A stretch of DNA of 36,347 nucleotides from Thermodesulfobacteriota bacterium. GTDB taxonomy: Bacteria > Desulfobacterota_D > UBA1144 > Nemesobacterales > CSP1-2. A model generated the notes under the pieces. That model had not been told where the DNA came from, made no database searches, and saw nothing but the letters and a program-made list of their open reading frames with translations. Within the stretch, counting starts at the first letter, position 1. Every line of letters begins with the position of its first letter. The stretch covers positions 1-36,347 of the forward strand of contig DATMAT010000035.1 in NCBI GenBank assembly GCA_035559815.1. Reading direction: 5' to 3'. Of the stretch, positions 1-36,347 are shown in pieces. Made by a program: the position numbers and the translations under genes.

Positions 1-304
1 CAGAATACATAGGAGCGATATACAAAAGAAACTATTCGACAAAATCGGGTTAGAGCCGGAGGAGGCAAAGAAGAAATTTGGATTTTTGCTAGAGGCTCTA
101 GAGTTCGGAGCGCCGCCTCATGGAGGCATCGCCCTTGGGCTGGACAGATTGACCATGCTCATTGCCGGTGTGGATTCCATAAGAGACGTGATTGCCTTTC
201 CCAAGACCCAGAAGGGCTTCTGCCCCCTCACCGAAGCCCCTTCGCCGGTTGATACGAGGCAGCTACTGGAGTTGAAAATTAAGGTGGACTTGAAGGAGAA
301 GTAA
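1..304 (+). CDS. aspS: Aspartyl-tRNA synthetase, C-terminal fragment (5' end outside window)
   Basis: This is the last 100 or so codons of class II aspartyl-tRNA synthetase, which charges tRNA-Asp (or tRNA-Asp/Asn) in the cytoplasm. The open frame runs in from the left edge, with the first full codon at position 2, and starts with the residues [12 protein letters not shown], so no start codon belongs here. Class II motif 3 is plain: [15 protein letters not shown], with the ATP-binding arginine, followed by the usual AspRS ending that includes a [11 protein letters not shown] stretch. The length and ending match the normal C-terminus. It stops with TAA at 302-304, only 19 bases before the next plus-strand gene. 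Its GC content looks clearly higher than that of the genes that follow, which suggests this is the left edge of an inserted island. Identification is firm. Confidence 0.95.
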
Positions 305-323
305 ATACCACTGGATTAGAGAG

Positions 324-893
324 ATGGCGGAAAAGGTTTCTGAATATGATGTCCTGTCCGAGACGGTTTTATGGCTTTTCAAAGAGGGTTACCAGTTAGT
401 ACAGATCTCACCCGCAATTAGACAGGATCTTGACGCGGGGGAACAAAGAAAACTAATTGAAGAAAAACTAGCAAGTATTGGATTGACTCTATCAGGAGTC
501 TCATGGAATTCACAAGGACCAGATATAGTTGCTAAAAATGAAAAGAGAATTTGGAAAGTTGAATGCAAAGGCTTGGGTGAAGGGAAACAATCAACCCTAA
601 GAAATAATTTTGATCGTGCGCTAGCAAGCGTTGTTTCATACTACGATGATTCAGAAAATAATGAACTCCATCTAGCTCTTGCTATTCCATATAATCAGGA
701 TTACAACTGGCAGATAATAAATCGTGTTAGGAAACCCCTTAGAATGCGCCTTAATCTCTGGATTCTATTATACTTTTCTCAAGCACGAATTATTGTGCCA
801 TTTTCTCCCGATTCAGAGATATCAGATCAATCAATACTTGTTTCCTTTGGTGAAGCAATGTTAAAGAAAAGACAATCAGAACAAATTACATAA
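324..893 (+). CDS. Small PD-(D/E)XK nuclease-like protein of unknown specificity
   Basis: The predicted protein has 189 residues and I cannot name its family. Visible in it is a restriction-endonuclease-like active-site pattern: GPDIV with Asp67, then WKVECKG with Glu80 and Lys82, giving the PD-(D/E)XK spacing seen in many nucleases, with a hydrophobic strand before the ExK. A following helix (about residues 93-108, NFDRALASVVSYYDD) fits the helix that packs next to this core. There is no signal peptide or membrane segment. ATG at 324 follows a weak purine stretch (TTAGAGAG). The gene is AT-rich compared with aspS just upstream and converges on the KAP NTPase gene with only 18 bases between the stops. 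The setting beside a type I restriction operon suggests a defence role, but that is inference. It could also be a Holliday-junction-resolvase-like or host-defence nuclease of another kind. Confidence 0.7.
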   Translation: MAEKVSEYDVLSETVLWLFKEGYQLVQISPAIRQDLDAGEQRKLIEEKLASIGLTLSGVSWNSQGPDIVAKNEKRIWKVECKGLGEGKQSTLRNNFDRALASVVSYYDDSENNELHLALAIPYNQDYNWQIINRVRKPLRMRLNLWILLYFSQARIIVPFSPDSEISDQSILVSFGEAMLKKRQSEQIT

Positions 894-911
894 GTATGAA
901 ATAACGATAAC

Positions 912-3900
912 TTAATTGTCTTTGGAATTGTCACTTTCAGCCGCAGTCTTCGCTAAATCTATTCCACACTCCTGAGCAATCTTCTCAACTTCCAGTCTCA
1001 CTTCACTGCTCATCTCTACTTCCGTTAATGCACTTCTAACTCGGTCCTGGAAATCAATTTTTGAAGCACTCATACACTTCTCTAGGATTCTAGGTCTTTG
1101 ATTAACAGCCCTCTGAACCCACTTCAATTCCTTAAGATTTCTCTTGGTAAGGATTTGGGTAAACAAATGCCTAACTATCTTGTCAGCTTCCTCATCAAGC
1201 AATCCTGATTCCATTAGTTCATTGCCATACAAGGCTAAAATTGGCTCAATTTCTTTATTTGGCTCATTGATAAGTTCATCCCTCAAATTACGTAGAAAAG
1301 TTTGTTTTGACGGATCTACGAGCACAGAAAGTACCAATGACCACTTTTCACGAAACTTTACAGGCTGAGCCTGTCCATCCATAATTTTTCGAGCATGATC
1401 AAGTAGTGCATCGAGGAAGTTTGTCGTTAGTTCTGTAGATTCTCCATTCTCTGCTAAACGTAATGCTATTTCCAAGAGTTGGCCTTCATGCTTTAGCTCT
1501 TGTAGCCAAGTATCTTTTTGCACAGTGCGAATGCCATCAAGCAAAAAATTCGTATAATCAGTGTGCTCTTGATCAATACCCATTTCATAAGCAAGAATAT
1601 AAAGTCCGGCTAAATCCTCAGAAAAAGTATGTTCAGTAAGAATTGAGAGCAGATTTGCCTTCAAGATGAGTTTCTTAATAAGGTTTTTCAGTATATCTTC
1701 AGACAAAGTCTTTTTGAAATAATGATAATGATTAATTAAGATAGATGGCGAAATGTGTTTATGTGTATCATCCCGCTGTGCAATCATTTCTAGAATAGCT
1801 TTTACCAAAGGCTCAGTATTTGGTGCTGTTGATACTTTAGTGGGCAGATCTTCTACTTTATGAAACTTAAGAATTAGAGAAACAAGATGCTCAATAACTT
1901 CCTTACTGCTATTTGGATCCGTGAGTATCACATTGTACGCATCAAGACCGGCAGCCGAGTTCCCTATTTGAGATTGAAGGTTGCCAGTTGGGGTAAAATC
2001 AAATATAGGGAAAATACACAAGGCAATAGCCTTTGCGTCCTTTCCAGCTTGCGCTTTATGTAGATGGTGCATCAGATGTCCATGGGTACAAAGTTGTTGT
2101 AGGTTCGCCTTTGCTTGGGGAATCACTTCTCTATGCACGAGGTAAATCATTGCTTTAACGCATCCTGCAATCTCTTGAGTCTGTAAATTATTGCTGCCTT
2201 GCAGCCGTTGATTAAGATCATTAACAAGTTTCTTCCAAGGCCATTCACTTCCAATCTTAGTCATAAAATCTATAGACTCAGCGTGCGCTTCTACTAATTT
2301 CCCACTATTACAAATCCTTGCAAGTTCATCCACAATATGCTCAGGTTCAGCTTTTGGGGTAAAATATTCTGCAAGTTCCTCTGCGCTTACCTCTTCACGT
2401 AATCTAATCATTATCTCAATATAGAAACTCGCATCACCTGGTACACCAAAGATCTTCTTAATCAGTTCCTTATAACCAGCCTCATGCACTGTTTTTATAA
2501 CTTGTAATGTACCCTTCACCCACTGCTTAACTCGTGTGGAATCAAAGATTTTCTCTCCTTCTTTTTCTGTGTGTGGTAAGGAAGTTCTTGTAAGGGTTCC
2601 AAGAATATGACTTGCGAGGTCCTTGTAGTTTTCAGCTTGACAATTTTTTAAAATGGCAATGATGCCACTTCCGACTTCTTCATCAAGTTTCTTCCAGTAT
2701 TCTACTCCGCAAACTGCATTCTGTAGTCCTCGCCAGATCATTTGTAACCCCTGTGTTTCAAGACCATCAAATGCACGGCCTGCAGTCGCAATAGTGTCTG
2801 GCTCCGTCTTTGCCCACGCTTCTTGATTTTCCTCTACGATGTGCTCACAGACTTCTAGAAATCCCGGTATATTCTCTAGTTTCTTAAGATTTTTATAATC
2901 CCCTTTACTCAAAGCGTCTTCGATCTGCTTGCCAATCAAAACTTGGAGAGCTTTATCAGGTGGCTCCACACTATAATGTAGGACGGCTAGCCATCGTAGA
3001 AAGTCGTCTCCAACCAAGCGTTGGATGCGCCTGTCAACAAAATCGGCTTTTACAAAAGCCTCTTCCGAAGCTTGTAATTCGTTTGCACAGAGAACATATA
3101 ATGCCTGGAATTGTAAGGAAACTTTATCACCCCAAATTCTATGATAGGCACCGATCTTGTTAATAAAAAGCTTTATATCTCGAGGTGTAGGGGGACGAGT
3201 CGCTGCTATACCTTTTAAACGGTAGAGACGATATATGATGTGGAAATCTTTTGGTTGATGATCAGGTAAAGCTATCTCCAACTGGTTGATAAGGAATTCC
3301 TTCCAATCCGAAAGTACGGGTGGAGGAACATGAAAAGTGGTTTGGAAAGTTTTATCAACAAATGCGGTAATCAAGTGACCACTTCCATGTCCCTCAGAGC
3401 CCCACAATCGATTTAGTGAAGTTGGATCAAAAGGAACCAAAAGCCAGAATTGCCTCATCCAGGAATGCGCCATTTGACTATCCCATTCAAAAAAGGTACG
3501 CATAGTAGACCAGATGGCCAAGGCTTCTTGAGGATCTACTCGATCAAGGTTATCAATAATAATCACCAACTTCTGATTTGATTTACCAATGGTATCGTTC
3601 AGTATGCGGGTGAAAATATCTCTAAACTCCAGTGAAGTTGGATCAGGTGTTCGGATTGTTGTTGATTTATTAATTTCCCTTGTTTTGTGAATGAATAAGC
3701 TGACTATACTGTCTCCTTCATGAGGTGAACGATACTGGGTCCAGAACTCCTTCTTCCAAAAACGCCAAGTAGGTTTCCAGGCAATCCAAGTAAAGAATCC
3801 CACTATCAAAGGTAACAGTGACAAAAGTAGACCCACAAGCCAGAGAGGTACTCGAATATTAAAAAAGTTAGGATCTAAATAATTCTGGTCAAATAGTGTA

Positions 3901-4382
3901 CTGAAAAGCATATATCCTAAAGGAAGGAAGAGCGCACACAGTGCAATAAGCTTACCTGGGAAAGTAAGGATCGGCTCGGAAGTTGTATCAGTTTCTTCTC
4001 TGCGTCTTGTGATTCTCTCTATGTCATTTTTCCACTTTTCCGCTATATTCCCATGGAATTGGATAAAAGTTTCAAGAAAGGAGCGTCGCAAGGGATCTCC
4101 CTGATGAGCCCAAGCATCGAAAACGAAGACATTTATTGTATGAGTATTCGCTTTTGCAGACTCACTAAGAAGTGATTTCAAGAATTTAACGACAGTAGAT
4201 TTCCCGCTTCCCCATGAACCAGTTAACGCAATAGCCTTACCGCCATCTTCTTCTCTGATAAGTGTTGCGATAGCCTGCGCGACACGCTGATGAGATCCAA
4301 AGGCGTCTGCTTCAGCCGGTAAATCAGACAAGATCCTAGTTCTACAGTCCGTTGTCGTTTGAAGTGGTTGAAAATCTTCCAT
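912..4382 (-). CDS. KAP family P-loop NTPase, membrane-associated, fourth gene of the hsd operon
   Basis: This large protein of about 1156 residues is a KAP-type NTPase, a STAND-related P-loop family often anchored to the inner face of the membrane. Near the N-terminus is a Walker A motif GSWGSGKST (about residues 55-63). Two hydrophobic segments follow (about 145-165 and 179-201), then a Walker B motif LVIIIDNLDRVD (about 272-283). Membrane helices placed between Walker A and B are the hallmark of KAP NTPases. The remaining 700 or so residues are helical with no domain I recognise, perhaps a repeat-type sensor. ATG at 4382 shares its first base with the hsdS stop (TGATG); a GTG one codon upstream is also possible, and both follow an AGGGGGGAG ribosome site. 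The coupling to hsdS implies co-expression with the restriction system. Its effector function is unknown. Confidence 0.85.
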   Translation of the reverse strand: MEDFQPLQTTTDCRTRILSDLPAEADAFGSHQRVAQAIATLIREEDGGKAIALTGSWGSGKSTVVKFLKSLLSESAKANTHTINVFVFDAWAHQGDPLRRSFLETFIQFHGNIAEKWKNDIERITRRREETDTTSEPILTFPGKLIALCALFLPLGYMLFSTLFDQNYLDPNFFNIRVPLWLVGLLLSLLPLIVGFFTWIAWKPTWRFWKKEFWTQYRSPHEGDSIVSLFIHKTREINKSTTIRTPDPTSLEFRDIFTRILNDTIGKSNQKLVIIIDNLDRVDPQEALAIWSTMRTFFEWDSQMAHSWMRQFWLLVPFDPTSLNRLWGSEGHGSGHLITAFVDKTFQTTFHVPPPVLSDWKEFLINQLEIALPDHQPKDFHIIYRLYRLKGIAATRPPTPRDIKLFINKIGAYHRIWGDKVSLQFQALYVLCANELQASEEAFVKADFVDRRIQRLVGDDFLRWLAVLHYSVEPPDKALQVLIGKQIEDALSKGDYKNLKKLENIPGFLEVCEHIVEENQEAWAKTEPDTIATAGRAFDGLETQGLQMIWRGLQNAVCGVEYWKKLDEEVGSGIIAILKNCQAENYKDLASHILGTLTRTSLPHTEKEGEKIFDSTRVKQWVKGTLQVIKTVHEAGYKELIKKIFGVPGDASFYIEIMIRLREEVSAEELAEYFTPKAEPEHIVDELARICNSGKLVEAHAESIDFMTKIGSEWPWKKLVNDLNQRLQGSNNLQTQEIAGCVKAMIYLVHREVIPQAKANLQQLCTHGHLMHHLHKAQAGKDAKAIALCIFPIFDFTPTGNLQSQIGNSAAGLDAYNVILTDPNSSKEVIEHLVSLILKFHKVEDLPTKVSTAPNTEPLVKAILEMIAQRDDTHKHISPSILINHYHYFKKTLSEDILKNLIKKLILKANLLSILTEHTFSEDLAGLYILAYEMGIDQEHTDYTNFLLDGIRTVQKDTWLQELKHEGQLLEIALRLAENGESTELTTNFLDALLDHARKIMDGQAQPVKFREKWSLVLSVLVDPSKQTFLRNLRDELINEPNKEIEPILALYGNELMESGLLDEEADKIVRHLFTQILTKRNLKELKWVQRAVNQRPRILEKCMSASKIDFQDRVRSALTEVEMSSEVRLEVEKIAQECGIDLAKTAAESDNSKDN

Positions 4383-5578
4383 CACAACTCCCCCCTAAAC
4401 GCCTTACCTAAAATCGCCTGCTCTAAGCGATGGAACTCTCTTTCAGTCACTTCCTGCACTCGCTTGAGTGCTTGAACTCTAGCTCGAATCTGTTCTAGAT
4501 AAGCTATGATAGAGTGTTGCTCGTTAAGAGATGGCAAAGGTATTGGCATCGCTTGAAGTTTCTTAGCATTCACGTTGACTTGGCCAATTGCTCGAGTTTG
4601 TTGGGATTGTAGGTATTTTTGACCTTGAGGTGAATTGATATAGAAAACAACATATCTTGGAAGTGCTTTTGAGAAATCAACCTTTAAACGAATCAAATAA
4701 GAAGCAAAAACGGCTTTTCTACTATCCTCATAAACAGCACTTTTACCTACTAGCTCGGCACTATTAGTTCTGTTAAATAAGATGTTTCCTTCGTGAACCG
4801 AGTACTTTGCTTCTTCTTCAGGAGATAAATCTATGTATTTCAGATCGTCAAGAGATACATTCCCCTCAACTATATTACCCATACGTAAAATAGGTACTCC
4901 GATAGCCTCCGAGGAGGCTTTCTTAGAAAGACCGTATTGAGGTTTGTCTATTAGGATATCACAAACTGTTTTTTGATCCTGTTTAATGTCTCTATTTTTA
5001 GAAAAGACTTCGTCAAGGGCAACCTGCATCAAGCGATTTGCGTCATGACGGGCTTCTGCTCGAAGGCGCCTAGCCTCCCTTACACGTTCCATTAGTGTCT
5101 CTAGCATTTCTACAATACGACGTTGCTCGTCTAGGGGTGGGAGAGGTAGCAAAAGTTCAACAAGGTGCTTCTTAGTTATAGCCGTAAAGGCTGAACCCTT
5201 TCCATAGCTTGAAATTTCAGTCTCAGCATTTCGTAGGTAGTACAGAAGCCACATTTTATCCAAACCACTATTAGGTCGGAGTGCAGCTAGTCCCCTGCCA
5301 ATACAGCATACTTCCTTTGCTAAATTCGTTGGACCAACAGGAGCTCTCACGCTTATCAAGACATCTCCTGATTGAGCTACTTTCTGAGGAGATATACACC
5401 AAACACGCGGAATCGGATAAATTTCCCCAAAATCAGCCTTCCCTTGAAAGAAAGGCAGACCCTCGCCAATATCGTTGTATGTTTTACTCGGTGGGGATTG
5501 ACCCATAATTATTTCACATACTTCCTCTAACTTCACCCACCGCCAACGTGGAGGCAATTTGAAAGGTCTCTCAGTCAC
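4382..5578 (-). CDS. hsdS: Type I restriction-modification specificity subunit HsdS
   Basis: HsdS reads the bipartite DNA target for the type I complex. The 398-residue protein has the expected two-repeat plan. A first target recognition domain (about 8-150) opens with PPRWRWVKLEEV and ends in LPLPPLDEQRRIV, followed by a coiled-coil spacer (about 155-200). A second recognition domain (about 205-350) ends in IPLPSLNEQHSII, followed by the C-terminal coiled coil and a LEQAILGKAFRGEL tail. Both halves look intact, so the target should be a normal split sequence. The start is GTG at 5578, which shares one base with the hsdM stop (TAGTG) and is supported by GGGGAGAG just upstream and by the conserved opening of the first domain. 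It is translationally linked on both sides. Confidence 0.95.
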   Translation of the reverse strand: MTERPFKLPPRWRWVKLEEVCEIIMGQSPPSKTYNDIGEGLPFFQGKADFGEIYPIPRVWCISPQKVAQSGDVLISVRAPVGPTNLAKEVCCIGRGLAALRPNSGLDKMWLLYYLRNAETEISSYGKGSAFTAITKKHLVELLLPLPPLDEQRRIVEMLETLMERVREARRLRAEARHDANRLMQVALDEVFSKNRDIKQDQKTVCDILIDKPQYGLSKKASSEAIGVPILRMGNIVEGNVSLDDLKYIDLSPEEEAKYSVHEGNILFNRTNSAELVGKSAVYEDSRKAVFASYLIRLKVDFSKALPRYVVFYINSPQGQKYLQSQQTRAIGQVNVNAKKLQAMPIPLPSLNEQHSIIAYLEQIRARVQALKRVQEVTEREFHRLEQAILGKAFRGEL

Positions 5579-7077
5579 TACAATCTCTCCCCGTTTTGCT
5601 GGTTATTTAGCAGATCGCTCAACTCTTCAACAATCCCCATGATCTCACGTTCTTTTTCCATGAGACTTGCTACAACCTCCATTGGCATTGGCAATTGTTC
5701 ACCTTCAGGGCGATTTGGGTTACGGGCAGTGAGGTCATAGCTGCGCTTCTTAATATCCTCTACGGGAATTATCCATGAACGCCCCGTAGGGCTAGGACGA
5801 AGCCCCCTATCCCTCCTATAATCATTCCATTTCTGCCAAAGCTCACGTGCCTCAGCAAAGTGGTCGTCTTGAATAGGACTCCCCTTGCTAAACTTCTTAA
5901 GCCCCTCCGGTATGGGAAGCTCATAATACCAAATCTCTCTTGTGGGACCGGGACGGTCAAAGAAAAGAAGCGCAGTTTTGACATCGGAATAGGGCGCGAA
6001 AGTGCCGGGAGGCAAGCTCACTATAGTGTGAAGTTCAAATTGGTCTAAAAGGTCCTTTTTTACAGTAGCAAAAGCATCACCCCTAAAGAGCGTTCCCTCC
6101 GGAACAACCATTCCACACCGAGCTCCGTCAAGGGGTTTTAGCTTTTTCATAATATGCTGTAGAAACAGCAACTCTGTTGCCTGTGACTGTACAGGAAAGT
6201 TCTGCTGTATATGCCTACCTTCAGTGCCCCCAAAGGGTGGATTAGTCATTATTGCATCGTAGCGTTCGGTGACACTACGTATATTCTCTTCAAGGGTGTT
6301 TTTACGAAGTATTCGAGGCGCAGCGACACCGTGTAGAACCATGTTCATTAATCCTAAGAGTGCCGGTATAGGTTTCTTTTCTTGTCCGAAAAAGGTTTGT
6401 TCTTGTAGCATCTTGTAATCTTCGATCGAACGTTCATGTGCCTTCATCCTAAGATAAGCCTGGGCTAAAAAACCACATGTACCACATGCAGGGTCGTAAA
6501 TGGTTTCACCAATTTGTGGATTAATGAGTTCAACAATAAACCTAATCACCGGACGTGGGGTATAAAACTCACCCGCTAGCCGATTTTCGCTTCCCAGACG
6601 GCGTAAGAGTTCTTCATAAACCTGAGAGACGGTAAAAATATCGTCATGGCTGTGAAAGTCTATTCCATTGATAATTTGTAATACATCTTTAAGGTTGTAT
6701 CCCGAAGCGCACACAATCACGTTGCGCTCAGCAAATATGCTCTTAATCGTGTTCCGAAGGAGATCGCCTTCTAGTGTTTGAAGATAGGGAATTAGCTGTG
6801 CATGAACAAAACTAATTAAATTCTCTGCACGCCAGTCCTTTGTAGCCCAGGCATTCCATCTAAGCTCACCGTCTAGAATTCTTTGATACGAGCGCCCAGA
6901 GAGCTTCGCCTGGGTCTCCCATTCCTCTTCTTGAGCATCAAGAAAACGCAGAAAAAGCAACCAGGATAGGTGCTCAACATATTCCATTACACCGCCGCAG
7001 TTGTTGTCACGGCGGAGGATGTCACATGCCCGCCAAATATCAATGGCTAATGACTGCCGTGTTTGTCCGTTGCTCAT
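5578..7077 (-). CDS. hsdM: Type I restriction-modification DNA methyltransferase subunit HsdM
   Basis: HsdM methylates adenine (N6) in the target sequence using S-adenosylmethionine and, with HsdS, forms the modification enzyme. The 499-residue protein has the HsdM N-terminal helical domain (about 10-155), then FYTPRPV and the methyltransferase core. SAM-binding motif I is DPACGTCGF (195-203) and catalytic motif IV is TNPPFGG (278-284). The second-last glycine of motif I is often G-G in relatives and is C-G here, a change I believe is tolerated in this family. The length is normal. ATG at 7077 overlaps the hsdR stop by four bases (ATGA), so translation is coupled to hsdR. The enzyme is expected to be active. 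Confidence 0.96.
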   Translation of the reverse strand: MSNGQTRQSLAIDIWRACDILRRDNNCGGVMEYVEHLSWLLFLRFLDAQEEEWETQAKLSGRSYQRILDGELRWNAWATKDWRAENLISFVHAQLIPYLQTLEGDLLRNTIKSIFAERNVIVCASGYNLKDVLQIINGIDFHSHDDIFTVSQVYEELLRRLGSENRLAGEFYTPRPVIRFIVELINPQIGETIYDPACGTCGFLAQAYLRMKAHERSIEDYKMLQEQTFFGQEKKPIPALLGLMNMVLHGVAAPRILRKNTLEENIRSVTERYDAIMTNPPFGGTEGRHIQQNFPVQSQATELLFLQHIMKKLKPLDGARCGMVVPEGTLFRGDAFATVKKDLLDQFELHTIVSLPPGTFAPYSDVKTALLFFDRPGPTREIWYYELPIPEGLKKFSKGSPIQDDHFAEARELWQKWNDYRRDRGLRPSPTGRSWIIPVEDIKKRSYDLTARNPNRPEGEQLPMPMEVVASLMEKEREIMGIVEELSDLLNNQQNGERL

Positions 7078-9752
7078 TCAATCACCTCAGTATCTGGATA
7101 AATTCTATTTTGAATCTCTTCTAGTGTATTGCTTAATTTCTTAGTAGTGCCAAACAATTTAGTAATTCTCACCGCACCACCCATGTCACGGAAGGGAGAA
7201 ACGCTAAAGATTTCAGGTGTGATCTGTTCAATTCCTGCAGTGCGGTACTTTTCAATCAATTCTAATATAACCCGGCGAGCTCCCCCACTGTAGCTCTCGG
7301 TAAAGGCTTGCTCCCTGTTTATAAAAGCGGATGCACGCTCACTCCGAGTATGTATCGGGCTTCCAAAAGCCAAATGGGCAAGAAGGTCAAAAGTATCAGC
7401 TTCAGACTCTCCAAGTATATCCGCTAAAACTTCGGGGTGAATGCTGGAACGGCGAAGGTCTTCTATGAAAGCACTACGACGAGCGGAGTTTACCCAGATG
7501 TCCCGTAGCGTTTTCTTGTTTGGCGCAGTCTTAATGATTTGCTGACGGGTGTAATCTCTATACTCGCTGAGGGAAAGCTGCTGGCCTGTTCCTTCAATCA
7601 GGAATATGGCTTCATCAGCTATATTCACTTCCAGTCCTTCCACCCGAATTCTACTAACCCCTTTCCTCTCAGGCTTTAGAGGTACTTCAATTGTCACCTT
7701 CTCATCGGCCAGAGTCTCGACGATAATTTCTCTACGAACAAATCCAGTAGCACTACAAATGAGCGTTACTGTCCCAACTGGAAGCTTAGTAAACTCAAAG
7801 GCTCCATTGTCATCCGTTAATATAGGACCCTGCTGGGTATTCGGACCGGTACGCACACTTACCGAAGCTCCAACGATACGGTCACTGGTTTGAAAATGGA
7901 TTACATGACCAGCGAGTCCGGCTGTAAAAGGTCCCTTTGGAGCCTCAGCCGGTGGCCCGGGGGGTCGGTCCCATTCATCAAATAAACGAGAGGCACCAGT
8001 AAAATCAATAATGCGGAACCAATATTTGTCGGTTGTTGAGTCAAGACGGCTTCCGCGCCCTACTATTTGCTTAAAAAGAATTGGCGATGAGAGCGTTTTC
8101 ATAAAAACAATATTTCTGCAAGGTGGCACATCCACACCAGTAGAGAGAAGCTCGGCAGTAGTGGCTACAACTGGTGCCTTTTTATCCGAATCTGCAAAAT
8201 TCTCTAACCAGCGACGCCCCTCTTCTCCCTCCTCGGAAATAATTGGTAGGGCATAATTGTCCAGTCCGGTTTCTGGACCAAACTCGTCTTGCAGAAGCCT
8301 TGCTACTAACCTGGCATGTTCCATATCAACGCAGAACACCATCGTCTTTTCCATTTTGCCAAAGCGGCGAAGCAAACTCGCAAGGTGCTGAACCATAGTA
8401 CGGGTGCGGTCAGGAAGTGTGATTTCACGCTCAAACTGAGGTGTGGTGTAAAGTTCACGTGGCTCAACTTCTTCCGGTATGAAAACATCAGCCCCCTGCT
8501 CAATAGCATCCTCCAGATGAAGCCCAGTTGCATCAACCGTAGTTCGCACGCGATGGACCTTATAGGTAGCCAAGAATCCATCTTCAATCCCTTGGCCAAA
8601 GCTGTATTGGTAGGCAGGAGGACGCCAAGTGCCTTTTTCTGGATGCTCCGGGTCTGTAGGTAACTCCGTCTCCTCAGCGCAGAAATAAGAGTAGGTATCA
8701 ACATTTTCGTTCTGCTTCGGTGTAGCGGTCATACCTAGATGAATAGCATTTCCAAAATGGTCCAGTATCTCCCGCCATGTACCAAAGCCGGAGCGATGAC
8801 ACTCGTCAATAATTACTAAGTCAAAGAAATCTTTCGGAAATCGCTCAAATAAACGAACTCCATTCTCATCCGGGCTCCAAAGTGTTTGATATATCCCAAA
8901 ATAAAGGTCTCGGTTCATATTCGGAGGATACCCACTAATCAGATTCCTAGGATCGCTAGTACCATCTGTGAAGGGAGAAAAAGTATTATATGCTTGATCG
9001 CGGAGTATAACTCTATCAGCCAAAAAGAGAACTCGTGCTGGCCTGTCAGAATGTCGAACTTGAAGCCATCCCGACTTTATTAGTTTCCAAACAATTTGTA
9101 AAGCGATAAAAGTCTTGCCGGTACCTGTCGCCATAGCAAGAAGAATGCGTCTTTGTCCACGCATAATCCGTTTGATAACTTCTCGTACAGCAACTTCTTG
9201 AAAATAATATGGCTGTTTACCACAAAGGATTTCAGGACAATACGAATGGGTTAATGGATTACGTTGTTGGGTATGAGGACTTGAATAAGTACTATATGTT
9301 TCGGCTGCCTTACGGATTTCCTTGGTATCCGTTATACGTGTGTTAAGTAGCCAGCGATTCCATAGTTCCTGCGGGGCAGGAAATCTTTCCAAAGTGCAAC
9401 TAGAGTGTGTAAAAAAATCATATTCGATGATTATATTTCCATTTGTAGAATAGGCAAAAGCCAACCCGAGGTCTTTAGCATAGCCTTTTGCCTGCTCTAA
9501 ACCTGATTCAGCAGGTTCAGACTCCGCTTTAGCTTCTACGGCAGCAATGATAAGACCATCAGTAAGTCTTAGTATGTAGTCAGCCTTACGTGGTTTACCC
9601 CTTCGATGCTTATCTCCAACTAAAATAATCCGCCCCTCTGTATATTGGCGATCACGCTGATAGTAATACTCCCTCGTCACTTGTGTTCCTACCCACCCAG
9701 AAGCCTTTAACTTTGGTTCTATCAGGTTAGCGCGTGTATCAGCTTCATTCAT
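7074..9752 (-). CDS. hsdR: Type I restriction endonuclease subunit HsdR with inserted carboxypeptidase-regulatory-like domain
   Basis: HsdR is the ATP-driven DNA translocase and nuclease of the type I complex. The 892-residue protein has an N-terminal nuclease domain with Asp58, Glu73 and Lys75 (VEAKAE) in a PD-(D/E)XK arrangement, then a superfamily 2 helicase with Walker A ATGTGKT (208-214), a DECH box (316-319), GMTATP (340-345) and the C-terminal helicase motif QIVGRGSRLD (562-571). The C-terminus (about 700-892) matches the EcoEI-type HsdR ending. Between them, at about residues 610-695 (bases 7668-7925), lies a domain with the carboxypeptidase-regulatory-like pattern GASVSV, TDDNGAFEFTKLPVG, ATGF. 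Such beta-sandwich domains are normally found in secreted or surface proteins. ATG at 9752 is the first gene of the operon; hsdM follows with a four-base overlap. No frameshift is seen. Confidence 0.95.
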   Translation of the reverse strand: MNEADTRANLIEPKLKASGWVGTQVTREYYYQRDRQYTEGRIILVGDKHRRGKPRKADYILRLTDGLIIAAVEAKAESEPAESGLEQAKGYAKDLGLAFAYSTNGNIIIEYDFFTHSSCTLERFPAPQELWNRWLLNTRITDTKEIRKAAETYSTYSSPHTQQRNPLTHSYCPEILCGKQPYYFQEVAVREVIKRIMRGQRRILLAMATGTGKTFIALQIVWKLIKSGWLQVRHSDRPARVLFLADRVILRDQAYNTFSPFTDGTSDPRNLISGYPPNMNRDLYFGIYQTLWSPDENGVRLFERFPKDFFDLVIIDECHRSGFGTWREILDHFGNAIHLGMTATPKQNENVDTYSYFCAEETELPTDPEHPEKGTWRPPAYQYSFGQGIEDGFLATYKVHRVRTTVDATGLHLEDAIEQGADVFIPEEVEPRELYTTPQFEREITLPDRTRTMVQHLASLLRRFGKMEKTMVFCVDMEHARLVARLLQDEFGPETGLDNYALPIISEEGEEGRRWLENFADSDKKAPVVATTAELLSTGVDVPPCRNIVFMKTLSSPILFKQIVGRGSRLDSTTDKYWFRIIDFTGASRLFDEWDRPPGPPAEAPKGPFTAGLAGHVIHFQTSDRIVGASVSVRTGPNTQQGPILTDDNGAFEFTKLPVGTVTLICSATGFVRREIIVETLADEKVTIEVPLKPERKGVSRIRVEGLEVNIADEAIFLIEGTGQQLSLSEYRDYTRQQIIKTAPNKKTLRDIWVNSARRSAFIEDLRRSSIHPEVLADILGESEADTFDLLAHLAFGSPIHTRSERASAFINREQAFTESYSGGARRVILELIEKYRTAGIEQITPEIFSVSPFRDMGGAVRITKLFGTTKKLSNTLEEIQNRIYPDTEVIE

Positions 9753-10117
9753 GTTGCTAATCGCTAATTCAATTTATTATAAACCAAGGTAGAGGAAATG
9801 ATGAAAGTTTCGGTAAGGCCTGTGGAATTTGATATTATATTCTTGAAGACCTTTATTCATTTTCTTGTCTAGATTTTAGTATTTAGAAAGATATTATGCA
9901 AGCTCAAACTTGTCCAAAATAAGGGATTGCTTCGCGGTGATCTGAAGCCTGTTTGAGCACCCTTCGACGCAGCTCAGGGTGAGCGGATGTGCATCCGCTA
10001 AAATGATTAATGAAATAAAACCGTTCCGTGAAGCATCTTAAAATTAGATTCTTCGCCGGAGCCTGCTCTAAGCTAAGTCGAAGGAATGTGGGAAATAAAT
10101 GAACACATTATTACAAC
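9753..10117. repeat. Intergenic region with mosaic dispersed repeat (copy A)
   Basis: The region lies between the hsdR start and the end of the DUF4340 gene, so it should hold the promoter of the restriction operon, but I could not pick a convincing -35/-10 pair. From 9904 to about 10084 it carries a composite repeat: TCAAACTTGTCCAAAATAAG and GGATTGCTTCGC (about 9904-9936), CCCTTCGACGCAGCTCAGGG (9960-9979), the palindrome AGCGGATGTGCATCCGCT (9982-9999), then AATGATTAATGAAATAAAA and CCGTTCC. The same pieces recur near 22.4, 25.6 and 35.5 kb. No gene was seen. Confidence 0.7.
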
Positions 10118-11461
10118 TTATTTCTCTAAAAGCTCATCTTTAGAAGAGGGAATCACTGTAAGTATTTCATCATGAAGTGCGTAAACCGATTTCTCATCAG
10201 AGACTTTGGCGTAAACCTTTTCATTCTCGGTCTTACCAAAAAGGAGAGTCGTCTTTTTGTCCCCTTCCGAGACCGTAATCTGAACCTCGGGCTTATCCAA
10301 CCCATAAGGGGTTAAATCGCTCGGGTTGTCGTCCACAAAATCCTCTACCGTAATATCATTAATCTCTTCCAGAAGGTCTTGAACCTTCTCCTCGTCAACA
10401 TTTTTATCCTTCTCATTTTCCAGAACCCAGTTGCCGTCTTCCCTCAATATTGAAATAGTGTCCCCCCCTCTTTCAATCTCTACCCGGCTCACATTTTCCG
10501 GGTCCAGCTTTACAACCCTAACCACTCTAAAGTCATTAAGCTCTTTAGGAACCTGGGCGAATACGTAATCGGGTACGGAATAGATCGAGTCTCCCGAAGA
10601 GAGCTTTAAATAATAACCCCCGTCCTCTTTCTTGTTTCCAAAGAGGATGTGTATGGTCTCCCCGTCCTGGATAAGCTCAACCTCGGTGCCAGGGGAATCT
10701 AAACCGTAGGATTTAAGCCCCTCAGGCTCATCGTCCTCAAAATTACGAATTCTCAGGTTAGACAAGGTTGATGCAACACTCGAAATCTTATCCTGGTCGA
10801 TCTCTACATATTCGAGTATATCCTTCCCCGCCCACTCGCCATCTTTTCTCTCCAGCTCGAACGTTAAACCGCCTGATTTAAACCTCATTCCTTTTAATTT
10901 GTCCTCACTCAGTTTCACAACCTGCTTGTCTCTAATATCATCTACCGACTGGTCCAGGAAGCTCAGGATAGAACCTCTCTCCACCAGCAACACCTTATTC
11001 TCACCGTTTGCCAGGATGTACGTCCCCGTACCCACTGGGCTCTCATCGCCTATGGCCAATCGGATTTCCTTATCCGGCGCTTTTGCCAGCACCTCTACCT
11101 TGGGCTGGCTAAGGCCAAACCCGGACAAATCCGTGGGATTCTCGGAGACGACCTTTTCCATTTTCATGTCGGATATATCAGCAATCATTCTGGAAATAAT
11201 GTTGTCGTCAGCCTTAAACCCCTTTGAATCCTTGAGGACGAACCAGCCCTCCCCCTTTTTTTGGCATATCACCGTTTGCGAAGGGTATTTGAGACTTATC
11301 TCATTTATTTGCTCTTTGTTAACATCGGTAAAAACTACTCCGTTGCCTTCCCCTTCCTCGCTCGTTTTCTTCAATTCGAACAAAAAAAGATAAGCGAGAA
11401 GAAGCGCCAAAATTAGAATGGCAATTAGTGTGCCTGCAAATTTCCTTAGATGATTACCCAT
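10118..11461 (-). CDS. DUF4340 domain protein with three repeats, last gene of Gld-type ABC cassette
   Basis: This 447-residue protein belongs to the DUF4340 family, which accompanies Gld-like ABC transporters and has no established biochemical role. An N-terminal membrane segment (about 10-28) should anchor it with the bulk in the periplasm. Three related modules are visible by their shared signature: NPTDLSGFGLSQPKVEV (about 108-124), EPEGLKSYGLDSPGTEV (about 245-261) and NPSDLTPYGLDKPEVQI (about 379-395). Each is followed by a beta-rich stretch, and the last two by an LFG. The protein is acidic and rich in charged residues. It lies 167 bases downstream of the GldG-like gene on the same strand, so it is probably the last gene of that operon. 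It may act as a periplasmic partner of the transporter, which is inference. Confidence 0.85.
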   Translation of the reverse strand: MGNHLRKFAGTLIAILILALLLAYLFLFELKKTSEEGEGNGVVFTDVNKEQINEISLKYPSQTVICQKKGEGWFVLKDSKGFKADDNIISRMIADISDMKMEKVVSENPTDLSGFGLSQPKVEVLAKAPDKEIRLAIGDESPVGTGTYILANGENKVLLVERGSILSFLDQSVDDIRDKQVVKLSEDKLKGMRFKSGGLTFELERKDGEWAGKDILEYVEIDQDKISSVASTLSNLRIRNFEDDEPEGLKSYGLDSPGTEVELIQDGETIHILFGNKKEDGGYYLKLSSGDSIYSVPDYVFAQVPKELNDFRVVRVVKLDPENVSRVEIERGGDTISILREDGNWVLENEKDKNVDEEKVQDLLEEINDITVEDFVDDNPSDLTPYGLDKPEVQITVSEGDKKTTLLFGKTENEKVYAKVSDEKSVYALHDEILTVIPSSKDELLEK

Positions 11462-11547
11462 TTCCTTGGATCAATCCATTCCCACCGCTTCCAGGGAAAT
11501 TTAGTCGGTGGATAATATTAATCTCCCCATCCTTACCCTTTATCTCC

Positions 11548-11593
11548 ATTTGATGCACACTGCACATCAAATACTACACCCCCCGCAAGGGGG
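11548..11593. other. Paired hairpins between the GldG-like and DUF4340 genes
   Basis: ATTTGATG (11548-11555) and CATCAAAT (11565-11572) form an 8-bp stem with a 9-base loop. Next to it, CCCCC-GCAA-GGGGG (11580-11593) forms a 5-bp GC stem with a four-base GCAA loop. They sit in the only long gap of the operon (167 bases) and have no long T-run on the minus strand, so a full terminator is doubtful. Partial attenuation or mRNA-end protection between the third and fourth genes is possible. Confidence 0.35.
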
Positions 11594-11628
11594 AAGGAGT
11601 AAAAATTGGAATTTTACCAATCCAACCA

Positions 11629-12999
11629 TCACATATTTCTTCTCTTCCACCACACGGCGATACCGGTAACGAGTACAATTACCGGAAGAACAACAACCGT
11701 TAAGGAAAAAATTATCTTCAACTGGTCTCCGGTGATAGCCAATTTTCCTTCCCGGGCCATCCTGGGCCGGATGGAGATCAATTCTTCATCCCCGGCGATC
11801 CAGCTTATGGTGTTAAGAAAGAAATCGCTGTTGCCGGAAAAATTGAAGAACCGGTTGGACACGAAATCTACGCTTCCAAACACAGCTATTCTCGTTTTCT
11901 CCCCAATTTCTGCCACGGCAGCCACTCCGAGCGGGCCGGGCTCGTCGTCCGAATCCTTCTGGGCAACCCCCTGGTCAAAAAGAGCCAAATCCTTTTCCGC
12001 CCAGCTATATTCGCTTGTCTCGGCAATAAGCGTGGTTTTAATCCCGTCCAGGTCGACCAGGTCTATGCTCCTGGAATAAGGGAAAAGGGTAGCAAATTTA
12101 AAATCGTCGGTTATATCGTGAATCGGGTATTGAGCCACGATCGGTGCTACATCGCCGCCACCTACCAGTTTAGAGGATGGGTCGATGATGACGTTGTCTC
12201 CTAAATCAATACCGTAGCCTTTTAAAAGCGCCACTACCTCATTCCCCGACTGTGGCTCGACCAAAAATACAGCCTTTCCGCCATCTTCAAGATACTTCTT
12301 CACCGCTTCCACCTCTTTCTCCAATAGAGGCTTCTCCGGGCCGGCAACCACCAGAATGGAATTATCTTTAGGTACGGACGATTCCCGCAGGAGTAAAAGT
12401 TCCTTAACCTCGTAGCCCTCGTCGGCCAGAGCTTGGCTTAACATTCCAAACCCATCCGGCTCTGCATTATTTTTGATATCCCTTTCCCCATGACCGGTCA
12501 GGAAAAAGACAGTCTTTTTGATGCCCCTCGATAGTTTTATGAGCGCATTGGTTAATTCCTGCTCGGCGTTTTTGACGATACCGCCGGAAATAAGGTCTGA
12601 TAATCCTAACTTAATATTCTGCTCTCCACTGACCAGAACGACCGTCCCATACTCATTCACGTCGTAGCTCTTTGCCAAACCCGGGTCTTTGTCCGGGTCG
12701 ATGAAGACTACCTTTATCTTATCCGACCTCCTTTCATACTCCTTGATTAAATCCTGAAACTCCCTTCTATCGGTGCCGATCTCCTTAAAAAAGGCAAGCA
12801 CTTCTATATCCTTGTTCACATTCTGGAGTGTCTTAACCGTTTGGTCCGAGACCGAATACAGCTTTTCCTGGGTAACATCCAGTCTCCCGCCCCGCTTATA
12901 TGCTATGTAGTTTATGACTATCAGAATTCCAAGAACTACCAGGACAAACACCAGGGCATTGGTCCCGTGAATGAGGAATCGTTTTTTTCTCATCTCCAC
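11629..12999 (-). CDS. GldG-like ABC-type transport system auxiliary protein
   Basis: The 456-residue protein matches the GldG-like family of ABC transporter auxiliary subunits. An N-terminal membrane helix (about 13-31) is followed by the family opening RGGRLDVTQEKLYSVSDQT, a long soluble region expected in the periplasm with a thioredoxin-fold-like and a GATase-like part (for example FLTGHGERDI and LVVAGPEKPLLEKEVEAVKK), and a C-terminal membrane helix (about 430-450) ending WWKRRNM. In gliding Bacteroidetes, GldG works with GldA and GldF; elsewhere similar cassettes occur in non-gliding bacteria and their cargo is unknown. The start overlaps the end of the permease gene by ten bases, showing translational coupling. 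Ligand or substrate cannot be read from the sequence. Confidence 0.88.
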   Translation of the reverse strand: MEMRKKRFLIHGTNALVFVLVVLGILIVINYIAYKRGGRLDVTQEKLYSVSDQTVKTLQNVNKDIEVLAFFKEIGTDRREFQDLIKEYERRSDKIKVVFIDPDKDPGLAKSYDVNEYGTVVLVSGEQNIKLGLSDLISGGIVKNAEQELTNALIKLSRGIKKTVFFLTGHGERDIKNNAEPDGFGMLSQALADEGYEVKELLLLRESSVPKDNSILVVAGPEKPLLEKEVEAVKKYLEDGGKAVFLVEPQSGNEVVALLKGYGIDLGDNVIIDPSSKLVGGGDVAPIVAQYPIHDITDDFKFATLFPYSRSIDLVDLDGIKTTLIAETSEYSWAEKDLALFDQGVAQKDSDDEPGPLGVAAVAEIGEKTRIAVFGSVDFVSNRFFNFSGNSDFFLNTISWIAGDEELISIRPRMAREGKLAITGDQLKIIFSLTVVVLPVIVLVTGIAVWWKRRNM

Positions 13000-13742
13000 C
13001 TCTCCGAATCTAGTGTAACCTGGGTGAGGAAAAGACCGAAAAGGCTGAAAGATAGATAATAAACTACGTCCTTTACTTCGATCACCCCCTTGGTGAAGTT
13101 GTCAAAATGGTTAATTATGGATAAATAGCCCAATACCGAGCTATCCGCATCCGATGAAGCCCCCAGTATCCAGAAAACCAGCAGTATGCCGAATGAGATA
13201 ACCGCGGCTACTATCTGATTCTCGGTTAGAGAGGAGGCAAATAGCCCGATGGAGAGAAAACTGGCCCCCAATAAGAAAAGCCCCAGGTAGCCCGAAAGCA
13301 CCGGACCCAGGTCGGGGTTGCCATAAATCGCCAATATGAGCAGGTGAATCGCGGAGAGAAGTAGCATTATCAGGAAAAGCGTAAGGGCGGCAAGAAATTT
13401 ACTCAGCACTATCTGCACCACCCGGATAGGTGAGGTAAAGAGAAGCTCAGAGGTGTAGTTCTTCTTCTCCTCCGCTATGAGCCTCATGGAGATGACCGGT
13501 ATCATCAGAAGCAGCACCACGCTTACGGTGCCGAGATAGGGACGGACGACAAACTCATTAAGGTTTAGCTTCTCCTTAAAGAGCTGAAACCGGGGGTCAA
13601 ATTGAGAGCTTATAAAGCTCTGTAAATACAGGAAAAAAAACACTCCGGAGAGTACTAAAAAAACAACCAAGATGATGTATGCAACCGGGGAAGAAAAATA
13701 CGACTTTAGCTCACGTTTTAATATGGTGAAAAGAACCTTCAT
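12990..13742 (-). CDS. ABC-2 type transporter permease (GldF-like)
   Basis: This 250-residue protein is an inner-membrane permease of the ABC-2 class. About six hydrophobic segments are visible, at roughly residues 18-40, 70-87, 112-135, 145-168, 176-195 and 228-243. The opening TILKRELKSYFSSPVAYII is typical of the GldF group, with an amphipathic coupling helix before the first membrane span. A second typical feature is MRLIAEEKKNYTSELLFTSP (about residues 86-105) after the second span, where the permease contacts the ATPase. The gene begins 7 bases after the ATPase stop and its end overlaps the GldG-like gene, so the three are one transcription unit. The transported substrate is unknown; a role in export or envelope maintenance is inference. 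Confidence 0.9.
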   Translation of the reverse strand: MKVLFTILKRELKSYFSSPVAYIILVVFLVLSGVFFFLYLQSFISSQFDPRFQLFKEKLNLNEFVVRPYLGTVSVVLLLMIPVISMRLIAEEKKNYTSELLFTSPIRVVQIVLSKFLAALTLFLIMLLLSAIHLLILAIYGNPDLGPVLSGYLGLFLLGASFLSIGLFASSLTENQIVAAVISFGILLVFWILGASSDADSSVLGYLSIINHFDNFTKGVIEVKDVVYYLSFSLFGLFLTQVTLDSERWR

Positions 13743-13749
13743 CTGCTCC

Positions 13750-14667
13750 TCAGGTTGATATGACTTTGAGAAATATCTCTTCGAGTGTGTGCGTGAGGGG
13801 GCGCAACTCCAGGAGTCCCCATCCGTTTTCGACGACGGTTTTGGCTATTACTTCTCTCATATCCACCCCGTCCTGAGACCGAATTATAAATTCCCCGGAC
13901 GGGCCTTCCTCTACATCACGCACTGCTTCCAGGGCTAATATCTTCTCCCTAACCTCCGTACCCCTGTAATTAATCTTGAGAAATAAATTTTGGGCGCTTC
14001 CTACCTTTTCCGAAAGCCTATCTAGGGATTCCTCGAGCACTATTTTGCCCTCGTTGATTATGGCTACTCTGGTACAGGTCATGGTAACTTCAGGTAATAT
14101 GTGGGTGCTCAGTATAACGGTGCGTTCCCCGGATAAACCCTTGATCAGTTCCCTTATCTCTATTATTTGCTTGGGGTCGAGACCGATAGTGGGTTCGTCC
14201 AGTATCAGCACAACCGGGTCATGCACCAGCGCCTGAGCTATCCCTATTCTCTGTCTATAGCCCTTAGAAAGATTACCGATTAACCGCTTTCTTACATCGG
14301 TAATACCGCACCTTTCCATGGCGTATCCGATTTTACTTTTTTTATCGCCTGCCGGGACCTTTTTTATATCCGCAACAAAGTCGAGGTACCCCTCGACGGA
14401 CATATCCCGATAGAGCGGGGGATTTTCCGGCAGGTACCCGATCCTCTCCTTTGCCTGCATCGGGTACTCCTGAACGTCGAAATCATCTACATGAACCCTT
14501 CCCTCTGTCGGGGGCATATAGCCGGTAATTATCCGCATGGTGGTAGTCTTTCCGGCTCCGTTCGGGCCCAGAAACCCCAGGATCTCCCCGCGCTGTACTT
14601 CGAAGCTTACGTTGTCTATGGCGACCAACTCTCCGTATCGCTTGGTGAGGTTTTCTACCTTGATCAT
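13750..14667 (-). CDS. ABC transporter ATP-binding protein (GldA-like)
   Basis: This 305-residue cytoplasmic ATPase powers the transporter encoded by the genes after it. All nucleotide-binding motifs are present: Walker A GPNGAGKT (34-41), a signature motif in the form LSKGYRQR (133-140), Walker B LILDEPT (154-160) and the switch histidine in STHI. The last 80 or so residues form an extra C-terminal domain typical of the ABC-2/GldA/NatA group. It is the first gene of the minus-strand operon. ATG at 14667 has no clear ribosome site, only an AT-rich leader. The closest named relatives are GldA and NodI-like ATPases; GldA is preferred because of the GldF/GldG/DUF4340 neighbours. Confidence 0.92.
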   Translation of the reverse strand: MIKVENLTKRYGELVAIDNVSFEVQRGEILGFLGPNGAGKTTTMRIITGYMPPTEGRVHVDDFDVQEYPMQAKERIGYLPENPPLYRDMSVEGYLDFVADIKKVPAGDKKSKIGYAMERCGITDVRKRLIGNLSKGYRQRIGIAQALVHDPVVLILDEPTIGLDPKQIIEIRELIKGLSGERTVILSTHILPEVTMTCTRVAIINEGKIVLEESLDRLSEKVGSAQNLFLKINYRGTEVREKILALEAVRDVEEGPSGEFIIRSQDGVDMREVIAKTVVENGWGLLELRPLTHTLEEIFLKVIST

Positions 14668-15397
14668 GTTTAGGAATAGTCTAAAAAATTAAGAAACAAA
14701 CTTAATCAATGAGGATGGGTTGTCAAGGGTAAATATTTTCTGCCGAAAAAGAAGTTTTTATTCCTAAGAGCCTTCTCCGAGCACATTAGCTGAACTCAGT
14801 GTAAAAAAGAGTAAACTCCTCTTTTAAGATTTCTCCCCTTCGACGAGCTGGGTCGAAATGACAAAAGAAGAGGTGGTCGTAACGGCATCTTCATTCTTGC
14901 CATTCCGAAACGAGGAATCTCAAACCATAACTTAGGAATATTACCTAAAAACTAATTACCAAACACTAAACACTACTCACTAAGATTTCTCCCTCCTGTC
15001 GAAATGACAACTCATATAATAGCCAGGATTTAATCAAACGGACAACGCCTTAGCAAGTTGTATCTAGTAGAATGATTTCAGTTTTATAATGTCACTCTGG
15101 AGCCCTTCTTATATGACGGAACCCACGAGCGGCTTACATTGTCATGCCGAGCGAAGCGAAGCATCTAATACTATATAGATTCTTCATCTTCGATTGAGAA
15201 TGACAGCGTTGAAAGAGATAACTTATGCTTACATTGACCGAAATCTCAAATTCTGACCATTATAATCTAAGAGTTATTAAGTAACCTATATCGGCTAGTA
15301 TGTTTATGGTTTACTATCATACATTTTGTGATATTATTCTTTTGTAATTCCTAGCTATAAACAATATATGAATCCTTAGGAGAACTCTTAAATAATC
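14668..15397. repeat. 730-base gap with degenerate dispersed repeats; divergent promoter region
   Basis: The region lies between divergent genes, so it should contain promoters for both the ABC cassette and sucAB; none could be assigned with confidence. Two copies of an AAGATTTCTCC...GTCGAAATGAC unit occur at 14826-14862 and 14982-15009, with a related copy near 26120. A piece reading GTCATGCCGAGCGAAGCGAAG (about 15141-15160) is followed by TAGATTCTTCATCTTCG. From 15198 to about 15265 a segment matches one at 26141-26209. No protein-coding gene or RNA gene was recognised. Confidence 0.6.
15198..15265 (+). repeat. Dispersed repeat, copy 1 of a pair with 26141-26209
   Basis: This segment contains AACTTATGCTTACATTG and GAAATCTCAAATTCTGA. 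The segment at 26141-26209 reads AACTTATGTTGACATTG and GAAATCTCAAATCCTGA with the same order and near-identical spacing. Both follow an imperfect GAATGACAGCG or GGATGATAGCG. The match is by eye and includes several substitutions and a one-base gap. Confidence 0.65.
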
Positions 15398-18193
15398 ATG
15401 AATATATGGAAGGACTTTCATGGCCCCAATGCGGGTTATATATTGGAGCTTTATGAGCGGTATCTTAAAGACAGAGATTCCGTAGACACTAAAACTAGGG
15501 CGTTATTCGACCAATGGAAGCCGGAGACGGACGGTCTGCCCACGGCGCAGACGACGGATGTCAGGAAGATTGTTGGTGCAGTTAACCTAGCCCAGGCAAT
15601 TCGCACCTACGGCCACCTGGACGCTCAGCTTGACCCGCTCGGCAGTAAGCCACCAGGCGACCCATCCTTGGATATTAATACACATGGCTTGACCGAGGAA
15701 GACCTTCGTCAACTCCCAGCCAGCTTGATTGACACCCCGCTGTCGGAAAATTCGGCAAATGCCTGGGAGGCTATAGAGAAACTGCGTACCGTGTATTCAT
15801 CCACTACCGGATATGACTTCCATCATATCCATGCACCGGAAGAAAGGAAATGGCTCAGGGAGGCCGCTGAATCGGGCCGTTTCCGGCCGCCTAAAGACCC
15901 TATTGCCCCTAAAACACTCCTTGAACGGCTGACGCAGGTGGAGGTTTTCGAGCGCTTCCTGCATCGTATCTTCCCGGGAAAGTTTCGTTTCTCCATAGAG
16001 GGCATGGATATTTTGGTGCCGATGCTGGACGAGATGATCGGCGAAGCCGCCGAAGCCGGTATTCACAACATCTTGCTGGGCATGGCTCACCGGGGGCGTC
16101 TGAACGTAATGGCGCACGTTCTTAACAAACCATACACACAGATATTGGCCAAATTCAAAGACCCGGTACAACAGCGGGACTTTCATGACAGCCTAGGCTG
16201 GACCGGAGACGTAAAGTACCACGAGGGGGCTAGACGAGCGGTCAGAAATGGCAAGCAAATCGACTTGGTAGTTACGTTGGCCCCTAACCCCAGCCATCTG
16301 GAGGCGGTCAATCCGGTGGTAGAAGGCATGGCCCGTGCGGCAAGCACCTACGTGAACAAGCCGGGGGCGCCCGCGTTTGACCATACCGTTAACCTGCCCA
16401 TATTAATACATGGCGATGCCGGCTTTCCCGGGCAAGGAGTGGTTGCGGAAACCCTAAATCTATCCCGCCTGCCAGGCTACTTCACCGGCGGCACAATCCA
16501 CATCATTACCAATAACCAGTTGGGTTACACCACCACCCCCCAAGAGGGGCGTAGCACTCTTTATGCCAGCGACTTGGCGAAAGGATTTGAAATCCCCATC
16601 ATCCACGTCAATGCCGACGACCCCGTTGCCTGCATCGAGGCGGCTAGAATGGCCTTTGCCTATCTGGCCCAATTTCAGAAGGACATTTTGATCGACCTGG
16701 TAGGGTACCGACGTTTAGGCCATAACGAGGCGGACGAGCCCGGTTTTACTCAACCTTTGATGTACCAGCAGATTGAAAACCATCCTACAGTCCGAGAGTT
16801 GTGGGCAAATACGTTAATCGAGCTCAGTACAATAGAGAGGGACTGGCCGGAAGAACTAGTGAATAAGTACACGGCCGAACTCCATAATGCGCTGGAGACG
16901 TTTAAACCCGAAGAATCGATAGACCCACATTTATCACCCCCTCCTCCGGGTGCGGCTCGGAAAGCAAAGACATCTGTCCCAGCGGATTTACTCCGCGAAT
17001 TAAACGAGGCTTTGATCAAGACACCGGAGGGTTTCACCATTCATCCAAAATTACGCCGGGGCAGGGAGCGAAGAAGAAAGGCGCTTGAAAACATGGATGA
17101 GCCCTCCATAGATTGGGGAATGGCTGAGGACCTTGCTTTAGCCTCCATCTTGGCCGACGGAATTGCCGTTCGTTTCACCGGCCAGGATACCGAACGAGGA
17201 ACCTTCAGCCACAGGCATGCCGTCCTTCACGATGTGAAAACCGGCAATAGATTCATACCACTCCAATCTATACCCCAAGCCAAGGCATCTTTCGAGATAC
17301 ATAATAGCCCTCTCACCGAGAATGCGGCGATTGGTTTCGAGTACGGTTACAACATTCAGGAACCGGAGAGATTGGTAGTATGGGAAGCCCAGTACGGCGA
17401 TTTCATCAACGGCGCTCAGACGATGATTGATGAGTTCTTGGTGTCGGCGAGGTCCAAATGGGGGCAGACACCGTCTCTGGTGTTGCTTTTGCCCCATGGA
17501 TACGAGGGGCAGGGCCCCGACCACTCTAGTGGAAGGCTAGAGCGATTCCTGCAGCTTTGTGCGGACACCAATATGCGTGTAGCCAACTGTACTACCTCCG
17601 CCCAGTATTTCCACCTCCTGAGGAGACAAGCACTTCTTTTAAAGACTGACCCGCTGCCTCTCATCGTGATGACTCCAAAAAGCCTCTTGAGGCATCCTTT
17701 TGTGGCATCATCCCTCCGCGACCTTGCCGAAGGTAGCTGGCAACCGGTTATAGATGATGATAAAGCACAGAAGAAACCGGATAAGGTACACCGTCTTATT
17801 TTATGTAGCGGCAAGGTGTATGTAGACCTGGTATCGAGCGAATTAAGGGGTAAAAACCCGGATACGGCCTTGGTCCGGGTAGAACAACTCTACCCCCTGC
17901 CCAAGAGCGAGATCAAGGAAGCGATAGGCAAATACACCAAGCTTAAAGAGGTGGTTTGGTTACAAGAAGAACCGGAAAACATGGGGGCATGGAGGTACAT
18001 CGCGCCTCGACTGAAAAAGCTTTCGGGTGGACTTCCCATACACTACATCGGACGCCGCGCCCTATCCAGTCCGGCAGAGGGTTCTTCCTCTCATCACAAA
18101 GTTAATCAAGATGCCCTGATAGAACAGGCCTACAGTAAGTCAGAAATAACCCGGCTCAAGGAAACAGATATTATTTGGTTAAAAAATACCTAA
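15398..18193 (+). CDS. sucA: 2-oxoglutarate dehydrogenase E1 component
   Basis: The 931-residue E1 enzyme uses thiamine diphosphate to decarboxylate 2-oxoglutarate and passes the succinyl group to lipoyl-E2 in the TCA cycle (cytoplasm). The N-terminal segment has the GPNAGYILELYERY signature for E2 binding. Further on are HRGRLN (231-236), the thiamine-diphosphate site HGDAGFPGQG (338-347) with NNQLGYTT (372-379), and GHNEADEPGFTQP (441-453). The C-terminal transketolase-like part contains FEYGYN and a LLPHGYEGQGPDHSS stretch (about 703-717). Length and domain order are normal, with no succinyltransferase fusion of the mycobacterial kind. ATG at 15398 follows AGGAG in TTAGGAGAACTC. It is followed by sucB after 18 bases, forming an operon; E3 must be encoded elsewhere. 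It is an aerobic or complete-TCA-cycle marker. Confidence 0.97.
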   Translation: MNIWKDFHGPNAGYILELYERYLKDRDSVDTKTRALFDQWKPETDGLPTAQTTDVRKIVGAVNLAQAIRTYGHLDAQLDPLGSKPPGDPSLDINTHGLTEEDLRQLPASLIDTPLSENSANAWEAIEKLRTVYSSTTGYDFHHIHAPEERKWLREAAESGRFRPPKDPIAPKTLLERLTQVEVFERFLHRIFPGKFRFSIEGMDILVPMLDEMIGEAAEAGIHNILLGMAHRGRLNVMAHVLNKPYTQILAKFKDPVQQRDFHDSLGWTGDVKYHEGARRAVRNGKQIDLVVTLAPNPSHLEAVNPVVEGMARAASTYVNKPGAPAFDHTVNLPILIHGDAGFPGQGVVAETLNLSRLPGYFTGGTIHIITNNQLGYTTTPQEGRSTLYASDLAKGFEIPIIHVNADDPVACIEAARMAFAYLAQFQKDILIDLVGYRRLGHNEADEPGFTQPLMYQQIENHPTVRELWANTLIELSTIERDWPEELVNKYTAELHNALETFKPEESIDPHLSPPPPGAARKAKTSVPADLLRELNEALIKTPEGFTIHPKLRRGRERRRKALENMDEPSIDWGMAEDLALASILADGIAVRFTGQDTERGTFSHRHAVLHDVKTGNRFIPLQSIPQAKASFEIHNSPLTENAAIGFEYGYNIQEPERLVVWEAQYGDFINGAQTMIDEFLVSARSKWGQTPSLVLLLPHGYEGQGPDHSSGRLERFLQLCADTNMRVANCTTSAQYFHLLRRQALLLKTDPLPLIVMTPKSLLRHPFVASSLRDLAEGSWQPVIDDDKAQKKPDKVHRLILCSGKVYVDLVSSELRGKNPDTALVRVEQLYPLPKSEIKEAIGKYTKLKEVVWLQEEPENMGAWRYIAPRLKKLSGGLPIHYIGRRALSSPAEGSSSHHKVNQDALIEQAYSKSEITRLKETDIIWLKNT

Positions 18194-18211
18194 CTTGGAG
18201 AAAAGGAAACC

Positions 18212-19510
18212 ATGTCCACTAACATAGTCGTACCAGAATTAGGAGAATCAGTGGTAGAGGCCACGGTACTGAGATGGCTAAAACGGGAAGGTGACCGAGT
18301 ATCGGTAGGAGAGTCAGTAGTGGAATTAGAGACGGAGAAGGCCAATTTCGAAGTGGCCGCCGAGCAAGCCGGCGTACTGGTGAGGATCGACCGGAAGGAG
18401 GGCGACGATGTGAAAGTGGGAGAGGCGCTCGGTTTAATCGGAGATGCCGGCGAGCTACCGGAAAAGCCAGTTGCCGAGTCTAAGGTGGAAGAACCAAAAA
18501 AAGAATCTAAAGAAGCCGAGCAAAGGCAGGTTGTAGAAGAGCCTGGGGAACTAAAATCATCCATCAAGGTGACTCCGGTGGCTAAGCGCCTGGCTGAAGA
18601 GCATAAAGTTGACCTGGAAAAGGTCAGTGCCACCGGCCCCGGCAACCGTATCACCAAGGAAGATGTAGAAGCCTTTATTGAAACCGGCGAAGTAAAGACT
18701 AAAGAGGTTGAAGCTTCAAACGTAACACCGATTCGAAAGGATGCGGCTGAAAAAATTACAGATCGCCCCAGAACCATTTCCGAAACGGCAGTACCGGTGA
18801 TTGACCGGTCGAGAAGAGAAGAGCGGATTCGCATGTCCCGCCGCCGGAGGACAATAGCCCGCCGCATGGTAGAAGCACAAAGAACGGCGGCAATCCTGAC
18901 CACCTTTAACGAGATTAACATGAGTGCGGTAATGGAGCTTCGCAAACGCCGTAAGGATACGTTCAAAGAGAAGCATGGGATTGGACTGGGGATAAACTCC
19001 TTTTTTGTGAAAGCGACGATCGGGGCATTAAAGGAATTTCCCCAGTTAAACGCCGAGATTCAAGAAGATGAAATAGTACTCAAACACTACTACGACATAG
19101 GCGTGGCCATCGGGGCTAAAGAGGGGTTGGTAGTTCCGGTTCTTCGGGATGCAGACCGCATGACCTTTGCCCAGATAGAGAAGGCTATTAAGGAATATGC
19201 GGAGAAAGCAGAAAACGGCACGCTTTCTCTGGAGGAGCTAATGGGGGGCACATTTACCATAACCAATGGCGGGGTTTTTGGTTCGCTGATGAGCACCCCT
19301 ATACTCAACCCACCCCAGGTCGGAATCCTAGGCCTACACAAGATCGAGGATAGGCCGGTGGTAATCAAGGGCGAGATAACTATTCGACCCATGATGTATG
19401 TAGCCCTAAGCTATGACCATCGCATCGTCGACGGGAGGGAGGCAGTACAGTTTCTGGTAAGGGTTAAAGAGCTCATAGAGGACCCGGAGTCTTTGCTGCT
19501 CGAAGGTTAA
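18212..19510 (+). CDS. sucB: Dihydrolipoyllysine succinyltransferase, E2 of 2-oxoglutarate dehydrogenase
   Basis: The 432-residue E2 core protein transfers succinyl groups from E1 to coenzyme A. It has one lipoyl domain (1-77) with the lipoylated lysine in ETEKANFE (Lys43), a charged linker rich in Glu and Lys, a peripheral subunit-binding domain (about 117-155, [19 protein letters not shown] then [11 protein letters not shown]), a second flexible linker and the acyltransferase domain (about 205-432). The catalytic motif YDHRIVDG gives His403 and Asp407. Length and order are those of SucB; the pairing with sucA makes a pyruvate or branched-chain E2 unlikely. ATG at 18212 follows TTGGAGAAAAGG. 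Nothing appears broken. No lpd gene follows; the next stretch is repeat-rich non-coding DNA. Confidence 0.96.
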
Positions 19511-19966
19511 GGTTTTTATTGTCCAAAATAAAATCAGGTTCCCCTCTTTATGTTAGCTATGCAAGCGTTGTACTAACCCTATTCGTTCAAATAGCCTTTT
19601 AACCCTACTCACACTTCGTTCTAGTTTATCCTGAGCGAAGCCGAAGGACTCAGGGTGCAGAGATATTGCTGTGAATTTTCCATGTCCTTCATGGTGAGCC
19701 TTTCGAATGCGCTCAAAGCCTGTCCTGAGCTGGTCCCCGATCTAATCGGGGAAGGAATAAACTCAGTCGAACCATGAACCCTTCGTCTTAACCCCCCTTG
19801 CGTTTCCCCCTCAGTAGGAGGGGAATTAAAGAGGGGTTGCCTCTTCGTTGTCCGTCATTGAAGTCCTTTGATTACCGTCAGGCCAACCCTGATAATCAAT
19901 CTCTTATTTTCGACAATTTTGCTATTATACAATATTAAAATTAATCAGAACCGGGAATCACCATTC
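19511..19966. repeat. Repeat-rich gap after sucB
   Basis: No gene was seen here. The sequence is built from dispersed repeat modules: TCCTGAGCGAAGCCGAAGGA (about 19628-19647) followed by CTCAGGGTG, the palindrome TCCCCGATCTAATCGGGGA (19734-19752), and a CCCCCCTTGCG...CCCCTCAGTAGGAGGGG stretch (about 19793-19823). The start, TTTTTATTGTCCAAAATAAA (about 19513-19532), resembles the GTCCAAAATAA module found near 9.9 and 25.6 kb. A terminator for sucAB is likely here but no strong stem plus T-run was identified. Confidence 0.6.
19734..19752. repeat. CCCCGAT-type palindrome, copy 1
   Basis: TCCCCGATCTAATCGGGGA is nearly a perfect inverted repeat. It is one of five similar palindromes in the window (others at 22308, 22389, 25948 and 33411), each next to CTGAGC/CTCAGG-type modules. 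Confidence 0.75.
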
Positions 19967-20682
19967 TCAGTTCCGCCCTCGGTGTATATTTTCCTGCCAA
20001 TAATTATCGGCGTGTTCTTCCAGGTCCATCCCCAGGAGGTCAAGCCACCATAGCTTGATATCGTTAGCGAGGACGCGGTAGATCCCGCCTTTAAGAAAGC
20101 GACGAGGCGAAGTTTTCATGGTATCACCAATAAGCGCCAATTTACCTTCCCGCTTCATGGCTCTACAAAATGATAGGACTCTAAAATTCTTCGCGGCGGA
20201 TAGCCTCCCAGTATCCGGAATATACCTGCCCGAACGAAAACACCCTGGTCACCGTAATATAAACCGGAAATCCGGTAACGTATACGATTAACCAGTTCCA
20301 CTATCCGTAAGCCAAATGCACCCCCATCCAAGGCGAATTCAAATGCCCCTCCTACTATATCCGGGGCTTCCAAAGCGGTTTGAATCGCTTTGTCGTAACC
20401 CATGGGAGGTATGGTATCCGCATCGAGAAAAAGAAAGACATCGCCAGTGGCGTAAGATGCTCCTTTATTGAGGGCATGGGCACGGCCAAGCATTTTTGGC
20501 TCAAATGAAATTAAAATAACCCCGAGCTCTTGCGCTATAGCGATGGTACCATCGGTAGAGCCGGAGTCTACCACGATGATCTCGTGGCGCTTCCCTAACA
20601 CGGATTTTTCCCTGGCGGAGAGAACCGTTGCCCGAAGGTACTCGGATTCATTCAATGTTGGTATGATAACACTTAGTTTCAT
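19967..20682 (-). pseudogene. TIGR04283-like family 2 glycosyltransferase, interrupted by a one-base frameshift
   Basis: The first frame (20155-20682, 175 codons) starts as a family 2 glycosyltransferase with SVIIPTLNE, VVDSGSTDGT and the metal-binding DADT (87-90), and runs to GGYPPRRILESYHF before a premature TGA. A second frame (19967-20158) begins MKREGKLALIGD and continues TSPRRFLKGGIYR, which is the normal C-terminal end of this short glycosyltransferase family. Adding one T to the run of four Ts on the minus strand (plus-strand AAAA, 20167-20170) would restore one frame of about 238 residues reading HFCRAMKREGKL. So this is either a real frameshift mutation, a sequencing or assembly error, or less likely a programmed shift. 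Without the repair it would look like two genes with a four-base ATGA overlap. The family transfers sugars in the cytoplasm or at the membrane; its acceptor is unknown. Confidence 0.82.
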
Positions 20683-20808
20683 AGAATCTCACTATAAATG
20701 ACCATTACCTACACGATCTACTATTTTTCATTTAGATGCCGGGCTCCAGTTATATTATTCATATCCAGGCAATCGGAGAGAGAACACACCAACACGAGGA
20801 GGCATTAA

Positions 20809-21162
20809 ATGGATAAAGCAGTAATTATCATCAACGAAGCCCCTAGTAGCATGAGAGCTTGGAACGGATTCAGGCTATCTGCCGCCTTGGTCGGAGTCGA
20901 TATGAAAGTGGAGCTATTTCTCTTGAACGACGGGGTATACTGCGCCCACAAAGGTCAGACGCCGCCTGAAGAGATCTCAGGCCAGAACACCGGGGCAAAG
21001 ATTAGAGAACTATTAGATATGGGAGTGCAAGTTACACTCTGTACTCAATGCGCTCAAACGAGAGGGATTACCGAGGGTATGGTAGTTGAAGGGGTAGTTT
21101 GGGGAAGTATGGTAGATCTTGCGAAATCCATAAAAGAGAGCCAGAAGGTAATCAGTTTCTAG
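20809..21162 (+). CDS. DsrE/DsrF-like family protein
   Basis: The 117-residue protein matches the DsrE-like fold, small cytoplasmic proteins involved in sulfur transfer or of unknown role. Features seen are a beta-strand opening KAVIIINEAP, a central FRLSAALVGVDMKVELFLL, and the conserved C-terminal stretch LCTQCAQTRG with Cys78 and Cys81. Cys45 (GVYCAHKG) is a third candidate cysteine. Members of this family that carry a reactive cysteine receive persulfide sulfur; whether that holds here is inference. ATG at 20809 follows a strong GAGGAGG. No dsr or tus genes lie next to it, so it is a stand-alone copy. It is transcribed away from the glycosyltransferase and toward htpX. Confidence 0.85.
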   Translation: MDKAVIIINEAPSSMRAWNGFRLSAALVGVDMKVELFLLNDGVYCAHKGQTPPEEISGQNTGAKIRELLDMGVQVTLCTQCAQTRGITEGMVVEGVVWGSMVDLAKSIKESQKVISF

Positions 21163-21164
21163 TA

Positions 21165-21193
21165 GTAGGGGCACGCTGCAGCGTGCCCCCTAC
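21165..21193. terminator. GTAGG-CACGC palindrome between convergent genes, probable bidirectional terminator
   Basis: GTAGGGGCACGCTG pairs with CAGCGTGCCCCCTAC, a stem of about 14 bp with a single-base bulge and almost no loop. ATTTTGATTTT follows on the plus strand. It lies 3 bases after the DsrE-like stop and 14 bases before the htpX stop, so it could end both transcripts. A sister palindrome lies at 36273-36300, so this is also an interspersed repeat. Confidence 0.65.
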
Positions 21194-21206
21194 ATTTTGA
21201 TTTTAT

Positions 21207-22064
21207 TCAGATAACTTCCATAGAAAGCCTTTTCAATCTCTCCACCCTCTCTTCAACCGGCGGGTGTGTGCTGAAAAGACCGGCCAAACCGCCTCGGAGC
21301 GGGTTCATGATGAACATATGTGCCGTCCCGGGGTTGGCATCGAATGAAATTCTTTGAGCACCGTAGCTAATCTTCTCTAGAGCACTGGCCAGAGATAAAG
21401 GTCTCCTGGTCAAACGTGCTCCGGTTTCATCCGCTTTATACTCCCTGGCCCGGGATATGGCCAGTTGTATAATGAGAGCGATTATCGGCGCCAGTATGAT
21501 AGTGGCGAGAGAACCGGCCAAACTTCCGTCTCCCTCTTCATCGCCGCTTCTTCCAAACCCTCCGAAAATAAGCGCCCATTGAGCCATATTGGCCAAATAA
21601 CCTATAGCGCCGGCCAAGGTAGCCGCTATAGTGCCGATGAGGATATCCCTATTCTTGATGTGCGCAATCTCGTGCGCTATAACGCCCTCAAGCTCATCCG
21701 GTTGAAGGAGCTTAACGATCCCATCGGTTACCGCTATGGCGGCGTTATCCGGACCTCTACCGGTAGCAAACGCGTTCGGTGCTGGATTAGGAATCATATA
21801 AACTCTGGGCATCGGTATTCCGGCCTGCATCGCCACATTCCTAACCATGTTATGAAGCCCGGGTGCTTCCTCTGGAGAGATCTCCTTAGCACCATACATG
21901 GCCAGAACGATCTTATCAGAGTACCAATATGATATAAAATTGATGGCTATAGCCAGGCCAAAAGCAACGGTCATACCCGCCTTTCCACCAATCATGCGCC
22001 CTATCAAGACAAAAACCAGGGTTAAAACGGCCAGCAAAAAAGCAGTTTTCAAGGTACTGGACAT
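21207..22064 (-). CDS. htpX: Membrane-bound zinc metalloprotease HtpX
   Basis: HtpX is an inner-membrane protease of the M48 family that degrades misfolded membrane proteins. The 285-residue protein has two N-terminal membrane helices (about 8-23 and 30-47), the zinc motif HEIAH (131-135), further hydrophobic segments after it (about 140-170 and 184-203) and the third zinc ligand Glu208 in [11 protein letters not shown]. The opening of the catalytic domain is [20 protein letters not shown], standard for the family. The length is typical. The start ATG at 22064 has AGGAGG about 13 bases upstream, slightly far. The gene is alone and converges on the DsrE-like gene; it is often heat- or envelope-stress-induced in other bacteria, but no such promoter was recognised here. 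Confidence 0.95.
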
Positions 22065-22307
22065 AATGACTTTAATGCCTCCTGTCTATCAAAGAGTAAG
22101 CACTAGAAATGTAACCACTGTTTCATTGGTGTCAACGCTCAAAGCCTTTATACCCCCCCCTGTCTCTCCTTACCCCTTCACCAAGCCTATGCTGAGTAAG
22201 GTCGAAAGAGTTAGGATGGGGTAAATGAAAATGAGCGTTCCCTTTTGGTTCCCCCTGCTTCAACTCCTCACAGGATGAGCCGATAGCCCCGTTCGTCCTG
22301 AGCCCAG

Positions 22308-22328
22308 TCCCCCGGTTCAACCGGGGGA
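22308..22328. repeat. CCCCGAT-type palindrome, copy 2
   Basis: TCCCCCGGTTC followed by AACCGGGGGA forms a nearly perfect inverted repeat. The GGTTC-A core could be mistaken for a tRNA T-arm, but no cloverleaf surrounds it. Confidence 0.75.
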
Positions 22329-22388
22329 AGGGCGAACTCCTCAAGAAACCCCATCCTTCGATGAGACTCAGAGCCTGTCCCGAGTCAA

Positions 22389-22407
22389 TCCCCGATTAAA
22401 TCGGGGA
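22389..22407. repeat. CCCCGAT-type palindrome, copy 3
   Basis: TCCCCGATTAAATCGGGGA forms an inverted repeat with CCCCGATT-type arms, 60 bases after copy 2 and followed by the same AAGGAAT seen after copy 1. Confidence 0.75.
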
Positions 22408-22501
22408 AGGAATGAGCGGATTTACATAAGTTGATAATGATTAGTGAAATAAAAAACTGTTCCCAGCGATGCAATCCCTTATTTTGGGTAAGTTTGATTT
22501 C

Positions 22502-25060
22502 TCAGGAAACATCGGCAAGGTCGAGCCGCTCACCCCACCTCTTTAGCACCTCACCAAACAACCCAGGGTATCTAGAAAGCGTTGGGTCCTCTCTTACGAT
22601 CTGAAACGCATCATCCCTCGCCTCGACCAGGATCCTTCCATCGCGAATCAAGTCCGCAAACCGGAATTCCGGAAGCCCGGACTGTTTTGTTCCAAGAAAG
22701 TCCCCCGGACCTCGGAGCATCAGGTCAGCCTCGGCTATTCTAAAACCGTCAGAAGTTTTCTCCAGTATAGAAAGCCTTCTCTTCGCATCCTCAGTCCTCT
22801 TAAACCCGGAAATAAGAATACATATGGATTCGTGCGCACCCCTTCCTACCCTACCCCTCAATTGATGAAGCTGGGATAGTCCAAATCTTTCCGCATTCTC
22901 CACCACCATGACCGTAGCATTAGGAACATCAACACCTACCTCAATAACCGTCGTTGAGACCAGTATGTCTATCTCATGAGAAATGAATCTTCTCATTATT
23001 TCGTCCTTCTCCTCCGATTTCATTTTTCCATGGAGAAGCCCGATTCTAAGCTCCGGAAATATGTCGTTCTGTAACTCTTCAGCCATCTGAGTAGCATGCT
23101 TTAAATCCTTAAAATCCGGGCTCTCCGATTCCTCTATCAATGGATAGACCACGTAGACTTGCCTTCCCTTCTTAACCTCCCCTCGAACGATATCATAAGC
23201 CTCAGCCCGCCCCCCTTTTTCCTCATAGAGGACCATTGTTTTTATTTCTTTTCTATGGGGAGGCAACTCGTCTAATACAGAAACATCCAGGTCCCCATAA
23301 ACGGTCATGGCCAGTGTCCTGGGTATAGGAGTTGCAGTCATTACCAGCACGTCCGGGCTATTGCCCTTGCTTCTCAGCTTGGCCCGTTGCATCACCCCAA
23401 AACGGTGCTGCTCATCAATCACTACAAAGCCAAGGTTCTTGAACCCTACCCCTTCCTCTATCAATGCATGGGTACCCACCACAATCTGCGCCTCTCCTGA
23501 TTTAATTGCTTCAGAGTAAACGTCCTTCTCCTTTTTGCTTAAAGCGCTTTTTAGAAGAACCACTCGGAGCCGGAGTTCCTTTAGATAATGGAGAATCGAC
23601 CTTAAATGCTGTTCGGCCAGTATTTCCGTGGGAGCCATGAGAGCGGCTTGATAGCCGCACTCAACCGCCTTAACCATCGATAACAAGGCTACGATCGTTT
23701 TCCCGCTTCCTACGTCACCCTGGAGAAGCCTGTTCATGGGACTTCCGTTCCTCATATCATTCTCTATCTCGGAGAGTACACGACTCTGAGCACCAGTTAG
23801 TTGGAACGGAAGGCTCTCCAGCAGCTTTTTCGTCAATAAGCCGGTCGGGCGAAATGGAATCCCGAACATCTTAGAGACATCCCGCTTCTTCAGGGCAAGC
23901 CCCAATTCCATGAGCAAAAACTCGTTGTAGGAAAGGGTTCTGTGTGGAACCGACTCATAAACAGAGACCCTGTTAGAAAGGTCGACAACATGGTCAGAAT
24001 CTCCGGGAAAGTGAACCCGGGACAATGATTTGCCAAGGTCAATCACATTTCTCCTTTTCTTTAAGTCGGCAGGGATAGAATCTATAACATGAGGGCAGTA
24101 ATTATCCACGATAGTTTTCATTATTTTTCTCAGCCGCCTTTGCTTTATGCCCTCGGTCAACGGGTAAATGGGGACTATTCTATTAAAATTAAGGAGGTCT
24201 TTCTCTACCGTTCCGTCGTCTATAATCTCTACGTCCTCTGGTCTAGGATGGGTAATCTGGAGTGAGCCGTCGTATTTCCCCGGAGTCACATCGCCGCTCA
24301 GTATAAGGGTTGTGCCTTTCTTGTAAATAGACCTCAAATATTTCTCGTTAAACTGAAACCACACCAAGTTGATCGTGCCGGTCCCGTCGGATAGAACCAC
24401 CTGAAAAATCTCTCTCGTCCTTGTTCTTACTTTCCCGGAAAGTATTACCTTTCCGGTGACGGTCTCACGGCTCTCCGGCCTAAGCTCGGAAATCTTCTTT
24501 ATTCGCCTCCTGTCCTCATATCTCTTCGGAAAATAGTAAATTGCGTCTTCTACATTTTTTATGCCTTTCTTCATCAGTATCCCGGCAACCCTCGGGCCGA
24601 CTCCCTTAACGTATTGAATTGGTATCTGAGAAAGGTCTTTATGGTGGGGGATTATTCTCTTTCCCGGGGAGGCCGAATAGGCGGATGAAGACGAGGGGGC
24701 TTCATCTTCTTTTGATTTCTCCTTGTCCGGCTCGGCATGCCCCAATGAATGCTTTTCGGTGTGAAAGCTCTTAAGATAACCGCTATTTCTTTTTAACTCG
24801 GTGAGCAACCTAAGCGAATCCTCTATAAGTTCTTTTTTTTTATCCAGCTCTAATTCATCATAACCGGCGAAGGACTCTCTCAGGGACTTGAGCATATCGA
24901 TTTGTCGGAGAGGCAAGCTGAGTGATAGAGCCTTAAGGGTTAAGGCCTCTACCAATTGGTCAAGGTGTTTTACCTTGCCGATATTTTGAAAATCGTTTTT
25001 GAATACAAACCGAAGGGGTTTTTCGAGCCTCTCCAGCACGTTTAAGAACTCTTTACTCAT
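22502..25060 (-). CDS. recG: ATP-dependent DNA helicase RecG
   Basis: RecG remodels stalled replication forks and branch-migrates junctions. The 852-residue protein has a long N-terminal extension (about 1-140, helical then Ser/Glu/Lys-rich), next the HhH-like VKGVGPRVAGIL (151-162) and the OB-fold wedge domain (about 197-270, ETVTGKVILSGKVRT). The helicase core has Walker A GDVGSGKT (448-455), a DEQH box (549-552), TATPIPRT and the C-terminal motif QLRGRVGRG. The ending SGLPEFRFADLIRD and following residues is the typical RecG C-terminus. The protein is longer than the E. coli form by about 150 residues because of the extension, which I know from deltaproteobacterial and some other RecGs. 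ATG at 25060 lacks a clear ribosome site. It is a single-gene unit. Confidence 0.96.
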   Translation of the reverse strand: MSKEFLNVLERLEKPLRFVFKNDFQNIGKVKHLDQLVEALTLKALSLSLPLRQIDMLKSLRESFAGYDELELDKKKELIEDSLRLLTELKRNSGYLKSFHTEKHSLGHAEPDKEKSKEDEAPSSSSAYSASPGKRIIPHHKDLSQIPIQYVKGVGPRVAGILMKKGIKNVEDAIYYFPKRYEDRRRIKKISELRPESRETVTGKVILSGKVRTRTREIFQVVLSDGTGTINLVWFQFNEKYLRSIYKKGTTLILSGDVTPGKYDGSLQITHPRPEDVEIIDDGTVEKDLLNFNRIVPIYPLTEGIKQRRLRKIMKTIVDNYCPHVIDSIPADLKKRRNVIDLGKSLSRVHFPGDSDHVVDLSNRVSVYESVPHRTLSYNEFLLMELGLALKKRDVSKMFGIPFRPTGLLTKKLLESLPFQLTGAQSRVLSEIENDMRNGSPMNRLLQGDVGSGKTIVALLSMVKAVECGYQAALMAPTEILAEQHLRSILHYLKELRLRVVLLKSALSKKEKDVYSEAIKSGEAQIVVGTHALIEEGVGFKNLGFVVIDEQHRFGVMQRAKLRSKGNSPDVLVMTATPIPRTLAMTVYGDLDVSVLDELPPHRKEIKTMVLYEEKGGRAEAYDIVRGEVKKGRQVYVVYPLIEESESPDFKDLKHATQMAEELQNDIFPELRIGLLHGKMKSEEKDEIMRRFISHEIDILVSTTVIEVGVDVPNATVMVVENAERFGLSQLHQLRGRVGRGAHESICILISGFKRTEDAKRRLSILEKTSDGFRIAEADLMLRGPGDFLGTKQSGLPEFRFADLIRDGRILVEARDDAFQIVREDPTLSRYPGLFGEVLKRWGERLDLADVS

Positions 25061-25197
25061 TATTATGAGTTTACTGGGTTTTTGATTACGATTTCAAGCC
25101 ACTTCCGGCCAGATGACTGGAAACGAGACTGTGCCATAAGATGACTATGAAAATTGTTCTTGCATTATAATTAACCCTGTCTGTCCGGGAGGTTTAA

Positions 25198-25605
25198 ATG
25201 CTTAAGCGTGTATTGCCCGCGTCGGTTATGCTCCTGCTTCTGGCCGTGTCGGTTGCATCTTCCGAAGACTCGCCGGAAGCGGTGTATCAAAAATATAGCG
25301 CCGCTATACAATCAAAGAACCTGGATGAATTGGATAAGTACCTTAGCAGCCAGCGGCGGGAGGAATTAAACGAAGAGACTCCGGAGGACAGGCAAAAGAT
25401 GATAGAACTGATTGCCGCATTCATGCCCAAATCGATCCGCATCGTGGAGCGGCAAATCTCCCCAGACGACAAAAAGGCGACTCTAAAGCTCGTTGGCATC
25501 GGCGGCATTTCCGGCAAGGATGAAGTGTTCGGCAAGGTCACTTTGGTCAAGGAAGATTCGGAATGGAAAATTAATAGCGAAGAATGGTCTAATAACGAAC
25601 CCTAG
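25198..25605 (+). CDS. Small secreted protein, possibly DUF4878/NTF2-like
   Basis: The 135-residue protein begins with a clear signal peptide (about 1-22, hydrophobic ASVMLLLLAVSVA before SSEDSPEA), so the mature protein of about 113 residues should be periplasmic. The mature part starts SPEAVYQKYSAAIQSKNLDEL, continues with helices, then beta strands (KKATLKLVGIGG, FGKVTLVKEDSEWKINSEEW). The closing WKI segment and the opening helix resemble DUF4878 or other NTF2-like lipoproteins, but there is no lipobox cysteine. ATG at 25198 follows GGGAGGTTTAA. It is divergent from recG and isolated. Its function is unknown; the fold call is an inference from pattern only. Confidence 0.75.
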   Translation: MLKRVLPASVMLLLLAVSVASSEDSPEAVYQKYSAAIQSKNLDELDKYLSSQRREELNEETPEDRQKMIELIAAFMPKSIRIVERQISPDDKKATLKLVGIGGISGKDEVFGKVTLVKEDSEWKINSEEWSNNEP

Positions 25606-25947
25606 CTTTAGAAAGTTGATACCCTGACCAAACCTGTCCAAAATAACGGATTGCTTCGCGTGGATCTGAGGTAATGAGAGAGTCCTTCACCTCCGCTCAG
25701 GACAGTCTTCGACTCCGCCGCTCGTCCAGTCCAGTCGAAGGATGAATTTAAAACGTGGTGTTCGCCCTTTATTTCATTAATCATTTTGAGTAGTTGCAAA
25801 TCCGTTCATTCCTTCGCAGGAATTTACACTGAGTTTATTGAACATGCTCAGGGTTAATGGGTTCTTATCTCTCTTTTCTAGCGGATGATAATCGGCTCAT
25901 ACTCAGTTTAATCGAAGTATGAATTTAAAATGTAAGGAATTCACTCT

Positions 25948-25968
25948 TCCCCCGATTTAACCGGGGGA
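25948..25968. repeat. CCCCGAT-type palindrome, copy 4
   Basis: TCCCCCGATTTAACCGGGGG plus A forms an inverted repeat with one mismatch pair near the centre. It is followed by CCTGCGCTCAGGGTGAACGG, the same neighbour type as at copies 1 and 5. Confidence 0.75.
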
Positions 25969-26140
25969 CCTGCGCTCAGGGTGAACGGGGTTATCGAATG
26001 ATTGCCCAATCCTCGTGAGTCCTGAGTTTTATCGAAGGGCTCACTACAGGCTTTGATGAAGTATCTCTCCCGAACTAATTCGAAAGAGCTGGTAAGAAAT
26101 CTTAAACCTCGGCATCGGCAAGATTTCTCCTCCCAGACCA

Positions 26141-26209
26141 GGATGATAGCGTATATCTAGGCAAAACTTATGTTGACATTGCCTGAAATCTCAAATCCTG
26201 ATTATTACA
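26141..26209 (+). repeat. Dispersed repeat, copy 2 of a pair with 15198-15265
   Basis: It has the same orientation as the first copy. It reads AACTTATGTTGACATTG followed by GAAATCTCAAATCCTGATTA, matching the first copy except for scattered substitutions and one gap. Both copies lie in gene-free DNA. Confidence 0.65.
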
Positions 26210-26300
26210 GACAGTAGATTTTGGGTGAACTCAATCGAGCATGTGCTTCCGTTGGAATGACCTCTTGGGGATCACATCGATTGATTATCGATAAACCGCC

Positions 26301-28472
26301 TCATGCTTCGTATGCTTTTCCCTGAGACTTTCCATCCGTTTTCTTGGCAGCCGGATTCTTCCTGAAGGATTTTCTTTTCGACCCTTTCTTCTTCTCTTCT
26401 CCGCCATCCTGAGCCGTTTCAAGCCCATCCCCCTCTTCACCCGGAATATCTTTGAGCCGCTTTATACCCCTGCACTCAGGATAGCCGGTACAGCCCAGGA
26501 ATTTGCCGTATCTGCTGGTCCTCACTACCATCGGTCTCCCACATAAATCGCACTTTATATCATCCCTGACTTCCGGTTCCTTTTTCTCTTTAATCCTTAT
26601 TTCCCCATCATCACCGTATTCAAACTGTTTTGCATTCTTACACTCGGGATACCTAGAGCAAGATAGAAATTCACCCCTTTTCCCCCACTTGATTATCATC
26701 TTGGCGCCGCACTGGTCGCAATCTATATCCGTAGGCACCCCCTCCCGTCTCAAGCTCTTCATCGAGACCTCAGCCTGTTTTAACCTCTTGCCGAACTCTT
26801 TATAGAACCTTTTTAAAAGCTCGGCCCAGTTTATGTTCCCTTCTTCCACCTCGTCCAGTTTCTCCTCCATCTCTGCGGTGAACTGAACATCCATTATCTC
26901 CGGAAATCCCTCAATCAAGAGGTCGCTCACCGAACTGCCTAGGATGGTCGGCTTTAGCCTGCTTTTCTCCTTAACGACGTATCCCCTGTCCTGAATCGTG
27001 GAGAGTATAGTGGCATAAGTAGAAGGGCGGCCGATACCCTTTTCCTCTAGCTCCTTTACCAGGGAGCTTTCCGTAAACCGGGGAGGTGGCTGGGTGAAGT
27101 GTTGGTTGCCCTCCAGAGCAAGCAGTTTTAATTCCTCCCCCTCACTCAAGTCCGGAAGCCTCTTCTCTTCCTCTTTATCCTTGGCTTCCTCCTCTTCTTC
27201 CTTCCCTTCTAAGTAGATTATGGTAAAACCGGGAAACTTGATCACCGAGCCGGTGGCGCGAAATATCCCTTTTCCAGCCTCCACCTCGACCGTTGTCTGG
27301 TCGTAAATAGCCGGATTCATCTGTGAAGATACAAACCGTTGCCAGATTAGCTTATACAACTCAAACTCATCTTCGGCCAAAAATGGCTTGACCCAATCCG
27401 GGGTTTTTGCAATAGAGGTAGGTCTGACCGCCTCATGGGCATCCTGGGCAGATTTCTTGACCTTGAAGATGTTGGGTTTCTCCGGCAGATAATCGGAACC
27501 GTACGCCTCCATGATATAGTCCCTGGCCTCGGCGATTGCATGGTCTGAAACCCTTACCGAATCCGTTCTCATGTAAGTAATGAGTCCGGTCGGTCCCTCG
27601 TCTCCCAACTCCAAACCCTCGTATAGTCTTTGCGCAATTGCCATCGTCTTTTTCACCGGAAATCTGAGCTTTCTCGACGCCTCTTGCTGGAGGGTGCTGG
27701 TAATGAACGGAGGAGGAGAGGTTCTAGTTCTCTCCTTTCGCTCTACCGATAGCACCGTGTACTTCTCATTCCTTAAAGCCTCAACAATCCTTCTGGCCTG
27801 ATCCTCGTTTTTTATCTCTACCTTTTCGCCGTCGTACTTGGCCAGAGTGGTAACAAACGGCAGAGCATCATCCGGTAGTTGTTTTACCTCCGCTTCGATC
27901 GTCCAGTATTCCTCGGGCTTAAAAGCTTCTATCTCCCGCTCTCTCTCTACCACCAGCCTGAGCGCTACACTCTGTACCCTTCCGGCACTGAGGCCGCCCC
28001 TCACCTTCTTCCATAATATGGGGCTCACCTGGTAGCCAACGAGACGGTCGAGTATACGTCTGGCCTGTTGAGCCTCGAACCGGTCACGACTCAAGGATGT
28101 TGGTTTTCTTATTGCTTCAAGAATTGCTTTCTCGGTTATCTCATGTATGAGCACCCGGTATGCCCTATCCTTTAATTTCAACCTGTCCACAATATGCCAG
28201 GCTATTGCTTCACCCTCCCGGTCCGGGTCAGATGCCAGGTATATTTTTTCAGCACCCTTTGCCGCTTTTTCAAGTTGGTTTAAAAATTTCTTCTTATCCT
28301 TTATGACCACATAATGAGGCTTGAAGTTCTTCTCGATATCCACTCCTAGCTTGCTGCTGGGGAGGTCTACCAGATGCCCCGACGATGCCTCGACATTGAA
28401 GTCTTTACCGAGATACCTTTTGATTGTCTTTGCCTTGGCCGGGGATTCAACTATCACCAGAGATTTAGCCAT
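26301..28472 (-). CDS. topA: DNA topoisomerase I (type IA)
   Basis: TopA relaxes negative supercoils through a transient 5'-phosphotyrosine link. The 723-residue protein starts with the TOPRIM domain (LVIVESPAKAKTI, Glu9; SDPDREGEA, Asp82/Asp84/Glu86). The active-site tyrosine is Tyr300 in GLITYMRTDSVRVS. After the clamp domains, two C-terminal four-cysteine zinc fingers follow, CDQCG...CSRYPEC and CDLCG...CTGYPEC, and then a Lys-rich tail. Many relatives carry three or more fingers, so this is a shorter C-terminus but not a broken one. An acidic EGKEEEEEAKDKEEEKR patch (about residues 423-440) interrupts the core surface. ATG at 28472 follows GAGGAGG at about 11 bases. No dprA precedes it. 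Confidence 0.97.
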   Translation of the reverse strand: MAKSLVIVESPAKAKTIKRYLGKDFNVEASSGHLVDLPSSKLGVDIEKNFKPHYVVIKDKKKFLNQLEKAAKGAEKIYLASDPDREGEAIAWHIVDRLKLKDRAYRVLIHEITEKAILEAIRKPTSLSRDRFEAQQARRILDRLVGYQVSPILWKKVRGGLSAGRVQSVALRLVVEREREIEAFKPEEYWTIEAEVKQLPDDALPFVTTLAKYDGEKVEIKNEDQARRIVEALRNEKYTVLSVERKERTRTSPPPFITSTLQQEASRKLRFPVKKTMAIAQRLYEGLELGDEGPTGLITYMRTDSVRVSDHAIAEARDYIMEAYGSDYLPEKPNIFKVKKSAQDAHEAVRPTSIAKTPDWVKPFLAEDEFELYKLIWQRFVSSQMNPAIYDQTTVEVEAGKGIFRATGSVIKFPGFTIIYLEGKEEEEEAKDKEEEKRLPDLSEGEELKLLALEGNQHFTQPPPRFTESSLVKELEEKGIGRPSTYATILSTIQDRGYVVKEKSRLKPTILGSSVSDLLIEGFPEIMDVQFTAEMEEKLDEVEEGNINWAELLKRFYKEFGKRLKQAEVSMKSLRREGVPTDIDCDQCGAKMIIKWGKRGEFLSCSRYPECKNAKQFEYGDDGEIRIKEKKEPEVRDDIKCDLCGRPMVVRTSRYGKFLGCTGYPECRGIKRLKDIPGEEGDGLETAQDGGEEKKKGSKRKSFRKNPAAKKTDGKSQGKAYEA

Positions 28473-28933
28473 TCGCCTCTAACCTCCTCACGCCGGTGCT
28501 TCTTTCTAAGATTAAGCACTGCGAAGTACCCTTTCAATCAGGTTTATCATTTTACCTGAAATTCCCGCTAGTCAACCCTTGGATCAAGAGTACCTACCCT
28601 AAAACAGGACATACCGACGCATCAAATGGTAAGGTGCATGAAACGATTATCTTTTTAGTCAACAGATGACAAATTAGGGACGAGCACCCTCAATAATTGT
28701 CCACTCTCGAGAAACCGATACTCCGTTCCAAACGCGGCTTTTTACCAATTATCCTCATCCATCAGCTCTAAATTAGCCGTAATTATAATTAAACACGTAT
28801 AAATTTTGCAATCTGAAAATGAAATATTCTAGAAACCGATTGCTTTTCAGGTGCTGGTATGATAATTGCAAGAATATCAACCGAATAAACCACGATAGTC
28901 TTCTTGAAGAACATGCAATTAGGGTATATAGCC
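28473..28933. other. Gap between divergent topA and luxR-type gene, no gene seen
   Basis: The stretch is AT-rich and should carry both promoters. A small TCAGGT...ACCTGA inverted repeat lies at about 28537-28558. None of the dispersed repeat modules common elsewhere was recognised, which makes this gap different from most others in the window. Confidence 0.5.
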
Positions 28934-29536
28934 ATGAACTCAAAAGAAACAATCAAGATAGTGCTAGCCTCTAGCTCGAGGCTATTCATCGAAGGGATAA
29001 GAAGGATTCTGGCAGGGGAAAAAGAAATAGAGATCGTGGCCGAGGTCTCGAATCCAGATGATATCCAGAAATACACCCTTGAATTAAAGCCGGAATTCTT
29101 GTTTATCGACAATAGAATGCTTAGCATGGACATCCAAAAGTTACTAAGCCTAATCAGTAAGAAGCTCCCGGATGTTTATTTTATTGTGATGAACAATCAA
29201 AGTGAGTACCCTCCTGAGCTAGACTTGACCAATATTACGTACGTAACCAAGGAAATGGACTCTTCCGATCTTATAAAAATAATAAAGAAAGGGAAGAGCT
29301 TAAACAGAGCAGGCTCGGGCAAGGCTGATAAGGTGGGCGACAAAATTACTAGGATGGAATCGAAAGTTATCGAGTTGATCGCCCAAGGCTACAGTAATAA
29401 GGAGATTGCAAGTAGACTTTCGATAAGCGAGAAAACAGTGAAGGCACACCTTACAAATATATTCGTGAAACTTAACCTGGAAAACAGGTATCAGCTTATA
29501 GTATATGGAGCCCAGCATAAACGGAGGGCCAGGTAA
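28934..29536 (+). CDS. LuxR/NarL-type DNA-binding response regulator with atypical receiver
   Basis: This 200-residue regulator has an N-terminal receiver domain (about 6-120) and a C-terminal LuxR-type helix-turn-helix (about 139-195, MESKVIELIAQGYSNKEIAS then ISEKTVKAHLTNIFVKL). In the receiver the phospho-acceptor Asp59 (FLFIDN) and the conserved Lys106 (YVTKEM) are present, but the acidic pair that normally binds magnesium after the first strand is replaced: IVLASSSRLF where IVLADDH-type sequence is expected. Phosphorylation may therefore be weak or absent. ATG at 28934 was chosen because the domain begins a few residues later; TTG 28904 or ATG 28913 upstream would add 7 to 10 residues. 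No sensor kinase is adjacent, so it is an orphan regulator. Confidence 0.85.
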   Translation: MNSKETIKIVLASSSRLFIEGIRRILAGEKEIEIVAEVSNPDDIQKYTLELKPEFLFIDNRMLSMDIQKLLSLISKKLPDVYFIVMNNQSEYPPELDLTNITYVTKEMDSSDLIKIIKKGKSLNRAGSGKADKVGDKITRMESKVIELIAQGYSNKEIASRLSISEKTVKAHLTNIFVKLNLENRYQLIVYGAQHKRRAR

Positions 29537-29735
29537 ATCCTTTCCACCCTTTCTCTTCGCCCCCAAAAAATTATAAAGAATGATTCAAGCAAGAGCCACA
29601 GAAACTACAGGGAACAGCCTAAATCCAACATCAAATCAGCAATGTAATAAAATCGGACGGTATGACATTGACGGGATGTTAGAACCGCGGCTCCTACTCC
29701 GTATAAACTCGTATATTCGTCGTGCAGCCCTATAT

Positions 29736-30653
29736 TCACTTTAATGTGCAGCCGGAAGTATTCACTATGGCAAGGTCTCGTTCGTCAACCGCTTGGTCGC
29801 CCCCCTCTATTATGCAATTGCCGGAGGGGTTGACCTCAACGCCGGAAGCTCCGGTTGCCAGAATGCCGTCCTTTCCGGCGGTGATGAAAATGTCAACGCC
29901 AGATAACCTGATGGATGAGTCGTCTTTTGCGTGGATGCCGTTATTCTCGGCCTCGACTGACAGGGTTGGAACCGCTACCGCCTCAAGAGATACGTTGGCA
30001 AAGTCCTCGCCAACGATGCCGTTTCTGCAATTCGTAATCGTAAGGTCATTGACATCGATATTAACATTTGAAGTCCCGGTAGCTCTTATGCAATCGTTTC
30101 CTCCTCCGTCTATGGTAATGTTTGCTCTTTCCTCATCGAATCTAAACTGTTCAGATTCCCTGGTGCGAATGGGGCCGCTCAATATATCAAACCTGTTAAT
30201 CTCTACCGCAGGCGGGTCGAGCGGCAGCAACGTAACATCCAGAGTAACATCACTATCTGGTGTCACTGTAACTAGAGTACTGGTAGCAAAGCTGGATGTC
30301 TCAAACCGGAGAGTCACGTCTCCCCCGCGGGGAACCATTACCTGAAAATCGCCCTGTGCATCAGTGGTATCGCTGTCCACCTCTGCCCCGTCCTGAAACG
30401 CAACGATTAAAATGCCATCACCGGATTGGGCCTTGGCCGGTTTTGTAGGATTAAAGAAATCATAGAGCAGAGCTAAGATGACGACCCTTTCCTCGGGCGC
30501 CTTCTTGGCACTGGTATCTTCGACAACTACATTCCCGTTTATGACCGTTTGCCCCAATCGTCTCGCTTCGTTACTATCAGAGCAGCTTATTAACGTGGTC
30601 GACAGGGCCAGGGCCAACACTAAAACGTTTAAAGCCTTTGATAAATTTTGCAT
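29736..30653 (-). CDS. Lipoprotein with carboxypeptidase-regulatory-like and beta-helix-like regions
   Basis: The 305-residue protein has a lipoprotein signal peptide (about 1-23) with lipobox LISC (Cys24), so it is probably membrane-anchored in the envelope. Residues about 80-145 have a beta-sandwich pattern like the carboxypeptidase regulatory domain (DTTDAQGDFQVMVPRGGDVTL). The remainder (about 168-305) has short repeated turns typical of a right-handed beta-helix (NITIDGGGNDCIRATGTSN, LTITNCRNGIVGEDFANVSL, GIHAKDDSSIRLSGVDI). ATG at 30653 follows TAAGGAGGATTGAC. The gene stands alone. A role in binding envelope polymers or surfaces is inference; no catalytic residues were recognised. Confidence 0.8.
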   Translation of the reverse strand: MQNLSKALNVLVLALALSTTLISCSDSNEARRLGQTVINGNVVVEDTSAKKAPEERVVILALLYDFFNPTKPAKAQSGDGILIVAFQDGAEVDSDTTDAQGDFQVMVPRGGDVTLRFETSSFATSTLVTVTPDSDVTLDVTLLPLDPPAVEINRFDILSGPIRTRESEQFRFDEERANITIDGGGNDCIRATGTSNVNIDVNDLTITNCRNGIVGEDFANVSLEAVAVPTLSVEAENNGIHAKDDSSIRLSGVDIFITAGKDGILATGASGVEVNPSGNCIIEGGDQAVDERDLAIVNTSGCTLK

Positions 30654-31012
30654 GTCAATCCTCCTTACAATTTGGTCTTGAAGTTCGAATACCGATCAAC
30701 TCAATACATTTAACTCCTCTTCAACCGGGAAAGTTACGGGAGACGCAAACGTCCGTACATACAGGTAGGCGGATTCAGGTAATGCCCAGTAACGTTGACA
30801 ATAATTTTTATTCGTGAGATAATTGGAGCTTAGAGTGGTTATGAATGTCCGAGGGCCCGACAGCGTTTACATGGATTATAGCGAGTCCTTTTTGCCATGC
30901 TGAGCCCTTTGACCGTGCACAGGGTGAACTTAAGCGAATCATCTAAATTCATTAGAAATTCCTCTCCGCTTTGCGGCTCTGGCACGATAAAAATCACCGA
31001 GGAGGAAAACCT
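30654..31012. other. Gap between divergent genes with weak repeat remnants
   Basis: No gene was seen. A weak copy of the dispersed module, GCTGAGCCCTTTGACCGTGC with CAGGGTGAAC, lies around 30899-30930. The region must contain promoters for the lipoprotein gene and the 31013 gene; none was assigned. Confidence 0.4.
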
Positions 31013-31354
31013 ATGCCATTTTCTTTGTCCAAAGCAAAAAGTCTCATATTTTTCCTATTAATTTTTAGTTACTCCGAATTATCCTTGGGGCAGGAAGAGG
31101 GTTACACAATAAGCCAGTTACAAGCAAATTTCGCCCAGTACGTTCAGGATTCTCTTCCCGGGATTATAAAAGCGGAATGGAAGTCCCCGTTAGACCTTTG
31201 GGTAATGGCCGACGGGGTGGACAAAAATGCCGCAAAAAATATCGCTCTCGACGTGATTTATATGTCCAAGACCGAGCTAGGTCAAAGCTTTTGTATCCAC
31301 GTCCACGACGGGGATTATATAGACCTTTCCAAGATTTGCTGGTCCGCGCCGTGA
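31013..31354 (+). CDS. Small secreted protein of unknown function
   Basis: ATG at 31013 is preferred over an earlier in-frame TTG at 30971 because GAGGAGG lies 7 bases upstream and a signal peptide begins right there (about 1-26, hydrophobic SLIFFLLIFSYSELSLG before QEEG). The 113-residue product would be exported. The mature part reads ISQLQANFAQYVQDSLPG, then AEWKSPLDLWVMADGVDKNA, and ends DLSKICWSAP, with two cysteines (CIHVH and ICWSAP) that could form a disulfide. No known family was recognised. It converges on the 49-residue gene at 31431-31580. Confidence 0.75.
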   Translation: MPFSLSKAKSLIFFLLIFSYSELSLGQEEGYTISQLQANFAQYVQDSLPGIIKAEWKSPLDLWVMADGVDKNAAKNIALDVIYMSKTELGQSFCIHVHDGDYIDLSKICWSAP

Positions 31355-31430
31355 GCACGATTACCAAGAGCAATCTCGCGGAAGCGGAAACGGTGAGAGT
31401 CTTCATAAAATTCAGAAATAGGAAAACAGC

Positions 31431-31580
31431 TTACTTAGCCTTTCTCTTCGCTTTTTTCTTTCGCACTTCCTTCTTTTCCCTTTTAGTAAGCCAGTAGTCC
31501 ATCACTCTTTTATCTATATCCTTTTCCCCCTCGGCTGGCTCATCTTTTTGCGCTATGTGACTTTTCCGTTCCTCTGCCAT
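31431..31580 (-). CDS. Very small basic protein, 49 residues
   Basis: This is a short gene that automatic callers could miss. ATG (minus) at 31580 is preceded by GGAGGTGGGGTAT, a strong ribosome site 8 bases away, and the frame runs 49 codons to TAA. The product begins MAEERKSHIAQKDEPAEGEK, continues DIDKRVMDYWLTKREKKEV and ends in a Lys/Arg-rich tail (RKKKAKRKAK). It is highly charged, with no membrane segment. It has no recognised family; a nucleic-acid-binding or ribosome-associated role is conceivable because of the basic tail. It faces the secreted-protein gene and is followed on its own strand by no gene. Confidence 0.6.
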   Translation of the reverse strand: MAEERKSHIAQKDEPAEGEKDIDKRVMDYWLTKREKKEVRKKKAKRKAK

Positions 31581-31682
31581 ATACCCCACCTCCGAATTAA
31601 CACTATTTCATCCTCCTCCTGGCCCAAAATAGACTCATAATTTTATTTTACCCTCCTTGGATTAATATCTAAAGGTTTATCC

Positions 31683-32447
31683 CTAGCCTCGACCAGTGCA
31701 ACGCCAGATTACCACCGCATCGGCAACGTCAGAAGCTTTATCCGGAGCCTCCGCCTGTATGGCTTTCATTATTCGTCCTACATACTCCAGGGACTCGGGC
31801 TCGTCGGTGCTTACCAGCTTTTGATTGCGGAGATTACAACTTTTCATCTCCCAATATTGAAGCATAGAAGTAACCTTAAGACCCCGATTCTTTAAACGCT
31901 CGGCCAGACTCGGCCCGGCCAGCGGATCGGAATTCCACCTCACCTCTTTCATCGCATGAAAATTCCCGACCAACACCAGCACAGGTGTACTACCAATCAA
32001 TTCTAAGATTTGTTTTTCCATCCATTCATCACGGTCCAGGGAAACTATGTGGGGCTTGTCAATAGCTCGGACTTTCAAACACTTACCTCTCCAGATTTGT
32101 TCTCGGAAAGATACCAGCATCTCACGGTAACCCGGATGGTCGATGAAGCCGCCCAATGGGATTGAAGAAATGGGAAATCGGTCTGGTATCCATTTCCCTT
32201 TGAAGGCCCTGTCCAAGAACGGCTGCTGGTGGGAGGCGATTTCCAGACCTACCGTAAGGCAGCGAGCGTCTTGAAGATATTCCGTTACCGCGTTAGCAAC
32301 GAATTGTGTTGATTCAGGGCGCCTGTGTGTCTCCCCCACGATGACTACATCGTTAGCCCTAAGGACCTGGGTCAGAGAGAATGAGGCCGCGCTAATGGGA
32401 AAAGCAATAATGAGTAATGTAAATACAAATGCGGCCTGGATCATCAT
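31683..32447 (-). CDS. ChaN-like / EreA-type domain protein, exported
   Basis: The 254-residue protein has an N-terminal signal peptide (about 1-20, AFVFTLLIIAFPISAA) and the ChaN-like domain. Typical motifs are VIVGETHRRPESTQ (with GETH at 38-41), LEIASHQQPFLDRA (about 68-81) and LVGNFHAMKE (160-168, His164). The fold is shared with EreA and TraB proteins; ChaN from Campylobacter binds haem as a lipoprotein. No lipobox cysteine is visible here, so it is likely soluble in the periplasm. Haem binding is an inference from family. The start is one of two successive ATGs (32447 or 32444) with no strong ribosome site. It is a single gene. Confidence 0.8.
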   Translation of the reverse strand: MMIQAAFVFTLLIIAFPISAASFSLTQVLRANDVVIVGETHRRPESTQFVANAVTEYLQDARCLTVGLEIASHQQPFLDRAFKGKWIPDRFPISSIPLGGFIDHPGYREMLVSFREQIWRGKCLKVRAIDKPHIVSLDRDEWMEKQILELIGSTPVLVLVGNFHAMKEVRWNSDPLAGPSLAERLKNRGLKVTSMLQYWEMKSCNLRNQKLVSTDEPESLEYVGRIMKAIQAEAPDKASDVADAVVIWRCTGRG

Positions 32448-32796
32448 GTTCGCCCAAGTTTATATTCACAACGTCTGAAGAACAGGAATCAGTAGCCCCT
32501 TCGGCGGGAGCAGAATCCTGAAATTATGTGATTGTCTGTCCAGTGATTCCCCAAATTTAATATTATACTGGATAAAGCAGCCTCGTTTAGCAAGTATATT
32601 CAACTTTGATCCAAATAAATTCTTTAGAGGCTTGATATCAATTTTCATCTACAAACGAAATACCTAGTTGCCGTACTCTAAATACCAGGATTACCCGATT
32701 GAATCCTCATCTTATCCCGCCGAGACTTATAGTAAAGCTAGGATAACTAGGTTAGAAGAGTAAAATGAGGAATGAAGTTCAGGTTCTCTACCTAGT
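32448..32796. other. Gap with no confident gene
   Basis: A minus-strand open frame of 60 codons (32466-32648) exists but has a poor ribosome site and no recognisable features, so it is not called. No dispersed repeat module was recognised. Confidence 0.4.
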
Positions 32797-33150
32797 GTGT
32801 CTACAGCGTCAGAAACAAAACATGGTGGGATGAAATCTATCAGGTTAAGATTGAACCCGCTGGGACGTATGATAGTTAATAAAATCATACCCGGATTTGA
32901 GTATGCTCATTGTAACTTAGTGAGCAAGGAGGTTAGCGGAGAAATGGCCATAATCATAACCCCTCTTACAATTAATTCAGACGATGAATTCAAATTGTCA
33001 TTATTTTGGAATGAGAAAAAAGAAGAGTATAGACAAACCGTTTACTGGGGCGTCTATCTCAACGATGAGCTGATATCGTATACTTCGAGTAAACAACTGG
33101 CCGAAAAAACGAAGTTATGGATGGAAAATTGGCTAGAACGCAAGACCTAA
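32797..33150 (+). CDS. Hypothetical small protein
   Basis: The frame gives 117 residues from GTG at 32797 or 106 from ATG at 32830. The ATG is preferred by eye because MKSIRLRLNPLGRM is a natural beginning, though the GGTGGG next to it is too close for a good ribosome site. The start is unsettled. The sequence mixes strands and helices (MAIIITPLTINSDDEFKLSL, TVYWGVYLNDELISYTSSKQ) and ends with a charged helix KLWMENWLERKT. It has no signal peptide or membrane segment and no known family. Codon use looks like that of other genes here, so it is probably real. Confidence 0.55.
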   Translation: MSTASETKHGGMKSIRLRLNPLGRMIVNKIIPGFEYAHCNLVSKEVSGEMAIIITPLTINSDDEFKLSLFWNEKKEEYRQTVYWGVYLNDELISYTSSKQLAEKTKLWMENWLERKT

Positions 33151-33484
33151 GCTTAAGCATTATTCGAAATTAAAAAACGTATATAGGACATTTTTGGGAA
33201 TGGCTTCTGGTTAGAATGTCAGTAGGATAAAGATTCAGGGTATTACCCGCCGGTAAAGAACTAATCCATCGGTCAAGGTTACCTAATCTTCCCATTCAAA
33301 ATGAAACTCTCCGTGGCAGAGCCACGGGGCATCTAAAATAAAAAGCTGATTGTTTCTACTATGATACTCTGTACCTGCTCGCCAGTTCATTTGTAAGAGC
33401 GCCATCCTTACCCCGATTAAATCGGGGACCGGCTCAGGGCAGGCTTGGCCCGATTTCTCATATCCTTGAATTACGTCGATATCT
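33151..33484. repeat. Gap with a CCCCGAT-type palindrome and repeat module
   Basis: The gap lies between two converging genes. The palindrome CCCCGATTAAATCGGGG lies at 33411-33427 and is followed by ACCGGCTCAGGGCAGGC. Apart from this no feature was seen. An open frame on the minus strand (33283-33552) overlaps the end of the DedA gene and is judged a shadow. Confidence 0.55.
33411..33427. repeat. CCCCGAT-type palindrome, copy 5
   Basis: CCCCGATTAAATCGGGG has the same core as copy 3 at 22389-22407 and is followed by a CTCAGG module, here as ACCGGCTCAGGGC. Confidence 0.75.
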
Positions 33485-34141
33485 TCATTTAGAAGAGAAT
33501 CTAACAAGATAGATATTATAGAGGAATTTGACCAAAGCGGGCAAAACGGCAATGAGAACGACGGCTATGATGACAAAAATAAAGTTATTTTTAACCAGCG
33601 GAATTCTGCCAAAAAAATAACCCCCCAGGACAAAAGTCAAAATCCAGGCAACACCCCCGATAATGTCATATGCAGTAAACCGCTTGTACGACATACGCCC
33701 AATACCGGCTACGAATGGTGAGAATGTGCGAATAAACGGTATGAACCGAGCAATAATGATCGCGTTTCCGCCATATTTTCTGTAGAACTCATGGGTTTGA
33801 GTAATGTGCTCCTTGCTAAAAAAGAGAGATTCTTTCTTCTCGAGGGCCTTAGGCCCCAAAAAGTACCCTAGCCAGTAATTTAGATTATCCCCGGTAATGG
33901 CGGCGGCGCTTAGGACGATGATTAACCACTCCACATCCAGCAAGCCCAGGGAAGCAAATGTACCCGCGGCGAATAGGAGCGTTTCTCCAGGGAGAAACGG
34001 GGTAATCACCACCAGCCCGGTCTCGCAGAATATAATCACAAAAAGAAGCATGTAGGTCCAAGAGCCGTAATCACGGATGATTAATCCGAAATGTCTGTCC
34101 AGGTGAAGAAGTATCTCGACCAAATCCTTTACTGATTCCAT
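33485..34141 (-). CDS. DedA family inner-membrane protein
   Basis: The 218-residue protein is a DedA/SNARE-associated family member; some relatives are lipid scramblases or flippases. Family signatures are present: FCETGLVVITPFLPGET (38-54, with Glu40), GDNLNYWLGYFLG (84-96, Asp85), and ARFIPFIRTFSPFVAGIGRM (131-150, with Arg132, Pro135 and Arg138). Four to five hydrophobic segments follow the expected pattern, and the C-terminus ends in a helix with basic residues. The start ATG at 34141 is reasonable. Neighbours are unrelated, so the substrate lipid or role cannot be read from context. The family identity is strong. Confidence 0.92.
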   Translation of the reverse strand: MESVKDLVEILLHLDRHFGLIIRDYGSWTYMLLFVIIFCETGLVVITPFLPGETLLFAAGTFASLGLLDVEWLIIVLSAAAITGDNLNYWLGYFLGPKALEKKESLFFSKEHITQTHEFYRKYGGNAIIIARFIPFIRTFSPFVAGIGRMSYKRFTAYDIIGGVAWILTFVLGGYFFGRIPLVKNNFIFVIIAVVLIAVLPALVKFLYNIYLVRFSSK

Positions 34142-34617
34142 GACCAGCTCCGGTCAACCGTTATGGTTTCATATTTTGTTACACGTCGTGCTCAAAAGTC
34201 TGACCCCGATATGTATAAAATAGCTTTGCTCGAAAGTCATTTCCTTACTCCTATCATCCTGAGTATTAGATCATATAAAGAGTTAGAATCGGAGGGACTG
34301 ATTACAAACGAGACTTTAGTTGAGACATCTAAAATAAAATAACTGAAAAATACGCTTATTTGTACTTTGCCGTCTATCCTCGATATCGAAAAGCGCCTAC
34401 ATTTTTCCATTATACTGCCTAACGCCATGGAATCTACCTACATGATTGCCGTACGTAAAATACAGGGATTCCGTAATTGATATGTGCTCCAAGATTTGAG
34501 AGAATAAGTATTATACGTCTAATTAAAAGGCGGGATGCCGACTTATATAACCGAAGGAATTAGACATAACCTTTCGAGCTGAATAATAGTAAACCTTGAA
34601 TTAGCAAAGGAGGAAAA
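34142..34617. other. Gap between divergent genes, no gene seen
   Basis: The stretch is AT-rich. It should hold promoters for the DedA gene (minus) and the DUF883-like gene (plus). No repeat module was recognised. A short minus-strand open frame (34237-34428) lacks support. Confidence 0.45.
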
Positions 34618-34935
34618 ATGGCACAAAGACCGATATTAAGACAAGACGTCGAGGAACTAAAGAACGACCTTTCCAAACTGGGTAATGACTTATCTGTGTT
34701 AGCCAAGCGAGTAGTTGAAATGGGCCGGGAGGAAACAGTCTCGGCCAAAGAAAGTCTCGATTTGGAGGTTCGAAAATTACTCCAAGAAATAGGCACCTTG
34801 CTAGACGAAACGGGTAGGAAGGGTAAGATTGCAGCCGAATCGGTACAGGAAAAAATAGAAAAAAAGCCTTTCATGAGCTTACTGGTAATTTTTATCTTAG
34901 GATTCATCCTAGGAAAGATATTGGATCGCAAATAG
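34618..34935 (+). CDS. DUF883/ElaB-YqjD-like membrane-anchored protein
   Basis: The 105-residue protein has an N-terminal helical region rich in Lys, Glu and Leu (LRQDVEELKNDLSKLGNDL), a middle helix (about 44-80), then a C-terminal membrane helix (about 85-101, FMSLLVIFILGFILGKI) and a short basic end LDRK. This plan is that of the DUF883 family (ElaB, YqjD, YgaM in E. coli), inner-membrane proteins that can bind ribosomes in stationary phase. ATG at 34618 follows AAAGGAGGAAAA. It precedes the 34997 gene by 61 bases, likely in one unit. The family role in this organism is inference. Confidence 0.82.
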   Translation: MAQRPILRQDVEELKNDLSKLGNDLSVLAKRVVEMGREETVSAKESLDLEVRKLLQEIGTLLDETGRKGKIAAESVQEKIEKKPFMSLLVIFILGFILGKILDRK

Positions 34936-34996
34936 GAAAATAGTGAGCAATTAGAATCCAAGAATTATCTAGAATAAAAACGGGGAGGAAGGGTAA

Positions 34997-35281
34997 ATGA
35001 AGCATCAAGGGATAACCGATATCGAAAAAGCTTTGCTTAATCCAGTCAGCGTTTTTGATACACCCGAAGAAGTGCTCCATGCTAAGGGCATATCGAGGCG
35101 GCAAAAAATCGAGATTCTACGCCGTTGGGAGTACGACCAGAGGCAACTACAGGTAGCCGAGGAGGAAAATATGGCTGGCTCACAAATAGATATTCTAGGG
35201 CAAATTAGAAAGGCTCTCAGACAACTCGATGCCGAAATAAATAGCGAACACTCCCCGTCAACCAAGCATGGTGGAATATAG
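34997..35281 (+). CDS. Small conserved-looking protein following the DUF883-like gene
   Basis: The 94-residue protein opens MKHQGITDIEKALLNPVSVF, then DTPEEVLHAKGISRRQKIEI and LRRWEYDQRQLQVAEEENM. The pattern of a short N-terminal segment, a P-x-x-V-F turn and a REK-rich helix resembles small proteins I associate with stress and envelope gene groups, but I cannot name a family with certainty. There is no signal peptide or membrane helix; it should be cytoplasmic. ATG at 34997 follows GGGGAGGAAGGG. The short distance from the upstream gene and matching strand suggest a two-gene unit whose products may work together at the membrane. Confidence 0.75.
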   Translation: MKHQGITDIEKALLNPVSVFDTPEEVLHAKGISRRQKIEILRRWEYDQRQLQVAEEENMAGSQIDILGQIRKALRQLDAEINSEHSPSTKHGGI

Positions 35282-35699
35282 ATTATGAACGAACTTGATG
35301 GAAAGTGGCATTTTCTTCTTCATTAAAAAGGCAGTAGACCAGAGGATTGCCTGTTTTGTAAATGTCAACATTAGATATTACAGACAGCGTCAGTAAAAAT
35401 AATATCGATTTACAGGCGATTCCCAGACTGTCATTCTGAATACCATGACTTAATCAATAATACCCTCCTTCGTCCTGAGTGGTGAGCTTGTCAATAATCC
35501 CGTTCGTCCTGAGCACTGTCGAAGGACGAACTCCTTATATTCTAAATTCATACTTCGACAGACTCAGTATGAGCGGATTTACATCCGCTGGTAAAGAGAA
35601 ATAAAAATGCCCAGAATGACAAACAGCTTAACCTTGTGGGTGAGCATCAAAATGGTTTAAACGGCTTGTTCAGATTTAACTTCTATTGACGTTGTTCGT

Positions 35700-35903
35700 C
35701 TAATTAATTGCGTTAGTGTTTACGACAACGTTTATGTCCAAACCTAAAAGAAACTGCGAGTGCTTTGGAGGAAACTGGTCAACCAGCGCCAGAATTTCGG
35801 AGGGGGCGAGGAAGCTTTCCAAGGTTCCCATTCCAAATGGATTCCCCTGTCTGCTGCTTACCCCTGTCATGTATGTTCTAACTTCCTTCGCATCCTTTTT
35901 CAT
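35700..35903 (-). CDS. Possible 67-residue hypothetical protein
   Basis: Reading the minus strand from ATG at 35903, or from a GTG at 35918 five codons earlier, gives MKKDAKEVRTYMTGVSSRQG and a product ending FLLGLDINVVVNTNAIN. The codons are smooth and the composition is protein-like (GTLESFLAPSEILALVDQFP). A weak GGGTAAAAAGAA precedes the ATG. Against it, a plus-strand frame overlaps (35716-35952), the gene is isolated, and I recognise no family. Considered more likely real than chance only by a small margin. Confidence 0.35.
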   Translation of the reverse strand: MKKDAKEVRTYMTGVSSRQGNPFGMGTLESFLAPSEILALVDQFPPKHSQFLLGLDINVVVNTNAIN

Positions 35904-36272
35904 TTTCTTTTTACCCACAACCGGTTATTTGCAAAAAGGATGCCATTACTAATTTCAGAGCTTTAACATGCACAATCTATTGTAACCATTAATAATTTAC
36001 TTTGCTTACGAAGCTTACTGTACCCTCATAAATCGCAAAAAGTCCGAGAACAAGTATAAGACCGCCTTATTTTGTCCTGGTCTTAATCTCTGATTCAATA
36101 GAGATTGTTAATAAAAAAAGCTTTATTTAAATTCGAAAAAAGCGATGACCCTCTATGTAAAAGTCGGAATTTGAAATTTCATACAATGCCGAGTCAGTTA
36201 TTAGAGACACTAACCTCATCGAGGTACTCAGTGGGAAAGGAAAACTCCATTCATCAAGGGTTCTTTCAGTAT

Positions 36273-36300
36273 GTAGGAACACGCCGTGGCGTGTTCCTAC
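36273..36300. repeat. GTAGG-CACGC palindrome, copy 2
   Basis: GTAGGAACACGCC pairs perfectly with GGCGTGTTCCTAC (13 bp) around a two-base centre. It shares the outer GTAGG...CCTAC and inner CACGC...GCGTG with the 21165-21193 palindrome but differs in the middle of the arms. The pattern looks like a short REP-like dispersed palindrome. Confidence 0.7.
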
Positions 36301-36347
36301 CGTGGATTCCCGTTCCATCCAAGAAAAGAGGGTTGCATCTCCTTTTC

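Follow-up and report, generated by a model that had tools for sequence, protein, structure and literature searches.

The minus strand of the window (the whole stretch of DNA analysed here, 36,347 nucleotides) carries a family 2 glycosyltransferase frame that stops early and is followed, in another frame, by what looks like its missing C-terminal part. The question that this locus raises is whether it holds two genes or one broken gene and, if the latter, whether the break arose in the organism or in the assembly. Frame A (20682-20155, minus strand) encodes 175 amino acids of the glycosyltransferase, ending in ...RILESYHFVEP at a TGA stop codon, and frame B (20158-19967, also on the minus strand) encodes 63 amino acids starting with MKREGKLALIGD. 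The stop codon of frame A overlaps the ATG of frame B in the sequence ATGA at 20158-20155, and a TTTT run is read on the minus strand at 20170-20167. The features of the locus, with the evidence for each, are:

20155..20682, minus strand: upstream part of the glycosyltransferase, with the LDAD motif, cut after HFVEP (PF00535, TIGR04283; uninterrupted in 12 of 12 relatives)
20167..20170, minus strand: four-T run, the most parsimonious site of the frame change (sequence; comparison of frames with 12 relatives)
20155..20158, minus strand: ATGA, premature TGA of the upstream frame and ATG of the downstream frame, incidental (simulation)
19967..20158, minus strand: downstream part of the glycosyltransferase, with TSPRRF, out of frame (TIGR04283; 15 of 16 invariant residues)

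Frame A matched PF00535 (E=8.9e-28) and positions 1-167 of the 221 positions of the NCBIfam model TIGR04283, with 142.2 bits against a whole-protein cut-off of 182 bits. Frame B, which had no Pfam match at E<=0.001, matched positions 170-221 of the same model (21.0 bits, E=2e-4). The model is covered along its whole length, but by two frames, neither of which reaches the cut-off, and the order and spacing of the two matches would not be expected by chance.

The window's own genome is the only one of its genus in the comparison, which covered the six other genomes of the family and 42 other genomes of the order. Close orthologues were found in two of the six family genomes, each as one open frame, and close copies (E<=1e-30) in 12 of the 42 genomes of the order, all 12 being single open frames of 239-261 amino acids without inner stops. 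The position of the gene is shared, as recG and sucB matched on either side of it in all 12 loci (flanks of at most 1.5 kb) and also flank it in the window, where htpX and a DsrE-family gene lie between recG and the glycosyltransferase. These two additional genes occupy 20809-22064 (DsrE-family gene on the plus strand, htpX on the minus strand), and neither was matched at E<=1e-5 in the loci of the 12 relatives within the same flanks.

As the two frames cover adjoining parts of TIGR04283 and all 12 relatives are unsplit, we read the locus as a single gene broken by a frame change of one base and not as two coupled genes. The first-pass annotation had proposed a glycosyltransferase split by a single-base frameshift and had suggested comparing the locus in related genomes; this comparison, which returned every close copy as one frame and none as two proteins, together with the conservation of both halves, supports its proposal. 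Single-frame orthologues combined with homology that continues in the other frame are what marks a frameshifted gene. Defects of this kind are common, and no new system is described here: the one-base change at a short homopolymer, the conserved halves and the intact orthologues are the same as in any recent frameshift pseudogene or draft-assembly artefact, and nothing distinguishes this case.

The point at which the frame changes can be placed by alignment. The window agrees with its relatives in frame A through the residues HF, and in frame B from the next residue, a Cys, onward; in 12 of 12 relatives a Cys directly follows Phe or Leu at this site. The T run, where the first-pass annotation had placed the one-base change, would be its simplest and most parsimonious site, but the change could also lie a few bases upstream, in a range of about 20179-20167 estimated from the variable residues there, because these residues differ among relatives.

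We next considered the age of the lesion. Residues that are invariant in the 12 relatives were kept in the window at 55 of 55 positions in the upstream part and at 15 of 16 in the downstream part (one Ile changed to Leu); when each relative was left out in turn, the omitted protein kept 55 of 55-58 upstream and 16 of 16-21 downstream. Mean identity of the window to the relatives was 58.6% upstream, against 60.1% among the relatives themselves, and 55.1% downstream, against 61.4%; two of the four relatives for which downstream means to the others were available were even lower (L014, 52.1%; L026, 50.2%). Differences were biased towards third codon positions in both parts, and over the 63 downstream codons they numbered 19, 13 and 39 at positions 1, 2 and 3 against L013, and 24, 11 and 44 against L014. 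The reduced identity of the downstream part may reflect slightly relaxed constraint, which would make the lesion older. An old pseudogene is not supported, as there is no clear decay downstream. Because the downstream part lacks decay, the lesion appears to be either very recent or absent from the organism, the latter meaning a consensus error.

Between these two, we lean narrowly towards a genuine and very recent loss-of-function deletion, which we hold to be slightly likelier than a consensus error. The ancestral state would have been one TIGR04283-like GT2 gene of about 238 codons between recG and sucB, interrupted by a one-base deletion in the T run at 20170-20167 or shortly ahead of it; we infer that this deletion occurred in the organism itself. 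The 175-amino-acid product would lack the conserved C-terminal quarter and is probably inactive, because the TSPRRF region is lost with it.

A base-calling or consensus error, in which the cell has an intact gene and the assembly dropped one base at a short homopolymer, is a serious contender that falls somewhat short of probable. The undecayed downstream frame and the uninterrupted gene in relatives are both what such an error would leave, and homopolymers are a usual place for base-calling errors. However, short-read chemistry, if that was used here, rarely miscalls runs of four bases, and a control of assembly quality speaks against a sequence rich in such errors.

For this control, 780,639 bases of the genome, including the window, were compared with 922 proteins from stretches of four relatives, and matches with at least 40% identity and E<=1e-20 were considered usable, so that 173 queries gave 134 distinct intervals covering 135,224 bases. 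The sole frameshift among these conserved intervals was that of the glycosyltransferase gene, detected via three relatives and lying in a window that had been chosen because of it; the other 133 intervals had none. When one base was removed at random from each interval, 99, 102 and 96 of the 134 frameshifts were recovered in three rounds, a power of about 74%. As no second frameshift was found at this power, an indel-rich assembly is disfavoured; the control speaks against a high error rate and not against one isolated error. Finding none in the roughly 100 kb effectively searched would, by our estimate, be compatible with a rate as high as about three such errors in every 100 kb of coding sequence. 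Furthermore, the spectrum of A/T runs of lengths 5-7 was close to that of G040, a genome of similar G+C, which also argues against consensus error, and runs of eight were slightly fewer (0.065 vs 0.087 per kb).

Inner stops were present in three other intervals of this stricter pass. The stop in L066 belongs to a shadow frame, as the other strand gives an 81% match, and that in L094 lies in the over-long start of an otherwise open frame of 349 amino acids; neither is a disruption. The third, L073:7905-8279 of the same genome, contains an in-frame stop and matches residues 76-197 of a 216-residue query, with 54 to 56% identity to G003 and G004 proteins. Roughly the first 75 residues of the query are unmatched there, no better pair of opposite frames was found for this interval, and it is possibly a second disrupted gene; its stop counts against reading the glycosyltransferase lesion as genuine. 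With a looser cut-off applied in both directions, one other frameshift candidate appeared in the window's genome (L079), and two in the reverse direction (L106 in G004 and L152 in G040), both from the same query in L069. All three were rejected as shadow frames: the opposite strand of L079 has a better open frame (46% over 208 aligned residues), and opposite-strand open frames of L069 match L106 and L152 at 71 to 85%. Further matches of the looser pass also contain stops, including L078 and L090 in the window's genome and several in relatives. An unaligned end of over 40 residues was left by 25 of the 173 queries in the stricter pass, and three of these 25 correspond to the glycosyltransferase gene.

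An alternative to both explanations is continued production of the enzyme, full-length or in two parts, either as two translationally coupled proteins or through recoding, by programmed -1 frameshifting or by restarting translation at ATGA. We consider this very unlikely, despite the conservation of both halves and an ATGA overlap, which is a typical arrangement of coupled genes. The gene is a single open frame in all 12 relatives, so that the split is not conserved, and two coupled genes were rejected. The overlap itself is incidental, because 829 of 11,587 simulations of a one-base loss (7.2%) had ATGA at their first stop; the first-pass annotation was right that the overlap makes a split gene mimic two coupled ones. 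By eye, the bases at the run (T CAT TTT) do not form a slippery heptamer of the type X XXY YYZ, so that programmed frameshifting, for which none of the 12 relatives has a split gene either, was rejected. Nor do the bases before the ATG, GTAGAGCC, contain a good ribosome binding site, again judged by eye, which also counts against this alternative. A variant in which the split is real and confined to one lineage, both parts being made through ATGA reinitiation or through slippage of low efficiency at the T run to give a two-part or low-dose enzyme, would explain the downstream conservation if true, but we rate it slightly lower still.

Phase variation, in which slipped-strand mispairing at the T run would turn the glycosyltransferase on and off, had also been raised by the first-pass annotation and is poorly supported to the point of being negligible: genes for glycosyltransferases are well-known examples of phase variation in other bacteria, but contingency tracts as known elsewhere tend to be far longer than the four Ts present here, a run length that the window contains 308 times for A/T when runs of exactly four are counted. 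The codons at the site also vary from one of the 12 relatives to another (TTC TGT, CTA TGC and CTG TGT, for example), so that no tract has been maintained.

Returning to the interrupted gene itself, its product appears to be a small GT2 enzyme of TIGR04283-like type, for which membership of the GT2 fold family would lead us to expect sugar transfer from a nucleotide sugar. Against TIGR04283, scores of the 12 intact orthologues range from 170.5 to 196.3 bits, seven above and five below the cut-off; the gene in the window matches the model end to end, yet is interrupted. The NCBIfam name of this family is 'arsenosugar biosynthesis glycosyltransferase', a name that implies an ArsS-type radical SAM protein as partner. 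The best match to that protein (TIGR04167) in the window's genome scored 58.3 bits (cut-off, 300), and the cut-off was exceeded in one of the seven family genomes (G005). In addition, the 12 orthologues read LE[AST] (LEA, LES or LET) where the two second TIGR04283 copies that were compared, L015 and L016, read LED and MED; the acidic residue of these second copies is thus replaced in the 12 orthologues located between recG and sucB. With TIGR04167 below cut-off in the genome and the ED pair absent from the 12 orthologues, an arsenosugar role is not supported.

Sequences of 38 solved structures matched a profile built from nine of the 12 relatives, and their best matching stretches ended at or before profile position 152; there is therefore no sequence-level template for the region past the break. 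Within its own genome, the next best relative of the gene is 38% identical over 113 residues, and a scan of the genome contigs gave four distant loci with 33-40% identity. TIGR04283 matches over the cut-off (231 to 246 bits) were present in five of the six other family genomes (G002-G006) and absent from the window's genome and from G001. A real lesion would have cost this genome the only close TIGR04283-like enzyme that it had. The case matters mainly for annotation, as automatic gene prediction would report two proteins at this locus, a truncated glycosyltransferase and an orphan of 63 amino acids, in place of the single conserved enzyme of the relatives.

The intergenic region between the split gene and sucB (19520-19900) is a mosaic of dispersed repeats. 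It had at least 58 matches at E<=1e-3 in its own genome, itself included, with 40 of 173 candidates scored, and the repeats recur in pieces (approximately 1-113, 114-252 and 265-372 of the region). None was found at E<=1e-10 in the six other family genomes, among up to 40 candidates scored in each. As single-stranded DNA, the region folds better than 100 of 100 shuffled sequences (z -3.54), and a search of 19400-20900 against Rfam gave no match at the gathering score. Elsewhere in the window, Pfam matches identify type I restriction-modification genes (HsdR-like, 7074-9752; HsdM, 5578-7077; HsdS, 4382-5578). Next to them, and overlapping at the end, lies a gene at 912-4385 for a KAP-family P-loop NTPase of 1157 amino acids, which is possibly a defence add-on.
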